From: Pseudobutyrivibrio ruminis CF1b
GTDB lineage: Bacteria; Bacillota; Clostridia; Lachnospirales; Lachnospiraceae
Assembly (NCBI RefSeq): GCF_000424005.1
Contig: NZ_AUJB01000008.1
Span: 558,001-622,000, forward strand
Length of the DNA stretch: 64,000 nt
Direction: 5' to 3'
A program made the position numbers and the translations under genes. The notes under the pieces are model-generated. The model searched no databases, was not told where the DNA came from, and worked only from the letters and a program-made list of their open reading frames with translations. Position 1 is the stretch's first letter. Each line of letters starts with the position of its first letter. Of the stretch, positions 1-64,000 are shown in pieces.

Positions 1-2
1 AA

Positions 3-77
3 ACGGACTGGACAATTATATGTAACTACAATTCTACGAATAATGTTGATGAATTTGTTCAGCTTATAGGAGATTAA
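3..77 (+). CDS. C-terminal end of an unidentified upstream gene (partial)
   Basis: Frame 3 is open from the window edge to TAA at 75-77 and encodes a plausible C-terminus ending VDEFVQLIGD. Its stop lies 3 nt before the ATG of the next gene, whose ribosome site (AGGAG, 69-72 area) is inside it, so it is probably the preceding gene of the same operon. Only about 24 codons are visible, too few to name a family. Confidence 0.5.
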   Translation, partial: TDWTIICNYNSTNNVDEFVQLIGD

Positions 78-80
78 AAA

Positions 81-1835
81 ATGGCAATAATGATTCCAGA
101 TCAAGCTCTTAACGTGCCAAAATATAGCAGAGAAGACGAGATGTTTTATGCACTGAAAGAGAAACTATCAAAAGAATATTATGTTTTTTATTCTTTCCAT
201 AAAGTAACTGTAGAAAACAAAAAGATAGAAGAGAGTGAAACTGATTTCGTTGTCTTTCATCCACAAAAAGGAATCCTATGTATAGAAGCAAAAAATGGTA
301 GAATAACTTGCGAGAATAGATACTGGAGATATTCTAGTGGTAAGCCTATTTGGAATGGTTTAGGACCATTTGAACAAGCCGATAAAGAAAAATGGGAGCT
401 TCATGGTTTATTTAAGGACAAAGGTCAGATGGCTATTTTGAATAATTGTAAATTTTTGCATGCAGTTTGGTTGCCGTCGTATTCTGAGAAAGATATCAAC
501 AATAAAGTTATTAATTATCCATCTGAAGTTGATGCTAGATTGACTATTCCTTCGGAAGCACTAGTAGACCCTACAAAATATATTGAGAGAATATACTCTT
601 ATGATGTTCAAAAGGATGGAATTGTAACGAATTTAAATCAGACTCAGATTGAGTATATTATGTATGATGTACTGGCACCCAAATTTAATGTTGTTCCTAC
701 GATGAAAAGTGATATTGATTTAAATAATGCTACATTTGACAGATTGTTAGATGAGCAGAAAAACATTCTCAATTATTTAGAGGAACAAAAAGATGCTGTC
801 ATTAATGGTGTCGCTGGAAGTGGAAAAACATGGATAGCAGTAGAAAAAGCAAGAAGATGTTCCGATGAAAATAATAAAACACTTTTTATATGTTTTAATC
901 GTTATTTAGTAGATTTTTTAAGAAAAAATAAAAAAATACAAAATGTTGATTACTATACTATCGACGGCTATGTTTATGAGTTGAATCAACAAGCAGAAGC
1001 TAGTGATTCTCTACCATCTATAAAAGAGTACAATAATGCAGTTAAATTAGTCTCGGATGCATATTTAGAGGGAAGATATCCGTATAAGAATATAATCATC
1101 GATGAGGGACAAGATTTTGGATTTGAACGAATTTATAAATCTAAAATAATAGAAACCTTGAAAACAATTATTCGTTCTGATGAGGTGGATGGTTGTTTTT
1201 ATGTGTTCTATGATAAATTGCAGTTCGTACAGGGAAAAAAACTACCAGAATATATAATTGATGCTGATTGTAGAATGACACTGTATAAAAATTGTAGAAA
1301 TACTGAAAATATAGCAAAGACATCATTGCGACCTTTTTCAGATATTAGAAAACCAAAACTAGGAGATATGGTTATTCAGGGTGATTCTACTGAGATGTAT
1401 TATGCTGATGGTTGTGAGGAATCGTATGATATTATTCAGAATTGTATCGAATCTTGCGAAAGAGAAAACATAAACGATATTGTCATATTAACGTGTGCAC
1501 CTAAAGTAGAAGATTCAATAATGTTCAAATTTGTCAAAGGCGATAAGCTATTAATTTCGAATAAGAAGTATACCTTTACCACATGTAAAAAGTATAAAGG
1601 CTTAGAAGCTGATGCGGTTATTTTGATTGATATTACATTTAGTATGATGAATTCAGACGATGTAAATCTATTTTATGTTGGATGTTCAAGAGCTAAAAAT
1701 CGACTTTTTATGCTTTCACCAATGTCAGATGAACAATTAAAGGAGATATATCGAGTATTTAAAAAGAAAAAAGCATCTAATAATGCTAAGAAATCATTTG
1801 CAACTTTCTTAAATGCAAAATATATTCAATTGTAA
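81..1835 (+). CDS. NERD nuclease-domain / superfamily I helicase fusion protein
   Basis: 584 aa. The N-terminal part (about residues 20-130) has a NERD-type nuclease signature, D55 followed by E69-A-K71 within CIEAKNG, a PD-(D/E)xK-like arrangement. The second half is a UvrD/Rep-like ATPase: Walker A GVAGSGKT near residue 243, Walker B IIIDEGQDF near 338, and a late SF1-like stretch ending VGCSRAKNRLF. NERD-helicases occur on mobile DNA and in defence islands and are thought to process DNA ends. AGGAG lies 8 nt before the ATG. It is followed within 22 nt by an HNH nuclease gene and then a restriction-modification operon, so a role in DNA defence is inferred. The exact substrate is unknown. 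Confidence 0.85.
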   Translation: MAIMIPDQALNVPKYSREDEMFYALKEKLSKEYYVFYSFHKVTVENKKIEESETDFVVFHPQKGILCIEAKNGRITCENRYWRYSSGKPIWNGLGPFEQADKEKWELHGLFKDKGQMAILNNCKFLHAVWLPSYSEKDINNKVINYPSEVDARLTIPSEALVDPTKYIERIYSYDVQKDGIVTNLNQTQIEYIMYDVLAPKFNVVPTMKSDIDLNNATFDRLLDEQKNILNYLEEQKDAVINGVAGSGKTWIAVEKARRCSDENNKTLFICFNRYLVDFLRKNKKIQNVDYYTIDGYVYELNQQAEASDSLPSIKEYNNAVKLVSDAYLEGRYPYKNIIIDEGQDFGFERIYKSKIIETLKTIIRSDEVDGCFYVFYDKLQFVQGKKLPEYIIDADCRMTLYKNCRNTENIAKTSLRPFSDIRKPKLGDMVIQGDSTEMYYADGCEESYDIIQNCIESCERENINDIVILTCAPKVEDSIMFKFVKGDKLLISNKKYTFTTCKKYKGLEADAVILIDITFSMMNSDDVNLFYVGCSRAKNRLFMLSPMSDEQLKEIYRVFKKKKASNNAKKSFATFLNAKYIQL

Positions 1836-1856
1836 GTTTTTTTATGGAGACCAGCT

Positions 1857-2642
1857 ATGAATGAACAGGGACGAAATAATTGGAGTAGAGAGGAGACCAT
1901 TTTAGCATTTGATTTATATTGTAGAACTCCTTTTTCTAAAATAGGAAAGAATAATGAATCAATCAAAGCTCTTGCTGCACTTATTGGGAGAACACCAAGT
2001 GCTGTTGGGTTGAAAATGGCAAATTTAGCACACTGGGATCCAGAGATTATTGCTGAAAATAAAAAGGGGATGGCGAACGGAAGTAAGCTTGATAAAAAAA
2101 TTGTCGAAGAATTTTGGAATAATTGGGAAGAATTATCATATGAAGCACAAATAATTAAAGCTACATACTATAAGAAAAATGTTTATGAGATACTTCCAGA
2201 TGATATTCAAGTAAACGAAATTCCAGAGGGAAAAGACCGAATTAAAGAGGTTAAAACACGAATAGGTCAAAACTTTTTTAGAAATGCAGTTTTAGAGGCA
2301 TATAATAATAAATGCTGTATAACAGGGCTGTCATATCCTAAAATGCTTATAGCAAGCCATATAAAACCATGGAGAGATAGTGACCCAAAAAAAGAGAGAG
2401 CAAATCCAAGCAATGGGTTATGTTTAAATCCTTTTCATGACAAAGCTTTTGATATAGGTTTAATTACAATTGATAAAAACTATAATGTTATTATTTCTTC
2501 GAAAATTTATAATGCTGAAATGTCGGATGAAACAAGAAATTGGTTTTTTTATTACGATAGGAAAAAAATATTATTACCAGATAAGTTTTTACCCAATAAG
2601 GAATATATAGAATATCATAATGATGTGATTTTTTTAAAATAA
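1857..2642 (+). CDS. HNH endonuclease, restriction-endonuclease type
   Basis: 261 aa. The C-terminal half carries an HNH fold: a CCITGL segment, then ASHIKPW (His at about residue 167), then NGLCLNPFHDKAFD, which supplies the Asn and last His. This is the pattern of HNH restriction-like enzymes. The N-terminal half begins WSREETILAFDLY and continues IGRTPSAVGLKMANL, a SANT/HTH-like module often found before this HNH domain. It starts 22 nt after the NERD-helicase gene. The cytosine methyltransferase follows after about 110 nt with its own promoter-like sequence. It could be a second nuclease using the same protection as the neighbouring R-M system, or a methylation-dependent nuclease; the sequence does not decide. 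Confidence 0.8.
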   Translation: MNEQGRNNWSREETILAFDLYCRTPFSKIGKNNESIKALAALIGRTPSAVGLKMANLAHWDPEIIAENKKGMANGSKLDKKIVEEFWNNWEELSYEAQIIKATYYKKNVYEILPDDIQVNEIPEGKDRIKEVKTRIGQNFFRNAVLEAYNNKCCITGLSYPKMLIASHIKPWRDSDPKKERANPSNGLCLNPFHDKAFDIGLITIDKNYNVIISSKIYNAEMSDETRNWFFYYDRKKILLPDKFLPNKEYIEYHNDVIFLK

Positions 2643-2648
2643 CTATCC

Positions 2649-2680
2649 TTGAGACATGTGTAATTATGATATTATATAAT
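2649..2680 (+). promoter_or_regulatory. Candidate promoter for the methyltransferase operon
   Basis: TTGAGA at 2649-2654 and TATAAT at 2675-2680 (or TATTAT at 2670-2675) lie just upstream of the structured leader. The spacing is 20 or 15 bp, so neither pair is ideal. Restriction-modification operons commonly start methyltransferase expression from a separate promoter, which fits. Confidence 0.4.
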
Positions 2681-2693
2681 AGAATAAATAAAA

Positions 2694-2751
2694 AAGTGCG
2701 GCGGCACTTATCCGCTGTGAGCGTGGGACCACGTAGAAACCGAGGTGAATA
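2694..2751 (+). promoter_or_regulatory. Structured 5' leader before the DNA methyltransferase
   Basis: Two compact GC-rich stem-loops sit between the promoter-like TATAAT and the methyltransferase ATG. The first is AAGTGC-GGCG-GCACTT (2694-2709), the second CGTG-GGAC-CACG (2722-2733). A GAGGTG ribosome site follows. The stretch stands out from the AT-rich surroundings. I do not recognise a known riboswitch class; autoregulation by the methyltransferase or the C protein is possible but only inferred. Confidence 0.45.
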
Positions 2752-3825
2752 ATGAAAGAATTGAAAAAAATGGAATTTAAGCTTGGCGAGCTTTATTGTG
2801 GGCCAGGCGGGTTAGCTTGTGGTGCGTTGAGATCTACAAGCGATGATGGTTTATTAAGTATTTCGCATGCATGGGCTAATGATTATGATTATGATACATG
2901 TGCGACATACACTAAAAATATTTGTCCAGATAATCCGGATAGCGTATATTGCGGTGATGTAAGAGACTTAAATATTGATGAATTAGGTGACATTGATGCT
3001 TTCGCATATGGCTTTCCTTGTAACTCTTTTTCAAATGTTGGGGAGCATCAGGGCCTAGCAAATGAAAAGTTTGGACAGTTATATTGGTATGGAATAGAAG
3101 TTTTAAATAAATATAAGCCAAAATGGTTTATGGCGGAAAATGTATCAGGTATTAGGTCTGCTGGAAGTAATGATTTTAATATCATATTAGATGATATGAA
3201 GGCTGCCGGTTACAAACTTACTACACATCTTTATAAAGCAGAAGATTATGGCGTACCTCAAACACGACATAGGGTTATTATTGTAGGTATAAGAGATGAT
3301 TTGGATGTTGAGTTTAAAGTTCCTAGCCCAGAACCATATAAAGATTGTGATATTTCAGCTAAAACCGCATTGAGTGGTATAACTGCGGATATGCCAAATA
3401 CAGAAAAAAGAAATTTGTCTGATACTGTAGTTGCAAGGTTATCTTACATTAAACCTGGACAAAATGTATGGCAAGCCGAGGCTTCAGGAGATTTGCCTGA
3501 CGAATTAAGAATTAGGACCAGAACAAAGATTTCACAAATATATAGAAAGTTAGATCCTGATAAGCCTAGTTATACTATAACAGCAGCTGGTGGTGGTGGA
3601 ACGTATGGATACCATTGGACTGATAGGGAACTTACGAATAGAGAACGAGCAAGAATACAGACATTTCCAGATGATTATGAGTTTGTTGGTAAATATTCGT
3701 CAGTGAGAAAGCAAATAGGTATGGCTGTTCCATGTAAATTAAGTGAGGTTGTTACAACAGCTATATTAAATTCCTTTGCAGGAATCGAGTATGAGAGTAT
3801 AGAGCCTAATTTAATGGAGAGTTAA
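2752..3825 (+). CDS. DNA (cytosine-5-)-methyltransferase of a type II R-M system
   Basis: 357 aa. It has the ordered C5-methyltransferase motifs: motif I CGPGG for SAM binding (about residue 18), motif IV GFPCNSFS with the catalytic Cys (about residue 90), motif VI ENV (about 129), motif VIII QTRHRVI, and motif X near the C-terminus (QIGMAVPCKLSEVV). Target recognition lies between VIII and the last motifs. The enzyme methylates C5 of a cytosine in the recognition site and so protects the host. It is followed after 1 nt by an NgoFVII-like endonuclease gene, so the two probably form the R-M pair. The recognition sequence cannot be read from the protein. Confidence 0.93.
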   Translation: MKELKKMEFKLGELYCGPGGLACGALRSTSDDGLLSISHAWANDYDYDTCATYTKNICPDNPDSVYCGDVRDLNIDELGDIDAFAYGFPCNSFSNVGEHQGLANEKFGQLYWYGIEVLNKYKPKWFMAENVSGIRSAGSNDFNIILDDMKAAGYKLTTHLYKAEDYGVPQTRHRVIIVGIRDDLDVEFKVPSPEPYKDCDISAKTALSGITADMPNTEKRNLSDTVVARLSYIKPGQNVWQAEASGDLPDELRIRTRTKISQIYRKLDPDKPSYTITAAGGGGTYGYHWTDRELTNRERARIQTFPDDYEFVGKYSSVRKQIGMAVPCKLSEVVTTAILNSFAGIEYESIEPNLMES

Positions 3826-3826
3826 A

Positions 3827-4897
3827 ATGATTCTATTAAATACACGAGATGTGCAACTTATAACAAAGGATTTTGATGAACCTATATTGTATGAACCAGC
3901 TCTTATTGAAAATGGTTGCAATGATTTAAAGATAATCTCAGGTTTTACAGATTGTGATAGAATATCAACCCATATGATTGGTCTTGCTGATCGGATGGAG
4001 ACTAATCAGTATATGAAAAATATTTCTGTTGATCTTATTGTAGGGATGACAAAAACGGGGATGACTTTAAAAAAACATAATGATATATGTAGGCTTGTTA
4101 AATATTTACAGGGTACTAGAAAAATGCCTAAGATAAATTGCTATTATATATCAAATGGTCCAGAGGTTCATTCAAAGGTTTATTTATGGTCTAAAAAAAC
4201 AGATGAAACATCATGGGGACTGTATCCTTGGATTGCATATAGTGGTTCTTTAAACTATACAAATAATGCATTTTATAAAAGGAGAGAGGTGGTTAGTCCA
4301 TGTGATCCATTAAGTGCGTTTATGTATTATCAAGATGTTTTTGAAGATACGATAAATTGTTTGGATCCGCAAGCTGTTGAAAGAGTGAAGAATGTTTCAA
4401 ACAAAAAAGCTGATGAATATGTTATTGAAGATGTTGAGGATAAAGATTATTCATATTACGATAAGTTAGAGCCAGTTGAAACGATAAGAGTATCTTTACT
4501 AAAAGCAAATGGTGAGGGAACTGGCTATGGAAGTGGCATTAATTGGGGGATTCGTAAGAATGGATATAAAAGAAATCAGAATCAAGCATATATTCCCTAT
4601 AATGTAGATGATAGAGTGCCGGGATTTTTCCCTGATAGAATTAATCCGGATGATAAAAATTGTCCTATTTTTAAAGTGATAACAAAGGATTTTGGTTCTT
4701 TCCATATGAGAATGGCTCAGCAGGGAAATAAAGCATTACATTCAGCTGAGAGTAATGCCATTCTTGGTGAGTGGATACGAAAAAGAATAAATTGTCCATC
4801 TGGAGGTTATATTACAAAGGAGATGTTGGATATTTATGGAAAAACCTATGTGACCTTTAGAAAATATGATGATGGTACATATTTATTAGATTTTTAA
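3827..4897 (+). CDS. NgoFVII-family type II restriction endonuclease (phospholipase D fold)
   Basis: 356 aa. Residues about 113-150 show the PLD-like nuclease signature: VHSKVYLW (H-x-K) followed by SGSLNYTNNAF (G-S-x-N). Such enzymes act as dimers with a single HKD motif each. The C-terminal part (INWGIRKNGYKRNQNQAYIP, later DFGSFHMRMAQ) matches the NgoFVII-type DNA-binding region as I know it. It starts 1 nt after the methyltransferase stop, so the two are translationally coupled. NgoFVII of Neisseria also partners a C5-methyltransferase, which supports the pairing. The cleavage site is not known. Confidence 0.82.
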   Translation: MILLNTRDVQLITKDFDEPILYEPALIENGCNDLKIISGFTDCDRISTHMIGLADRMETNQYMKNISVDLIVGMTKTGMTLKKHNDICRLVKYLQGTRKMPKINCYYISNGPEVHSKVYLWSKKTDETSWGLYPWIAYSGSLNYTNNAFYKRREVVSPCDPLSAFMYYQDVFEDTINCLDPQAVERVKNVSNKKADEYVIEDVEDKDYSYYDKLEPVETIRVSLLKANGEGTGYGSGINWGIRKNGYKRNQNQAYIPYNVDDRVPGFFPDRINPDDKNCPIFKVITKDFGSFHMRMAQQGNKALHSAESNAILGEWIRKRINCPSGGYITKEMLDIYGKTYVTFRKYDDGTYLLDF

Positions 4898-4938
4898 TAA
4901 CTATGATGTATGGGGGAATGTTGATTGGAGATTAATGT

Positions 4939-5154
4939 ATGTCAGATACTAATACGATTAATGTAAAGATTGGGGCAAATATCGCTCGACTAAGAAAGTC
5001 AATTGGTATTTCTCAAGAAGATTTTGCATTCGATATTGGTTATTCAAAAAATCATATTTCTCATATTGAACGAGGAAATAAAAACATTACACGTAAGGTT
5101 ATAGATGCTGTTGTTGAATATTTTGGTATAGACGAAGAAGAGTTATACAAATAA
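4939..5154 (+). CDS. XRE-family HTH regulator, C-protein-like
   Basis: 71 aa, a single helix-turn-helix domain: IGANIARLRKSIGISQEDFAFDIGYSKNHISHIERGNKNIT. This is the size and form of controller proteins that time restriction enzyme expression. It lies 41 nt after the NgoFVII-like gene and before another small HTH-like protein. Unlike classical C genes it is placed after, not before, the endonuclease. I found no clear GACT/AGTC C-box upstream, so the controller role is inferred from size and position. Confidence 0.75.
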   Translation: MSDTNTINVKIGANIARLRKSIGISQEDFAFDIGYSKNHISHIERGNKNITRKVIDAVVEYFGIDEEELYK

Positions 5155-5162
5155 TTAAAATC

Positions 5163-5351
5163 ATGAAGTTATATTTAAAAGTGACACCTGATAAATATGA
5201 ATTACCAGTTGCAGTGGCAGATAATCGGAAGATTTTAGCTGAAATGGTTGGAACTACGCCAGAATATGTTTCTAGCCAGATTTCAAAAAAAAGCAAGGGC
5301 TGGTGTGTTGTTAATATTACTGATGATGAAAACGCTATTGATACAGATTAA
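5163..5351 (+). CDS. Small HTH-like protein of the R-M operon
   Basis: 62 aa, 8 nt after the C-like regulator. It opens with a short beta strand (MKLYLKVTPDKYELP) and then has an HTH-like stretch, ILAEMVGTTPEYVSSQISKK. Similar small proteins are common in phage-like and R-M neighbourhoods of Firmicutes. The ribosome site is weak, which suggests coupling to the preceding gene. Function not established; DNA binding is a guess from the helical pattern. Confidence 0.6.
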   Translation: MKLYLKVTPDKYELPVAVADNRKILAEMVGTTPEYVSSQISKKSKGWCVVNITDDENAIDTD

Positions 5352-5374
5352 ATTTATTTATAAATTGAGGGTAA

Positions 5375-6061
5375 ATGATGCGTTGTCCTATAGATTATGT
5401 ATTAACACAACAAGAATTAGAACTTTGTATTAATTTTGCAAGAGATAGTGCGCCAACCCAGCAGGATTATGAATTTGGTGAAAGGTCTACTGGCGCAAGA
5501 ACTGCATTTGAAATATCAAGAGATAATTTAATAGGTAAGATAGCAGAGGTAGCTTTTAAAAACATAATTGAGGCTAACTATCCTTCTATTCCAGAAATAA
5601 ATCTTGATTTTGAAGTATATGAAAGAGGAAAATACGATGAACAAGATGCGTCTATAAATGGTTACAATATAGATGTCAAAGGAACTAGAGAGGGTGGTCG
5701 ATGGTTTTTGATTGAATGGAACAAGTTGCGTTTCAGATCTAGAGAAAACAAACTGCCACAATATTTTGCCGCATTTTCAGTTGGTTGGGATAGATTGAGA
5801 GATTATCCTTCAGGTAAAGCAACTTTCCAAGGATTGATACCAATTGCATGGTTAAGTTTTCCTCATGCAATAAAAGAAGCTCGTATTGAAATATTACGGA
5901 AGGATTCTTTTATTCCTAATACTGGAACACGTTTACAAACTGATAATTATGGAATTAGGTTTTGCCATCTAATTAGAAGTGACAAGGGAATTAATGCGTG
6001 TATAAATAATATGGTTAATGGCAAGGAAAAAGAAGTATTAGATTTTATATTGCCTGAGTAG
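5375..6061 (+). CDS. PD-(D/E)xK nuclease-like protein at the end of the R-M operon
   Basis: 228 aa. Two segments fit a restriction-enzyme-like core: GKIAEVAFKNII near residue 54 (acidic residue on the first helix) and NGYNIDVKGT near residue 97 (D-x-K). A Trp-rich region, RWFLIEWNKLRFRS, follows. No other domain is visible. It ends at a strong intrinsic terminator at 6062, so it is the last gene of the operon that starts with the methyltransferase. It may be a second nuclease or an accessory specificity factor. I cannot name a family; the nuclease call is from motif spacing only. Confidence 0.55.
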   Translation: MMRCPIDYVLTQQELELCINFARDSAPTQQDYEFGERSTGARTAFEISRDNLIGKIAEVAFKNIIEANYPSIPEINLDFEVYERGKYDEQDASINGYNIDVKGTREGGRWFLIEWNKLRFRSRENKLPQYFAAFSVGWDRLRDYPSGKATFQGLIPIAWLSFPHAIKEARIEILRKDSFIPNTGTRLQTDNYGIRFCHLIRSDKGINACINNMVNGKEKEVLDFILPE

Positions 6062-6088
6062 AAGATGCTAGAGTTCTAGCATCTTTTT
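6062..6088 (+). terminator. Intrinsic terminator of the R-M operon
   Basis: AAGATGCTAG / CTAGCATCTT with a 4-nt loop, followed by TTTTT, immediately after the stop of the nuclease-like gene. Confidence 0.85.
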
Positions 6089-6184
6089 ATATATCATGGT
6101 GTCGGAGATATAAAAAAATACACATTTGTATATTAGTATTATCAGGATAGCATATATATAATGACAATCATGGAGGCGAAAATC

Positions 6185-6307
6185 ATGTTTTTATATAATA
6201 AACATAGGAATTTTACAATAACTATTGTTTGTGGGTGGTGTGGAAAAGAGATATCAGTAGTGACAACTCGTCCTAAAAAATGCCCATTTTGTGGCATGAC
6301 ATTATAA
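6185..6307 (+). CDS. Zinc-ribbon microprotein 1
   Basis: 40 aa. It contains CGWCGK and CPFCGM, two CxxC knuckles about 18 residues apart, so it probably binds one zinc ion. GGAG lies about 10 nt before the ATG. It is a paralogue of the next gene: both share the pattern C-x-WCG then KCPFCG. It could bind nucleic acid or a partner protein; no function is known to me. Confidence 0.6.
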   Translation: MFLYNKHRNFTITIVCGWCGKEISVVTTRPKKCPFCGMTL

Positions 6308-6333
6308 TTCATTAAATGAGAGGAAAATGAACT

Positions 6334-6462
6334 ATGTATAAAAAGCTTAAAATCGGAAAATCTAATGGGGTAGTCACAACTCTTTGTGTATGGTGTGGCA
6401 ATCAGATTCCTTGGGTCAGTCGAAAGCCATCTAAATGTCCATTTTGTGGTGAGCAAGTTTAA
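6334..6462 (+). CDS. Zinc-ribbon microprotein 2
   Basis: 42 aa, with CVWCGN and KCPFCGEQV, the same double-CxxC pattern as the gene 27 nt upstream. GAGGAAAATGAACT provides a ribosome site about 8 nt from the ATG. The pair looks like a tandem duplication within the island. A third, more distant zinc-ribbon microprotein lies at 9012. Confidence 0.6.
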   Translation: MYKKLKIGKSNGVVTTLCVWCGNQIPWVSRKPSKCPFCGEQV

Positions 6463-6473
6463 GGAGATTCTTT

Positions 6474-6587
6474 ATGTTTGGAATTAATTGGAATCTAAAT
6501 GGTAATGTGGAGATTATCGACGATCTTATTACGTTAGATTTACTCACCGAAGATGACGAAGAGGATAATGAGGATGAAAGTATATAG
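6474..6587 (+). CDS. Acidic microprotein
   Basis: 37 aa, starting 11 nt after the zinc-ribbon pair with AAGGAG 5 nt upstream. The second half is almost entirely Asp/Glu (TEDDEEDNEDES). Its stop lies inside the start region of the lipoprotein gene, so the two overlap by about 20 nt and are probably coupled. Function unknown. Its strong ribosome site and operon fit are the only support. Confidence 0.45.
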   Translation: MFGINWNLNGNVEIIDDLITLDLLTEDDEEDNEDESI

Positions 6588-7473
6588 AGTATCAATAGTA
6601 TTATTAACTGGGTACTTGCTCATTGGTTGTGGGCAGACTAAAGAAGCTTCAAATAGTGATGAAGCTGTGGTTACTCAAACATCGGATAATCTTGATATTG
6701 CTGAAGTAAAAGATGATGTTATTGATTATTCCATGGAAGCTATTAATTTAGATGATGCATATCTTCAGTATAAGGATATTTTGGTAAAATTTATGGAATC
6801 TGGAGTCTTACATATGGCTGATCGGGATATAGAAACTCCAGAAGCGGAAATGAATACTGTACTAAAATATTCAAGTTTTGCAGTGGCAGACATTGATAAT
6901 GACGATATTGATGAACTAATTGTATATTATGATGATGCTTGCATGGCTGGCATGATAGCTGTCATTTATGATTATATAGATGGTAAGGCTAGGTACAAAT
7001 TTATGGAATTCCCGAATCTTAGTATTTATGAGAATGGTACAATAGAGGCGGGATGGTCACATAATCAAGGATATGCGGGAGACTTCTGGCCATATAATTT
7101 ATATTACTATAATCCTGATACCAATGAATATGATGCAGTTGGCTCTGTTGATGCATACGACAAGGGGGTATATGAATGTAATAAAGAAGTACTTGATGCT
7201 AATGGAAGTCCCTTCCCTGCAGGAACTGATAAAGATGGAAATGGGTTTGTTTATTACATTTATGAGAATGGATTAGAAGATTATCAAAAGATTGAGCCGG
7301 TAGATGATGAAGAATATCAAAAATGGTTGAAACAATATACGGATGATACTAATAAGATATCGCTTGATTTCTATAGAATTACGAATGAAACGGTTGAGAG
7401 AATTGGTGATAAAGAATACTTTGAAAATATAAAGAATTCGAAATCAGATTTTTATGTGGCACCATATTATTAA
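6568..7473 (+). CDS. Secreted lipoprotein with a VCBS-like repeat segment
   Basis: About 301 aa from ATG 6568, which has GAAGAGG 4 nt upstream; ATG 6574 is the alternative. An N-terminal lipoprotein signal runs VYRVSIVLLTGYLLIGC, with the lipobox Cys at IGC. It is followed by a Ser/Asp-rich tether. In the middle, VADIDNDDIDELIVYYDD resembles a VCBS/FG-GAP calcium-binding element. The rest is rich in acidic and aromatic residues. It is probably anchored outside the membrane and carried as island cargo. I do not recognise a specific family. Confidence 0.7.
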   Translation: MRMKVYRVSIVLLTGYLLIGCGQTKEASNSDEAVVTQTSDNLDIAEVKDDVIDYSMEAINLDDAYLQYKDILVKFMESGVLHMADRDIETPEAEMNTVLKYSSFAVADIDNDDIDELIVYYDDACMAGMIAVIYDYIDGKARYKFMEFPNLSIYENGTIEAGWSHNQGYAGDFWPYNLYYYNPDTNEYDAVGSVDAYDKGVYECNKEVLDANGSPFPAGTDKDGNGFVYYIYENGLEDYQKIEPVDDEEYQKWLKQYTDDTNKISLDFYRITNETVERIGDKEYFENIKNSKSDFYVAPYY

Positions 7474-7494
7474 AATGAGCTGGGAGAGTTATGC

Positions 7495-7674
7495 ATGAAT
7501 AAAAAAGACCAAATGACAGTAGAAAACTTTGTAAGCACCGGTATGGAGCTGGAGACTCTTTATACTTGTTTTCCAGATTTTTCTAAGGATGAGATTGCCG
7601 CAATTTATAATAATTACAATGAAAATATACTCAATAATAATGAGGGACAGACAATAAGCATTAATTGTACTTAA
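7495..7674 (+). CDS. Small hypothetical protein
   Basis: 59 aa, 21 nt after the lipoprotein gene, with GGGAGAGTT before the ATG. The stretch VENFVSTGMELETLYTCFPDFSKDEIAAIYNNY looks like two short helices with an HTH-like spacing. No family recognised. Confidence 0.5.
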   Translation: MNKKDQMTVENFVSTGMELETLYTCFPDFSKDEIAAIYNNYNENILNNNEGQTISINCT

Positions 7675-7770
7675 GATATTTGAACAACCTCATGGTATGA
7701 GGCATATTTCCTCATGAGAGTTACTCCTACTCCTAAAATAAAATTGATAAAATTTTATCAGGAGCGGGTA

Positions 7771-8115
7771 ATGCTTATGAGAGAGAAAAAAACAATAATT
7801 CATGAAGTCGGATTACGGCTTGAGACTATACAAAATAATCTTGGTTACACACAAGAGCAAATGGCTGAAATGATGGATGTTTCTAAGGAACAATATAGGA
7901 AATATCTTAAAGGTATTTCTGAGATACCATCACATAAGTTAACGATATTATTAGAACAACAAGACTTTGATGTAAAGTATTTATTAACTGGTAAAAGTGC
8001 AGAGGAGGAGAAGACCTTCAGTGAGCATTTATCTACTATGTCAAAAGAAGGAAGGACACAATATATAAGAGACATCATTGATTACATGGAACAAAGAGTT
8101 ATTAAATTATTTTAA
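7771..8115 (+). CDS. XRE-family HTH regulator
   Basis: 114 aa from ATG 7771, chosen because GGAG lies 6 nt upstream; the open frame extends to 7714 without a ribosome site. HTH: LETIQNNLGYTQEQMAEMMDVSKEQYRKYLKGISEIPSHKL. The C-terminal part (SEHLSTMSKEGRTQYIRDIIDYMEQRV) is helical and may dimerise. It stands alone between terminators and probably regulates island genes, as Tn916-type elements carry a similar regulator before the sigma-like gene. Confidence 0.8.
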   Translation: MLMREKKTIIHEVGLRLETIQNNLGYTQEQMAEMMDVSKEQYRKYLKGISEIPSHKLTILLEQQDFDVKYLLTGKSAEEEKTFSEHLSTMSKEGRTQYIRDIIDYMEQRVIKLF

Positions 8116-8131
8116 TATGAATGGTAATACT

Positions 8132-8160
8132 AAGATCAAGGTTTCGGCCTTGGTCTTTTT
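8132..8160 (+). terminator. Intrinsic terminator after the XRE regulator
   Basis: AAGATCAAGG / CCTTGGTCTT with a short loop and TTTTT. Confidence 0.85.
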
Positions 8161-8203
8161 ATTATATTAGGGGAACTAGCAATTTTTTAGTTATGACGGA
8201 GGA

Positions 8204-8737
8204 ATGTTTGAAAAAATGAAAAGAATTTCGAAAGATGAAGAGGGTATTAATATCATCTGCGAAGGAATGGGATTTGATCCCAAGGTGGCTTATGAGCTTA
8301 CCAAAATGATGTTAGAACAGTATAGCCGTAGTGTTGTCGCTGGCAAAATTCTTTCTAGTATGACTAAGGCATCTGATCAGGAAAAGAATAAAAGGCAGAT
8401 GCGTAAGGACTTTTTGGAAATTATGAAGTTACCAATAGAAGAGTCAAAAGAAATGCAACGAAAGTTGCTTTGGCAAGTATCAGAATATGAATGGTTGGAA
8501 GCACCAAAGAATTATGTGTTAGAGGGAATGCAAGATTATGGTAATTCTGGCCCTATATATGTATCTATTATAAATAACAGATATATGACTAAGGACAAAA
8601 AGACAATGGTTGTGCTTGCTAATGAATTAGGATTTTCAGTTGCAAGTCTTGAAAATAAGAAAAGAGAAGCTATAAAGCTTTTTGGGATTATGATGTATCG
8701 ATATGCTGCCAAGCTTGAAGAGGAAGATACAGAATAG
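8204..8737 (+). CDS. ArpU/sigma-like hypothetical protein
   Basis: 177 aa. The C-terminal section (NNRYMTKDKKTMVVLANELGFSVASLENKKREAIKLFGIMMYRY) has the form of a sigma region 4 HTH as seen in phage ArpU/RinA-type late regulators. The N-terminal half is helical. GGAGG is only about 1 nt from ATG 8204 and about 12 nt from the in-frame ATG at 8216, so the start is uncertain. It is flanked by terminators on both sides. The likely role is transcription control of the element; the family call is tentative. Confidence 0.5.
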   Translation: MFEKMKRISKDEEGINIICEGMGFDPKVAYELTKMMLEQYSRSVVAGKILSSMTKASDQEKNKRQMRKDFLEIMKLPIEESKEMQRKLLWQVSEYEWLEAPKNYVLEGMQDYGNSGPIYVSIINNRYMTKDKKTMVVLANELGFSVASLENKKREAIKLFGIMMYRYAAKLEEEDTE

Positions 8738-8746
8738 TGTGGTATA

Positions 8747-8780
8747 TGCCTACGGTTTTATAAACCGTGGGCATTCTTTT
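8747..8780 (+). terminator. Intrinsic terminator
   Basis: TGCCTACGGTTT-ATA-AACCGTGGGCA followed by TTCTTTT, 10 nt after the ArpU-like gene. Confidence 0.8.
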
Positions 8781-8822
8781 ATTAGTTCGGTATGTAGATT
8801 TTCTAAATCTTTTAGATGTTGC

Positions 8823-8880
8823 TTACATGATTGTTATAGCATTGCTAGGGAATTGTTAGTACTCGTTTACATGATTGTTA
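8823..8880 (+). repeat. Two direct copies of TTACATGATTGTTA
   Basis: Perfect 14-bp copies at 8823-8836 and 8867-8880, 44 bp apart, in a gene-free stretch (8781-9011). They could be binding sites for the XRE regulator or integration proteins. No coding capacity seen here that I believe. Confidence 0.5.
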
Positions 8881-9011
8881 GATTACAGTTAGACAATGTT
8901 TGTAGTATTGTTATGGGTCACTACAATTTGATTATGATAATATACTTTATGCGCAAGGGTGTTAAATGCTATAGCAGAAGGGGAGCTTAGATAAAATTTG
9001 GAAAGGAGAAA

Positions 9012-9176
9012 ATGGTTATGATGTATCTACACGAAAAAATCTATTGCCCCTGCTGCGGTAAGGTTATTATTAGACGGCTAAAGGGTGTTATGGAAAACAA
9101 TTGTCCATATTGCAAAAAAGGGCTGAAGGTTATAGTCAACGAAAAGGGAATGACTATTTTTAGTGAATTATCTTAA
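9012..9176 (+). CDS. Zinc-ribbon microprotein 3
   Basis: 54 aa with AAAGGAG 5 nt before the ATG. CPCCGK and CPYCKK give two CxxC pairs, followed by a short beta-rich tail. It has the same general design as the two microproteins at 6185 and 6334 but a different sequence. Function unknown. Confidence 0.6.
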   Translation: MVMMYLHEKIYCPCCGKVIIRRLKGVMENNCPYCKKGLKVIVNEKGMTIFSELS

Positions 9177-9185
9177 GATATATAT

Positions 9186-9364
9186 TTAATTACATAGAAT
9201 GAGCTAACTGTGGTAGCGAAGAATTAGTCTTGGAGCGTCAGGTTCGCAGGCAGCTAGTAAGAGTTTGTGGCACGGCTATGAATATCATTGAGTATTGAAA
9301 GGCGGGGCAAAACAGAAGGAAGTATCTATTAGATAGATATTCTGTTTTGCTTCGTCTTTTTTTG
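9186..9364 (+). ncRNA. Candidate structured RNA ending in a long terminator hairpin
   Basis: The 320-bp gap 9177-9496 has no convincing gene. It is GC-richer than its surroundings up to about 9306 and then has a very strong terminator: GCAAAACAGAA (9307-9317) / TTCTGTTTTGC (9340-9350) with an inner TATCTAT/ATAGATA stem and a T run to 9364. A terminator with no gene before it suggests a transcribed RNA. No known family recognised. Confidence 0.4.
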
Positions 9365-9450
9365 TTGCTCTTTTTTAGCTTCCTTCTGGAGCTCTGAGAG
9401 TAATAGATATTGAATCAGTGGGAATGCTATATAGCTAAATATCCATGATT

Positions 9451-9488
9451 TCCGAGATTTGGAACTTACTAATTTTTCAAATTTCGGA
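9451..9488 (+). promoter_or_regulatory. Hairpin that hides the ribosome site of the sigma-like gene
   Basis: TCCGA-G-ATTTG (9451-9461) pairs with CAAAT-T-TCGGA (9478-9488). The right arm contains the first bases of CGGAGG, the ribosome site for ATG 9497. This could limit translation until a protein, RNA or temperature opens it. Confidence 0.5.
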
Positions 9489-9496
9489 GGTTAAAA

Positions 9497-10015
9497 ATGA
9501 ATATAAATAATGAAAACAAAGAGTACGAACTTATAAATCTTAAATTTGAATATCCAGGAATAAAAGGTGGAGTTACCTGGGCTGTCATATCAGATCTTTC
9601 TATGGAGGAGCTGATGGAGAAATATGGGGATGAGTTATTGAAGTATTCGCCAGTAATTCTACTTTCAGTAGAACAGGGAGAAGCCTTTAAGGACTTTCAT
9701 AGAAACGAGCATAAACATGATATGCGTGAAGCGAGAACTAAGCTTCCTATTAATTATAATGAAGAACTTCATGAATTTTTAGGTTTAATCACATCATCTA
9801 ATGTTACAGAGGATGATGCAATTAATAAATATGATTTGGAATTATTAAGGGAATCAATAGATTCACTAACTGCAGTTCAGCAGAGGAGAATCAAATTGTA
9901 TTTCTTTGAAGGTCTAACATTTAGAGAAATTGCAGCTAGAGAAGGTGTTAGTACGAAAAATGTTTATAAATCCGTTCAGGAAGCCATGAAAAAAATAAAA
10001 AAGTTTTGGGAATAG
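9497..10015 (+). CDS. RNA polymerase sigma-70 region 4-like protein of the mobile element
   Basis: 172 aa. The C-terminal 60 residues are a sigma region 4 HTH: LRESIDSLTAVQQRRIKLYFFEGLTFREIAAREGVSTKNVYKSVQEAMKKIKKF. Residues 1-100 are acidic and lack a clear sigma region 2. Tn916-type elements carry a similar gene between the HTH regulator and xis/int, and here it lies upstream of mazF, xis and int in the same order. It probably activates element genes. GGAGG is 8 nt before the ATG but is held in a hairpin. Confidence 0.78.
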   Translation: MNINNENKEYELINLKFEYPGIKGGVTWAVISDLSMEELMEKYGDELLKYSPVILLSVEQGEAFKDFHRNEHKHDMREARTKLPINYNEELHEFLGLITSSNVTEDDAINKYDLELLRESIDSLTAVQQRRIKLYFFEGLTFREIAAREGVSTKNVYKSVQEAMKKIKKFWE

Positions 10016-10016
10016 G

Positions 10017-10034
10017 GGTAACAAAACAGTTACC
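10017..10034 (+). other. Small inverted repeat after the sigma-like gene
   Basis: GGTAAC-N6-GTTACC directly after the stop at 10015. No T run follows on the plus strand, so it is more likely an operator or mRNA end than a terminator. Confidence 0.4.
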
Positions 10035-10084
10035 TCAGTGCAAGTAAGTGAAAGGCATTTTTGTCAGACATTTGAAAACTGAAT

Positions 10085-10395
10085 ATACATTCATCAGGTA
10101 CGTTCCTGCGTAGTGGAGCCCCAACAGGTACGCCATGTGCGATATAGCCTCACTGGAAAATTGGTAACACCAAACTGGCCATGATACATGCAGGTATAAT
10201 GATACTTCCGCTTAGCCACAATTATCGTAATGGGAGCGGCCCGGCGAGAACCGCGGGGAGGATAGAACCTATGGAGCTGTGTTGCAGCCGCCTGATAGAA
10301 TCCCGGATAGTATCGGGGTGCGTGGCAAATAGATACTTACATTTAATGATTTTTATGGGGCGTCTTCTTTATATCTATGTGAAGGCGCTCTTTTT
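10085..10395 (+). ncRNA. Candidate structured RNA upstream of mazF
   Basis: The 400-bp gap 10016-10419 has no believable gene. From about 10085 to 10340 it is much richer in G+C than its neighbours. It contains three degenerate repeats, a TTGGT-AAC-ACCAA hairpin (10161-10173) and a CCCGGAT/ATCGGGG hairpin near 10301-10318. It ends with a terminator-like stem, GGGCGTCTTC (10358-10367) / GAAGGCGCTC (10381-10390) then TTTTT. The mazF ribosome site follows directly. An RNA with its own terminator just before a toxin gene is suggestive, but the RNA itself is inferred. Confidence 0.45.
10095..10220 (+). repeat. Three degenerate repeats CAGGTA-N15-17-AGCC-N-CA
   Basis: Copies at 10095-10123, 10125-10152 and 10191-10220. 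The first two are in tandem 30 bp apart and share CAGGTACG. The third lies 66 bp after the second. They may be RNA units or protein-binding sites. Confidence 0.55.
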
Positions 10396-10419
10396 ACATA
10401 AGAAGAAAGGAGGAGTTCT

Positions 10420-10803
10420 ATGCTTGTAGTTCATCGTGGAGATATTTATTTAGCAGAATTAGGTGAAGGAGTAGGTTCTGAGCAAAGAGGCGAAAGACCA
10501 GTGCTTATTGTTCAAAATAATAAAGGTAATATCTTTTCGCCTACAGTTACAGTGCTTCCTATCACTACAAAGATTCATAAGAGTGAGGGAATGCCAACAC
10601 ATATACTTATTGATGATTTGAATGTGTTACCAGAAAAATCTGCAATCATGGCAGAGCAGATTACAACAATAGATAAGTCAAAGCTTATAAGAAAGCTTGG
10701 TATCCTTGACAAACGATTCATGAACAAGGTGGTAAATCCAAAGCTTTTGATTCAATTAGGTTTTTATGTGGAGGATAAGAATAAATGGAAAAGGCATTAT
10801 TAA
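10420..10803 (+). CDS. mazF: MazF/PemK-type endoribonuclease toxin
   Basis: 127 aa. It has the MazF fold signature: VVHRGDIYLAELGEGVGSEQ, then GERPVLIVQNN, then SPTVTVLPITTK and a late KSAIMAEQITTIDKSKL. MazF cuts mRNA at short sequences. AAAGGAGGAG lies 8 nt before the ATG. No MazE-like antitoxin gene is found upstream; instead there is a 400-bp gene-free stretch with repeats and a terminator. Its last 19 nt overlap the start of xis, so toxin and excision genes are co-transcribed. It probably stabilises the element. An antitoxin could also be encoded elsewhere. Confidence 0.9.
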   Translation: MLVVHRGDIYLAELGEGVGSEQRGERPVLIVQNNKGNIFSPTVTVLPITTKIHKSEGMPTHILIDDLNVLPEKSAIMAEQITTIDKSKLIRKLGILDKRFMNKVVNPKLLIQLGFYVEDKNKWKRHY

Positions 10804-10964
10804 CAGTAGAAGAATTTTGCTCATACCTTGGAATTGGGGAAACCAAAGCAAGGGAGTTGATAAGGCAACCAAGAAATGGTTTTAGCTTAAAAATTGGTAA
10901 TAAGTGGTTTGTAAATAAAGCTAGATTAGATCAGTGGTTAGCTGATGAATGCGATAAGTATTAA
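10785..10964 (+). CDS. xis: Excisionase-type small HTH protein (Xis)
   Basis: 59 aa. It has a winged-HTH of the MerR-like excisionase type: LTVEEFCSYLGIGETKARELI, then FSLKIGNKWFVNKARLDQWL. Such proteins bend DNA at element ends and direct integrase toward excision. It overlaps the end of mazF by 19 nt and precedes the integrase gene by 96 nt, the order found in Tn916-like modules. Confidence 0.85.
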   Translation: MEKALLTVEEFCSYLGIGETKARELIRQPRNGFSLKIGNKWFVNKARLDQWLADECDKY

Positions 10965-11060
10965 ATTGATATCCTAGACGTATATGTATTAAAGGATTTT
11001 AATTAAGACATAACAAGCGCTAGTTATTAAATTAAGATCAAATGAAGGCAGGTAGAATAA

Positions 11061-12311
11061 ATGGGAAAAAGTCTAAACGGAAGAGAACTTGGAAAAGGTA
11101 TTACTCAGCGTAAGGATGGTAGATATGTTGCAAGATTTATTGATCGGTATGGAAATAGAAAAAATGTATATGCTTCAAGTGTTAATGATATCCGCTTGAA
11201 GTTAAAAGCAGCCCAGTACGATGAGGAAACAAAAGAAGTTAAAGAATCAACAATTACATTAACACAATGGTATAATACTTGGCTTGATGTATATAAGAAA
11301 AACGCAATTAGGGTGGGAACAAGAACACATTATATGATGATTTATACAAAGCATATCGAGCCATTTCTTGGAGATATGTTGCTGACAGATATAAAGCCAA
11401 CTAGTGTAAGAAAATTGTTAAATAATTTGGAAGATAACGGGTTGGGATATTCAACACAGAGTAGGGTTAAAATTATGTTGGTGGATATGTTTGATAAAGC
11501 AATAATGGATGGCTTACTTGTTAGAAATCCTGCAAAAAATATAAAACTTAAAAAGAACGACTTTAATCGTAGAGTATTATCAAAGGAGGAGCAGATAACA
11601 TTTTTTGAATGTTCAAAGGGTACATATTTCGATAATCTATTTGTCGTAGCTGTTACTACAGGTATGAGAATAGGTGAGATTTGTGCTTTAACTTGGGAAG
11701 ATATTAATCTAACCACTAAGAAGATTACAGTAAATAAAACTCTCACTTATCAGAAATATGAAGGTGAAGAATCGAAAACATTTCACATTGGACCACCTAA
11801 GACTAAAACAAGCAATAGAGAGATCCCTATCAGTCCTAAATGTGAAATTGCTTTGAAAAAACAATTCGTCCTCAGAAATAACATAATGTCTCGTCACGGA
11901 GCAAAACCTATAGATGGGTTAGATAATCTTTTATTTGTATCCAGATACGGAAGACCTCTTTGTGATCAAACTATAATAGATGCTATTGATAGGATTGTAA
12001 ATGAAATTAATAGTTGTAGGGACGAGGCAGAGTTGTTTGACAGAATATCTCCACATTGCTTTAGACATACATTTGCTACAAGATGTTTTGAAGCTGGAAT
12101 ACCACCAAAGACTGTTCAGGTACTTTTAGGACATGCGACTTTGGATATGACTATGAATTTGTATACGCATGTAATGGATGATAAAAAGGATGAAGCAGTA
12201 ATTGCATTAAATGATTATTACTTTGATATGGAACAGCAGAGTTCGGCATTTATGGAAGATGATTTTAAGAATGCCATAGTAGATAGCAAAAAGGTTATTT
12301 CATTTGTTTGA
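11061..12311 (+). CDS. int: Tyrosine recombinase / integrase of the mobile element
   Basis: 416 aa. The N-terminal arm-binding domain includes ITQRKDGRYVARFIDRYGNRKNVYA. A SAM-like core-binding domain follows (about 65-165). The catalytic domain has the first Arg in TTGMRIGEICALTW, His-x-x-Arg in SPHCFRHTFATR, the next His in LGHATLDMT and the nucleophile Tyr in MNLYTHV. This is the Tn916/phage type. It integrates and excises the island through its attachment sites. Its end marks the right side of the island; an 11-bp tandem repeat 58 nt downstream may be part of the attachment region. Confidence 0.95.
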   Translation: MGKSLNGRELGKGITQRKDGRYVARFIDRYGNRKNVYASSVNDIRLKLKAAQYDEETKEVKESTITLTQWYNTWLDVYKKNAIRVGTRTHYMMIYTKHIEPFLGDMLLTDIKPTSVRKLLNNLEDNGLGYSTQSRVKIMLVDMFDKAIMDGLLVRNPAKNIKLKKNDFNRRVLSKEEQITFFECSKGTYFDNLFVVAVTTGMRIGEICALTWEDINLTTKKITVNKTLTYQKYEGEESKTFHIGPPKTKTSNREIPISPKCEIALKKQFVLRNNIMSRHGAKPIDGLDNLLFVSRYGRPLCDQTIIDAIDRIVNEINSCRDEAELFDRISPHCFRHTFATRCFEAGIPPKTVQVLLGHATLDMTMNLYTHVMDDKKDEAVIALNDYYFDMEQQSSAFMEDDFKNAIVDSKKVISFV

Positions 12312-12368
12312 TTAGTTTTTCGATTAGTGATGAAATGGTCCTTTTGGGCAATCAAAAGTTGTACTATA

Positions 12369-12390
12369 AAAATGGTGTCAAAATGGTGTC
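12369..12390 (+). repeat. Tandem 11-bp repeat AAAATGGTGTC next to int
   Basis: Two perfect copies end to end, 58 bp after the integrase stop. Repeats here are typical arm or core sites for the adjacent recombinase. The rest of 12312-12534 shows nothing I would call a gene. Confidence 0.5.
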
Positions 12391-12534
12391 AGAACAAAAT
12401 GAGAAGGCTGAAAACGTTGAATTATCAAGGCTTATAAAATTTCTTGGTGTTCTTATTACGTATATCAGAATACACCTTATGAGTGGAATAAGATTAGTGA
12501 TAAGCTACCGGATGATTTTTAATGGATTGATATG

Positions 12535-12567
12535 GAACTGTCGCAGATATTGCGACAGTTCTTTTTT
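12535..12567 (+). terminator. Intrinsic terminator downstream of int
   Basis: GAACTGTCGCA-GATAT-TGCGACAGTTC followed by TTTTTT, a perfect 11-bp stem. Confidence 0.9.
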
Positions 12568-12648
12568 GTATCGAATGCGCGGGAGGTAAGGGCAAAATCT
12601 TGCTGAAAAATGTGCCTGTGTGGCATAACTAAGGGCTTGTTTTAAAAT

Positions 12649-12845
12649 TTTACGGGTATAGTTTGAGAAAATGTAAATATACCCGTAATATTTGGCCTTT
12701 TATGCTTTGTTTAGTTTCAGATATGTTGAGTATCTAACCAAAATATAATAAGTGTGTATTAATATAGGGGAGATAATACACACTCATAGCATTTTAACAA
12801 TATTTTTACGGGTAAATGAATGGATATTACATTAGTACCCGTAAA
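12649..12845 (+). mobile_element. MITE-like hairpin element abutting a broken gene
   Basis: About 197 bp bounded by TTTACGGGTA (12649-12658) and its inverse TACCCGTAAA (12836-12845). Each end is itself a hairpin: 12650-12660 with 12678-12688, and 12805-12814 with 12836-12845. Between them lies GTGTGTATTA / TAATACACAC (12752-12761, 12774-12783). No gene is inside. The SAP-domain reading frame resumes exactly at the right edge. It could be a non-autonomous transposon or the end of the island. Confidence 0.5.
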
Positions 12846-13287
12846 GTAAATTCAACAGAAGTTACTATTACTTGAAGGAAGAACTGGTAGAGTTTTGCAA
12901 AAACAATGGACTTCCTGCTTCTGGGGGAAAGGTAGAACTTACTGAGAGAATAGCGTACTTCCTAGATACTGGAAAGGTAAAGGAAGTATCCAAAACTAAG
13001 AGAGCTATCGTTGAAGTTGGCACTCTCTCTGAAGATACAATCATAGAAAACAATATAGTCTGTTCAGAGAAACATAGAGCTTTTTTCAAAGAAAAGACTG
13101 GTAAATCATTTTCATTTAATGTGCAGTTTCAGAAATGGTTAACTTCGAAGATAATCAGGGCAGAAGTTTGGATGATGCTATTAAATGTTGGAAATACAAA
13201 AAGAGCATGCAAGGGCATAATAAGTATGAAAAGTCGGACTTAGCAGCTCTCACTAATGCAAATACCTGGCATTATACTCACGGTTAA
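12845..13287 (+). pseudogene. Broken SAP-domain protein gene (5' truncated and frameshifted)
   Basis: The open frame after the stop at 12842 reads KFNRSYYYLKEELVEFC, then NNGLPASGGKVELTERIAYFL, a SAP DNA-binding motif. A helical part follows, ending FNVQFQKW at 13138. In that frame the sequence then degrades, but the +2 frame continues sensibly from about 13141 (NFEDNQGRSLDDAI, then CWKYKK) to TAA at 13285-13287. A 1-nt deletion near 13139 explains this. No ATG start remains; the 5' end meets the hairpin element. SAP proteins of this small family normally begin before the SYYYLKEELV segment. Confidence 0.7.
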
Positions 13288-13459
13288 TTTCGGCAATTTC
13301 CTTTTTGCCATCGATATAATCCTGGTACATATCCCAAGGGGAGCCGCCACCGAGCCAGCAGGAAGAGCAGTTCTCACAGCCGCCGCCACAGTCCAGAGAG
13401 CTGCGGATGATTTGCTCGCGTTCTTCTTTTGTGGTGTCCTTAATAAGAATTGATTTCAT
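13253..13459 (-). CDS. Small cysteine-rich protein A
   Basis: 68 aa, read on the minus strand with AGGAGG about 8 nt before the ATG. The core GGGCENCSSCWLGG is glycine- and cysteine-rich (CxxCxxC). The C-terminal DMYQDYIDGKKEI resembles that of the neighbouring gene at 13471, so the two are tandem paralogues. It may bind a metal. Its 3' end overlaps the remnant SAP gene on the other strand. Function unknown. Confidence 0.65.
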   Translation of the reverse strand: MKSILIKDTTKEEREQIIRSSLDCGGGCENCSSCWLGGGSPWDMYQDYIDGKKEIAEINREYNARYLH

Positions 13460-13470
13460 AGGGGTACCTC

Positions 13471-13674
13471 CTATCGATAATCCATAGAAACATCCATATA
13501 TTCGCGCTTGCCACTGATATAATCATCAAAAGCAAGCTCTGGATCTTTGCCATGAAACACCTGGCATAATCCACAGTTATCACAGTCTGCAATACATTTA
13601 TAGATTGAATTAATGTATTTGCGTCTTTCTATTTCTGTAGAGTCACTGATATTTGGTGCGCTCATATTTCTCAT
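13471..13674 (-). CDS. Small cysteine-rich protein B
   Basis: 67 aa, 11 nt upstream of protein A on the same strand and probably in one operon with it. IADCDNCGLCQVFHG has CxxCxxC, and ELAFDDYISGKREYMDVSMDYR matches the tail of protein A. ATG 13674 or the in-frame ATG at 13665 could be the start; AGGATGG precedes both. Metal binding is plausible; no family name known to me. Confidence 0.65.
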   Translation of the reverse strand: MRNMSAPNISDSTEIERRKYINSIYKCIADCDNCGLCQVFHGKDPELAFDDYISGKREYMDVSMDYR

Positions 13675-13844
13675 CCATCCTAAGTAAATTAATCAAACAT
13701 ATTCTAACATTACTATATACCAAGACGGTTAGGTGCGGTACTACTTTAAATTTATATCAACATATAAAATAGATTTAGAGGGAAATCCTCAGTAAAAAGT
13801 ATATAATACAAAGAAAAGAATATTAACGAAGAGTTGGTTACATT

Positions 13845-14342
13845 ATGATTAAACACATCCAATTAATAAACGATGACTACCTGGGACATGTAGATATCCT
13901 GCGTCATGCAAGCAGAGGCGTGCTTGTAATGGATGACAGGATTCTAATAGGTTACGCGGAAAATGGTGGGATTATCATGATTCCAGGCGGGGGCGTCGAG
14001 GGAGACGAGACATACGCAGAATGCTGCGTTCGTGAAATGCTTGAAGAGACAGGCATGAAAGTAAATGCGGTCAACGAGTATTTAGAAATAGAAGAGTTCT
14101 TTGATGTATGGAGACATATCAATCACTATTTTATTTGTGAGTTGGTGGAAGATACGGGGGTTACTCATTTTACTGAGGCTGAGATAGAAGCGGGATACAA
14201 GCCAGTTTGGCTGCCTATTAAAGATGCACTGGCAATATTTGCAGAATATGAAAAATATCGTAAAACCGATATACCAGTGTATGGACTGTACAAACGTGAA
14301 TTAATAGCACTGCAGGAGGCACTGAGTCTCCTGCAGAAATAA
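13845..14342 (+). CDS. NUDIX hydrolase
   Basis: 165 aa. It has the full NUDIX box, G-x5-E-x7-REMLEETG, at about residues 46-68 following MIPGGGVEGDE. These enzymes split nucleoside diphosphates linked to another group, with Mg2+ held by the Glu residues. The N-terminus (VDILRHASRGVLVMDD) is typical of single-domain forms. It stands alone. The substrate is not predictable. Confidence 0.9.
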   Translation: MIKHIQLINDDYLGHVDILRHASRGVLVMDDRILIGYAENGGIIMIPGGGVEGDETYAECCVREMLEETGMKVNAVNEYLEIEEFFDVWRHINHYFICELVEDTGVTHFTEAEIEAGYKPVWLPIKDALAIFAEYEKYRKTDIPVYGLYKRELIALQEALSLLQK

Positions 14343-14469
14343 CAGTGTTTATATCAAAATATGAGAAATCCCAATTCAAGTATTAAGAAGTCATAGATTT
14401 TGGTTATTGCTACTATATTCAAGGAGATAAAATCATTCTAGAATAGAAAGGTATATTAGGAATTAAGTT

Positions 14470-14853
14470 ATGGAATTATCTAGCATACATCACATTGCTA
14501 TTATTGTGTCCGATTACGAGCGTGCTAAAGACTTTTATGTAAATAAGCTTGGATTTGGGATAATAAGAGAAAATTACAGACCACAAAAAGAGGACTGGAA
14601 GCTTGATCTTAGGGTTAATGAGAACACAGAGCTGGAAATCTTTGCACCAAAGAATCCACCTAAGAGACCATCATTTCCTGAGGCATGTGGTTTGAGACAT
14701 TTAGCTTTTCATGTGAAAAACATAGAAGCTGAAGTGGAAGAGCTTAAAAGTAAAGGAATTGAATGTGAACCCATCAGAACAGATGAGTTCACTCATAAGA
14801 AAATGACCTTTTTCTTTGACCCAGATGGGTTACCACTAGAATTACATGAATAG
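14470..14853 (+). CDS. VOC-family protein, GloA2/YaeR-like
   Basis: 127 aa, one glyoxalase/VOC domain. Metal ligand positions are visible: His in SIHHIAIIVSDY, Glu in ELEIFAP, His in LRHLAFHV, and Glu near PLELHE at the C-terminus. This short form is close to the SMU1112c/YaeR group, whose substrate is not settled. It is convergent with an HxlR regulator gene 15 nt away. Confidence 0.85.
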   Translation: MELSSIHHIAIIVSDYERAKDFYVNKLGFGIIRENYRPQKEDWKLDLRVNENTELEIFAPKNPPKRPSFPEACGLRHLAFHVKNIEAEVEELKSKGIECEPIRTDEFTHKKMTFFFDPDGLPLELHE

Positions 14854-14868
14854 CAAGCGGGGGTTGGA

Positions 14869-15210
14869 CTACAGATTGTCCTCGCCCCAGCGCTTCAATT
14901 CTAACAGAATAGGAATAAGTGATTTTGCTTTGCCAGTAAGTGAGTATTCAACCCTTACTGGCATTTCGTCGTATTGGACTCTTGAAACTAAGCCGTCACT
15001 TTCAAGTTCTTTTAAAGACTGAGCCAGCATAGTGTTAGTGATCCCAAAAACAGAGCGGCGCAAATCTCCATATCTAACAACCTCATTGTTATCGATGACA
15101 CAGAGAATCATAATTTTCCATTTTCCACCAACGATATTTAATACTTTCTTTAATCCGCAGCCCTTTCCAGCGATATCTTCGCAGAGAGGCTCTTTTTTTT
15201 CTTTACTCAT
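14869..15210 (-). CDS. HxlR-family transcriptional regulator
   Basis: 113 aa. Winged-HTH with the family start: CEDIAGKGCGLKKVLNIVGGKWKIMILCVI, then YGDLRRSVFGITNTMLAQSLKELESDGLV. The Cys residues near positions 9-18 may sense redox or electrophile stress, as in related HypR/HxlR proteins. It is divergent from the ferredoxin gene at 15326, so it may control that operon. The 115-bp intergenic region would hold both promoters. Confidence 0.9.
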   Translation of the reverse strand: MSKEKKEPLCEDIAGKGCGLKKVLNIVGGKWKIMILCVIDNNEVVRYGDLRRSVFGITNTMLAQSLKELESDGLVSRVQYDEMPVRVEYSLTGKAKSLIPILLELKRWGEDNL

Positions 15211-15325
15211 AGTCAGATTTTCCTTACTAGGTTAATAAAATTTGCGTAGTTGATATATTTTTCTTACCACATATAATAAACATAGCGATTGAGAAAATCA
15301 AGTAAGATCAAGGATAGGAGATATT

Positions 15326-15535
15326 ATGGTAAAGAAAAAGGCAAATCCAGATCGAAGTATTTGCGTGGCCTGTGGTGTTTGCGTTTTGCAGTGTCCAAGG
15401 AACGCGCTTAGCATTCACAAAGGTTGTTATGCAGTGGTAGATAATGAAAAATGTGTTGGCTGTGGGCTTTGTGCCAAGGCATGTCCTGCTAATGCAATTA
15501 ATATCGTGGAAAAGCAGGAGGTGGCAAATGGCTAA
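15326..15535 (+). CDS. 2x[4Fe-4S] ferredoxin
   Basis: 69 aa with two complete cluster motifs: CVACGVCVLQCP and CVGCGLCAKACP. A Lys-rich start and an 8-residue tail follow. It carries electrons between redox enzymes in the cytosol. Its stop overlaps the start of the membrane iron-sulfur protein (ATG at 15528), so the two are coupled and probably form an electron pathway at the membrane. HxlR control is inferred from the divergent gene. Confidence 0.93.
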   Translation: MVKKKANPDRSICVACGVCVLQCPRNALSIHKGCYAVVDNEKCVGCGLCAKACPANAINIVEKQEVANG

Positions 15536-16124
15536 TACAAAAATAAAGGCTAAAAAACACTGGTATCAGTATCTTTGGATTTGGTCTATAGTGTATTTTG
15601 CACTTGGATTCTTTAACATATTATTTGCCTGGCTTGGAATGATAGATTTCATTTTGCCACTGATATTTGCAATAGTAGGCGGCAATAAATGGTTCTGTAA
15701 TAATATGTGTGGTCGTGGCCAGCTGTTTTGGGTGCTTGGCAGAAATATGAAATGTTCAAGAGGAAAACCAGCACCAAAGTGGCTTTCATCTAAATGGTTT
15801 AGATATGGATTCCTGGCATTCTTTTTAACTATGTTTGGCACAATGGTATTTCAGACATACCTGGTATTCTCTGGAGCCGGAACATTAAGAAAAGCCATCA
15901 AGCTGTTTTGGACTTTTAAGGTGCCATGGCAGTGGGCATATTCTGGAAGCGTATTTCCAGACTGGGTGGCTCAGTTTGGATTTGGATTTTACAGCTTAAT
16001 GCTCACATCCACATTGATTGGATTGATAGTTATGGTATTATACAAGGAAAGAACCTGGTGCACATTCTGCCCAATGGGTACAATGACTCAGGGAATATGT
16101 CAGCTAAAGGCAAATGAAAAATAA
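15528..16124 (+). CDS. NapH-like 4Fe-4S membrane protein
   Basis: 198 aa from ATG 15528, with AGGAGGT 5-6 nt upstream; the longer frame upstream is not translated. It has about four membrane segments (WIWSIVYFALGFFNILFAWL, FILPLIFAIVGG, the 15800s, LTSTLIGLIVMVL). Two cysteine sets, WFCNNMCGRG and TWCTFCPMG, suit a cluster-binding protein of the NapH/CcoG type. It overlaps the ferredoxin gene by 8 nt and probably takes electrons from it at the membrane. Partner unknown. Confidence 0.8.
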   Translation: MANTKIKAKKHWYQYLWIWSIVYFALGFFNILFAWLGMIDFILPLIFAIVGGNKWFCNNMCGRGQLFWVLGRNMKCSRGKPAPKWLSSKWFRYGFLAFFLTMFGTMVFQTYLVFSGAGTLRKAIKLFWTFKVPWQWAYSGSVFPDWVAQFGFGFYSLMLTSTLIGLIVMVLYKERTWCTFCPMGTMTQGICQLKANEK

Positions 16125-16139
16125 GGAGTTTAATTTAAG

Positions 16140-16508
16140 ATGGAAAGAAAAGAATTAGCAGTAGAACTTAAGCACAACGGATATAATTGTTGTCAGGCAG
16201 TACTTTGTTCATTTAAGGATGAGCTTAATTGCAGCGAAGAAGATTTAAAGAAAATGGGTGCAGCATTCGGCGTTGGAATGGGTTGCATGGAGGCTACCTG
16301 TGGTGCACTTTGCGGAGCTCAGATGGTTCTCGGAATGAAGAAGTACGAGGGCGCTCCTATTCTCAGAGACGCAGCAGCAGTTGCAAAGGCATTTGAAAGC
16401 AAATGTGGAGCTACAATCTGTAAGGAATTAAAGGGTGTCGAAACAGGTGTGGTAAAATGCGAATGTGATGATTGCGTAAGAAATGCGGTTGAAGTATTAG
16501 CTTTCTAA
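16140..16508 (+). CDS. C_GCAxxG_C_C family protein
   Basis: 122 aa. It holds the family motif: Cys at NCCQAVLCSF, GCMEATCGALCGAQMVLG, then CGATICKEL and CECDDCV. Conserved Cys and Gly suggest a bound metal or cluster. It is found in anaerobes, often near ferredoxins, and here follows the ferredoxin/NapH-like pair by 15 nt, so it is probably part of that operon. Activity not established. Confidence 0.88.
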   Translation: MERKELAVELKHNGYNCCQAVLCSFKDELNCSEEDLKKMGAAFGVGMGCMEATCGALCGAQMVLGMKKYEGAPILRDAAAVAKAFESKCGATICKELKGVETGVVKCECDDCVRNAVEVLAF

Positions 16509-16533
16509 GAATTCCATAAATAAAGATTTATAT

Positions 16534-16567
16534 AAGACCTAAGTACATTTTGTGCTTAGGTCTTTTT
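16534..16567 (+). terminator. Intrinsic terminator of the ferredoxin operon
   Basis: AAGACCTAAG / CTTAGGTCTT with an 11-nt loop and TTTTTT. The T run touches the palindrome that precedes the TetR gene. Confidence 0.9.
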
Positions 16568-16656
16568 TGACTGTAATTTTAAAATTAGTCAAAAAAGTAT
16601 TGACTTCAGTTCGAACCAGAGTTATTATGACTAAAAATAAAGATTTAGTCAAAAAG
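16567..16656 (+). promoter_or_regulatory. Promoter and probable operator of the TetR/ABC operon
   Basis: TTGACT (16600-16605) and TATTAT (16623-16628) are 17 bp apart, an excellent sigma-A promoter. An imperfect palindrome TTGACT...AGTCAA (16567-16592) sits just before it. Copies of TTAGTCAAAAA lie at 16586-16596 and 16646-16656 on both sides of the promoter. This layout suits autorepression by the TetR protein. Confidence 0.7.
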
Positions 16657-16668
16657 AGGATACCGATT

Positions 16669-17295
16669 ATGCCAAAAGTATATTCAGATGAAGAAAGAGA
16701 ACAGATAATCAAAAGACTAAAACAAACCGCCAACGAAATGATGTTGAAAAAGGGCGTGAAGAAGGCCACTGTGGATGAGATTGTAAAAAGTGCAGGAATC
16801 CCAAAGGGTACCTTCTACCTATTCTATCCATGTAAGGAAGTGTTGTTTTTTGATGCGGCTCAGGATTTCCATGAGCAGGTGGACGAGTACATTACCACAG
16901 GATTCATGAAGATAATCCAGGAGCACAATATCGACCCGGAGCAGGAGGGAGCCTTCCTGGAAGTCATCGATGAAATTGCAGATGTAATCCTTGGGGCAAT
17001 GGAGATAACTAATAATTCCTGCTTAAAGGTACTGCTTCAGCCAGAAGAGATGAATCAGGTCCTATCAAAGCTTCCTGAGGATTTGCTACAAAATCACAGA
17101 GATCAGGATACACAGATGGGAGCCGGCATCATTGCAAAAGTAGCAGCAAAAAAAGGACTTAATGTGGAGGCAGTGGTCGGTTCATTTTCCATGATTCTTT
17201 TTGGCTCAATGTATAAGCATGTTATCGGTGAGGAGAACCTTCGAGAAAGCATGAGGATGCTGATAAAAGGTCTTGTTTGGCAGATTTTAGAATAA
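16669..17295 (+). CDS. TetR/AcrR-family regulator
   Basis: 208 aa from ATG 16669, chosen because AGAGGA lies about 8 nt upstream and the promoter -10 lies at 16623. N-terminal HTH: ANEMMLKKGVKKATVDEIVKSAGIPKGTFYLFYPCKEVLFFDA. The rest is the helical ligand domain. It precedes an ABC exporter operon by 14 nt, so it probably represses both itself and the transporter, with a drug-like or peptide ligand releasing it. Confidence 0.9.
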   Translation: MPKVYSDEEREQIIKRLKQTANEMMLKKGVKKATVDEIVKSAGIPKGTFYLFYPCKEVLFFDAAQDFHEQVDEYITTGFMKIIQEHNIDPEQEGAFLEVIDEIADVILGAMEITNNSCLKVLLQPEEMNQVLSKLPEDLLQNHRDQDTQMGAGIIAKVAAKKGLNVEAVVGSFSMILFGSMYKHVIGEENLRESMRMLIKGLVWQILE

Positions 17296-17309
17296 GGAGA
17301 TTTGGGGTT

Positions 17310-18173
17310 ATGACAGACAAAAAAGTTATAGATGTAAAAAATGTATTTTTCAGTTACAGCAAGACACCATTCCTTAAGGACATTACTTTTTCTGTAAATG
17401 AAGGGGAAATTTTCGGATTCCTTGGTCCATCGGGGGCAGGAAAGAGCACGCTGCAAAAGGTCCTTACCGGTATCTGTACTGATTATCAGGGAAGTGCCAG
17501 TATCCTTGGAATCGAAAGCAAGAATCATGATAAGGACTTCTATGAGAAGATTGGTGTGGATTTCGAATTCCCAAGTCTTTTTGAAAAGCTGTCAGCCAGA
17601 GAAAATTTGGAATATTTCGCATCCCTTTATAGTGGTGAGACAAGAGATATTGATGAACTATTAAAAGAAGTGGGGCTTTATGAACACGCTGACAAGAAGG
17701 TATCTGCATTTTCCAAAGGCATGAAATCAAGGCTCAATTTTGTAAAATCTCTTATCCATAATCCTGATGTTTTGTTTTTAGATGAGCCTACAAATGGACT
17801 TGATCCTAATAATGCAAAAATCATGAAGGATTTGATACTTAAGGAAAAGGAGAAGGGCAAGACGATTATTCTTACCACTCACGACATGCATGATGCCACA
17901 GAGCTTTGCGATAGAGTGGTATTTATAGTAGATGGGCAGATGAAGGCTCTTGATACTCCACACAATTTCATCATGAGCCGCGGCGCAGCCAGAGTAACTT
18001 ACACATACATGGAAAATGGAAAAGAGCGCACGGTGAGCACCATACTTTCAGAACTGAGTGGAGATGAGATATTGAAGAATCTCATCGACGAAAATCGTAT
18101 CACATCCATTCACAGCGCAGAGCCTACATTAAACGACATTTTCATTGAAATCACAGGAACACACCTGGATTAG
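17310..18173 (+). CDS. ABC transporter ATP-binding protein (exporter)
   Basis: 287 aa from ATG 17310. Walker A GPSGAGKST (about residue 38), a signature-like SKGMKSRLNFVKSL, and Walker B DVLFLDEPTNGLDP are all present. It is the subtype seen with drug or bacteriocin exporters (CcmA-like). Two permease genes follow within 12 and 5 nt. The assembled transporter would have this ATPase dimer with the two permeases. Confidence 0.92.
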   Translation: MTDKKVIDVKNVFFSYSKTPFLKDITFSVNEGEIFGFLGPSGAGKSTLQKVLTGICTDYQGSASILGIESKNHDKDFYEKIGVDFEFPSLFEKLSARENLEYFASLYSGETRDIDELLKEVGLYEHADKKVSAFSKGMKSRLNFVKSLIHNPDVLFLDEPTNGLDPNNAKIMKDLILKEKEKGKTIILTTHDMHDATELCDRVVFIVDGQMKALDTPHNFIMSRGAARVTYTYMENGKERTVSTILSELSGDEILKNLIDENRITSIHSAEPTLNDIFIEITGTHLD

Positions 18174-18184
18174 AGGTAGCTATC

Positions 18185-18865
18185 ATGAGACAAACAAACG
18201 TAATTAAGGGCGACATTGTTTTCCAGTGGAAATATGGATTTTACCTGTTGTATCTGCTGGTTATCCTGGTATACATGATTATCTTTTCATTCTTCACTGG
18301 AGATACCAAGAACCTGATTGTGTCATGCTGTGTATATTCCGACCCGGCATCCATGGGCATGTTCTTCATGGGCGCCCTAATTCTACTGGAAAAGAGTCAG
18401 CACATAACCAATTCGATTATTGTATCTCCTGTAACACCAAGGGAATATATAGCAGGGAAGGTCCTTTCATTTGCACTGATTTCATTGATAGTGGGAGCTA
18501 TACTGATTCTATTTGGCCACACGGATAATTATTTCCTGTGCATGCTTGGAATTCTTACCGGCTCAGTTCTTTTCAGCCTGTGCGGTGTAATTGTGGGAAC
18601 TATGGTAAATACTCTTAACCAATATATTTTAGGCACAGTTCCTTTTGAGCTTGTAGGATTCGCTCCAGTCATTGCATATAGAGTGGGATTAATGTGGGAC
18701 AATCCGCTGATGCTGATTCATCCGGGATGTGCAGCAATGAGATTAATCGAAGGCAAGGCGGATATGCTTGTTATGTCGCTGATTAGTTTGGCTGTGTGGA
18801 TTTGCATTTTATACGTGATAGCAAACAAATGCGTTGTCAGGATGTACAAAAGGGTAGGAGAGTGA
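18185..18865 (+). CDS. ABC exporter permease 1
   Basis: 226 aa with about six membrane segments, beginning WKYGFYLLYLLVILVYMIIFSFFTG. It resembles ABC-2 type permeases (short loop, STMITGSV-like pattern SPVTPREYIAGKVLSFALI). It follows the ATPase gene by 11 nt and precedes permease 2 by 4 nt. Confidence 0.85.
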   Translation: MRQTNVIKGDIVFQWKYGFYLLYLLVILVYMIIFSFFTGDTKNLIVSCCVYSDPASMGMFFMGALILLEKSQHITNSIIVSPVTPREYIAGKVLSFALISLIVGAILILFGHTDNYFLCMLGILTGSVLFSLCGVIVGTMVNTLNQYILGTVPFELVGFAPVIAYRVGLMWDNPLMLIHPGCAAMRLIEGKADMLVMSLISLAVWICILYVIANKCVVRMYKRVGE

Positions 18866-18869
18866 GAAA

Positions 18870-19583
18870 ATGAACGCAACATGTAAGATGTTTAAATACA
18901 TGACAAAAGAAATTACCAGAGACTACATGATGATTATGCTTGTGGTCACACCTTTTCTCGTGGGAGCGCTGTTTAGATTTGGAGTGCCTCTATTGGAATC
19001 AAAGGTGCTTGCCGGTTTTGGGTACGGAGATGCAATAAAACCATACTACGAGCTTTTCAGCTGGCTTCTTGCCATGTTGACTGGAATGATGTTTGCTTTT
19101 GTGGGCGGGCTGGTGGTACTTGGAGAAATCGATGAGGGAATAGCCAGATATATATTGATAACTCCGCCCGGAGAAAGAGGCTATCTCTTTTCAAGAATAG
19201 TAATGCCAGCTTTGATATCAGGCGTTATGTCAGCCTTTCTTGTGGTTTTATTTGCTCTTACGCCACTGAGCATTACTAAGCTTCTTGTGATGGTTGTTTC
19301 AACGACTTTATGCGGGATAATTACAGCCTTCATTGTGGTAGCTATATCTTCAAATAAAGTGGAGGGAATGGCTGTAGGAAAGATTTCTGGTTTATTTGGA
19401 ATCACATTTTTTGCGCCAATTATACTGAAGGGAATGGTGAGATACCTGTTTTTCATTTTCCCAATGTATCATGTGGGTGTTTGGTCAAATGGTGGTTCAG
19501 TAATAAGCCTTGCAATTTCAGCAGTCCTTTTTGTTATCTGGGTTATGGCACTGTATAAGCTCTTCCGTAGAAAATTCAATTAG
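18870..19583 (+). CDS. ABC exporter permease 2
   Basis: 237 aa with about six membrane segments (MIMLVVTPFLVGALFRF; LLAMLTGMMFAFVGGLVVLG; ISGVMSAFLVVLFAL; and others). It is an ABC-2-like permease, coded right after permease 1. With the ATPase it forms a heteromeric exporter under the TetR gene. Substrate unknown. Confidence 0.85.
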   Translation: MNATCKMFKYMTKEITRDYMMIMLVVTPFLVGALFRFGVPLLESKVLAGFGYGDAIKPYYELFSWLLAMLTGMMFAFVGGLVVLGEIDEGIARYILITPPGERGYLFSRIVMPALISGVMSAFLVVLFALTPLSITKLLVMVVSTTLCGIITAFIVVAISSNKVEGMAVGKISGLFGITFFAPIILKGMVRYLFFIFPMYHVGVWSNGGSVISLAISAVLFVIWVMALYKLFRRKFN

Positions 19584-19604
19584 ACAAATATAGGGGGGAA
19601 CGAT

Positions 19605-20075
19605 ATGGAAATAAAATATAAAAAACTTTCAGAATCAGAACTTGAAACATTCATTGATATGAGAATAAATCAGCTGACAGAGGAATATACTTCAGAAGAC
19701 AGGGAAGTGCCAAAGGGTGTAGATTTAAAATCAGCTCTTTTCGATTATTATCATAGGCATATGGCCGATGGTACATTTGTGTCATGGCTTGCCATGGACG
19801 GGGATAAGATTATTGGAACAAGCGGCATGTCTTTTGTGGAAAAGCCACCTTATTTCACATGCACATCAGGAAAGCTGGGCCTTCTTTCAAGCATGTACAC
19901 TAACCCTGATTATAGACGCATGGGAATAGCCAAGGAGCTTCTTGATCGTGTGGTAAATGAGGCTAGAAACTATGGCTGTGGGGCAGTCCATATCACTGCG
20001 TCGGACATGGGAGTGAAGCTGTACACTGCATATGGCTTCAAACATAACGGTAATTTTATGATGTATAACTTGTAA
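19605..20075 (+). CDS. GNAT-family N-acetyltransferase
   Basis: 156 aa. The acetyl-CoA loop is visible in SSMYTNPDYRRMGIAKELLDRVVNEARNYGC, and the C-terminus LYTAYGFKHNGNFMMY is typical. It lies 21 nt after the exporter operon with its own GGGGG-type ribosome site, so it may belong to it and modify the exported compound. Substrate not known. Confidence 0.88.
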   Translation: MEIKYKKLSESELETFIDMRINQLTEEYTSEDREVPKGVDLKSALFDYYHRHMADGTFVSWLAMDGDKIIGTSGMSFVEKPPYFTCTSGKLGLLSSMYTNPDYRRMGIAKELLDRVVNEARNYGCGAVHITASDMGVKLYTAYGFKHNGNFMMYNL

Positions 20076-20187
20076 AAATTATGATGCCAGCTAACAAATA
20101 AATAATGAAATAAAAAGTAAAGAAATGTCACAATGATATTGAATCATATCGAGAGTGGAGAGATGTTGTTGTATAGGAGGTAGTGTC

Positions 20188-20293
20188 ATGACTGAGATTG
20201 AAATTAGAGAAATACGTGAAGCAATGTGATGAGGCTATCCGTCAGGTAGAGGGAATTAGAAGAGAATTGGAAGGAAGATTGAGACAGAGATGA
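20188..20293 (+). pseudogene. Small helical ORF broken by a 1-nt shift
   Basis: ATG 20188 has TAGGAGG 8 nt upstream. The first frame reads MTEIEIRE and stops after 13 codons. The neighbouring frame continues sensibly (YVKQCDEAIRQVEGIRRELE, then GRLRQR) to TGA at 20291. One extra A in GAGAAATACG would explain it. The rest of the 290-bp gap 20076-20364 shows nothing else. Confidence 0.4.
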
Positions 20294-20336
20294 TAATCAC
20301 ACAGATAGCATCTAAAAATATTATGTAAATTAGAAG

Positions 20337-20366
20337 AAGCTGGCAGGTTAACCGCCAGCTTTCTTT
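20337..20366 (+). terminator. Terminator between convergent genes
   Basis: AAGCTGGC / GCCAGCTT with a 9-nt loop and TTCTTTATT; it also ends the convergent minus-strand gene. Confidence 0.8.
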
Positions 20367-20949
20367 ATTCAAAATCCTTTATAACATCCATATCATAGCC
20401 CCAGCGTTTATAGTCTTTCTTAAGCTGCTCATAAGCATAGCGGGCATATTGATATTTATCGTCTTTTCCAATTTCAATAGCACAATCCAGCTTTCCATGA
20501 ACTTCTTCAGAACGCCAAATGGCTTCTTCTACAGTTAGTCCATTAAGCTCAGTTTCTGCAGTAATTATAAAAATCTCTTTGTAACCGAGAGAATAGAGTA
20601 GATCATTATACATTTTCTTTTCCACTTCAGAGCAAGGCTCATATAAGAATATGAGTGCCTTAGTAGATCTTCTTAGGAGAATGCGTTTTCCGTTGATGGT
20701 ATATATGTACTTTTGAATAAAGTACTTAAATAACATATGTGCTGCTGTGTAATCGGCCAGCTTTCCCATAACGATAGGGATACATAAGTCCAAGTACTCG
20801 TCATTAGGACTGATATTTGTACATTCGCTTCCTATAGCGGCTACTATATCTGTATTTTTACGAAATGCCATGAGACACTTTTCAGAAAAGATCTCTCTGG
20901 TCTTGTAGTTGTATATTTTTATATCAGCTGCTGAATCAAAAAATGCCAT
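20365..20949 (-). CDS. Degenerate MreB/actin-like protein
   Basis: 194 aa on the minus strand. The first two thirds follow the MreB outline: a DSAADIKIYNYKTREIF start, an acidic turn, then VMGKLADYTAAHMLFKYFIQKY, then ALIFLYEPCSEVEKKMYNDLLYSLGYKEIFIIT. This is the order of the phosphate 1, connecting and interface segments of MreB (VVI-x-DF-x-V-x-x-ML-x-YF and V-P-x-x-I-T-EVE-x-R). The usual DLGT phosphate loop is replaced by DSAA and the C-terminal third of MreB is missing. It could be a paralogue that no longer binds ATP, or a remnant. Confidence 0.55.
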   Translation of the reverse strand: MAFFDSAADIKIYNYKTREIFSEKCLMAFRKNTDIVAAIGSECTNISPNDEYLDLCIPIVMGKLADYTAAHMLFKYFIQKYIYTINGKRILLRRSTKALIFLYEPCSEVEKKMYNDLLYSLGYKEIFIITAETELNGLTVEEAIWRSEEVHGKLDCAIEIGKDDKYQYARYAYEQLKKDYKRWGYDMDVIKDFE

Positions 20950-21134
20950 ACGAATCTCCTTATTAATTTGATTATTGATGATTTATTATAGCATGACTGA
21001 ATGAATATTTTCTATTTGCTGGGAGTAATAGTCTAAATTACAGCTTTATTCTTGTATGTGAAAATAGTTGAAAACACATCAATATTGATGTATTTTGAAT
21101 ATAGAATATTTGTGGGTTTTTAAAGGAGCTGAAG

Positions 21135-21425
21135 ATGTTAGTAAAGAGTAATGCAGATCAAGAAAAGAGGATAGTGGAGCAACTCATTGACGATGATCCT
21201 GAGTTACTTAGACAGCATGAGTTATTTAAGGCTGAAATGGCATTTAAGCAGGAATTGATTGACGCTAGAAAGAAGAATAAGCTTACACAGAAGGATGTTA
21301 GTAAATTAAGTGGATTATCTCAACAGGCTGTTAGTAGAATGGAAAAAGGTGCTGGTGGAACACTTGAGACTATTATTAGATATTTGAGTTCTATGGGATA
21401 TTCGTTATCGATTAAAAAGAACTAA
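21135..21425 (+). CDS. XRE-family HTH protein, HigA-like
   Basis: 96 aa with TTAAAGGAG before the ATG. HTH: QELIDARKKNKLTQKDVSKLSGLSQQAVSRMEKG, with a helical lead of about 35 residues. It resembles antitoxins of the HigA type, but no toxin gene is adjacent on its 5' side. It ends at a strong terminator; the gene pair at 21612 follows. Confidence 0.82.
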   Translation: MLVKSNADQEKRIVEQLIDDDPELLRQHELFKAEMAFKQELIDARKKNKLTQKDVSKLSGLSQQAVSRMEKGAGGTLETIIRYLSSMGYSLSIKKN

Positions 21426-21442
21426 CTTATATGATTACGTTG

Positions 21443-21478
21443 AAAGCCGAAGGATTTTGTGACCCTTTGGCTTTTTTT
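21443..21478 (+). terminator. Intrinsic terminator
   Basis: AAAGCCGAAGG / CCCTTTGGCTTT with a T run, 18 nt after the XRE gene. Confidence 0.85.
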
Positions 21479-21611
21479 ATTTTGGTGAAATAATTATTCC
21501 TCAAAATAAGAAAAATAGTGCTTAAAGATTCGCGGAAGAGGATATATACTATTTTCATACGGTTATTTAGAATTTAATTATCAAATAACAAGAAAAGAGG
21601 GGTAGGTAAAA

Positions 21612-22694
21612 ATGAAATGTCAAAAATGTGGTGCTAATGTTGGTTTTAAAGATGAGTTTTGTCCAGCATGTGGAGAAAAAATTGAGGGTAAAAAATATGG
21701 ATTTTCAATCAATACTGAGCAGATTAAGGAAATGTCAGCAACAGCGTCTAAAGTCGGTGGTGAGATGTTAAAGAATGCATCGGCTACTTTATCAGAGAAA
21801 GCATCAGAAGCTAAAGATGCAGCCTTTGAAATGAAGGATGATATTACTGCTAAGATTACTGAGTTAGACAGAATGCTTGAAGGCTCTATTACTGAATACA
21901 ACGATGCATATACACTTATGAATGATAAGGGAATGCAGTTATATATTCAGAGGTGTAGATCAATCGACAATATCAATAACGTTGAACTTTTAGTAAATAG
22001 TATTGCTAATCATCCAAAGAGTTTTGATACAGATTTTGAAGAAATAAATGTAAATAGAAAGAAGTTTGTGGAAGCATGTGAATTTGCCGAGAAGGAAGTT
22101 CAAGCAGCAAGAAACGCAGCTGGAGGTGCTGGTGCTGGATTAGCAGCAGGAGCAACTGTAGCGTTTATGGCGCCAACAGCTGCTATGTGGATTGCAACAA
22201 CTTTTGGCGTTGCGTCAACGGGAACTGCAATTTCAACTCTTACTGGAGCTGCAGCTACCAATGCAGCACTAGCCTGGTTAGGCGGAGGCGCACTTGCTGC
22301 AGGCGGTGGCGGTATAGCAGGGGGAAATGCTTTGTTGGCTTTAGCAGGACCAGTAGGTTGGACAATTGCAGGAGCATCATTGCTAACATCTATTATTCTC
22401 TTTACGAAGAATAAGGCTAAGTTAAATAAAGAAAAGAATGAAGAAATTGATTCTGTAAAGAAGAATACAGAACGTATCAAAGAGATGGATGCAGCTATTC
22501 TTGATATTTTAAATCAGACAATTGATATTAGAGAAAAAGTTGCTGCAAATTATCAGGATTGCCTTGCTTTATTTAACGGTGATTATTCAACATTTACTGA
22601 AGAAGATAAGCTTAAGCTTGGCTCAATGGTGAATCTTACAAAGGCTTTATCAGTTCTATATCAGAAGCAGGTTAATCAGGAGGAAACTGAATAA
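21612..22694 (+). CDS. Zinc-ribbon protein with a glycine-zipper membrane segment
   Basis: 360 aa. N-terminal zinc ribbon: MKCQKCGANVGFKDEFCPACGE (CxxC then CxxC). A long amphipathic helical part follows (residues 35-165). Residues about 165-265 are extremely rich in Ala/Gly with hydrophobic stretches (AAGATVAFMAPTAAMWIATT; GGGALAAGGGGIAGGNALLA; GPVGWTIAGASLLTSIILF), which suggests a membrane-inserting hairpin. A charged coiled part closes the protein. The next gene starts at its last base (TAATG), so the two are coupled. No family name is clear to me. Confidence 0.7.
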   Translation: MKCQKCGANVGFKDEFCPACGEKIEGKKYGFSINTEQIKEMSATASKVGGEMLKNASATLSEKASEAKDAAFEMKDDITAKITELDRMLEGSITEYNDAYTLMNDKGMQLYIQRCRSIDNINNVELLVNSIANHPKSFDTDFEEINVNRKKFVEACEFAEKEVQAARNAAGGAGAGLAAGATVAFMAPTAAMWIATTFGVASTGTAISTLTGAAATNAALAWLGGGALAAGGGGIAGGNALLALAGPVGWTIAGASLLTSIILFTKNKAKLNKEKNEEIDSVKKNTERIKEMDAAILDILNQTIDIREKVAANYQDCLALFNGDYSTFTEEDKLKLGSMVNLTKALSVLYQKQVNQEETE

Positions 22695-23557
22695 TGATTG
22701 AGGATATTATTAAGGATGTAACCTATGAGTATATTCAGAAATCAGAGATAGGTGAAAAACTTCAACCTGCTTTTCAGTCATTACAAAAAGCACAGGAAGC
22801 AACCATAGCATATGTGAATGATGATAGCTCAGATACATTAAAGAAAATACGTATTGGAACAATACTAACTTTTTCGATTATCAGTAAATGTGTTTCAGGA
22901 AAATCCGTTAAGCAATTTGATTCAAAGGATTGGAATGATATAGCTGCAAGTGTAGCTGAATATGCTGTAATAGAAGGTGATGAAAGATATAGCATTTGCA
23001 TTTTTTCTATGTATGCAGATTATGTTGATGCTTCAGCTAATTTATTGGAGAGTAGTGGAATTGATACTGCAAAATGTGATGCAATAAGGGCTTTATCAGA
23101 AAGGGTTAGACTTCTGACTGATGAATTTATTCAGCAAAATATCACAGAAGTAGATTATACTGAACAGTGTCTATGGATATTGCTTGAGGCGATGATAAAG
23201 TTTTTATGTACATATACTAATCTTTATATTTCAGATGATAAAGCTGAATTCATTGAGAATGCAGCGATGTTTGCATTTGAGTATGGTAGATACACTTTAT
23301 ACAAGCAAGAGCAGGAAATTCTTCAGTTATACTTAGAACATCAGTGCCAACTTGATAATGAGTTAGAGCAGAAGCTTTCTGATTACAATAAGGCTCTTAA
23401 ACAGAAGCAGGAAGAATTCAACAGACTTATCGAAGATGCTTATAGTCCAGATATTATGAATCGATTAAAGTCGTCTGTGAGCGTTGCTAGAAATGTAGGC
23501 GTAGACGAAGAAGAGATTTTAGATTCAGTGGATAAGGTGGATGATTTCTTCTCTTAA
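22694..23557 (+). CDS. Helical partner protein of the zinc-ribbon gene
   Basis: 287 aa, nearly all helical and acidic. There is no signal peptide. It has a late coiled-coil-like stretch (LSDYNKALKQKQEEFNRLIEDAY). ATG 22694 overlaps the stop of the zinc-ribbon gene by one base, so both products are probably made in step and may bind each other. Function unknown. Confidence 0.65.
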   Translation: MIEDIIKDVTYEYIQKSEIGEKLQPAFQSLQKAQEATIAYVNDDSSDTLKKIRIGTILTFSIISKCVSGKSVKQFDSKDWNDIAASVAEYAVIEGDERYSICIFSMYADYVDASANLLESSGIDTAKCDAIRALSERVRLLTDEFIQQNITEVDYTEQCLWILLEAMIKFLCTYTNLYISDDKAEFIENAAMFAFEYGRYTLYKQEQEILQLYLEHQCQLDNELEQKLSDYNKALKQKQEEFNRLIEDAYSPDIMNRLKSSVSVARNVGVDEEEILDSVDKVDDFFS

Positions 23558-23564
23558 AAATATG

Positions 23565-23605
23565 AAAAGCATTCCGAGGCAATGAAGGGCGACGGAATGC
23601 TTTTT
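23565..23605 (+). terminator. Bidirectional terminator
   Basis: AAAAGCATTCCG / CGGAATGCTTTTT between the zinc-ribbon operon and the convergent DUF4230 gene. Confidence 0.88.
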
Positions 23606-23620
23606 ATAATTATAGGTTTA

Positions 23621-24370
23621 TTATTGCCAATCAAATTGAATCACATAATTATCTACTAAACCAGAAACTGTCAGGAGACCTTCTAATGCATTCTCGGTGT
23701 TAGTTCTGGCTTCTTTCCAAAAATCGTTTTTCTGATTTAATTTCTCTTCTTCTCGAGTCTTTAAGCTATCCTGAAAATCGGCATAATCAGAGAGATTTAC
23801 TTTTGTAAATACAGAAGATTTTACATCATATGACTGGAAGTTATCTGTATCCATTTCATGATATAGAACTTTTAATTCTGGCATTTGAACAATTATCTTG
23901 TGATGTTCATTGTCAATATCAAAATTGATATCTTCTATATTTAATCCAACACCTATTGTTCCAGAGCAAACATATACTTGTTGATTCTTAGTTAATGGAA
24001 TTGAAATGCTTGTATTAAAAAACTTTTTATCTTTTTCAAATTGACCAGCGTCAGTGTAATAATATTTGTAAGAAACAAGTTCTTTTGCAGGAGCAATTAC
24101 TTCTCGTAAAGTAGCTGCTGTGATTTCTACCTCTGGATTAACTTGGATTTGTCCTTCTTCAGAAGCTGGAATATCCAGAGAATTTTTTAAATCAATCAAG
24201 GCTTTCTTCTCATGTAGACTCATTCCTACAAAAAGGACAATGAATAATAAGACCACAAGCCCAACTGTCATTAATTTCGTTTTGGAAAGTGCAATGTTCA
24301 CAGAATCACTTTTTACTTTTTCAGAAGTTTCTTCAATATTTTCCTGATTTGTTTTTTTCTCATCAGCCAT
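23621..24370 (-). CDS. DUF4230-domain membrane-anchored protein
   Basis: 249 aa on the minus strand. A single membrane segment (KLMTVGLVVLLFIVLFVGMSL, about residues 31-52) follows a charged N-tail. The DUF4230 domain covers about residues 85-245 (LVSYKYYYTDAGQFEKDKKFF, DFDIDNEHHKIIVQMPELKVL). A second DUF4230 protein is coded at 49161. The domain probably faces outside; its function is not established. Confidence 0.82.
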   Translation of the reverse strand: MADEKKTNQENIEETSEKVKSDSVNIALSKTKLMTVGLVVLLFIVLFVGMSLHEKKALIDLKNSLDIPASEEGQIQVNPEVEITAATLREVIAPAKELVSYKYYYTDAGQFEKDKKFFNTSISIPLTKNQQVYVCSGTIGVGLNIEDINFDIDNEHHKIIVQMPELKVLYHEMDTDNFQSYDVKSSVFTKVNLSDYADFQDSLKTREEEKLNQKNDFWKEARTNTENALEGLLTVSGLVDNYVIQFDWQ

Positions 24371-24525
24371 GGTTTCTTCCTCTCAATATTATCACCAACG
24401 GTTTCATAAGTTACTAAAACAAATCATACAAGTTATATGTGTAACTTTTGTGTTTGATTTTCTCAAAAAACAAAGGGTTTTAGACTTTCCAATTAAAAAA
24501 ATGTCACCAGTTAGCTAGTTATTTG

Positions 24526-24548
24526 ACTGCACATTACGTGCAGTTTTA
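24526..24548 (+). other. Short hairpin in the gap upstream of the small paralogue pair
   Basis: ACTGCAC / GTGCAGT with TTTT after it. A GATTTTTATC / AATAAAAATC symmetry follows at about 24550-24575. The gap 24371-24637 has no gene; the region probably carries the promoter for the small gene pair. Confidence 0.4.
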
Positions 24549-24637
24549 CTGTGATTTTTATCTAATAAAAATCGCAAAATAAACAAGTCCTTATATAGAA
24601 AATCGCCCCTATGGGCACTTTATAAGGAGGAATATTA

Positions 24638-24880
24638 ATGAATGCATTAGAAGAATTAAAAGTTAAACTGGACCATATTTATGAAAATGATTATGAACTA
24701 GTTAATCATGTCTTATCTTTAGTAGGAGAGCATGAGGAAGATGTAAAAGAACTGTTAACCTTCATAAATAAAGATTCAGATGTTAGTCGTATTTCTGTTG
24801 TTACGTGTGCTGGAGAGATAAATAATTGGCGTATGGACAGAATTATTGAAACAATTAAAGGAGGAATAGAAAATGAGTAG
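24638..24880 (+). CDS. Small acidic protein, paralogue 1
   Basis: 80 aa with AAGGAGG about 9 nt before the ATG. It contains EHEEDVKELLTFINKDSDVSRISVVTCAGEIN, which aligns with YEEDVDELLYFIKHDDEIDEEAITACALEIQ of the next gene. It overlaps that gene by 8 nt. Neither is recognised. The paired form suggests a duplicated immunity-like or regulatory unit. Confidence 0.65.
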   Translation: MNALEELKVKLDHIYENDYELVNHVLSLVGEHEEDVKELLTFINKDSDVSRISVVTCAGEINNWRMDRIIETIKGGIENE

Positions 24881-25103
24881 TGAATTATTGCCATATGAAG
24901 AAAAGGCTCAGAAACTAACAACTGAATTGAGAAGAATATTCCATGATGAAAGGGTTCCAATACTATTCGTGCTATCGGCTGTCGTAGATTATGAAGAAGA
25001 TGTTGACGAGTTATTATATTTCATAAAACACGATGATGAGATTGATGAAGAAGCCATAACGGCTTGTGCACTAGAAATACAAGATCGTCGAGGAGAAGAA
25101 TAA
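24873..25103 (+). CDS. Small acidic protein, paralogue 2
   Basis: 76 aa, overlapping paralogue 1 by 8 nt and coupled through AAAGGAGG within it. Shares EEDVxELLxFI and the CALEI/CAGEI region with it. Terminator follows 6 nt after the stop. Function unknown. Confidence 0.65.
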   Translation: MSSELLPYEEKAQKLTTELRRIFHDERVPILFVLSAVVDYEEDVDELLYFIKHDDEIDEEAITACALEIQDRRGEE

Positions 25104-25108
25104 AGGAT

Positions 25109-25137
25109 AGGGCATCTAAATGATGCCTTATTTTTTT
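25109..25137 (+). terminator. Intrinsic terminator
   Basis: GGCATC-TAAAT-GATGCC then TTATTTTTTT. Confidence 0.8.
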
Positions 25138-25194
25138 GAAATAATTACAGCAAACAAGTACAATATCCCTATAAAACAATAAAGGACCCAAACA

Positions 25195-25815
25195 ATGACA
25201 CAAATTAACAGAAACGACATGCTGGAGCTCACCCGTAGATTTACATCAGCTCGTAGCAACTTAATTAGAATTGCGGGTGCGTATATAGATGAGGAAGGAT
25301 ATATAGACGGCACTTTTAACACAAGCTTCCTGAATCTGAAGGGAGCGGAAAAGAATAGATGTCTCGATATCGCAAAGGCGATACCATTTGCAAAGCCAAA
25401 TGAGGAATTAGTTCAGTACAAGATTCCAGGTATGGGGCCAGGATCTATCTGGCAGATGATTTATGCAATTCGTGATTGCGAATTGAAAAATGATGCCCTG
25501 ATGCTGAATCTTTACGAGCTTATAGCGGAGAAGTATCCTAAGGGAAGACCATATGCCATTTACATGTATTACGGTGCTTATGATGTGCCAATCAAGGGTA
25601 GTGATAAGGCTTACCAGGATGAATCCGAGGAGGTTTATCAGTATTTGATTCTGGCGATTTCCCCTGTGGATGAGGAGCAGATTCCACATTCACCTGAGTC
25701 GGGATTCCTCTATCCAGCATTCACAAACAGAAGCACGGACATTAATCATGTGAATTTCTACAGCCAGGATTATGAGGAAGCCAGAGAACTAATGAAGTTT
25801 TTGAATTTGGAGTAA
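25195..25815 (+). CDS. DUF4317-like protein, short form
   Basis: 206 aa. It carries family-like segments MLELTRRFTSARSNLIRIAGAYIDEEGYI and YGAYDVPIKGSDKAYQDESEEVYQYLILAISPV, then GFLYPAFTNRSTDINHVNFYS. DUF4317 proteins are normally about 400 aa, so this is a short version with the middle or end missing. No known activity. The following gene begins 31 nt later. Confidence 0.65.
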   Translation: MTQINRNDMLELTRRFTSARSNLIRIAGAYIDEEGYIDGTFNTSFLNLKGAEKNRCLDIAKAIPFAKPNEELVQYKIPGMGPGSIWQMIYAIRDCELKNDALMLNLYELIAEKYPKGRPYAIYMYYGAYDVPIKGSDKAYQDESEEVYQYLILAISPVDEEQIPHSPESGFLYPAFTNRSTDINHVNFYSQDYEEARELMKFLNLE

Positions 25816-25846
25816 GGAGAAACCTAAAAGCTAGGAGGAGGTTGAT

Positions 25847-26332
25847 ATGTTAATCGTACTAGAAGGTTTAGCGATGAGCTTTTGGTTGTTGCTCATCTGT
25901 GTAGTGGGTATAGCAAAAGATGGACCTGTGGGTCTTGTTAATTTCTATGAGAAGGATGCACAAGAAAGAGTAGTAGAACTGGGATTAACTACAAAAGAGA
26001 AAATCAAAAAAGCTGCAACGATTTCAGGGATAGCACTTATAGTACCATTGATAACAGTTGTTCCAGCGGTAGTGTACTTATTAAATGGAGTAACAGGTTT
26101 TTGGAATTGCTTCATTCAGCTTCTGTGTATATATATGATTATGAATCTGTTTGACCGATTTTTTATAGATGAATGGTGGGTTAATCATACAAAGGCCTGG
26201 ATTATACCAGGGACAGAAGATTTGATGCCCTATGTTAATGGAAAAGCCAGAATTAGAAAATGGGTGGCATCACTCATTATGTTTCCTGTGTTGGCTGCAA
26301 TAATATCTGGAGTGATACAAGCTTTTACTTGA
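25847..26332 (+). CDS. Small integral membrane protein
   Basis: 161 aa with AGGAGG 6 nt before the ATG. About four membrane segments: MLIVLEGLAMSFWLLLICVVGIA, ATISGIALIVPLITVVPAVVYLL, FIQLLCIYMIMNLFDRFF, VASLIMFPVLAAIISGVIQAF. A central DEWWVNHTKAW motif is conserved-looking. No family recognised. Confidence 0.7.
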   Translation: MLIVLEGLAMSFWLLLICVVGIAKDGPVGLVNFYEKDAQERVVELGLTTKEKIKKAATISGIALIVPLITVVPAVVYLLNGVTGFWNCFIQLLCIYMIMNLFDRFFIDEWWVNHTKAWIIPGTEDLMPYVNGKARIRKWVASLIMFPVLAAIISGVIQAFT

Positions 26333-26359
26333 AGGAATTAGAAGAGGATATAAGGATTA

Positions 26360-26782
26360 ATGAAAATAGCAGTGAGTGCCTGTCTACTAGGCGAAAATTG
26401 TAAATATAATGGCGGAAATAACTTCAGTGAAAAGGTGGCCAAGTATGTGGAAGGTCATGAGGTGATTCCAGTGTGTCCAGAAGTATTGGGCGGACTGCCT
26501 ACACCGAGGACACCAGCAGAGATTGTTGATGGAATTGTCACCCGAAAAGATGGAGTTTCTGTCGATTATGAATTTAGGACTGGTGCCCAGAAAGCTTTAG
26601 ATATTGTGATTGAGAATCAGGTAGAACTAGTGATTTTGCAATCCAGAAGTCCATCCTGTGGAGTGAATACAATTTATGATGGGACATTCTCAGGTAAGAC
26701 TATTCCAGGGCAGGGAGTGTTTGCAAGTTTGCTTGAGAAGAATGGTATCAGATTGGTAGATGTTGCTGATATTTTGGATTAG
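26360..26782 (+). CDS. DUF523-domain protein
   Basis: 140 aa, family start MKIAVSACLLGENCKYNGGNN. The conserved CPEVLGGLPTPRTPAEI, LQSRSPSCGV and GQGVFASLL follow. Cys residues at the start and in SPSCG are likely functional. Some homologues are 2-thiouracil desulfurases; the role here is not known. Confidence 0.88.
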   Translation: MKIAVSACLLGENCKYNGGNNFSEKVAKYVEGHEVIPVCPEVLGGLPTPRTPAEIVDGIVTRKDGVSVDYEFRTGAQKALDIVIENQVELVILQSRSPSCGVNTIYDGTFSGKTIPGQGVFASLLEKNGIRLVDVADILD

Positions 26783-26843
26783 CTTGAAGGGAAAAAGGTT
26801 ATGTGAATGGATTACATGAACAACAGGAGGAGAAGAGAGAATA

Positions 26844-27347
26844 ATGGATTATGATTTAGCGGCAAATTATTGGATTGAGAAGGACAAGGCTTCTGTACAT
26901 ATGGAGCCAGAAGCGTTAACTGAGAGAATTTATGAGTTTATCAATGCTCACAACACATGTGCACTGGCTACAGGATGTGACAGCTTTGTTAGATGCACTC
27001 CTATTGAATATAGCTATATGGATGGCGTCTTTTATATGCTCTCTGAAGGTGGATTGAAATTTAAGGCACTTAAAGAAAATAAAAATGTCTCATTTGCTAT
27101 ATATGAACCTTATGGCGGCTTTGGTCAGCTGAAGAGTCTTCAGGTGATGGGAAAAGCTGCATTAGTTGAACCATTTTGTGATGAGTACATAAAAATATTG
27201 GCGCATAAGAAGATACCAGTAGAGGCTATGAAGAAATTGCCTCAACCAATGAATCTTATCAAGATAATTCCAGAAAGCTATGACTATCTTGATTCTGATT
27301 TAAAGAGAGATGGATTCAATAGCAGACAGCATAGAGAATTAGTTTAA
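26844..27347 (+). CDS. Pyridoxamine 5'-phosphate oxidase-family flavin protein
   Basis: 167 aa. The beta-barrel of PNPOx-like proteins is visible: NTCALATGCDSFVRCTPIEYSYMDGVFYMLSEGGLKFKALKENKNVSFAIYEP, then LQVMGKAALVEP. These small proteins bind FMN or F420/heme. GGAGGAGAAG precedes the ATG. Its enzyme role is not certain. Confidence 0.85.
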   Translation: MDYDLAANYWIEKDKASVHMEPEALTERIYEFINAHNTCALATGCDSFVRCTPIEYSYMDGVFYMLSEGGLKFKALKENKNVSFAIYEPYGGFGQLKSLQVMGKAALVEPFCDEYIKILAHKKIPVEAMKKLPQPMNLIKIIPESYDYLDSDLKRDGFNSRQHRELV

Positions 27348-27360
27348 TAGAGCTTGGTGA

Positions 27361-27591
27361 CTAAGGGAATTCTTCCATTGGAATTCTTTCTACCTGTAGG
27401 TAGTTTTCGTTGCTTTCGTTTTCAGTGACAGCCAGTTCTTCGTTGAAGCCTTTCAAAGCATCAAAGGGACTGAATATCTTAGCCCGCCTTGAGAGGTCCA
27501 TGGCTGGATGTTTGATGGAAAAACTGTCGAACTTTTGATGGACAGGTTTTCCCTTCTCATATACCTTTTGGTATTTAAAGTTTTTAAGCAT
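27361..27591 (-). CDS. YolD-like protein paired with the Y-family polymerase
   Basis: 76 aa on the minus strand. MDLSRRAKIFSPFDALKGFNEEL matches the short core of YolD-like proteins, often found beside UmuC/DinB-type polymerases. The polymerase gene lies 39 nt upstream, so they share an operon. Its GGAGG ribosome site is locked in an 11-bp hairpin. It may help the polymerase; this is inferred from the pairing. Confidence 0.75.
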   Translation of the reverse strand: MLKNFKYQKVYEKGKPVHQKFDSFSIKHPAMDLSRRAKIFSPFDALKGFNEELAVTENESNENYLQVERIPMEEFP

Positions 27592-27595
27592 ATTT

Positions 27596-27627
27596 AATCC
27601 TCCGGTTTCTAAGCAGACCGGAGGATT
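27596..27627 (-). promoter_or_regulatory. Hairpin hiding the ribosome site of the YolD-like gene
   Basis: On the minus strand AATCCTCCGGT pairs perfectly with ACCGGAGGATT (11 bp, 10-nt loop). The right arm is the ribosome site for ATG 27591. On the plus strand a T run follows, so it could also stop plus-strand transcripts. Confidence 0.6.
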
Positions 27628-27630
27628 TTT

Positions 27631-29031
27631 TTATGCCTTGTGGCCTCCGATCTGCTGATTTCTTTCTATAGTTGTGGCTCCTTCTAGGAAGTTCGTTCCT
27701 TTTAACATGGCATTGGCTCCATATCTGCTTCTTACCTCCAACAGGGCAGCATGAATCTGCTTTTCTTTATTCAGCGCATCATAATCAGTGAATAAATCAA
27801 GCTGATAAACTCCGTTATCATCTTTTACATCACAGGCGCAGATTCCCAGGCGACGGAAGAGTATCCTGTGGTCACATTTTTTCTTTACAGCCTCCATGAT
27901 AGCAGGTGTAACAAGCTTTGAAGTGTTAGTGGCTGTACGCAGATTAACAGTTCCGTTTGAATGGGCTGGATGAATTCTTCCATACCAGTCGATGGCCAGT
28001 GGACCGTCGTAGGTAGGGCAGTATTCCATGCTTTTGTAATCGTAGCTTACCCACCAGGTAAATCTGGAAGCTACCAGATTTTTCTTGTACATGTCGCAAC
28101 ACAGGATATCTATCATTTCTGTAATGACCACGCAGGCCTCCTCATATTTATAAGGGCGAGGGAGCACCTGACCATTGGAAAGAGAGTGGTTGTTAGTCCT
28201 GTAGTTTTTTATGTCTTTCATGGTAACAGGTTCGATGCCCCAGGCATGGTCTATGAGGATTTCAGCATCGATGCCGAAGGTTTTGTAAAACCATTCTTCA
28301 TTCCATTGCGTCTGTTCGGCAATATCCCCCATGGTAAACATGTGGTTTCGCTCCAGGCGTCTGGCTTTACCAGAGCCTATTTGCCAAAAATCAGTAAGGG
28401 GCCGGTGGTCCCAGAGAAGAAGCTTGTAGGAATCTTCATTAAGGGATGCTATGCGCACACCGTCTTTATCTGCAGGAGCTTTCTTAGCCACAATATCCAT
28501 GGCTACCTTTGCCAGATATAGATTGGTCCCGATGCCGACAGTGGCGGTAATGCCAGTCTGTTTCAGAACATCTCTGATTATGGTGAGAGCCATAACGTGG
28601 GCGGGGTTTTCACCTGTTTTAGCGGCAGTCTGCTCATACAGATGGAGATATGGAGCGCAGTCAATAAAGCATTCGTCGATGCTGTATACATGGACATCTT
28701 CGGCAGCTACATATTTCAGATAGATGCCGTATATTTTTGCGGAGACTCTTTCATACTCAGCCATTCTTGGAACGGCAGTGATGTAAAGAACTTTGGTTTT
28801 ATGAATCTTTTCGTATTTTTCAATGGCCTGTTTTGCTTCAAAAAGTCGTGGTCTGCTGGGAACGCCGATAGCTTTCAGCGCAGGAGACACTGCAAGGCAT
28901 ATAGTCTGATCTGACCTGCTGGAATCTGCCACCAGAAGATTAGCTTTCAGTGGATCAAGCTTTCTGGCCACGCACTCCACAGAAGCATAGAAACTCTTCA
29001 TATCAATAGCAATATAGCAACGATCATTCAT
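27631..29031 (-). CDS. Y-family DNA polymerase (UmuC-like)
   Basis: 466 aa from ATG 29031, chosen for AGGAGGT 4-5 nt upstream. Palm metal residues: Asp in YIAIDMKSFYASVE (D10) and Asp-Glu in YSIDECFID (about residue 120). The steric-gate Tyr lies in SFYASVE. Helix-hairpin-helix and little-finger parts follow, and the tail is typical of Firmicute UvrX/UmuC-like enzymes. It copies past damaged bases. Two SOS boxes overlap its promoter region, and a YolD-like gene follows. Confidence 0.93.
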   Translation of the reverse strand: MNDRCYIAIDMKSFYASVECVARKLDPLKANLLVADSSRSDQTICLAVSPALKAIGVPSRPRLFEAKQAIEKYEKIHKTKVLYITAVPRMAEYERVSAKIYGIYLKYVAAEDVHVYSIDECFIDCAPYLHLYEQTAAKTGENPAHVMALTIIRDVLKQTGITATVGIGTNLYLAKVAMDIVAKKAPADKDGVRIASLNEDSYKLLLWDHRPLTDFWQIGSGKARRLERNHMFTMGDIAEQTQWNEEWFYKTFGIDAEILIDHAWGIEPVTMKDIKNYRTNNHSLSNGQVLPRPYKYEEACVVITEMIDILCCDMYKKNLVASRFTWWVSYDYKSMEYCPTYDGPLAIDWYGRIHPAHSNGTVNLRTATNTSKLVTPAIMEAVKKKCDHRILFRRLGICACDVKDDNGVYQLDLFTDYDALNKEKQIHAALLEVRSRYGANAMLKGTNFLEGATTIERNQQIGGHKA

Positions 29032-29053
29032 GGTACCTCCTGATAGTAAAAAT

Positions 29054-29110
29054 AGAACATAGTTTCGATTTGGCATAGTTATAATATACCCGAACAGGCA
29101 TTCGAGTCAA
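29054..29110 (-). promoter_or_regulatory. SOS-controlled promoter of the polymerase operon
   Basis: On the minus strand TTGACT (29105-29110) and TATTAT (29081-29086) are 18 bp apart. Between them lies CGAACAGGCATTCG (29091-29104), a close match to the Gram-positive LexA box CGAAC-N4-GTTCG. A second near-match, AGAACATAGTTTCG (29054-29067), lies downstream of the start site. LexA on either would block transcription until DNA damage. Confidence 0.75.
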
Positions 29111-29229
29111 TCGAACAAATTATAAATTTTTTTTGATTATGGATACTCTGTTATTTTGGGGGCATGTTAGATATAATGAAAATCACATGTAATAGGTTGT
29201 TAGAATACATTGTATTGTTAAGGGGCAGG

Positions 29230-30147
29230 ATGAATAAAAGCCAGGCACGTAAAATCCTTGGATTGGATGGTACGGAAGACGAAAGAGAAATAAAAAAGAA
29301 ATATAGAAAGCTTATGCATGAGAATCATCCAGACTCAGCTGGAGATGATGCAGATAATGAGCTTGCGGCTAAAATTAACACTGCCTATGAGCTTCTTATG
29401 AAGGACTATAGCGGCCCGGAAAAGAAGAAAGCTACAGTGAAGAAAAAGCCAAAGAAACATTGGAATGGTAAAGAAAATCCTAATGCATATTGCGCCAGAC
29501 CTATCTTTCATGAGGTGGAGGATTTGGATGGAGTAAATCTAGGCACCATAGAGATTGCCAGAGGCAGATATGTCTGGTCAAAGGATGAGGAGTTTTCTCT
29601 TTTTCTTAGAAGTTTATATGTGACCAGCAAAGAGCTTTTGGATAATGCCAGACCAAGCCTGTTCTTTGAACTGCCGGATGTGATTAAGCAGAAATATCTG
29701 GCTGACCTTACATATTTGCTGACAGGTCAGTTTATAGATGGCTCCCTCACACTTAAGGAGCTTGGAGTACTTGATATAGATGCATATAAAATCGATGCAA
29801 TGGTGGAGCTGGATATCAATGCACCTACACCAAAGGTGGGCGACAGCTTATATCCTGCAGGAGTATCAAATCACAGGCTTTACCTCAGAAATAAAGGTGG
29901 TCAGATAGTAGGATATTTGAGCTTTAAAGATGACAGGTTATATTATGTCATTATCCCATTGTTTGAGCAGAAGAAGGCTCAGGTAAAAATGGTGGTGGCA
30001 GACAATGCATTAAAATCTAGAACTCGAAAGAAATACGCTGATTTGAATCTATGGATTAGATTAAATGAGACAGAGACCTCTGCTATTGAAAGCACAAATC
30101 TAAAGATTGATGAGCTTTTAAGCAGATATGGTAAGGAAGGACTATAA
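29230..30147 (+). CDS. J-domain protein
   Basis: 305 aa from ATG 29230 (AGGGGCAGG upstream; the open frame extends to 29164). The N-terminal J-domain has the HPD motif: MNKSQARKILGLDGTEDEREIKKKYRKLMHENHPDSAGDD. It would stimulate DnaK. Residues 85-305 are a separate, non-canonical domain with no zinc fingers (NPNAYCARPIFHEV, later VGDSLYPAGVSNHRLYLRNKG). This is not DnaJ itself; a specialised co-chaperone is likely. It divides from the polymerase promoter by about 120 bp. Confidence 0.8.
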   Translation: MNKSQARKILGLDGTEDEREIKKKYRKLMHENHPDSAGDDADNELAAKINTAYELLMKDYSGPEKKKATVKKKPKKHWNGKENPNAYCARPIFHEVEDLDGVNLGTIEIARGRYVWSKDEEFSLFLRSLYVTSKELLDNARPSLFFELPDVIKQKYLADLTYLLTGQFIDGSLTLKELGVLDIDAYKIDAMVELDINAPTPKVGDSLYPAGVSNHRLYLRNKGGQIVGYLSFKDDRLYYVIIPLFEQKKAQVKMVVADNALKSRTRKKYADLNLWIRLNETETSAIESTNLKIDELLSRYGKEGL

Positions 30148-30149
30148 AG

Positions 30150-30692
30150 ATGAAACTGTTAAAAGGTAGACCAGAAAATTGTGAAGAAAGACAGTCAAGG
30201 GAAATTCGTACATACGATTTTTTGGATAATCTTGGAATTGAATATGAGAGAACAGATCACGAGGCAGCGGCCACTATGGAAGTCTGCAACGAGATTGACA
30301 AAATTTTGGATGTCACCATTTGCAAGAATCTTTTTCTGTGCAATAAGCAGAAGACAAAGTTCTACTTGCTTATGATGCCAGGTGATAAGAAATTCAAAAC
30401 AAAGGAACTTTCCAGCCAGATTAATTCAGCCAGACTTTCTTTTGCATCTCCTGAAGACATGCTTAAATATCTGGATATTGAACCAGGCTCAGTAAGTATC
30501 ATGGGCCTAATGAATGATAAAGAACATGCTGTAAAGCTTCTTGTGGACGAGGATGTAAAAAAGGATGAGTACATTGGATGTCATCCATGCATCAACACAT
30601 CCAGCTTAAAAATAAAGACTGTAGATATTTTTGAAAAATTTCTTCCAGCTGTAGGTCACGAACCAGAGATTGTACACCTTGTGGGAGAGTAA
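30150..30692 (+). CDS. Prolyl-tRNA deacylase-like protein (YbaK/PrdX type)
   Basis: 180 aa. YbaK fold: YDFLDNLGIEYERTDHEAAATMEVCNEID, then CKNLFLCNKQKTKFYLLMMPGDKKFKTKEL, and late YIGCHPCINTSSLKI. PrdX/ProXp-ala-type enzymes remove wrongly attached alanine from tRNA-Pro. It starts 2 nt after the J-domain gene, so they share an operon. A terminator follows. Confidence 0.85.
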   Translation: MKLLKGRPENCEERQSREIRTYDFLDNLGIEYERTDHEAAATMEVCNEIDKILDVTICKNLFLCNKQKTKFYLLMMPGDKKFKTKELSSQINSARLSFASPEDMLKYLDIEPGSVSIMGLMNDKEHAVKLLVDEDVKKDEYIGCHPCINTSSLKIKTVDIFEKFLPAVGHEPEIVHLVGE

Positions 30693-30699
30693 AGAGTAT

Positions 30700-30731
30700 A
30701 AGGCTGCCTCAAATTTTTGAGGTAGCCTTTT
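30700..30731 (+). terminator. Bidirectional terminator between deacylase and SRAP genes
   Basis: AAGGCTGCCTCAAA / TTTGAGGTAGCCTT then TTTT. It overlaps the last codons of the convergent SRAP gene. Confidence 0.85.
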
Positions 30732-31341
30732 CAATAACCATATCCGTAAGGGTCTGGGAGATTAAATCCCTAGGGTTTGAGGTTGGATTAATCCACTGTT
30801 CAATCTTGTCTTTAGGGAGCATGACAGGCATTCTGTCATGGATTTTGCCCAGTTCCTCGGTAGGCTCCTGAGTAAGGATGACAAATACAGGGTAGCCTTC
30901 CTCGATGCGATAAAGGCCACAAAGCCAGGTGGTAGTGCAGCCTGTTGGCTGAATGGCGTATTTGTCGCCAGTCTGTACTTTTCCGTCAGGACTTTTAAGA
31001 TGCGCCCACTCATAGTAGTAGGCAGCGGGAATAATACATCTGTGAGATTGCCAAGCATCTTTGAATGTAGGCTTTTCTCCAGCTGTTTCTACTCTGGCAT
31101 TGAAGAGAGTTCTCTTATTGTCTCTGGCCATAAATCCCCACTGCATTGGAAATACACTTTTAACACCCTTTGAATTAGGGGCAATGACAGGGACTATGTC
31201 TGTAGGACGGACTTCACCATCTGTGACAAGTGGTCTGGCGTGGGTATCTATAAATTTCATGGTAAGTGGAGAGCGTTCCGCCGCCTCCATAATTTCTCTA
31301 AGTTCATCAATTGTTATATCTAATGCATATCTGGTGCACAT
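30709..31341 (-). CDS. SRAP domain protein (YedK/HMCES-like)
   Basis: 210 aa on the minus strand. It starts MCTRYAL with catalytic Cys2. The other family residues are present: Asn in LFNARVET, Glu in AAYYYEW, His in GKIHDRMPV. The protein links covalently to abasic sites in single-stranded DNA and so protects them. It lies near the SOS-regulated polymerase, but I saw no LexA box directly before it. GGAGG lies just upstream of the ATG. Confidence 0.93.
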   Translation of the reverse strand: MCTRYALDITIDELREIMEAAERSPLTMKFIDTHARPLVTDGEVRPTDIVPVIAPNSKGVKSVFPMQWGFMARDNKRTLFNARVETAGEKPTFKDAWQSHRCIIPAAYYYEWAHLKSPDGKVQTGDKYAIQPTGCTTTWLCGLYRIEEGYPVFVILTQEPTEELGKIHDRMPVMLPKDKIEQWINPTSNPRDLISQTLTDMVIEKATSKI

Positions 31342-31496
31342 AATATTCCTCCGGTTTAAACAGCAAAAAATCCAGCTGATAAATTCAATTATAAATTTTT
31401 ATCAAAATATTTCCACTTATACAAAATATTTACACTATCCATATGAGATGAGTAAGGATAAAATTAAGATAATTATGACTGAAGAGGAGGATTGTT

Positions 31497-33902
31497 ATGC
31501 AAAAGTGGGCTAGATTATTATATCAACCAGCATTGCCTTTGAATGGAGATAGAATGGTGACCGGAAGCAGGGAGCACATTGATATCTCAAGGCGTGCAGC
31601 TGAAGAGGGAATGGTTTTATTAAAAAATGATGGGGTACTTCCTTTGAATAAACAGCAGCCTTTAGCAATATTTGGCAAGGGTATTGTGGACTATGTTAAA
31701 GGTGGCGGCGGTTCCGGTGATGTATTCTGCAAGTACGTGCATTCTCTCTATGATGGCCTTAAGGCTAAGGGCGTGGATGTGTATGAGCCACTTATAAATT
31801 TTTACAGGGATGATTTAAAGGCGCAGTATGCAAAGGGCAGATGCCCAGGTATGACTTCCGAGCCAGAAATTACAGAGCAGCTTCTTAAGGGCGCAAAGGC
31901 ATTTTCTGATACAGCACTTATAGTGATCAACCGATTCTCAGGTGAAGGATGGGATAGAAGCAGTATTGAATGTAATAACGAGTTCAATCCATGGGAATCA
32001 GAGACTTCTATGCCAAAAATCTCAGCGGAAGTTTTTCCAGAGGGAGATTTTTATCTTACAGTTGCTGAAAAGAAAATGATTGAAACAGTTAAGGCCAACT
32101 TTAAAAAGGTAATCGCTGTGCTCAATATTGGTGGAATCATCGACTGCAGATGGCTTAAAGAAGAAGGAATCAATGGCGCACTTTACATGGGACAGGGCGG
32201 CATGGAAGGTGGAGATGCTGCAGCAAATGTTCTTCTTGGTTTGGTAAATCCATCGGGAAGACTGGTGGATACTTTTGCTGGTCAGTTGGAGGATTATCCA
32301 TCCACAGCCAGATTCCATGAGTCCTTTGATTATGTGGATTACAACGAGGATATTTATGTTGGATATAGATATTTTGTGACCATACCAAAGGTTGCAGAAA
32401 AAATTGTGTATCCTTTCGGATATGGATTGAGCTATACCAGCTTTGACAGCAATATTTTATCCATGGCACAAAATGAGGATGAGTTCTATTTCACCGTTAA
32501 GGTGACAAATACAGGAAAAATGGCTGGAAAGAATGTTGTTCAGCTCTATTACAGTGCACCACAGGGCAAGCTTTTAAAACCAGCCGTTGAGCTGGGGGCA
32601 TTCGCAAAGACGAAGTTACTTTCTCCAGGAGAGAGTCAGGAATTGGTTCTTAGTATTTCAAAATATACTCTTTCTTCTTTCGACGATTTAGGGAAGGTAA
32701 AGGAAGCAGCATATGTTTTGGAGAAAGGTAAATACAGCTTTACCCTTGGCGCAGATTCTTTAAACATGACAGGAGAGGTCTTTACCTGGGACAATTCAGC
32801 TGACGAGATAATAAAGCAGCTTAGTCACAAGCTTTCTCCAGTAGAGCTGAAGGAGAGAATGCTTTCTGATGGAAGCTATGAGGCGTTACCACAGGGACAG
32901 CACAAAGATATCAATGAATCTGTCATCGGTAAGATGGAGCCAGGAACGGAAGAGGCATTGACTCCAGCTGTAAGAGCCAGAGATAGATATTATTTAACCC
33001 ATCCATATAAGGAGGGGACACATCCATTTTCAGAGGTTGCTGAAGGTAAGATTACTCTTGAAGAATTTGTAAATCAGCTTTCAACAGATGATTTGATGCA
33101 TCTGGTAGGTGGTCAGCCTAACACTGGTGTAGGAAATGTATTTGGTTTTGGAAATCTTCCAGAGTATGGGGTACCAACTGCAGGCACAGCAGATGGCCCT
33201 GCCGGTATCAGAATTGCTCCAGAGACAGGGGTGCTTACAACAGCACTTCCTTGTGCCACACTGTTGGCATCCACCTGGAACAGGGAAATCCTGGAAGAAG
33301 TAGGAGATTTGGGCGGCAAAGAGCTCAAAGAAAATAACCTTTGTATATGGCTTACTCCTGCAATTAACATTCATAGAAATCCTATGTGCGGACGTAACTT
33401 TGAATATTATTCAGAAGACCCATTGCTTGCAGGTACTCTTGCAGCATGTCTTGTACGAGGAACACAGAAGAATCACGTGGGCGTTTCTGTAAAGCATTTC
33501 GCATGCAACAATAAAGAAACTAACAGAAAACACTGTGATTCAAGAGTATCAGAAAGAGCACTTAGAGAGATATATTTAAAGGCCTTTGAAATCGTTGTTA
33601 AGGAGTCTCAGCCTTATACAATCATGAGCTCTTACAATGTAATTAATGGCGAGAGAGCATCAGAAAGCAGAGACCTTTTAACAGGAATCCTCAGAGAAGA
33701 ATGGGGATTTGAGGGAATGGTTACTTCTGACTGGTGGACAAGAGGCGAGCATTACAAGGAACTTAATGCAGGCAATGATTTGAAGATGGGCAACGGATTT
33801 CCAGAGCGTTTAAAAGCTGCAGATGAAAAGGGAGCCCTTGATCATGAACAGCTAAAAAAGAGTGCAATAGTCATTTTAAAAACTATTCTTAAGTTTGATT
33901 AG
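31497..33902 (+). CDS. Glycoside hydrolase family 3 beta-glucosidase with swapped domain order
   Basis: 801 aa, no signal peptide, so cytosolic. The usual GH3 C-terminal sandwich comes first (residues about 35-260; SRRAAEEGMVLLKNDGVLPLNK, MGQGGMEGGDAAANVLLG), followed by a fibronectin-like part (about 330-430). The TIM barrel comes last (about 540-800) with KHFACNNKETNR and the nucleophile D745 in GMVTSDWWTRG. Such order is known in some Butyrivibrio/Clostridium GH3 enzymes. It probably removes glucose from beta-gluco-oligosaccharides imported by the locus. GAGGAGG lies 7 nt upstream of the ATG. Confidence 0.92.
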   Translation: MQKWARLLYQPALPLNGDRMVTGSREHIDISRRAAEEGMVLLKNDGVLPLNKQQPLAIFGKGIVDYVKGGGGSGDVFCKYVHSLYDGLKAKGVDVYEPLINFYRDDLKAQYAKGRCPGMTSEPEITEQLLKGAKAFSDTALIVINRFSGEGWDRSSIECNNEFNPWESETSMPKISAEVFPEGDFYLTVAEKKMIETVKANFKKVIAVLNIGGIIDCRWLKEEGINGALYMGQGGMEGGDAAANVLLGLVNPSGRLVDTFAGQLEDYPSTARFHESFDYVDYNEDIYVGYRYFVTIPKVAEKIVYPFGYGLSYTSFDSNILSMAQNEDEFYFTVKVTNTGKMAGKNVVQLYYSAPQGKLLKPAVELGAFAKTKLLSPGESQELVLSISKYTLSSFDDLGKVKEAAYVLEKGKYSFTLGADSLNMTGEVFTWDNSADEIIKQLSHKLSPVELKERMLSDGSYEALPQGQHKDINESVIGKMEPGTEEALTPAVRARDRYYLTHPYKEGTHPFSEVAEGKITLEEFVNQLSTDDLMHLVGGQPNTGVGNVFGFGNLPEYGVPTAGTADGPAGIRIAPETGVLTTALPCATLLASTWNREILEEVGDLGGKELKENNLCIWLTPAINIHRNPMCGRNFEYYSEDPLLAGTLAACLVRGTQKNHVGVSVKHFACNNKETNRKHCDSRVSERALREIYLKAFEIVVKESQPYTIMSSYNVINGERASESRDLLTGILREEWGFEGMVTSDWWTRGEHYKELNAGNDLKMGNGFPERLKAADEKGALDHEQLKKSAIVILKTILKFD

Positions 33903-33923
33903 AATAACGTATATACGAATTAT

Positions 33924-33961
33924 AAAAAAGGACACCTGTCTAAAAAAGGTGTCCTTTTTTT
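33924..33961 (+). terminator. Intrinsic terminator after the GH3 gene
   Basis: AAAAAGGACACCT / AGGTGTCCTTTTTTT. The phosphorylase genes 50 nt further on must therefore have partial read-through or their own promoter. Confidence 0.88.
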
Positions 33962-34011
33962 AGTGTCTCCCCTTCCATAAGATTAGAGAAGATTAATGAA
34001 GGGAGGACACT

Positions 34012-36660
34012 ATGACAGGAATAGAGTTTATTGATGAAAAAGGTAGTTTTAGACTAAATAATCCCACACATACCAGTGGTTTATATCTGCCTTTGGCAAG
34101 TCTCAAAGGACTTAAAAGTGCAGTGACACCTGATTTTAATGGTGATGCTAAAACTGATCAGAATCATTTTTTGATTGGACCAAAGAGCATTATGAACTTA
34201 AGCACAGATAGAGATACCAGGAATTTCTTTTTGATTTTTAACGAGGAATTATGGTCGGTTACTGGCGTTTCTGCAATGCAGGAAGCAGATAAATATACAG
34301 AAAAAGAGGATTCTTGCAGCCTTAGGGCAGGCAGAATGTGGCAATCCCTTGAGCGTAAAAATGAAAAAAGAAACATTACAGCGGTGACCACCATCTTTTC
34401 TCTTCTAAATCAGAATGCAGAAATAATGCAAATTACAGTTACAAATACCGGTGATGAACCGGTGAGTTTTAAACCTGTAGGGGCAATTCCAATATATGGG
34501 AGAAGTGCTGATAATCTCAGAGACCACAGACATGTCACATCCCTTCTGAACAGGGCGGTAATCTGCGAAGACGGGGTGGTAATGAAGCCAACCTTATCCT
34601 TTGATGAGAGGGGACATCAGGTAAACAATGTGACCTACTACGTTTTTGGCTGTGAGGAAAACAATCTTCTTCCAGAGGAATTTATTGCAGATGCAGATAG
34701 GTATTTGGGTGAAGGAGGAACCTATCTTAGACCAAGAAGTCTATTGGATGGAAGAGGAAAATCAGATGTCTGGAAAAAGCCAGGGACTAAAGTGGATGGA
34801 AAAGAAACTGTAGGAGTATTGGGATTCTCCAAAAAGATATTGATGCCACAGGAATCTGTTACATATCAGATGGCTATTGGACTGGTGGAGGATGAGAATC
34901 TTTCTGAAATGGATGTAGTCAGAACATTGGTAAGAAATCATGAGAAGGTAAATAAGGTATTTCAGGAAACAAAAGATTACTGGGATAACAGAACTTCCAT
35001 CAGCTTTAAGACCGGCAATAAGGCCTTTGATAATTACATGAACTGGGTAAGTTTTCAGCCGGAACTTAGAAGAATCTTTGGCTGTTCATTCCTGCCTCAT
35101 CACGATTATGGAAGAGGCGGACGAGGCTGGAGAGATTTATGGCAGGATTGCCTGGCACTGCTTCTGATGAATGCAGAAGTTGTGAGAACTATGATTTTGG
35201 ATAATTTTAAGGGTGTTCGGTTAGACGGTACCAATGCCACCATCATCGGCAGTAAACCAGGTGAGTTTAAGGCTGATAGAAACGGGATTTCAAGGGTATG
35301 GATGGACCATGGTTTTTGGCCATTTTTAACTGTGAAGCTCTACATGGACCAGACTGGAGACTTGGAAATATTAAATCAGGAGATTTCCTATTTTCAGGAC
35401 GAAGAAAAATCAGAATATGCAGGAAGTGTATTTGAGCATATCCTGCTTCAGAATCTTGCTGCTTTCTATGATGTTGGAGAGCATAACCAGATTAGATTAA
35501 GGAATGCTGATTGGAATGATGCTTTGGATATGGCACCTGATAAAGGAGAAAGTGTTGCCTTTACCTGTGGTTATGCAGGAAATCTTAAGGATATTGCTAC
35601 GTATTTACGAATCCTAAAGGCTAAAAGTGGAATTACACAGATGGCAATAGCAAAGGAAATGTTGATCTTATTGCAGGAAGATTCCTATGAAGTTTTCAAC
35701 AGTCCTGCAGAAAGAAACAGTCTACTGAATAAATACAGAAAGACTGTATCTTATGGAATCTCTGGCGCAAAAGAACAGGTGGATATTGAAAGAATAGCCC
35801 TTCTTTTAGAGCATAAATCAGATTTTCTCATGAAACACATTCGAAGTCAGGAATGGGTGGGGGATGACCAGGGAAATGGCTGGTACAACGGCTACTATGA
35901 CAACTTAGGCAGACAGGTGGAAGGATGTTTCGGCCAGGATGTAAGGATGATGCTTACAGGACAGGTATTTTCCATTATGAGCGGTACTGCAAAAAATGAT
36001 GCAGTGGCGCAGATTGTTAAATCAGCGGACAGATATCTTTTCAAAGAAGAGATTGGTGGATACGTTTTAAATACAGATTTTAAGGAGTTGCGCACAGATT
36101 TAGGGCGCATGTTTGGATTTTCTTATGGTGATAAAGAAAATGGTGCAGTTTTCTCACATATGGCAGTTATGTTTGGAAATGCATTGTATCAACGTGGATT
36201 TGTAAATGAGGGGTACAAAGCATTAAACACTTTATTCAAAGCTGCATCCAATTTCGAGAAAAGCCGAATCCTTCCTGGAATACCAGAATATTTCAATGGT
36301 GAGGGAAGAGGGATGTACAACTATTTAACTGGCGCTGCAAGCTGGTATCTTTTGACTATGGTTACAGAAGTATTTGGCGTTAGGGGGAGTGCGGGCGATT
36401 TACATATAGAACCGAAGCTTGTAAGCAGCCAGTTTGATAGTAATGGAGTGGCAGAAATAAGTCTTCCATTTAGAGACCATAATTTTGTTGTGAGATTTGT
36501 AAATAAGAAAAATAAGAATTACGGGGAATATTCCTTAGGTCAGGTTCTTATTGATGGAACCTGTAAAGTAGAGCCACAACGTAAATCCGTTACAATTCCA
36601 GAAAATTGGATTTTGAATTGGAATGAGAAAAGCCATGTTATAGAGATTGAACTTAAGTAA
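34012..36660 (+). CDS. GH94-like glycoside phosphorylase, 882 aa
   Basis: N-terminal beta-sandwich (about 1-280), helical (alpha/alpha)6 catalytic part and C-terminal sandwich, the GH94 layout. Key motifs: GWRDLWQDCLALLL (about 370) and RNADWNDALD with catalytic Asp near D500/D503. Near the end, FNGEGRGMYNYLTGAASWYLL fits the phosphate/glucose-binding loop. It cleaves a beta-glucoside with phosphate to give glucose 1-phosphate. No signal peptide. The exact sugar linkage cannot be told. The next gene, another phosphorylase-like protein, begins 11 nt later. Confidence 0.85.
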   Translation: MTGIEFIDEKGSFRLNNPTHTSGLYLPLASLKGLKSAVTPDFNGDAKTDQNHFLIGPKSIMNLSTDRDTRNFFLIFNEELWSVTGVSAMQEADKYTEKEDSCSLRAGRMWQSLERKNEKRNITAVTTIFSLLNQNAEIMQITVTNTGDEPVSFKPVGAIPIYGRSADNLRDHRHVTSLLNRAVICEDGVVMKPTLSFDERGHQVNNVTYYVFGCEENNLLPEEFIADADRYLGEGGTYLRPRSLLDGRGKSDVWKKPGTKVDGKETVGVLGFSKKILMPQESVTYQMAIGLVEDENLSEMDVVRTLVRNHEKVNKVFQETKDYWDNRTSISFKTGNKAFDNYMNWVSFQPELRRIFGCSFLPHHDYGRGGRGWRDLWQDCLALLLMNAEVVRTMILDNFKGVRLDGTNATIIGSKPGEFKADRNGISRVWMDHGFWPFLTVKLYMDQTGDLEILNQEISYFQDEEKSEYAGSVFEHILLQNLAAFYDVGEHNQIRLRNADWNDALDMAPDKGESVAFTCGYAGNLKDIATYLRILKAKSGITQMAIAKEMLILLQEDSYEVFNSPAERNSLLNKYRKTVSYGISGAKEQVDIERIALLLEHKSDFLMKHIRSQEWVGDDQGNGWYNGYYDNLGRQVEGCFGQDVRMMLTGQVFSIMSGTAKNDAVAQIVKSADRYLFKEEIGGYVLNTDFKELRTDLGRMFGFSYGDKENGAVFSHMAVMFGNALYQRGFVNEGYKALNTLFKAASNFEKSRILPGIPEYFNGEGRGMYNYLTGAASWYLLTMVTEVFGVRGSAGDLHIEPKLVSSQFDSNGVAEISLPFRDHNFVVRFVNKKNKNYGEYSLGQVLIDGTCKVEPQRKSVTIPENWILNWNEKSHVIEIELK

Positions 36661-36671
36661 GGAGAATGGTT

Positions 36672-39600
36672 ATGGATATGAATACCAACGTGAAAGATGA
36701 GATAAAGGATTATGGAAGAAAAAGTGCTTTTGCCAGCTTTCTTCCAGGAATTGCTGGAGTGAAGGGAACTCCAATCTGGTGTTATTACGTGAACCGAGGT
36801 CAGGCTGTAGTGAGTTTTGGTGTAAGGGATAAGGATAATGGAATAATGGAGTTTTATCCTGCTCATACCGCCTATCAAACTGTAAACAAAACAGGTTTTA
36901 GAACTTTTATTAAGACTGAAAAAGATTTTTATGAACCATTTGCCAAGGCAAGTGAGGAAAACAATATGACCATCTATATGAATGGTCTCACAATCGAAGA
37001 TAGAAATAAAGATCTTGGACTTAAGGTGAAGGTCAGCTATACCACACTTCCAGGTGAGCCTATAGGAGCTCTTATGCGCGTGGTGGAAATCACAAATGAA
37101 GGAAATGAGGCTCAGAATCTTCAGGTATTAGATGGTATGCCAGCGTTAGTTCCATTTGGTGTTGGACAGGAGAGTCTGAAAATGATGGCACAGACTACCA
37201 AGGCCTGGATGCAGGTGGAGGATGTAGATACAAAGTGTCCTTATTACCGAGTGCGTGTGAGCATGGAAGATTCCGCGGAGGTACAAAAGATTGATGGAGG
37301 AAATTTTGCATTTGCATGCTTTGAGGATGGCGAAAAGCTTTCTGTGATAGTGGACCCTAATGTGGTTTTCTCCTACGATTTGTCACTGGACAGCCCAGAG
37401 GGCTTTAAGGCAGCCTCACTTAATGATTTATTTGGACAGCATCAGAATACATCTAATGAATTACCTTGTGCTTTCTTTGGCGCGTCAAAAACACTTCAGT
37501 CAAATGAGAGTCTCACTATTTATGAAATGATAGGTCAGGTTCGAAACAAGAATGTTTTAAACGGATTCTTAGGCAACAAGATTAATGGAAATTATTTTGA
37601 AATTAAGTTTCAGGAAGCACTGGCACTTACTGAGAAATTAACAGAGGTTGTAGGCACAAAAACTGTCAATAAGAGTTTCGATGATTACTGCCGTTATACC
37701 TACATGGACAATGTACTTAGAGGAGGTCTTCCTATCAGCCTTACCGATAATCATACTTTCTATGTCTATTCCAGAAAGCACGGTGATTTAGAGCGTGATT
37801 ACAACTATTTTTCCATGACACCTGAATTCTATTCTCAGGGAAATGGAAATTTTAGAGATGTTAATCAAAACAGAAGATGCGACACATTTTTCAGCCCACA
37901 GGTGGAAGCTGCCAATATAAAAATGTTTTATTCTCTTTTGCAGCTTGATGGCTACAATCCTCTTAAAATTGAGCAGATGCGTTATCAGGTGGCAGAGGAT
38001 TCTTTGGGAGATATCAAAATAAATCAACCATTTACACCTGGTGAGCTGGTGGCGGCTATCACTGACGTGAAAGGCGTGATGGATAATGAGGGATGGAAGC
38101 TTTTTGAGGAGATTATGAAAGCTGCCGAAGAAACTGTTAATGCAGATTTCGGCGAGGGATATTGGAGTGATCACTGGACCTATAATCTGGATTTGGTAGA
38201 GGATTATCTTGAGATATATCCAGATCAGAAAAAACAGCTGCTTTTTGATACAAGGGTTAAAGCTTTTGATGCGGCAGTTAAAGTGAAGCCTAGATATCTA
38301 AGATACGTAAATACGAAGAATGGAATTCGTCAGTATAACTATCTGGAAGAAAGAGCAGAGGCATTAAAGGAAGCTGGTTTCGCAGCTGACAAAGCAGGAA
38401 ATGAAGTGGAGATGTCTCTTATGGCAAAAATGATTCTTCTTTCTGCTGTTAAATTCGCAACCCTTGACCCAGAAGGACTTGGTGTAGAAATGGAGGGCGG
38501 TAAGCCAGGCTGGTATGATGCCTTAAATGGATTGCCAGGAATGTTTGGATCTTCCATGAATGAAACATATGAATTGGCAAGGATGGTTAAATTCGTAATT
38601 GCGAATTTAAAGGATAATGATAGAGACATCACATTCCCACAGGAGGTAGCAGAATTTATTCAGGAATTGTCTCAGATAGAAAGTGCTGGTGGCGATAGCT
38701 TCTTAAGGTGGAATAAGAGAAATAACCTGAAGGAAGAGTATAGAAATAAAGTGTATGAGAAACTTTCAGGAGCTAAAAAGGCTGTGTCAGCCGATATGCT
38801 TATTTCCTATTTGGAAAGTTTTGAGAAATGTCTTGATGAGGGTATAGAAAGAGCACTTGAACTGGGTGATGGAATTCCAATGGCATATTTTAGCTACCAG
38901 ATGGATGATTTTGACGAGACTGATAATGGAATTTTTCCAAAGCATTTTACTATTCAAAAAATCCCATATTTCCTTGAGGGACCTGTCCGTTACTTAAAGC
39001 TAAAAGATTCATTGGATAATAAGAAAAAGATTTACACCAAGATTAAGTCTAGTGACCTTTATGATAAAAAGCTATCCATGTACAAGGTTAATGCATCACT
39101 TCAGGATGCAAGCTTTGAGCTGGGAAGATGCAGAGCCTTCACTCCAGGCTGGCTGGAAAATGAATCTATATGGCTTCACATGGAGTACAAGTATTTGCTG
39201 GAACTTTTACGAAGTGGACTGTACCAGGAGTTTTTCAATGATTTCAAAGATGCGGCCATACCATTTTTGGCTAAAGAAACATACGGCAGAAGTACCTTGG
39301 AGAATTCTTCATTTATTGCCAGTTCGAAAAATCCAAACCAGGCTATTCATGGAAAAGGCTTTGTAGCAAGACTTAGTGGCTCAACTATTGAGTTTATTAG
39401 TATGTGGAAGCTGATGTTCTTTGGTTCGCATTTGTTTACTGCAAATGAGTCAGGAGAGTTATGTTTTTCTCCTACACCAGCCATTCCAGAATATCTTCTT
39501 TTTGAAACTACTGATAAAAAATACAGGGTTGAAACCACAATGCTTGGTCACACAAAAGTGGTGTATGAAGCAGATATAAAGCAGGACTTCATTCCTGGAA

Positions 39601-39743
39601 ATTATGAGATTACAGAAATAACAGTGGAGTATTCAGATGGAACTGTAGAGGAATTCAAAGACTCAATTATTTCTGGAGAGGCTGCAGTAAAAATCAGAGA
39701 CCGTCAGGCAAAAAATATAAATATAAAAATGACACCTAACTAA
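36672..39743 (+). CDS. Large GH94/GH161-like phosphorylase, about 1,023 aa
   Basis: ATG 36672 is preferred: GGAG lies 7 nt upstream, and only 1 nt from the earlier in-frame ATG. N-terminal part FLPGIAGVKGTPIWCYYVNRGQAVVSFGVRDKDNGIMEFYPAH, middle GYWSDHWTYNLDLVEDYL (about residue 496), and WYDALNG (about 614-620, catalytic Asp probably D616). Near the end, GRSTLENSSFIASSKNPN and GKGFVARLSGSTIEF. This form is much longer than cellobiose phosphorylase and resembles the large group containing oligoglucan phosphorylases. Its linkage could be beta-1,2 or beta-1,3, not decided here. It forms an operon with the 882-aa enzyme. Confidence 0.78.
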   Translation: MDMNTNVKDEIKDYGRKSAFASFLPGIAGVKGTPIWCYYVNRGQAVVSFGVRDKDNGIMEFYPAHTAYQTVNKTGFRTFIKTEKDFYEPFAKASEENNMTIYMNGLTIEDRNKDLGLKVKVSYTTLPGEPIGALMRVVEITNEGNEAQNLQVLDGMPALVPFGVGQESLKMMAQTTKAWMQVEDVDTKCPYYRVRVSMEDSAEVQKIDGGNFAFACFEDGEKLSVIVDPNVVFSYDLSLDSPEGFKAASLNDLFGQHQNTSNELPCAFFGASKTLQSNESLTIYEMIGQVRNKNVLNGFLGNKINGNYFEIKFQEALALTEKLTEVVGTKTVNKSFDDYCRYTYMDNVLRGGLPISLTDNHTFYVYSRKHGDLERDYNYFSMTPEFYSQGNGNFRDVNQNRRCDTFFSPQVEAANIKMFYSLLQLDGYNPLKIEQMRYQVAEDSLGDIKINQPFTPGELVAAITDVKGVMDNEGWKLFEEIMKAAEETVNADFGEGYWSDHWTYNLDLVEDYLEIYPDQKKQLLFDTRVKAFDAAVKVKPRYLRYVNTKNGIRQYNYLEERAEALKEAGFAADKAGNEVEMSLMAKMILLSAVKFATLDPEGLGVEMEGGKPGWYDALNGLPGMFGSSMNETYELARMVKFVIANLKDNDRDITFPQEVAEFIQELSQIESAGGDSFLRWNKRNNLKEEYRNKVYEKLSGAKKAVSADMLISYLESFEKCLDEGIERALELGDGIPMAYFSYQMDDFDETDNGIFPKHFTIQKIPYFLEGPVRYLKLKDSLDNKKKIYTKIKSSDLYDKKLSMYKVNASLQDASFELGRCRAFTPGWLENESIWLHMEYKYLLELLRSGLYQEFFNDFKDAAIPFLAKETYGRSTLENSSFIASSKNPNQAIHGKGFVARLSGSTIEFISMWKLMFFGSHLFTANESGELCFSPTPAIPEYLLFETTDKKYRVETTMLGHTKVVYEADIKQDFIPGNYEITEITVEYSDGTVEEFKDSIISGEAAVKIRDRQAKNINIKMTPN

Positions 39744-39797
39744 AAAAAGTATCATTTTTTCAGTTTTACCATAATCCTATAATTCAAACATAACAAA

Positions 39798-39816
39798 GGT
39801 TACACAAGCAGTAACC
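39798..39816 (+). promoter_or_regulatory. Candidate operator before the sugar-binding protein gene
   Basis: GGTTAC-N7-GTAACC lies 36 bp before the ATG of the binding protein gene. The YesN-type regulator coded at 46558 or a LacI-type protein could bind it; this is a guess. Confidence 0.4.
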
Positions 39817-39851
39817 AAGTAAATCCAAAAATTATTGGGAGGAAGAAAAAA

Positions 39852-41249
39852 ATGAAAGTAAAAAAACTTTTAGCTACGCTTCTTGTAGGTGCCATGACTC
39901 TTTCTATGGTTGCTTGCGGTAGTGATGGCAGCGACAGCAGTGCAGTCTTGGAAGGGGAAAACGTAAATGCGGAAACTGTTGGTTCAGGTGATGAGAAATT
40001 AGTTGTATGGACACTTGCAAAGGATTTACAGACTTTTGCAGAGAAGTACGCTGAGACTCATGACATCCAGATTGAGACAGTTGTAATCGAGCCAGCAGAT
40101 TATGCTACAAAGGTTCAGACAGCATTAAACGGTGGACAGACAACACCGGACATTATCGTTGGTGAGCCACAGATGCTTGAGGATTTCTATGATGCAGGTT
40201 ATTTCGAGGATTTAAATCAGGCTCCATACAACGCACAGGATTACAAGGGCCAGATTGTAGATTATGTATGGGAAGTTGGTCAGGATGCAGATGGTATCCA
40301 GAGAGCTATTTCATATCAGATTACACCAGCCGGCATGTATTATCGTAGAGATATTGCAGAGAAGGTATTTGGTACGGACGATCCAGTAGAAATCGGAAAG
40401 CTTTTTGCTGATTACAACACACTTCTTGATACAGCAAAGACACTTAAGAACGCTGGCTACAGAATCTTTGCATCAGATGCAGAGATGTCATATTTCTCTG
40501 GTGACTCAGCTTGGGTAGTTGATGGCAAGCTTAATGTTGCTCAGGCAAGAAAAGATTACATGGATGTAGTAATCGACCTTTACGAGAATGATTACACAGC
40601 TTATGCAAACCAGTGGTCAACACCTTGGTATCAGGCTATGGCTGGCGAGGTACCTATCCTTACAGCTGATATTCAGAACTATGCAGATGATTCTGTAAAC
40701 GTATGGGACGCTGAGGCATTTGAGGAAGCTACAAAGGATTTAGACAAGACTGAAGTATTTGCATTTGGTCTTCCAAGCTGGGGTGTTCTTACTCTTAGAG
40801 ACAATGTAGGCGAGACATCAGGTAAGTGGGGCGTATGTGCTGGACCAGCTTATGGTTTTGGCGGTGGTACATTTATCGGTATCTCAGCATATTCTGAGCA
40901 CAAGGATCTTGCATGGGATTTCTTAAAGTGGGTAACACTTGATGAAGAGACAGCTGAGTGGTGGATTGAGAAGTCTGAGGGTGACACAGTTTCACTTGTT
41001 TCAGTTCTTGAGAAGCACAAGGATGATGAGAATCCTGTATATGGAAATCAGAAGCTCTATGCCTTCTGGCAGGAGCAGGCAGCAGGAATTGATTATTCAA
41101 AGGTAACTCGTTACGACAAGATTATCGGTGATGCTTGGAGTGATGCAATTACAAACATTAAAACTGGTGCTAAGTCTAGAGAAGATGCAATCAACGAGTT
41201 CTACGATTTAGTAGAGTCAACATATCCAGAAATCGAAGTAGTAAGATAA
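39852..41249 (+). CDS. Sugar ABC transporter substrate-binding lipoprotein
   Basis: 465 aa. Lipoprotein signal KKLLATLLVGAMTLSMVAC with the lipid-carrying Cys at about residue 23. The mature part shows a CUT1-type binding fold (LVVWTLAKDLQTFAEKYAETHDIQIETVVI, later GVLTLRDNVGETSGKWGVC). It collects oligosaccharides outside and passes them to the two permeases coded next. A GC-rich hairpin after the stop may give extra copies of this mRNA part. The substrate is probably a beta-gluco-oligosaccharide, by gene neighbours. Confidence 0.92.
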   Translation: MKVKKLLATLLVGAMTLSMVACGSDGSDSSAVLEGENVNAETVGSGDEKLVVWTLAKDLQTFAEKYAETHDIQIETVVIEPADYATKVQTALNGGQTTPDIIVGEPQMLEDFYDAGYFEDLNQAPYNAQDYKGQIVDYVWEVGQDADGIQRAISYQITPAGMYYRRDIAEKVFGTDDPVEIGKLFADYNTLLDTAKTLKNAGYRIFASDAEMSYFSGDSAWVVDGKLNVAQARKDYMDVVIDLYENDYTAYANQWSTPWYQAMAGEVPILTADIQNYADDSVNVWDAEAFEEATKDLDKTEVFAFGLPSWGVLTLRDNVGETSGKWGVCAGPAYGFGGGTFIGISAYSEHKDLAWDFLKWVTLDEETAEWWIEKSEGDTVSLVSVLEKHKDDENPVYGNQKLYAFWQEQAAGIDYSKVTRYDKIIGDAWSDAITNIKTGAKSREDAINEFYDLVESTYPEIEVVR

Positions 41250-41266
41250 TAAATTCTAATTAATAC

Positions 41267-41287
41267 GGGGCTGGCTGAGGCCGGCCC
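41267..41287 (+). other. GC hairpin between binding-protein and permease genes
   Basis: GGGGCTGGC / GGCCGGCCC with a short loop, no T run. Such hairpins after binding-protein genes stabilise the upstream message and set a high binding-protein to permease ratio. Confidence 0.6.
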
Positions 41288-41320
41288 TGGTTATTGATAG
41301 CGAGATGAAGGGAGGAAATA

Positions 41321-42244
41321 ATGAAAGCTTTTTCTATAAAGGATTTGATGAAGAATAGGAATAATGCGGCATACCTGTTTGTGCTCCCATTCATCATCGT
41401 CTTTTTAATCTTTAATGTTTATCCGGTTTTAAGAACTTTATTTCTTAGTTTTACCGAATATAAGGGTTATGGCGACCCAGTTTTCATCGGTATTGATAAC
41501 TATAAGAGAGTAGTGGGAGATAAATTCTTCTGGAGAGCTCTCTATAACACAATAAAAATGTGGAGCCTTAATATTGTGCTCCAGTTAGGTTTGGCCTTTT
41601 TACTTACAATGGTCTTTTCTGATATCAAGTATAAGGTAAGGGCTCTTCCGGTTTTTAGAGCAGTTTATTATCTGCCAAATCTTATTGCTGCTACATCAGT
41701 AGCTTTCCTTTTTAAGACACTCTTGGATTGGAAATATGGAACATTTAACCAGATGCTCCTGACTATGGGTGTGATTGATGAGCAGGTGAACTGGTTGGGA
41801 GATACCAAAACAGCCTGGGCTGTTATAGCCGTGATTCAGGCATGGATGTGGTTTGGAAATTCTTTCATTATGCTGATGGCAGGTGTTCAGGGAATTCCTT
41901 CAGATTACTTTGAGGCTGCAGCCATTGATGGTGCCGGAAGATGGACTACATTTGGAAAGATTACCATACCTCTTTTAAGACCTATTCTTTTATATATTGC
42001 AGTCACATCTCTTATTGGTGGTTTACAGCTTTTTGATTTGCCATTCCTTATGAATGGTGCCGGTGGACCTTCTACACAGGGTGCACCTAGTGGAACATTG
42101 CAGACAACAGTAATGTATCTTTACAAATTTGGATTTGAAACACATCAGGTTGGCTTCGCTTCGGCAATTGCCTATACACTGTTCTTTATAATTTTATTTG
42201 TATCTATTATGGAATTTAAGTTCATTGGAGGAAAGGAGGACTAG
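41321..42244 (+). CDS. Sugar ABC transporter permease (MalF/UgpA type)
   Basis: 307 aa, six membrane segments starting AYLFVLPFIIVFLIFNVYPV. The EAA loop near residue 205 reads EAAAIDGAGRWTTFGKITIPLLRPI, the contact for the ATPase. It is followed 3 nt later by its partner permease. No ATPase gene is in the locus, so a shared MsmK-like ATPase must power it. Confidence 0.93.
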   Translation: MKAFSIKDLMKNRNNAAYLFVLPFIIVFLIFNVYPVLRTLFLSFTEYKGYGDPVFIGIDNYKRVVGDKFFWRALYNTIKMWSLNIVLQLGLAFLLTMVFSDIKYKVRALPVFRAVYYLPNLIAATSVAFLFKTLLDWKYGTFNQMLLTMGVIDEQVNWLGDTKTAWAVIAVIQAWMWFGNSFIMLMAGVQGIPSDYFEAAAIDGAGRWTTFGKITIPLLRPILLYIAVTSLIGGLQLFDLPFLMNGAGGPSTQGAPSGTLQTTVMYLYKFGFETHQVGFASAIAYTLFFIILFVSIMEFKFIGGKED

Positions 42245-42247
42245 TGC

Positions 42248-43075
42248 ATGGAACATAAAATAAAAAAAGGAATATTATATGTGGCCCTTGTAGTGTTGGC
42301 ACTTTCCTGTTTACTTCCTTTTTGGCTTATGATTGTCAACTCCACGCGATCAGGTGTTGAAATAACCCATTCTTTTTCATTCTTGCCAGGACACAGCCTG
42401 AAGGACAACTGGATTGTTCTCTTTGATTATGTAAATCTGTTCACAGGTTTCTTCAACAGTATAAAGGTAGCTGTGCCTGCAACTTTGTTAACTGCATATT
42501 TCTCAGCCATTACTGCCTATGCCATGGCTATGTATGAGTGGAAGGGGAATAGTTTAATGTTTAAGGTAATCGTTGTATTTATGATGATACCTTCACAGCT
42601 TTCACTCATTGGTTTTTACAACCTTTGCCAGAAGCTGAGACTCATTGATTCTTACGTGCCACTTATTGTGCCTGCTATAGCAGCGCCAGGTATTGTTTTC
42701 TTCTTGCGTCAATATACGAAGTCTACACTGTCAAAAGCTTTGCTCGAGGCAGCCAGAATCGATGGGGCATCAGAGATACTAACATTTCACAAAATTGTTC
42801 TTCCCATAATGTCTCCAGGAATTGCAACAATGTCCATTGGTGCGTTCATTGGAAACTGGAACTCTTATCTGGTGCCTTTAATATTATTAAATACCCCTCG
42901 CAAGATGACATTACCTGTTATGATTTCTACTCTTAATGCTGCAACTGATTTGCAGAAGAACCAGGGTGCTATTTACCTCGGTGTAGCCATTTCAGTTGTG
43001 CCAATTATGATTGTATTTAGCTTCTGTTCTAAATATATCATTAGCAGTATTTCTGCAGGTGGCGTCAAAGAATAA
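42248..43075 (+). CDS. Sugar ABC transporter permease (MalG/UgpE type)
   Basis: 275 aa, six membrane segments beginning GILYVALVVLALSCLLPFWLMIV. EAA loop: LLEAARIDGASEILTFHKIVLPIMSPG. It pairs with the MalF-type permease 3 nt upstream. After its stop comes a hairpin (43087-43128), so the second binding-protein gene may be expressed less. Confidence 0.93.
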   Translation: MEHKIKKGILYVALVVLALSCLLPFWLMIVNSTRSGVEITHSFSFLPGHSLKDNWIVLFDYVNLFTGFFNSIKVAVPATLLTAYFSAITAYAMAMYEWKGNSLMFKVIVVFMMIPSQLSLIGFYNLCQKLRLIDSYVPLIVPAIAAPGIVFFLRQYTKSTLSKALLEAARIDGASEILTFHKIVLPIMSPGIATMSIGAFIGNWNSYLVPLILLNTPRKMTLPVMISTLNAATDLQKNQGAIYLGVAISVVPIMIVFSFCSKYIISSISAGGVKE

Positions 43076-43086
43076 TTAAGTAACCT

Positions 43087-43128
43087 GAAAACGGACTGGA
43101 GCAAAATTTATTGCCCAGTCTTGTTTTC
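43087..43128 (+). other. Hairpin after the permease genes, possible attenuator
   Basis: GAAAAC (43087-43092), ACTGG and GCAA pair with TTGC, CCAGT and GTTTTC (43123-43128). It lies between the MalG-type permease and the second binding-protein gene, and rules out the in-frame TTG at 43111 as a start. Confidence 0.5.
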
Positions 43129-43164
43129 GTTGAAACAGTTGGATGCAATCAGTATAATAAAAAA

Positions 43165-44754
43165 ATGGAAACTAGAAGTAATTTATTAAAAAAGTCAATA
43201 TCCGTAATTCTATTGTCAACATTAGCTTTAGGTTGTGGTCAAACAGGAAACTCTAATGAAAATCCCGGTTTAGAAGAACAGGTAAAATTCGATTGGTATA
43301 TCAATTATTCATGGTTCAATACTGGTTGGGGAAGTAATGCAGTTTCGAGGGCAATTACTGAGAAAACCGGTGTGAACATCAATTTCATTACACCCCAGGG
43401 AAATGAAGAAGAAAAACTGAATGCTTTAATTAAGTCTGGAGCGCTTCCTGATTTGATTACGTTGGGCTGGTGGGAGCCTCAGGTAAACGAAATGATTCAA
43501 AAGGATATGGTTTACGCCATCAATGAGCTGGCAGACGAGTACGACCCATATTTTTATCAGGTATGTGATCCACAGGCCGTCAGCTTTTACACTCAAAGAG
43601 ATGGAAATATATACGGCTATCCATGTTCTTCAGTAACGCCTGATGATGTGGAGCAAAACGATAACATAGGCTCTAATCAGACATTTCTGGTTCGAAAAGA
43701 TATCTATGAGGCTATAGGAAGTCCTGATATGACCACCATAGAAGGCTTTGAGACAGCGGTGAAGAAGGCTGCCCAGATGTTTCCTGAGGTAAATGGAAAG
43801 CCACTGATTCCTTTAGGGGCTCATAATTTTGATGATACAGGAAATGTTTCTTTTGATAAGTACATGCAAAACTTTTTGGCAGTACCTTATGAAAAAGATG
43901 GGAAGCTCTACGACAGAAATACGGATCCAGAATATATTAAGTGGCTAAAGATGTTTAGGCGTCTGAATCAGCAGGGGTATATCACCACAGATGTTTTCAC
44001 TGACAAGCGAATTCAGATGGAAGAGAAGATTGCTGAGGGAAGATATTTTTGCATGATGTATCAGTACACAGATATGTCTGACCAGCAAAAAGAGCTTTAT
44101 GCAAAGTCACCTGGTAGCATTTATATAGCTGTGGACGGTCCTAAGAATGAAAATGGTGATGACCATATTCTTCCAACAAATACAGCAAGTGGGTGGACCA
44201 TCACATTGATTTCCAAAAACTGTAAAGACCCAGAGAAGGCTATTAAGTTTTTGGATTATATGATTTCAGAGGAAGGCCAGAAGATGGTTTATCTAGGGGT
44301 GGAGGGAATTACCTATGATGTTGTGGATGGTAAAGAAGTGATAAGGCCAGATGTTCTTCAGCTATTGAATAAGGACAGGACATCCTACGACCAGATTTAC
44401 GGAGCTGATGATGCATACTGGATGCTGCAGGACAATGTTATGCAATTGAAGTGGAAGACAGACTACGCATCACCTACTTCACAACTTGAAAAGTGGACCT
44501 ATCAGTACGCCACCTACACTGGCCAGTATGATGTTATTTTTCCTGCAGATACCGAGGATGCTTACATTAACAGTCAGATAGAATTACTTTGGAGCAAAAC
44601 TCTTCAGGATTTGTTGTTAGCGCCATCAGAGCAGGAGTTTGATGAGATATTGGATAATTACAAAGCCGAGCGAGAAGAACTTGGTTTTGAACAATTACAG
44701 GAGAACAGATATAAGTATGTCCTTGAAGCGAAAAATCAATTGGGAATTGATTAG
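43165..44754 (+). CDS. Second solute-binding lipoprotein (LipO/YtcQ type)
   Basis: 529 aa from ATG 43165, where the lipoprotein signal begins (METRSNLLKKSISVILLSTLALGC, Cys at about residue 24). The ribosome site is weak. The mature part is a large sugar-binding fold (VKFDWYINYSWFNTGWGSNAV; later NENGDDHILPTNTASGWTITLI). It lies between the transporter genes and the sensor kinase gene, so it may feed the sensor rather than the permeases. Its ligand is inferred to be the same oligosaccharide. Confidence 0.82.
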   Translation: METRSNLLKKSISVILLSTLALGCGQTGNSNENPGLEEQVKFDWYINYSWFNTGWGSNAVSRAITEKTGVNINFITPQGNEEEKLNALIKSGALPDLITLGWWEPQVNEMIQKDMVYAINELADEYDPYFYQVCDPQAVSFYTQRDGNIYGYPCSSVTPDDVEQNDNIGSNQTFLVRKDIYEAIGSPDMTTIEGFETAVKKAAQMFPEVNGKPLIPLGAHNFDDTGNVSFDKYMQNFLAVPYEKDGKLYDRNTDPEYIKWLKMFRRLNQQGYITTDVFTDKRIQMEEKIAEGRYFCMMYQYTDMSDQQKELYAKSPGSIYIAVDGPKNENGDDHILPTNTASGWTITLISKNCKDPEKAIKFLDYMISEEGQKMVYLGVEGITYDVVDGKEVIRPDVLQLLNKDRTSYDQIYGADDAYWMLQDNVMQLKWKTDYASPTSQLEKWTYQYATYTGQYDVIFPADTEDAYINSQIELLWSKTLQDLLLAPSEQEFDEILDNYKAEREELGFEQLQENRYKYVLEAKNQLGID

Positions 44755-46540
44755 AGGAATGAAATTAAATAACAAGCTTACTGGAATCATACTTGTATTT
44801 GTAATGATTCCAATAACCATTCTAAGTGGAATAATGTTTTACAACATGGAGCAGTCCACCATTCAGGAGAATTTATCCTACATGGATGCCACTATGGTTC
44901 GCAGGCAGGATAGCATAAAAAACAATGTGGATTCTATCAATATGACAACACAGTTTTTCCTGTCTAATCAGACTATGAATCAGGTTCTTATTGATGCCAA
45001 CTCTGGGAAGGAGTACGACACTACCCAGTGGATTTCAATCTATCACAATGATGTGGCAGCTTTGGAGAGACTGATTAATAACAACCCTGTTTTAGGCGGA
45101 GTCAGATATTATTCCACCAACGATAATGTGCAGGAGCTAATGCCTGTTCTTTTCGACAATACCAGGTTGCAAAAACAGGAATGGGTAGCTAAAGCAGAAA
45201 CAGGAGGATGGGTATTCAATTATAAGGATAGGCTTTTTGATGGAGATAACACACCAATGCTTGCCCTTATTACACCGGTGATGGACAGGAGATATGGTCA
45301 GTTGGGAGTGATTGAAGCCAACATGAAAATGCAGACTATGTTTCCTTCTCTTTATGAGAATATTTCAGATGAGACCAGCTGTTTTGTTACCGAAGATGGT
45401 GACGTTATTTTTGGAGGCAAGGAGAATCAGTTCGTTAATAAGACAGCGAAAGAGCTTGCCAACCAGATGCAGGAAGATATTTTAAAGGGAGAGGATCCAG
45501 GAATTAAAACTTTCTATGATAAATCTCAGAAGAGTGTTATCGCCTGCATGTATATTAAGGAGCTTTCAGGAACTCTTGTTTCGATGGAAGATATCTCTCC
45601 AAGTATCGATGGTGTTTATGCTCAGAGAAACAGCTTTGCTTTTGGTATGATTATCATCCTTGTGATGCTTACTTTTGCCATTAATGCAATCGTAAATCAG
45701 GTGCTTAAAAAATTCTACGAGATTCTTTCTACAATCAGAAAGGTTCGTAAAGGCGATATTACAGTTCGCACCAAGGAATCGGGCAGAGAAGATGAAATGG
45801 GCGAGCTTGCTCATCAGGTCAATCGAATGCTTGATAATATCCAGGAGCTGATGCGGCAGAATATCGACAGAGAAATACTTGCAAAAGACAGTCAGATTAA
45901 AGCTCTGCAGAATCAGATTAATGCTCATTTCATATACAACGTTTTAGAGTCCATCAAGATGATGGCTGAGATGAAGGAAGAATATGATATTTCCGATGCC
46001 ATAACAAGTCTTGGTAAGCTTCTAAGATACAGTATGAAGTGGACTTCCAAGACGGTATATATTTCTGATGAGCTGGAATATATAAAGAACTACATGGCCC
46101 TCATTAATCTGAGATTCGATTACGAGATTTATTTGTCGCTTAATATTCCGGAGGAGATGCTTGGGCTTAGAATTCCGAAAATGTCTCTTCAGCCAATTAT
46201 CGAAAATGCGATAATTCATGGAATAGAAGAGCTGGCAGACGATACCACAATCTACATTAAAGGAATAGTAGAAGGTGAGGATTGCAGAATAGAGATTACA
46301 GATAATGGAAGAGGCATGAATGAAGAGGAATTAAAGAGGCTTGAAGACAAAATAGCTGGACTTGCTCCAGATGGAGGGGGCTCAGGAAATGGAATCGGCC
46401 TAAAGAATGTTCAGGATAGATTACACATAGCCTTTGGTGAAAAATACGGAATTACGGTATCCACCAGAGAAGGTTGTTACACAAAGGTGTGTGTAACTAT
46501 ACCAATGAAGCAGGTTAGCATTCAGGAAGCTTATCAATAG
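44717..46540 (+). CDS. Sensor histidine kinase, YesM/LytS type
   Basis: 607 aa from ATG 44717; ATG 44759 is also possible. Membrane segment 1 IILVFVMIPITILSGIMFY, an extracellular Cache-like sensor domain (about 50-285), segment 2 FAFGMIIILVMLTFAINAIV, then HAMP and the kinase. The phospho-accepting His lies in QNQINAHFIYNVLESIK, and the ATP-binding part has ENAIIHGIEE and GGGSGNGIGLKNV. The gene overlaps the end of the second binding protein. It would report external sugar to the YesN-type regulator. Confidence 0.92.
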   Translation: MSLKRKINWELIRGMKLNNKLTGIILVFVMIPITILSGIMFYNMEQSTIQENLSYMDATMVRRQDSIKNNVDSINMTTQFFLSNQTMNQVLIDANSGKEYDTTQWISIYHNDVAALERLINNNPVLGGVRYYSTNDNVQELMPVLFDNTRLQKQEWVAKAETGGWVFNYKDRLFDGDNTPMLALITPVMDRRYGQLGVIEANMKMQTMFPSLYENISDETSCFVTEDGDVIFGGKENQFVNKTAKELANQMQEDILKGEDPGIKTFYDKSQKSVIACMYIKELSGTLVSMEDISPSIDGVYAQRNSFAFGMIIILVMLTFAINAIVNQVLKKFYEILSTIRKVRKGDITVRTKESGREDEMGELAHQVNRMLDNIQELMRQNIDREILAKDSQIKALQNQINAHFIYNVLESIKMMAEMKEEYDISDAITSLGKLLRYSMKWTSKTVYISDELEYIKNYMALINLRFDYEIYLSLNIPEEMLGLRIPKMSLQPIIENAIIHGIEELADDTTIYIKGIVEGEDCRIEITDNGRGMNEEELKRLEDKIAGLAPDGGGSGNGIGLKNVQDRLHIAFGEKYGITVSTREGCYTKVCVTIPMKQVSIQEAYQ

Positions 46541-46557
46541 TTTTAGGGGATAATTTT

Positions 46558-47985
46558 ATGAAATCAGTACTAGTGGTTGAAGATGAGAAATTAATAAGAC
46601 AGGGAATTGCATCCATGATTAAAAGAAGTGGTGTTCCTGTAGAGAAAATATATGAAAGTAATAATGGCCTTGCTGCTATGGAGATTCTAAAGAGCACAGA
46701 TATAGACGTTATTTTTACAGATATCAGAATGCCCAAAATGAATGGTATCGAGCTGGTTCAGGAAATCCAGTCTTTAGACAATCCCCCTTTGGCTGTGGCT
46801 ATTAGTGGTTATGATGATTTCGCATATGCGGTAGAAATGCTTCGACAAGGTGTAAGGGAATATATATTGAAGCCGGTGGAGCGTGAGAAATTACGTGAAA
46901 TTTTGCAAAAGCTGGAAGATGAGATTAATCATCGTAAGGAGAATGAAAAGAATTCAGAAGCTATGGATAAGCAGCTTTTGAAATATATTCTCAGCGATAA
47001 AGAAACATCTGAAGATAATATAAAGGTTCTTTCTCGAAAGCTTACAGATGCAGTTGGAAGTGAATACCAGGTGGCAGTGGCCTCTGATTCATTGCATCTA
47101 AACTGTCCCCATGGAGTGACTCTTAATAATGTGGAGGGGCAGGATGTATTTGTTTTAGGAAGTGAGTACATAAGCGCATTACCTACAGATAAATATATAG
47201 GTGTAAGTGACTGTTTTTGTAGCGGTGAGGAGATAAAGAAGGCATATTACCAGGCTCGTTTTAGAAGAGGACAGGCTTTCTCCCTGGGAGAAGGATTTGT
47301 AGATACTGATTTACAAGATGCAAAGCAGGAGCTTATTGAAGAAGCTAAGAAGCTTATTTCCGGCAAATCTATTTCTGCCAAGGTGCAGATGATGGGCACC
47401 GACAGGATTGCGGATTTAAATAAGGAATGGGAAAGCATTTTTGTATCAGTATCAAGAGGCCAGATTCCTTCAAATGAGCTTTCAAAGGCGATACATAGTT
47501 TTGCAGCAGAATACAGTGCTGTTTATAAGTCAGATTTTCCATCAGAATTAATAGAGCCTTTAAATATGGAAAGTCTTGAAGCTTATAAAAGGGTATTTAT
47601 GGAATTCATATCAGAGGCAAATTCTGTTATTAAGCAGGGGACTCAGGTGGACGCCAACCAGGCAAAGATGAAAGCGGCTATAGAATATGTTAATGCCAAT
47701 TTCCAAAATGATTTGAACATGGCGGTAGTTAGCAATCATGTTTCCATGAACTATTCATTATTTTCATCAGAATTCAAAAACTATACAGGCACCAATTTTG
47801 TTAATTATGTAAAGGACCTGCGTATGACAGAAGCAAAAAAGCTCCTTAATGATACTGATTTGAAGGTCAATGAGATTTCAGCCAGGGTAGGTTATGACAA
47901 TGAAAAGCATTTTATGAAGAGCTTTAAGGGCTATGTAGGCGTGTCGCCTAGTGAGTATAGGAAAAACGTCACCAGTAGAGTATAA
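46558..47985 (+). CDS. Response regulator with AraC-type DNA-binding domain, YesN type
   Basis: 475 aa. Receiver domain residues 1-125 with the phospho-Asp in DVIFTDIRMPKMNGIEL (about residue 55) and Lys in YILKPVERE. A 250-residue middle part follows. The C-terminal AraC double HTH runs from about residue 375 (AAIEYVNANFQNDLNMAVVSNHV ... VGYDNEKHFMKSFKGYVGVSPSEYRK). It pairs with the sensor kinase 17 nt upstream and probably activates the phosphorylase and transporter genes. Confidence 0.94.
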   Translation: MKSVLVVEDEKLIRQGIASMIKRSGVPVEKIYESNNGLAAMEILKSTDIDVIFTDIRMPKMNGIELVQEIQSLDNPPLAVAISGYDDFAYAVEMLRQGVREYILKPVEREKLREILQKLEDEINHRKENEKNSEAMDKQLLKYILSDKETSEDNIKVLSRKLTDAVGSEYQVAVASDSLHLNCPHGVTLNNVEGQDVFVLGSEYISALPTDKYIGVSDCFCSGEEIKKAYYQARFRRGQAFSLGEGFVDTDLQDAKQELIEEAKKLISGKSISAKVQMMGTDRIADLNKEWESIFVSVSRGQIPSNELSKAIHSFAAEYSAVYKSDFPSELIEPLNMESLEAYKRVFMEFISEANSVIKQGTQVDANQAKMKAAIEYVNANFQNDLNMAVVSNHVSMNYSLFSSEFKNYTGTNFVNYVKDLRMTEAKKLLNDTDLKVNEISARVGYDNEKHFMKSFKGYVGVSPSEYRKNVTSRV

Positions 47986-48132
47986 ATTTATTTTTCCAAA
48001 TTAGAGAAATAAAATACTCCTAATCGCCATTTTTATACTGTTGTAGAGAAAAACTAACCCATATAATTAAATCAACAACACGGAAGTGTTATACTTACAA
48101 CAAATAACATTTGAAAGAAAGGATGTATCATT

Positions 48133-48336
48133 ATGAGTAAGAAATTATACAAAAGTTCAGACCGAAAACTTTGTGGTGTTTGTGGTGGTATAGCTAATTA
48201 TTTCGATATTGATCCTACTGTTGTTAGATTGCTTTGGGTTTTATTTACTTTAGCAGGCGGATCAGGAATTCTTGCATATATTATCGCTGCAATCATCATG
48301 GACGATGAGCCAGGTTACATTGATATGAAAGATTAA
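48133..48336 (+). CDS. PspC-domain protein
   Basis: 67 aa, one PspC domain: KLYKSSDRKLCGVCGGIANYFDIDPTVVRLLWVLFTLAGGSGILAYIIAAIIM. Small PspC proteins sit in the membrane and take part in envelope stress responses. GAAAGGATG precedes the ATG. A membrane protein and a DUF4230 protein follow in the same direction, so they may form an envelope unit. Confidence 0.9.
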   Translation: MSKKLYKSSDRKLCGVCGGIANYFDIDPTVVRLLWVLFTLAGGSGILAYIIAAIIMDDEPGYIDMKD

Positions 48337-48358
48337 GAAAGGGTGAGGGAGACAAAGA

Positions 48359-49168
48359 TTGACTGAGACAACTACAAAGCGCTGGGGACTTATTACTAAA
48401 GTCCTACTAATGGTATTTCTTATTGTATTTTCCTACTGTGTGGCTTCAGCCAAGACTGAGAACCTGCCTGTGTTTGGCGGTTCTGTAGAGACGTTAGAGG
48501 AAGCCAAGACCACCGTTATGGGAATAGCAGGGGCAACAATTGCCATGTCTGTAGTAATCACATTTTTGCCAGATGATTACGCTACACCTTTAGCCGATTC
48601 ACTGGCTGATATGAATAAGTATTTTATCTTGATGCTTGGAATGATTATGTTTGAGAAGCTTTTGGTTATCAAAGGTGTGCCATTGGTTTTCAGATTTGTA
48701 ATTCCGCTGGCAATCATTCTGCTTCTTGCTTACATGTTCACCAAGAAGGAGTTCTTTAAGGCATTATCTATGAAGATATTTGCTTTGGCGGTAGTCCTTG
48801 TACTTGTGGTACCTTGCGGTACAGCTTTATCTGAAAAGATTTGTGCAGAGTATATGCCTTACGTGGAAGAGACAGTTAATCTGGCAGAAGATGGAGCTGA
48901 AAAGGTAGAAGGAATATCTGATACCACTGCTGACAAGGGCTTCTTTGAAAAGATTTCTGTGGCATTCCAGTCAGCCATTGATGGAGTAAAGGACCTTTTT
49001 GATTATTATAAGGGCATTATTCAGAGATTCATCGTATCTATTGTTATCCTGATAATTGCCTACTGTGTTATTCCGGTCTTGACTTTTGCGTTGCTGCTAT
49101 GGATATTGAATCAACTTTTCCAGTTTAGCAGTTTTAAAATCAGAATGAGGAGTGGAGGCGATGAATAA
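48359..49168 (+). CDS. Polytopic membrane protein
   Basis: 269 aa, starting at TTG 48359 with GAGGGAG 6 nt upstream. About six membrane segments (VLLMVFLIVFSYCVASA; VMGIAGATIAMSVVITFL; YFILMLGMIMFEKLLVI; FRFVIPLAIILLLAYMF; LAVVLVLVVPCGTAL; VSIVILIIAYCVIPVLTFALLLWIL). Between the last two is a charged extracellular or cytosolic loop of about 75 residues. No family recognised. It overlaps the next gene by 8 nt. Confidence 0.75.
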   Translation: MTETTTKRWGLITKVLLMVFLIVFSYCVASAKTENLPVFGGSVETLEEAKTTVMGIAGATIAMSVVITFLPDDYATPLADSLADMNKYFILMLGMIMFEKLLVIKGVPLVFRFVIPLAIILLLAYMFTKKEFFKALSMKIFALAVVLVLVVPCGTALSEKICAEYMPYVEETVNLAEDGAEKVEGISDTTADKGFFEKISVAFQSAIDGVKDLFDYYKGIIQRFIVSIVILIIAYCVIPVLTFALLLWILNQLFQFSSFKIRMRSGGDE

Positions 49169-49853
49169 GACTAATATCTTAAAGGCATTAAGCGCTGTTT
49201 TGCTGGTGTCGACTATTTCTATCATCATTGTGTTTAGCTTTAAGAAAGACAGCGGCGCAGCCAAATTTGATGATGGCATTGAAATGATTGATCCTAACAC
49301 AATCAAGCTGAATGGCAGCGGAGTGCGTGTTTCATTTTCTGATGTAATTCTTTCAAAGCCAAATGAGACCAGAAAGCTGGTGGCATACGAGGTTACAGGG
49401 GATGTGAGCTACACCATTGAGGACAGAATGCTTGATTCTCTGGACTGGGATCCAACAAAGAAATATCAGACTGTTACATATAAAGGTAAAGGAAGTTTTG
49501 TCGTAGACCTTGATAAACTTAATAAATCTAATATTATTGATGATGAGGAAAACAAAATTCTGACCATCAAAATCAAACATCCATATCTGGATACCATCGA
49601 AATAGATCCGGATAAGGTGGAAATTGGAAGTCAGAAGAGTGGATTCTTCACAATCGGATCGATTAAACTGACGGTGCAGGATTACAACACCATTGAGAAG
49701 GAACTTAGCAAGAGACTTCGAGAAAGCTTTAATGAAGCTTCCAATGGACAAAAAGCAGATGACCTTGCAAAGAAAGCAGTTTATGATATCTATGAGCCTG
49801 TAGTGAGGGCCGTAGATAGCAGATACCAGTTGAAAGTAGAATTTATTAATTAA
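49161..49853 (+). CDS. DUF4230-domain protein
   Basis: 230 aa from ATG 49161, with GGAGG 4 nt upstream; the preceding GTG is less likely. Single N-terminal membrane segment (ILKALSAVLLVSTISIIIVFSF), then the DUF4230 domain (KLVAYEVTGDVSYTIEDRMLDSLDW, late VKAVDSRYQLKVEFIN-like end). A paralogue lies at 23621. It probably works with the membrane protein coded just before it. Confidence 0.8.
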   Translation: MNKTNILKALSAVLLVSTISIIIVFSFKKDSGAAKFDDGIEMIDPNTIKLNGSGVRVSFSDVILSKPNETRKLVAYEVTGDVSYTIEDRMLDSLDWDPTKKYQTVTYKGKGSFVVDLDKLNKSNIIDDEENKILTIKIKHPYLDTIEIDPDKVEIGSQKSGFFTIGSIKLTVQDYNTIEKELSKRLRESFNEASNGQKADDLAKKAVYDIYEPVVRAVDSRYQLKVEFIN

Positions 49854-49871
49854 AAGACAAGGAACTGACAG

Positions 49872-50915
49872 ATGGAAGAGAAACAGCACAAAAGAAGAGT
49901 TCGTTATTCTGGAAAATATCCAAAGAAATTCGAGGAAAAGTATAAGGAGCATAATCCAGAAAAATATAAGGACACCATAGAGCGAGTTATTAGTAAAGGC
50001 TCCACACCTGCCGGCATGCATATTTCTATTATGGTAAAGGAGATTCTGGATTTCCTTCAGATACAGCCAGGACAGCAGGGGCTGGATTGTACATTAGGCT
50101 ATGGTGGCCACACAAGAAAGATGTTAGAGCAGCTTCAGGGAAATGGATGTATCTATGGACTTGATGTAGATCCAATCGAATCCGCAAAGACGGTAGAACG
50201 CCTTCGCGGATTTGGTTTTGGTGAGGACAATTTCCAGTTTAGACTTATTAATTTTGCAAACATAGATAAGGTGGCTGAGGAGGCGGGACAGTTTGATTTT
50301 GTTCTTGCTGACCTTGGTGTATCTTCTATGCAGATTGATAATCCTGAGAGAGGTTTTTCTTATAAGATAGATGGCCCTCTTGATTTACGTCTTGACCCTG
50401 CTCATGGTGAATCCGCTGCAGAACGCCTGCACAATATTACTGAGGAAGAGTTTATTGGAATGATGGTAGAGAATTCCGATGAGCCATATGCTGAGGAGAT
50501 TGCCCATAAGGTATTTACACTTATGGCAAAGGGCAATCCTATGGATACCACCACAGCCCTTCGTGAGGCTATCACAGAAGCTCTCTGGAAGGTGCCTAAG
50601 GACGAGAAGGACCAGGCAGTTAAGAAGAGCTGTGCACGTGTTTTCCAGGCACTTCGTATAGACGTTAATAGCGAATTTGAAGTGCTGTATTCTTTCCTGG
50701 AAAAGCTCCCTGGAATTTTAAAGCCAGGTGGTCGTGTAGCCATTCTTACTTTCCATTCTGGAGAGGACAGACTTGTAAAGAAATCCTTTAAGGAGTTTGC
50801 AAGAGAAGGAGTATATTCTGAGGTTTCATCAGACGTTACTCGCCCATCTGCAGAGGAGTGCAGAATCAATCCAAGAAGCAAATCTACTAAAATGAGATGG
50901 GCTATAAAAGCGTAG
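49872..50915 (+). CDS. rsmH: 16S rRNA m4C1402 methyltransferase RsmH
   Basis: 347 aa, somewhat longer than the usual 310 because of a basic N-terminal stretch (KQHKRRVRYSGKYPKKFEEK). SAM-binding motifs: DCTLGYGGHTRKML, GLDVDP, and DFVLADLGVSSMQID, followed by the ring PERGFSY and the C-terminal FHSGEDRLVKK, PSAEECRINPRSKSTKMRWA. It methylates N4 of C1402 in the ribosomal decoding site. Unusually it is not in a division gene cluster here, and it may be a second copy. Confidence 0.93.
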   Translation: MEEKQHKRRVRYSGKYPKKFEEKYKEHNPEKYKDTIERVISKGSTPAGMHISIMVKEILDFLQIQPGQQGLDCTLGYGGHTRKMLEQLQGNGCIYGLDVDPIESAKTVERLRGFGFGEDNFQFRLINFANIDKVAEEAGQFDFVLADLGVSSMQIDNPERGFSYKIDGPLDLRLDPAHGESAAERLHNITEEEFIGMMVENSDEPYAEEIAHKVFTLMAKGNPMDTTTALREAITEALWKVPKDEKDQAVKKSCARVFQALRIDVNSEFEVLYSFLEKLPGILKPGGRVAILTFHSGEDRLVKKSFKEFAREGVYSEVSSDVTRPSAEECRINPRSKSTKMRWAIKA

Positions 50916-50982
50916 ATTTTTAGCATTGGTTTTCAGCCAATTGGACAAATTAAAAAAAGTATTGCGAATATTTATTTTGCGG

Positions 50983-51011
50983 TTGACATTCCTGAAATCC
51001 AATGCTATATT
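50983..51011 (+). promoter_or_regulatory. Promoter of the tRNA operon
   Basis: TTGACA (50983-50988), 17-bp spacer, TATATT (51006-51011), followed 42 nt later by tRNA-Val. Confidence 0.85.
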
Positions 51012-51053
51012 ATACGAGTCGCTTGAAGCGGTAACAAAAACGCCGAAAGCTCT

Positions 51054-51126
51054 GGGATCTTAGCTCAGCTGGGAGAGCATCTGCCTTACAAGCAGAGGGT
51101 CACAGGTTCGAGCCCTGTAGGTCCCA
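51054..51126 (+). tRNA. tRNA-Val (anticodon TAC)
   Basis: 73 nt. Acceptor GGGATCT/AGGTCCC, D-arm GCTCAGCTGGGAGAGC, anticodon loop CTTACAA, T-arm CACAGGTTCGAGCCCTGT-like with GGTTCGA. CCA is not encoded. Confidence 0.97.
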
Positions 51127-51151
51127 TTTAAAATCAAATATTAGTCACTAT

Positions 51152-51225
51152 GGCGAGATAGCTCAGTTGGCTAGAGCACGCGGTTCATACCCGCGGTGTC
51201 GAGGGTTCGAATCCCCCTCTCGCTA
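51152..51225 (+). tRNA. tRNA-Met (anticodon CAT), elongator type
   Basis: 74 nt. Acceptor GGCGAGA/TCTCGCT, D-arm GCTCAGTTGGCTAGAGC, anticodon loop TTCATAC, T-loop GGTTCGAATCC. The first pair is G-U rather than the C-A mismatch of initiators. Confidence 0.96.
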
Positions 51226-51230
51226 CTAAA

Positions 51231-51260
51231 AAGACCTAAGCAAATGCTTAGGTCTTTTTT
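51231..51260 (+). terminator. Terminator of the tRNA operon
   Basis: AAGACCTAAG / CTTAGGTCTT then TTTTTT; the same stem as the terminator at 16534. Confidence 0.9.
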
Positions 51261-51383
51261 CGTATCTTGGGGTGATTCGTCCCTTTTCTCAAATATTACA
51301 CAAATATTAAATTGATATTGCATATTATGACATGTGTTGTTAAAATACTAGACAGGGGTTATTGCGGTGTCTATTTAAAGTAG

Positions 51384-53270
<1,887 letters not shown>

Positions 53271-53279
53271 AATAGCTTT

Positions 53280-53309
53280 AAAAGGGAATCCAACTGGGTT
53301 CCCTTTTTT
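53280..53309 (+). terminator. Intrinsic terminator of the esterase gene
   Basis: AAAAGGGAATCC-AACT-GGGTTCCCTTTTTT. Confidence 0.88.
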
Positions 53310-53453
53310 GTTGTGAAATCAGTGTGAAAAAAGAAAAATATTACTGTGAAACCCATTGAAAATTTTTTATGCTGTGATAACTTTTAAATGAAAATGGTTC
53401 TAAATTGAAAAAAAGGGAGTGTAATAATCATCGCTTTGATAGGAGACTAGACT

Positions 53454-54152
53454 ATGAAGAAGATTATTTTTACACTCGCGGTTTTGGCGCTGGCTTTCGC
53501 TATTCCAAAGACAAGTATTGTTGTAAATGCTGCTGAGGTTACAGATTTTGATCCGGTTTACTATGCAGCAAATAACCCTGATGTAGTGGAGACATTCGGA
53601 AATGATCCTGAGATTTTGCTTGCCCACTATATTAATTGTGGCAAGGCTGAGGGACGTTTCAAAAATCTAAACGAAGAGGTTTCGGGAATTATTGTTGAAC
53701 CTGAAGTAGCAGTGGTGGAACCAGAGCCAGTTCAGCCAGTTAGCCTTGTAGGCACAGTATTTGATAATTTACCTTATCCTACATATGTAGATGTAGATAT
53801 TACAAATCAGACTGTTTCATATTTTGAAAACAATGTGCTGGTGATGCAGAGCCCTTGCGTTACGGGAAAGACTTCTGCAGGCCGTGGAACACCTAGAGGA
53901 ACCTATTCTGTTAAGGCTCATATTCCTGGAAAGACACTTAGAGGTCCGACATGGAAGGTATGGGTTGATTACTGGATGAGGTTTACAGATTCCAACATCG
54001 GTCTTCACGATGCCACATGGCGAACAGCAGAGGAGTTTGGTGGTGATACATATATTAATCACGGATCCCATGGATGTGTAAATCTTCCTCATGAATTTGC
54101 GGCACAGTTATTTAATAAAGTAAATATTGGAACTAAAGTCGTAGTTAGATAA
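53454..54152 (+). CDS. L,D-transpeptidase, YkuD type, secreted
   Basis: 232 aa. N-terminal signal (IIFTLAVLALAFAIPKT), then a short repeat-like part (FDPVYYAANNPDVVETFGNDPEILLAHYINCGKAEGRF) common in Lachnospiraceae wall proteins. The YkuD domain (about 105-232) ends with the active-site motif SHGCVNLP, Cys at about residue 208. It cross-links peptidoglycan through meso-DAP residues or attaches proteins. Stands alone between terminators. Confidence 0.9.
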   Translation: MKKIIFTLAVLALAFAIPKTSIVVNAAEVTDFDPVYYAANNPDVVETFGNDPEILLAHYINCGKAEGRFKNLNEEVSGIIVEPEVAVVEPEPVQPVSLVGTVFDNLPYPTYVDVDITNQTVSYFENNVLVMQSPCVTGKTSAGRGTPRGTYSVKAHIPGKTLRGPTWKVWVDYWMRFTDSNIGLHDATWRTAEEFGGDTYINHGSHGCVNLPHEFAAQLFNKVNIGTKVVVR

Positions 54153-54164
54153 TGAAGACTTTTC

Positions 54165-54198
54165 AGGGCGCAGGCATTTGTCTGTGCCCTTTTATTTT
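54165..54198 (+). terminator. Intrinsic terminator
   Basis: AGGGCGCAG / CTGTGCCCT followed by TTTATTTT. Confidence 0.75.
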
Positions 54199-54263
54199 GA
54201 ATATTGAAGGGACAACTGCTAAAATGAAACAAGTGAATAAAACAAGAGAACGGGGATTACACT

Positions 54264-54716
54264 ATGCATAAAATATTATTTGTTTGCCACGGCTCGATTT
54301 GTAGATCACCAATGGCTAAGTATGTTTTTCAGGATATGGTAGATAAGCGTGGTATCAGTCAGGATTTTTATATTGATTGTGCAGCTATGACATATGAGGA
54401 AATCGGAAATCCGGTATATCCACCAACACGACAGGTGCTTAACGCACATGGAATTAATTGCGATGGGTATGCTGCTCGTCATATTCGTAAAGACGAATAC
54501 GGAGAATTCGATTATATCATCGGAATGGATGCAGAAAATATGCATGACCTTGCATATGAATTCGGTCCAGATAAAGATGATAAGATTTACAGACTTCTTG
54601 ATTTCACAGACAGACCAAGAGATATTGATGACCCATGGTACACACGTAAATTTGATGTTTGCTATGAGGATGTACTTAGAGGCTGTGAAGGCTTATTAAA
54701 GCATTTAGGATACTAG
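54264..54716 (+). CDS. Low-molecular-weight protein tyrosine phosphatase
   Basis: 150 aa. The active-site loop is at the start: VCHGSICRSPMA, C-x5-R with Cys8 and Arg14. The general acid Asp is in DDPWYTRKFDVCYEDV (DPW motif near the end). It removes phosphate from tyrosine. The following sce7726-like gene starts 4 nt later, so they share an operon. Confidence 0.93.
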   Translation: MHKILFVCHGSICRSPMAKYVFQDMVDKRGISQDFYIDCAAMTYEEIGNPVYPPTRQVLNAHGINCDGYAARHIRKDEYGEFDYIIGMDAENMHDLAYEFGPDKDDKIYRLLDFTDRPRDIDDPWYTRKFDVCYEDVLRGCEGLLKHLGY

Positions 54717-54720
54717 AACT

Positions 54721-55464
54721 ATGCTTAAGGATAAGGATATAAGAGAGGCTTTATTTGATTATTTAGAGCTGGAATATGGCAAGACCAGAATCTTTGAAGA
54801 GAAGATGATAGGTAAATCTCGGGCGGACGTTATTATGGTGATTACGGGCGCTATAGTGGGTATCGAGATTAAGTCAGATGCAGACACTTATACAAGACTG
54901 GATAGTCAGGTAAAGGATTATGATAAATACTTTGATTACAATATAGTGGTGGTTGGAAGCAGTCACGCCAGCCATATTGATGAGCATGTACCTGAGCATT
55001 GGGGTATCATAACAGTGGATGAAGTTGATGATAAGGCTGATTTTTATTTTCTAAGACATCCTCTGGTGAATAAAAAAATGAAGCTGGAAAGAAAAATAGA
55101 GCTGCTGTGGAGACCGGAGCTGGGACTGATTCTTGAAAGATTTAACATGCCTAAATATGCAGGCCAGAGTAAACCATTTGTAAGAAAGAAAATAATAGAA
55201 TGGACAAAGACTCCGCCTACAAAAGCAGAGATTACAAGAATAAAAAGAGCAGCAAAGGCTGAAGGTGTGGTACCTGAGATTCCTGAGACAAAGGTTGACC
55301 CAACGGCTTTAAATGCAGAGATAAGTGAGATTTTATTCGAGCGAGATTACGAGAAGCTTCTTGCAGATATAAAGGAATATCAGAAGGAAAAGAACCCTAG
55401 AAGAAGAGGCACAAAGAAGTCTACCCGAGTTAGAAGAATTAGGAGACTTGCTAAGAAACAATAG
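54721..55464 (+). CDS. sce7726-like protein, PD-(D/E)xK fold
   Basis: 247 aa. Start LKDKDIREALFDYLELEYGKTRIFEEKMIG, then RADVIMVITGAIVGIEIKSDADTYTRLDSQVKDYDKYFD, with D, E-I-K giving a restriction-like core. It is of the sce7726 type known mainly from mobile or phage-linked DNA. The C-terminal third is basic (KNPRRRGTKKSTRVRRIRRLAKK), so it probably binds nucleic acid. It directly follows the tyrosine phosphatase gene. Activity not established. Confidence 0.75.
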   Translation: MLKDKDIREALFDYLELEYGKTRIFEEKMIGKSRADVIMVITGAIVGIEIKSDADTYTRLDSQVKDYDKYFDYNIVVVGSSHASHIDEHVPEHWGIITVDEVDDKADFYFLRHPLVNKKMKLERKIELLWRPELGLILERFNMPKYAGQSKPFVRKKIIEWTKTPPTKAEITRIKRAAKAEGVVPEIPETKVDPTALNAEISEILFERDYEKLLADIKEYQKEKNPRRRGTKKSTRVRRIRRLAKKQ

Positions 55465-55483
55465 TATTATGACAACTAAAATG

Positions 55484-55521
55484 AGAGAATCTGACGAAAA
55501 GTTAGGTTCTCTTTTAATTTT
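55484..55521 (+). terminator. Intrinsic terminator
   Basis: AGAGAATCT / AGGTTCTCT then TTTAATTTT. Confidence 0.75.
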
Positions 55522-55589
55522 ATATTGATATTTATTCATTTTGTGTTAATATATATGAATAAAAATACAGAGCAGAGGAATAAAAATTC

Positions 55590-57095
55590 ATGAAGAAGAA
55601 ATTATCTCTTATCCTTTTAGCTATGACAGCAGCATTGTTTGTTGCCTGCGGAACAGCTGATAAGGACACAGGAAAACAGATTCAGTCATTGGACGATTTA
55701 CCAGGATCACGCATCGGAGTTCAGCTTGGTACTATTGGTGATATTTATGCATCCGATTTAGAGGGTGATGAAGAGGGCACCACAATCGAGCGATACAATA
55801 AGCTTACAGATGCAGTTCAGGCTTTAAGACAGGGAAAGATTGACTGCGTTATCGTAGATGAGCAGCCAGCCATTGCCACTACAAAGGATGAAGCTAATCT
55901 TGAAATCCTTGACGAGCCATTCACAACAGAAGATTATGCTATCTGCATTGCTAAGGATAATGAGGAGCTTCTTGAAAAGGTAAACGGTGCTCTCACAGAA
56001 TTAATGGAAGATGGCACCCTTGACCAGATTACAAAGAATTATATTGGCGCTGATACAAAGGGCACCTGTCCTTATGAGACACCAGCTGGCACTGTTTATG
56101 ACAATGGAAAGCTTGTAGTTGTTTCAAACATTGCATTTCCTCCATATGAATATTATGAGAATGGTGAGGCAGTTGGTATCGATATGGAGCTTATCAAAGC
56201 TATCGGCGATAAGCTTGGTATGGAAATTGAGATTGAAGATATCGAGTTCGACAGTATCATCAATGCAGTAAGTTCACACAAGGCTGATGTTGGTATTGCC
56301 GGAATGACAAAGACAGAAGAGCGTCTTAAGTCTATCAACTTCTCAGAGTCATACGTAAAGACAAAGCAGGTAATCATCGTAAATAATGGTGAGGCAGCGG
56401 GAAGCAGTATCAGCTTCACAGAAAACCTTAAGAGAAATTTTGTAGATGACAGCAGATGGACATACCTTGTAAAGGGTCTTGTTAACACACTTATCATTGC
56501 CCTCCTGGCTGTACTTGCTGGTATGATTATTGGTTTTGTAGTTGCCATTGTACGTGTTACTTACGATAAGACTGGTGGATGGGCTATCGCAAATGCGATA
56601 TGTAAGCTTTATCTTACAATCATCCGTGGAACACCTATGATGATTCAGCTTTTGATCATATACTATGTAGTATTCAAATCAGTTAATGTTCCAAAGCTTC
56701 TTGTAGCTATTATCGCATTTGCGATAAATTCAGGAGCATACGTTGCAGAGATTATGCGTGGTGGAATCATGTCAATTGACGGTGGGCAGATGGAGGCTGG
56801 ACGAAGCCTTGGTCTCAACTACAAGCAGACCATGATTTCAATCATCCTTCCACAGGCAATTAAGAACGTACTTCCAGCACTTGGAAATGAGTTTATTTCA
56901 CTTATCAAAGAGACATCAATCTGCGGTTACATCGGTCTTTTGGATCTGACTCGTGGTGGTGATATTATCAGAAGTATTACATACGAGGCATTCCTTCCAC
57001 TGATAGCAGTTGCAATTATTTATCTTATTATTGTTCAGGTTCTCAACATGGGCGTAGGAAAGCTTGAAAAGAATTTACGTAAAAGTGAACAGTAA
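55590..57095 (+). CDS. Amino-acid ABC transporter: permuted binding domain fused to permease
   Basis: 501 aa. Lipoprotein signal LSLILLAMTAALFVAC. The binding domain is circularly permuted: the part normally last (SRIGVQLGTIGDIYAS ... AICIAKDNEELLEKVNGAL) comes first, residues 35-165. The part normally first (LVVVSNIAFPPYEYYENGEAVGIDMELIKAIGDKL ... GIAGMTKTEERLKSINFS) comes second, 175-265. It is fused to a His/Gln-type permease (about 280-500) with the contact loop EAGRSLGLNYKQTMISIILPQAI. It imports a polar amino acid; the ATPase gene is 16 nt downstream. Confidence 0.88.
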   Translation: MKKKLSLILLAMTAALFVACGTADKDTGKQIQSLDDLPGSRIGVQLGTIGDIYASDLEGDEEGTTIERYNKLTDAVQALRQGKIDCVIVDEQPAIATTKDEANLEILDEPFTTEDYAICIAKDNEELLEKVNGALTELMEDGTLDQITKNYIGADTKGTCPYETPAGTVYDNGKLVVVSNIAFPPYEYYENGEAVGIDMELIKAIGDKLGMEIEIEDIEFDSIINAVSSHKADVGIAGMTKTEERLKSINFSESYVKTKQVIIVNNGEAAGSSISFTENLKRNFVDDSRWTYLVKGLVNTLIIALLAVLAGMIIGFVVAIVRVTYDKTGGWAIANAICKLYLTIIRGTPMMIQLLIIYYVVFKSVNVPKLLVAIIAFAINSGAYVAEIMRGGIMSIDGGQMEAGRSLGLNYKQTMISIILPQAIKNVLPALGNEFISLIKETSICGYIGLLDLTRGGDIIRSITYEAFLPLIAVAIIYLIIVQVLNMGVGKLEKNLRKSEQ

Positions 57096-57111
57096 TTAAA
57101 GGAGAGAAAAA

Positions 57112-57849
57112 ATGGCTAATGAAGTTTTAATAAAGGTTGAGAACCTTTCAAAGTCTTTCGGAGACAATGAGGTTCTTACAAATGTAAATATGCAGATTGA
57201 AAAGGGAGAGGTTATTGCCATCATTGGACCATCCGGCTGTGGCAAGTCAACTTTCATCCGTACATTGAACCAGCTTGAGGATGTTTCTGGTGGTTCTATA
57301 TATCTCGATGGCGAAGATATCACTAAAAAGGGAGTTGATATAAACGATGTTCGCCGTCGTGTGGGAATGGTGTTCCAACACTTTAATCTTTTCCCACATC
57401 TTACTATCAAGAAGAATCTTACACTTGCTCCTGTGAAGCTTGGGCTTATGACTCAGGCAGAGGCAGATGCAAAGGCTGCAGAGCTTTTAGAGCGAGTTGG
57501 TCTTTCAGATAAGGCTGAGGCTTATCCAGACAGCCTTTCAGGTGGACAGAAGCAGCGTATCGCAATCGCCCGTACACTTGCTATGAATCCAGAGGTTATT
57601 CTTTTCGATGAGCCTACATCAGCTCTTGATCCAGAGATGGTAGGTGAGGTTCTTTCGCTTATGAAGGAGCTTGCTGATGATGGAATGACAATGGTTGTTG
57701 TTACTCACGAAATGGGCTTTGCAAAAGAAGTTGCAGATCGCGTAATGTTCTTTGATGAAAAGGGAATCAAAGAGGAGGGTACTCCTGCTGAGATTTTTGA
57801 GTTCCCAAAGAGTCAGAGATTACAGGACTTCTTATCAAAAGTTTTATAG
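57112..57849 (+). CDS. Amino-acid ABC transporter ATPase (GlnQ/ArtM type)
   Basis: 245 aa. Walker [10 protein letters not shown] (about 40), signature [15 protein letters not shown], Walker [14 protein letters not shown], then [21 protein letters not shown]. It powers the fused binding/permease protein coded before it. A GAAGG terminator follows. The sequence is of the polar amino-acid type. Confidence 0.95.
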
Positions 57850-57856
57850 AGTTTAT

Positions 57857-57886
57857 GCCTTCCTCTCGAGGGGAAGGCTTTTTTTT
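57857..57886 (+). terminator. Intrinsic terminator of the amino-acid transporter
   Basis: GCCTTCC-N8-GGAAGGC and a long T run. Confidence 0.9.
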
Positions 57887-57942
57887 ATTATTTAAAGTAG
57901 TATAATGATAAAAGTTATTTTAGTAATTGGAGATGAATAGAA

Positions 57943-59112
57943 ATGGAATCTACACTTAGACGTACTTGGGCGGAGATAAACTTAGACGCCATTGAATATA
58001 ATTACAAGAAAATAAAAGAGAAAATCGGAGCTGATGTAAAGTTCCTTGGGGTTGTAAAGGCTGATGCATACGGACATGGAAGTATTCAGGTGAGTCAGCT
58101 TCTAGAGGAGATTGGTGCAGATTATTTAGCTGTCAGCAGTGCAGATGAGGCTTTGGAGCTTCGTGTAAACGGAATTAAGATGCCTATCCTTATCCTTGGA
58201 CACACACCAAAGGAGCAGGTTGGTCGTCTTATTGAATACAATATTACTCAGGCTATTACATGTAAGGCAAAGGCTGATGAATACAGTGCTGAGGCCGTTA
58301 AATGCGGTGGCACATTAAAGGTACACATTAAGGTGGACACTGGTATGTCACGCCTTGGTTATCTTTGTGACAACGGATACTTTGATACAGGTGTTGATGG
58401 CATCGTAGAAGCTTGCAATATGCCAGGTCTTGAGGCAGAAGGTATCTTCACACACTTTGCTGTTGCAGATGAGCATGGCGAGGATTGTGATAAATATACT
58501 AAGCATCAGTTTGAACTTTTCACAGGTGTTATTGAGTCAGTGGAAGAGAAGCTTGGCAGAAAGTTTGCCATCCGCCACTGTGCAAATACAGGAGCTACAG
58601 TAAGATATCCAGAGACTTATCTTGATATGGTTCGTCCAGGACTTTTGCTTTATGGATATGGCGAATTTGCTCATGAGCTTGGACTTAAGCCTGCCATGAC
58701 AATGAAGACTACAGTTAGTACTATCAAGATTTATCCAGCAGGCACAGCTATCAGCTATGGTGGTGTGTTCAAGACAGAAAAGACTACACGTATCGGTGTT
58801 CTTCCATATGGATATGCTGACGGATTCCTTCGTAGTCTTTCAAACAAGTGCAGCCTTTATACAAAAGAAGGCCCAGCAAAGCTTCGCGGAAAAATCTGCA
58901 TGGATATGTGCATGATTGATATTACAGATATGCCAACAGTTGATGTTGGAAGTGAAGTAGAGATTTTCGGTGAGAAGAATTCCATCGATGAGTTGGCAGA
59001 AATCGCCGGAACAATTCCTTACGAATTAACATGTGCAGTAAGCAAGCGCGTGCCTCGCGTATATTTACGTGGCGGCAACGTTGTTGATAAGGAACTTATG
59101 TTAAGAATGTAA
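57943..59112 (+). CDS. alr: Alanine racemase
   Basis: 389 aa. PLP-binding Lys39 in GVVKADAYGHGS; the second catalytic Tyr in AISYGGVF, followed by GYADGF; and the motif RVPRVYLR near the end. It makes D-alanine for peptidoglycan. GGAG lies about 10 nt before the ATG and TATAAT at 57901-57906 gives a likely -10. The family length is about 370-390. Confidence 0.96.
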   Translation: MESTLRRTWAEINLDAIEYNYKKIKEKIGADVKFLGVVKADAYGHGSIQVSQLLEEIGADYLAVSSADEALELRVNGIKMPILILGHTPKEQVGRLIEYNITQAITCKAKADEYSAEAVKCGGTLKVHIKVDTGMSRLGYLCDNGYFDTGVDGIVEACNMPGLEAEGIFTHFAVADEHGEDCDKYTKHQFELFTGVIESVEEKLGRKFAIRHCANTGATVRYPETYLDMVRPGLLLYGYGEFAHELGLKPAMTMKTTVSTIKIYPAGTAISYGGVFKTEKTTRIGVLPYGYADGFLRSLSNKCSLYTKEGPAKLRGKICMDMCMIDITDMPTVDVGSEVEIFGEKNSIDELAEIAGTIPYELTCAVSKRVPRVYLRGGNVVDKELMLRM

Positions 59113-59121
59113 TTAAAATAA

Positions 59122-59224
59122 AAGACATCTTGTAACTATCAAGCTCTTGAAATTACTTTAGCGAGACGTGCTGTCGAGCGGAGTAATTCAAGGCTTGAGA
59201 GTGTAACAAGATGTCTTCTTTTTT
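59122..59224 (+). terminator. Very long terminator hairpin between alr and YgjV gene
   Basis: AAGACATCTTGT (59122-59133) and ACAAGATGTCTT (59206-59217) pair, with further imperfect pairing inside (ATCAAGC/GCTTGAG, TTGAAATTACT/AGTAATTCAA). The whole hairpin is about 96 nt, then TCTTTTTT. It serves both convergent genes. Arms of nearly 50 nt are longer than most intrinsic terminators. Confidence 0.8.
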
Positions 59225-59771
59225 AAAATGGCTCTTTTTTGTCTTTTAAGATTCTGTACACTCCGACTAGGCTAGTCACAAGTGAGAAGCAGTCGAATGC
59301 GAATACTGTCCAGTTTCTAAGTACAAAATCGTAGGTTCCAAAACTTAAGATACTTCCGATACAACCAAGCTTAATCACAAGTGGATTTTTAGAGCTTAGT
59401 GTAAGAGTAATAAGTGTAGCTGCAACAAATGGAAGCCAGTCCATAAGTCCGTGTGTGCCGGCTTTCTGGGGAAGCCATGTGAACCAAACATTGTATAAAG
59501 AAATATACGTAATTACGAACTGAAGAACGATAAAGAAAATCTTTAATGGAGTTGTAAATTTCCATTTTAGACAAACCGTGTTTCTTATTAAGCTCACGAT
59601 ATTTCCAACTACCGCAGCGATTCCGCCGATGCAGGCGTATGAAATAATAAAAAATATAAACTGCACATTCTGTGCTATAAGCATGCCTCTTTTTGTCTTT
59701 AAATAGCCAATTCCTACCATTAAAATACATGCAAGGATGGCGAATATCTGACTTACAATAAATAAATTCAT
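59223..59771 (-). CDS. YgjV-family membrane protein
   Basis: 182 aa on the minus strand, about five membrane segments: IVSQIFAILACILMVGIGYL, NVQFIFFIISYACIGGIAAVVG, FFIVLQFVITYISLYNVW, LPFVAATLITLTLSS, CIGSILSFGTYDFVL. It has the YgjV pattern KTKRGML near the start and WDWLPFVA-like TM. Function unknown. Stands alone. Confidence 0.75.
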   Translation of the reverse strand: MNLFIVSQIFAILACILMVGIGYLKTKRGMLIAQNVQFIFFIISYACIGGIAAVVGNIVSLIRNTVCLKWKFTTPLKIFFIVLQFVITYISLYNVWFTWLPQKAGTHGLMDWLPFVAATLITLTLSSKNPLVIKLGCIGSILSFGTYDFVLRNWTVFAFDCFSLVTSLVGVYRILKDKKEPF

Positions 59772-59961
59772 TCTTTCACCTCAAAACTTAATTTTTACAG
59801 AAGAATATGATAAGTCATAAATGTGATAAAAAAAAGTACTAAATAGAAAACATAAAAATAACAATTTTATACATCTACAAAATCAAAAAAATGAGCACTT
59901 ATTAGAATTGATTTGATATAATTTGGTTATCTAGTAAACAGATTGATTGAAGGAGAATGGT

Positions 59962-61905
59962 ATGTCGAGTGTAAAGATTACATCAAGTTTTTGGGGGAGA
60001 TACCGGGATCTTGTTCGTAGGGAAATGATCCCTTATCAGTGGCAGGTTTTGAATGATATTGCTGGTATCACTATTGAAAAAGAGAGGGATGATGCCAACA
60101 TTCCAAGTGAAAAAAGTCATGCTATTGAGAATTTTAAAATTGCAGCTGGAAGAGTTCAGGGAACACATTATGGATGGACTTTCCAGGATAGTGATGTATA
60201 TAAATGGCTGGAGGCGGTAGCTTATTCTCTCAGGGAAAAGATGGACCCTGAGTTGGAGAAGAATGCCCTCCAGGTTATTGATTTGATAGAGGCAGCTCAG
60301 GAGCCTGATGGTTATCTTGATACTTATTTTTCAATTCTTGGAATTGAGTATAAATATCAGAGCCTGGCAGGAAGTCATGAGCTTTATTGTATGGGACATT
60401 TTATTGAGGCGGCAGTGGCTTATTATACGACTACAGGCAATGAAAAAGTCCTTAATATTGCAAAAAAATGTGCTGATAATATAGACGAAAATTTCGGCCC
60501 AGAGGAAGGAAAAATTCACGGTTATGATGGACACGAAGAGATAGAGATTGGATTACTTAGACTCTACCATATTACTGGCGAGGACCGATATTTGAATCTG
60601 GCAAAATATTTCCTTACAGAAAGAGGAAAGCATCCTGATTTCTTTAAGGAGCAGGCTAAAAAATACAAGGGGCCTAATGCCCTTGACTGGGTTGCCAATG
60701 CGCCTAACACATATTTTCAGAATCATGCTCCTATATCTGAGCAGAAGACAGCAGAAGGACATGCTGTACGTGTGGTTTATTTATGTACTGCTCTTGCGGA
60801 TTTGGCTGCAACAACTGGTGATGAGGAGATTATAAAGATATGCAGAACCTTGTGGGACAACATTGTTGATTGCAGAATGTTTATCACTGGTGGCATTGGC
60901 TCTACAGTAAATGGTGAGGCGTTTACACTGGATTATGATTTGCCAAATGACACAATGTATTGCGAGACATGTGCAGCCATTGGTCTTATATTCTTTGCTC
61001 GTCAGATGCTTAGAATTGATCCTAATGGCGAATATGCAGATGTTATGGAACGAGCTTTATACAACTGCGCGTTGGCTGGAATGGCCTTGGATGGAAAACA
61101 TTTCTTTTATGTAAATCCATTGGAGGTTAATCCATTAAAATCCAAGAAGGATCCTACAAAAAGTCATGTTAAGCCGGTGAGACCATCATGGCTTGGCTGT
61201 GCTTGTTGTCCACCAAACCTTGCAAGAATGATTACTTCACTGGATGATTACGTTTATACGATATCCGATAATACGATTTTAGTTAACCAGTATGTTGATT
61301 CGGATTCTCTGTTAGATGTGGGAGACGGTGTGGTTCTTATTAAGCAGACTACCAGTTTTCCATGGGATGAGCAGGCTGGTCTTTACGTGAGCAATAACTC
61401 AGGAATTAATGTAAGGATTGGAATCAGAATTCCTTCCTGGTCTGAGAACTTCAGAATAAGAGTTGGTGGTAATCTTGTAGAGATTGATTCAAAGAAGGGT
61501 TATCACTACGTTGAGGTTGAGTCAGGAACCTCTGTAGTTATAGGTGTTAATTTTGACATGTCTGTAATAAGAAATTATGCTAATCCACATGTATCAGAGG
61601 ATATGGGAAAAGTAGCTGTTTCACGTGGTCCGCTTATTTACTGTCTTGAAGGTGTAGATAATGGAGAAGATTTGAATTGTCTCAGCCTGCCTGTAAATGC
61701 CCACTTTGAATATAAGTTTAATCATAGTCTGCTAAATGGTGTGGGTGTTTTGACAACTACCGGAAAAAGAATTCAGCCAAGGTCAGACAAAGCCTTATAC
61801 ACTAAGGAGAGACCATCTCTTAAAGACGTTAAACTTACATTTATTCCATACTATGCATGGGCAAATCGTGGTGAAAATGAAATGCAGGTTTGGATTAGGG
61901 AATAA
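59962..61905 (+). CDS. GH127 beta-L-arabinofuranosidase
   Basis: 647 aa from ATG 59962, AAGGAG about 7 nt upstream; an earlier in-frame TTG is not used. The helical barrel follows the GH127 pattern (SSFWGRYRDLVRREMIPYQW; CETCAAIGLIFFARQML; GCACCPPNLARM). Zn2+ is held by the Glu and Cys in CETC (about 333) and two Cys in ACCPP (about 412). It removes L-arabinofuranose from arabino-oligosaccharides in the cytosol, as no signal is present. Other GH127 enzymes act on other sugars, so the substrate is likely, not proven. Confidence 0.92.
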   Translation: MSSVKITSSFWGRYRDLVRREMIPYQWQVLNDIAGITIEKERDDANIPSEKSHAIENFKIAAGRVQGTHYGWTFQDSDVYKWLEAVAYSLREKMDPELEKNALQVIDLIEAAQEPDGYLDTYFSILGIEYKYQSLAGSHELYCMGHFIEAAVAYYTTTGNEKVLNIAKKCADNIDENFGPEEGKIHGYDGHEEIEIGLLRLYHITGEDRYLNLAKYFLTERGKHPDFFKEQAKKYKGPNALDWVANAPNTYFQNHAPISEQKTAEGHAVRVVYLCTALADLAATTGDEEIIKICRTLWDNIVDCRMFITGGIGSTVNGEAFTLDYDLPNDTMYCETCAAIGLIFFARQMLRIDPNGEYADVMERALYNCALAGMALDGKHFFYVNPLEVNPLKSKKDPTKSHVKPVRPSWLGCACCPPNLARMITSLDDYVYTISDNTILVNQYVDSDSLLDVGDGVVLIKQTTSFPWDEQAGLYVSNNSGINVRIGIRIPSWSENFRIRVGGNLVEIDSKKGYHYVEVESGTSVVIGVNFDMSVIRNYANPHVSEDMGKVAVSRGPLIYCLEGVDNGEDLNCLSLPVNAHFEYKFNHSLLNGVGVLTTTGKRIQPRSDKALYTKERPSLKDVKLTFIPYYAWANRGENEMQVWIRE

Positions 61906-61984
61906 ACTTTGTAATTTAGCTCTTTAAATCACTAAAGAATTAGGTTACAATAGATGAAATATTATTTTGACATCAGGAGGAATT

Positions 61985-62458
61985 ATGGGTAAGGTATTTC
62001 GATTTCACAAAGATGTAGATACTGATCAGATTATCGCATCCCAGTATCTGCTATTCCCTACAATAGACGAGATGAAAGTGCATACTTTCGAATCGCTAAA
62101 TTCAGATTTTGCATCTCAGGTGAAGCCGGGGGATTTTGTTGTAGCTGATGAGAATTTTGGCTGTGGCTCTTCCCGCGAGCAGGCACCTAGCGTGCTAAAG
62201 GCTCTGGGAGTAAAGGCTGTTATCGCAAAGTCCTTTGCCCGTATTTTCTATCGTAATTCTATAAACATTGGTATGCCTGTAATTGTCAGCAAGGAGCTAT
62301 ATGACGCTGTAAAAGATGGCGATGACATGGAACTTGATTTGCAGGCCGGTAAGATTACTGCAAACGGAAAAGAGTTTACATGTACGAAGCTTCCTGCAAA
62401 GATGCAGGAGATTCTTGACCAGGGCGGATTGATAGCGTCCCTTGATAAGGAGGACTAG
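61985..62458 (+). CDS. leuD: Isopropylmalate dehydratase-type small subunit
   Basis: 157 aa from ATG 61985 (CAGGAGG 7 nt upstream). Small subunit fold: [22 protein letters not shown], then [49 protein letters not shown]. It joins the large subunit coded 3 nt later. In this form (small gene before large) it may belong to the archaeal-like branch that also includes homoaconitase and dimethylmalate dehydratase. Confidence 0.9.
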
Positions 62459-62461
62459 ATT

Positions 62462-63709
62462 ATGGGCATGACAATGGCGGAAAAGATTATCGCTGCTGCG
62501 GCAGGTAAGGAGAGCTGCAAAGCAGGCGATATAGAGACTGTTACTTTGGACAGACTTATGAGTAATGATGGCACCACCCATCTTACTATTGATATGTATA
62601 ACAAATTGAAAAATCAGCGCATTGCTGATGTGGACAAGCTTGTATGGATTATTGATCACAACATTCCTGCAGACAGTCCAAAGACAGCCGCTTCTCACAA
62701 GAAGATGCGCGATTTTGCAAGAGAGCATGGAATCACTTTTTACGAGGGCGAAGGAGTGTGCCATCAGGTAATGATGGAAAAGCATGTCCGTCCAGGTGAG
62801 CTTATTTTTGGTGCAGATTCTCACACATGTGCCTATGGTGCACTTGGTGCATTTGGTACAGGTGTTGGATGTACAGATTATCTTTATGCAATGGTGACAG
62901 GAACCTCATGGCTTCTTGTTCCAGAGACAATCAGATTCAACCTTCACGGCGCATTAAAAGAAGGCGTTTATGCCCGTGATTTGATTCTTACAATCATTGG
63001 ACGCATCTCTGCAAATGGTGCAAATTATAAGGCTATGGAGTTCGCAGGTGATGGCCTTAAGGGCCTTTCAATTGCAGATAGAATTTCTATCTGTAATCTC
63101 TGCGTGGAGGCTGGAGCTAAAACAGCGCTTATGGAAGTAGATGATGTGGCACTTGATTACCTCAAGGCCCATGGTCGTGAGCCAAAGGCTATCTTTAAGT
63201 CAGATGATGATGCAGTATTTTCAGAGGTATTTGATATTGATTTATCTGAGATTGAGCCAATCGTGGCAAAGCCTCATTTCGTAGATAATATCGTTCCAGT
63301 TTCTGAGTGTGAAGGCACTAAGATTGACGAAGCCTTCCTTGGAAGCTGTAACAATGGTCGTATAGAAGACCTTCGAGTTGGTGCTGCTGTAATAAAGGGA
63401 AAGCATGTTGCTGACAAGGTTAGATTCCTTGTGGTGCCAGCCAGCCGTGAGGTCTATAAGCAGGCTCTTCAGGAAGGTTTGCTAGATATCTTTATGAATG
63501 CAGGTGCAATGGTTATGAATCCAAACTGTTCTGTATGCTGGGGTGCCTGCCAGGGTGTCATCGGAGAAGGTGAGACTCTGATTTCTACGGGCACACGTAA
63601 CTTCAAGGGTCGCGCTGGACATAAGGATTCTTTCGTATATCTTGCATCAGCTGCTACCGTTACAGCGTCAGCTATTCGTGGATACATAACATCAGCAGAT
63701 AAAGTCTAG
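62462..63709 (+). CDS. leuC: Isopropylmalate dehydratase-type large subunit
   Basis: 415 aa. Aconitase fold of the short type, with cluster Cys residues in GSCNNGRIED and in NPNCSVCWGACQG. Also present: VDHNIP-like DHNIP, GEGVCHQVMMEKH, GADSHTCAYGALGAFGTGVGCTDYL. It isomerises isopropylmalate in leucine synthesis, or a close hydroxyacid. It sits in the operon order small-large-small. Confidence 0.9.
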   Translation: MGMTMAEKIIAAAAGKESCKAGDIETVTLDRLMSNDGTTHLTIDMYNKLKNQRIADVDKLVWIIDHNIPADSPKTAASHKKMRDFAREHGITFYEGEGVCHQVMMEKHVRPGELIFGADSHTCAYGALGAFGTGVGCTDYLYAMVTGTSWLLVPETIRFNLHGALKEGVYARDLILTIIGRISANGANYKAMEFAGDGLKGLSIADRISICNLCVEAGAKTALMEVDDVALDYLKAHGREPKAIFKSDDDAVFSEVFDIDLSEIEPIVAKPHFVDNIVPVSECEGTKIDEAFLGSCNNGRIEDLRVGAAVIKGKHVADKVRFLVVPASREVYKQALQEGLLDIFMNAGAMVMNPNCSVCWGACQGVIGEGETLISTGTRNFKGRAGHKDSFVYLASAATVTASAIRGYITSADKV

Positions 63710-63822
63710 AACAAAATCTAATTCACAATGTATTTGCTTTCTGAATGAAACATGTTAGTTGAATGAAGAAAGACAAATTATTGTGAATGTAAGATTTTGA
63801 GCACAACATAGAGGATTTGAAA

Positions 63823-64000
63823 ATGAGTAAAATTTGGAAATTAGATAACGACATAGATACAGACATCATCTTACCTACAGAGTATCTCGCTTTTGAGACT
63901 GTGCAGGAGATGAAGCCTTATGCATTTTCTCCACTGAGACCGGAACTTGCAGCACAGATTCAGCCAGGAGATATGATTGTGGCAGGAAACAATTTCGGCT
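63823..64000 (+). CDS. Second isopropylmalate dehydratase-type small subunit (cut by window end)
   Basis: 59 codons visible from ATG 63823 with GAGGATT upstream. It opens KIWKLDNDIDTDIILPTEYLAF, then IQPGDMIVAGNNFG, the same fold as the subunit at 61985 but clearly different in sequence. It follows the large subunit by 113 nt. Either a second specificity subunit or a gene for another reaction is possible. Confidence 0.85.
   Translation, partial: MSKIWKLDNDIDTDIILPTEYLAFETVQEMKPYAFSPLRPELAAQIQPGDMIVAGNNFG

Follow-up and report, generated by a model that had tools for sequence, protein, structure and literature searches.

The genes at the left end of the window, by which we mean the whole 64,000-nucleotide stretch that was analysed (G000:C1:558001-622000 of a 3.27-Mb genome), are best explained as parts of two defence systems lying head to tail, a variant of the phage-defence system DISARM and a type II restriction-modification (R-M) system. 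We consider this reading fairly likely, probably with one methylase common to both. The first system would be a class-2-like DISARM comprising DrmE, DrmA and DrmB, with a fusion of NERD nuclease and UvrD helicase occupying the place of the PLD nuclease DrmC. The second would be of the CglI/NgoAVII kind, made up of a C5 methyltransferase, a nuclease with PLD and B3 domains and a C-like regulator, to which two accessory proteins that are little known are added.

All seven open reading frames that the first-pass annotation had placed on one strand were recovered at the positions given in Table 1, and its assignments of the NERD-helicase, the HNH nuclease, the C5 methyltransferase, the NgoFVII-like PLD protein and the C-like regulator are each backed by a domain or model match. 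The small HTH-like protein is also a real gene (62 aa), although its HTH match is sub-threshold only, and the last gene, for which no family had been recognised, indeed gave no match in Pfam, NCBIfam, PADLOC or the PDB. The spacing is indeed tight, with the one exception of the gap ahead of the methyltransferase. The same annotation had suggested that the set might be two merged systems; there are two, but it missed that one of them is DISARM, the drmE-drmA-drmB genes of which lie beyond the window edge. As the block is cut by this edge, its first complete gene, the NERD-helicase, is to be read as the last gene of the DISARM cluster.

Table 1. Features of the defence block and of the mobile element that carries it. 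Positions are those of the window unless prefixed G000:C1.
Feature	Position	Strand	Remarks
drmE	G000:C1:549172-552102	+	Pfam DrmE_C
drmA	G000:C1:552119-555784	+	PADLOC DrmA model, 697 bits
drmB	G000:C1:555732-558077	+	PADLOC DrmB model, 248 bits
drmB 3' end (DUF1998/MZB protein)	1..77	+	full gene G000:C1:555732-558077
NERD nuclease-UvrD-type SF1 helicase, 584 aa	81..1835	+	
HNH_2 endonuclease, 261 aa	1857..2642	+	domain match
Methyltransferase leader (109 bp)	2643..2751	+	promoter-like TATAAT, hairpin, conserved stretch
C5-cytosine DNA methyltransferase, 357 aa	2752..3825	+	DNA_methylase domain
CglI/NgoAVII-type R protein, 356 aa	3827..4897	+	RE_NgoFVII PLD and B3-like domains
Cro/C1-type regulator	4939..5154	+	HTH_3; R-M control (C) protein models
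62-aa HTH-like protein	5163..5351	+	L094 counterpart 61 aa, 62% identical
228-aa protein, unnamed family	5375..6061	+	family C5 methyltransferase-associated
Tn916-type tyrosine integrase	11061..12311	+	
attR	12453..12497	.	45-bp direct repeat of attL, two differences; right end of element
attL	G000:C1:516948-516992		3' end of metA

The DISARM core and its NERD-helicase

The ~9 kb 5' of the block carry DrmE, DrmA and DrmB on the same strand, the core of a class 2 DISARM system. The DrmA helicase and DrmB (DUF1998) are encoded by separate, adjacent genes, as in class 2 DISARM, and only 3 bp separate the end of DrmB from the start of the NERD-helicase. DrmE scores 35 bits against the Pfam DrmE_C model (cut-off 27) and is 39% identical to the DrmE of a sister locus from an uncultured Lachnospiraceae (L015); PADLOC gave no DrmE match for it. 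No DrmC PLD nuclease adjoins DrmB, and the PLD gene of the block, considered as a candidate for DrmC, was rejected because the domain models identify it as an NgoFVII-type R protein. DrmC is dispensable for DISARM and often missing, and the ATPase activity of DrmAB is lowered by methylated DNA (PMC9142583).

The PD-(D/E)xK residues of the NERD-helicase (Asp55, Glu69 and Lys71) and its Walker A lysine, Lys249, are invariant in all 37 of the 37 relatives compared. A scan of bacterial genomes placed relatives at 60 loci. They lie behind DrmA-DrmB in L015, L032, L052, L054 and L055, with L013 added by a separate search, and behind unsplit DruE-like YprA helicases in L010 and many of L016-L044, the remaining loci having other contexts. 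The combination with DrmA/DrmB is seen in Bacillota, Fibrobacter, Deinococcus and alphaproteobacteria, including plasmids of Deinococcus, Rhizobium and Azospirillum; several other plasmid DISARM loci are without the NERD-helicase. By the refutation criterion of the first-pass annotation, the helicase should be linked to the R-M pair in other genomes. This was not borne out: its relatives track DrmA/DrmB and other YprA-type helicases, not this R-M family, and a role as an R-M component was rejected. The helicase may act on DNA cut by the restriction enzyme, as that annotation suggested.

To escape the bias of a search that starts from the helicase, DrmE and DrmA were also sampled independently of it. 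Among 299 Bacillota genomes sampled for DrmE, the NERD-helicase adjoins DrmE in each of the four loci, apart from the window, whose flanks could be read. Among 398 unselected Bacillota genomes sampled for DrmA (~17 loci), it is present in five of six loci with DrmE and in one of 11 without (Fisher p 0.005; p 0.02 once near-copies and doubtful loci were trimmed), one of the positive loci, G543, being split by contig ends. DrmC or an equivalent PLD gene occurs in four loci of the DrmA sample, none with the NERD-helicase, an exclusion that is not significant by itself (p 0.24). The DrmE locus G773 and a DrmE-like locus on an L. plantarum plasmid have no NERD-helicase. In the NERD tree the window protein groups both with the DISARM proteins of L015 and L032 and with DruE-linked proteins, and the tree calls for three or more partner switches between DISARM and other YprA systems. 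With this many switches, the NERD-helicase is, as judged from these comparisons, an exchangeable partner of YprA-type systems that is frequent in DrmE-type DISARM and not a strict DISARM component. It may well substitute for DrmC as the nuclease of DISARM. No description of a NERD form of DISARM was found in the literature searched, to which the original DISARM paper (Ofir 2018) did not belong; in that literature DISARM and NERD are named together only in the TALON report and in another that lists NERD for other systems (Mokosh I and Nhi-like). The nuclease of DISARM has been puzzling, with DrmC dispensable and often missing, and the NERD nuclease-helicase, found repeatedly next to DrmAB in loci that lack DrmC, is a concrete candidate.

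The HNH gene appears to belong to neither half. Its proposed linkage to the R-M pair was not borne out, nor was there one to DISARM; the gene is absent from both the closest sister locus, L015, and L032, and a relative in Neisseria has Vsr and part of a methyltransferase gene as its neighbours. On its distribution it is a facultative member of the block.

That the seven genes, or ten with the DISARM core, form one integrated system with all parts interdependent, towards which the first-pass annotation leaned, would fit their single direction and tight spacing. NERD-DrmAB is found without this R-M module, however, and the module without DISARM, while the HNH gene is missing from both sister loci. 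A single seven-gene system was rejected, as its parts separate in other genomes, and full interdependence seems to us highly improbable.

The R-M module and its missing ATPase

Both the PLD and the B3-like Pfam domains of the R protein score over their cut-offs, with the HxK motif at His115 and Lys117, and the C5 methyltransferase gene directly adjoins the R gene, as in CglI/NgoAVII R-M systems. The R proteins of those systems bind DNA, and do not cut it without a DEAD-Z1 (N/H) ATPase (PMC4267653). No Z1 match was found anywhere in this genome, while a control with the CglI host C. glutamicum gave one. As the type of ATPase required was not found, the R protein could be inactive; it may also act alone like BfiI, a nuclease of the same fold that cuts without an ATPase (PMC4267653), or with another ATPase or a DISARM helicase.

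The last option leads to a chimera, in which the PLD-B3 protein has lost its DEAD-Z1 ATPase and is driven by DrmAB or the NERD-helicase, so that DISARM would have a nuclease with sequence specificity where DrmC is otherwise found. A DISARM without DrmC and an R protein without an ATPase would then complement each other, the target being unmethylated GCSGC, with one methylase protecting from both. Consistent with this are the dependence of CglI and NgoAVII on their N/H protein, the Z1 search of the genome with its positive control, the Z1 gene that adjoins the R gene in another genome of the same genus (L094), and the absence of DrmC, likewise a PLD protein. Against it, BfiI manages without an ATPase, no Z1 partner was recognised near the R relatives of L079 and of an L. 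johnsonii plasmid, and an ATPase of another kind could serve the R protein. Nor is the R gene conserved beside DISARM, L015 having a FokI-domain gene there. A chimera of this sort strikes us as rather unlikely. Viral contigs and plasmids, when searched directly, yielded no R-protein relatives.

The accessory genes fall on the R-M side. In L094 a methyltransferase, a 61-aa protein, a 254-aa member of the 228-aa family, an HTH regulator, the NgoFVII-type R protein and Z1 follow one another on one strand, so that all five R-M gene types of the block are found in one place. The methyltransferase of L094 is only 25% identical to that of the window, which indicates that the gene set is shared and not the same copy. 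The 228-aa family lies near or beside C5 methyltransferases at six of six loci (the window, L094, L095, L135, L136 and L078), together with a Bsp6I-type R gene in L095 and L135, with Vsr, an NgoFVII_C R protein and an HTH protein in L136 and, as a remnant, with Vsr and an NgoFVII_C R protein in L078. The linkage of the last gene to R-M that had been proposed is thus borne out in the loci of its relatives, and the 62-aa gene behaves likewise. Glu58, Asp88, Asp91, Lys102 and Glu114 are invariant in the 228-aa family and could plausibly form a PD-(D/E)xK site, although the position two residues ahead of the lysine is variable; the protein is likely to be a nuclease. A structure prediction from the one sequence was too low in confidence to use (pLDDT 35), and a profile search of the family against the PDB gave no match. 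No description of either accessory gene was found in the literature searched. These are little-known R-M companions, the 228-aa family accompanying both NgoFVII- and Bsp6I-type systems.

A methyltransferase slot behind DISARM

The methyltransferase of the window is 74% identical to that of L015 and 52% identical to that of L079, and matches a type II model at 335 bits against 128 bits for DrmMII. In L015 the order is drmE-drmA-drmB-NERD-methyltransferase, with the FokI-cleavage-domain reading frame, its start disrupted, 3' of the methyltransferase. In L032, a Fibrobacter MAG, drmE-drmA-drmB-NERD is followed by a different C5 methyltransferase and then by a GHKL ATPase, one further reading frame and proteins of McrB-like and LlaJI type, and in G773 drmE-drmA-drmB is followed by a methyltransferase, Vsr and an AspBHI/Mrr-type gene. 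These layouts indicate that the slot behind the DISARM core is repeatedly filled by a methyltransferase and a changing restriction gene, and suggest that entire R-M systems are borrowed by DISARM to mark self.

The leader of the window methyltransferase contains a promoter-like TATAAT, a hairpin GTGCGGCGGCAC in which two GCSGC sites overlap (2698-2705), and a conserved stretch ATCCGCTGTGAGCGTGGGACCACGTAGAAACC. The pattern ATCCGCTGTGA-R-CGTGGGACCACGTA-N-AAACC, between the NERD-helicase or HNH gene and the methyltransferase, is common to the window and L015, as is a short stem that changes from GTGC/GCAC to CTGC/GCAG. The leader pattern was found neither in 391 further genomes from the order nor in viral contigs, which leaves two sequences as the basis for reading the longer element as an RNA or an operator. 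The leader matched no Rfam family, and no description of it was found in the literature searched. A GCGGC lies at -47 to -56 from the methyltransferase start in the window, L015, L079 and L094, such a site being present in a fraction of 0.02-0.17 of stretches of this length; the methyltransferase of L. johnsonii has no such leader site. M.CglI and M.NgoAVII are known to be specific for GCSGC (PMC4267653), which is most likely also the site of the window methyltransferase.

A 53.5-kb integrative conjugative element carries the block as cargo and is inserted in metA, a gene named here by its sequence and not by a database match. The element encodes ParB, T4CP, a TraG/VirB4-like ATPase, a MobA-type relaxase, ArdC and the Tn916-type integrase. 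Another genome of the genus (G118) has the same backbone with other cargo, again including a DrmA-DrmB-NERD system.

It is possible, though we think it unlikely, that DISARM, the HNH enzyme and the type II R-M system are plain neighbours on this element, independent and each with its own controls. The promoter-like leader between the DISARM genes and the methyltransferase is what would be expected if the halves were independent, the R-M module occurs with no DISARM in view in L094, L079 and L136, and G118 has a different cargo region in the element. Against this, the DISARM core of L015 is directly followed by the same methyltransferase with the same leader, and in L032 a C5 methyltransferase likewise comes after the core. 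That DISARM and R-M share a methylase is inferred.

Under the two-system reading that we prefer, the methyltransferase would mark the DNA of the host, with GCSGC as the most likely site, and would set its own level through the GCGGC sites of its leader, which makes the leader a testable model of methylation-sensed autoregulation. DrmAB would load onto unmarked DNA with 5' overhangs, which the NERD-helicase would process or degrade, and the PLD-B3 nuclease would cut at unmethylated sites, possibly with the help of the 228-aa protein.

Relation to known systems

The first system resembles class 2 DISARM in that the DrmE_C domain, DrmA and DrmB were matched in operon order and a C5 methyltransferase is linked to them. 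It differs from class 2 systems with drmC and drmMII in having a NERD-UvrD helicase instead of DrmC, and in a methyltransferase that is nearer to type II models than to DrmMII and brings its own R gene. The second resembles the ATP-dependent CglI/NgoAVII systems (M, R and N) in the adjoining C5 methyltransferase and PLD plus B3-like R genes, and the leader sites fit their GCSGC specificity, an indirect likeness that comes from four methyltransferase leaders. In contrast to those systems, no DEAD-Z1 N/H protein was found in the genome, and genes for the 62-aa and 228-aa proteins and the C-like regulator are added.

A NERD domain in a defence gene is shared with Mokosh type I and Nhi-like systems, and the architecture of NERD plus helicase with the PADLOC RTasNERD-Hel model (186 bits). 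Unlike in Nhi-like, Mokosh type I and RT-associated NERD-Hel systems, NERD here accompanies DrmA/DrmB and is not alone or with a reverse transcriptase. Druantia-type YprA systems are related through the relatives of the window NERD-helicase that lie behind DruE-like helicases. In TALON, too, a YprA helicase is paired with a NERD nuclease; no match to its TPR-CSD or TBP genes was seen among the gene products scanned, a subset of the reading frames. The YprA of TALON, however, is fused to an inactive RNase H domain, whereas the system described here has split, DISARM-type DrmA and DrmB together with DrmE.

Element backbone and cargo

The related genome of the same genus (G118) carries the same element backbone at about 66-81% nucleotide identity, with different defence cargo in the identical position. 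The 306-aa lipoprotein-like gene, which is element cargo, is present in both CF1b and G118, while a full match was found in none of 12 further genomes of the genus. A Tn916-type xis lies directly 3' of the PemK/MazF-type toxin gene.

In this same cargo region (L002), a HerA-like ATPase and, next after it, a colicin-DNase/WHH-domain protein are encoded 5' of DISARM.

Coordinates of the features
Feature	Location	Remarks
Integrative conjugative element backbone	window 6553-12311; G000:C1:516948-534120 (CF1b)	53.5-kb element in metA
Lipoprotein-like gene	window 6553-7473	306 aa
pemK leader RNA (Rfam) 5' of PemK/MazF-type toxin gene	window 10196-10803	
HerA-like ATPase, then colicin-DNase/WHH-domain protein	L002 3964-7907	ATPase 1025 aa
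HNH-gene relative adjoining Vsr gene and methyltransferase fragment	L137 5950-7741	43%; Neisseria gonorrhoeae
FokI-cleavage-domain restriction gene, 3' of methyltransferase	L015 12924-13589	
AIPR protein, helicase, divergent DrmA-DrmB, NERD-helicase, 1375-aa protein	L013 533-15477	G118

Restriction-associated genes at other loci

The gonococcal HNH relative is the closest among the plasmid collection, its record being chromosome-sized though filed as a plasmid. The FokI-cleavage-domain gene of the uncultured Lachnospiraceae DISARM locus (L015) has an apparent frame disruption close to its start, which may be real decay or else an assembly error.

NERD-helicases with a large protein

The 1375-aa protein of the G118 locus contains a weak match to the RNA polymerase alpha CTD. 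Similar proteins of 1300-1400 aa stand 5' of a DruE-like helicase and NERD-helicase at L010, L021, L024 and other loci, and these sets of large protein, YprA-type helicase and NERD protein possibly represent an undescribed YprA-type system.
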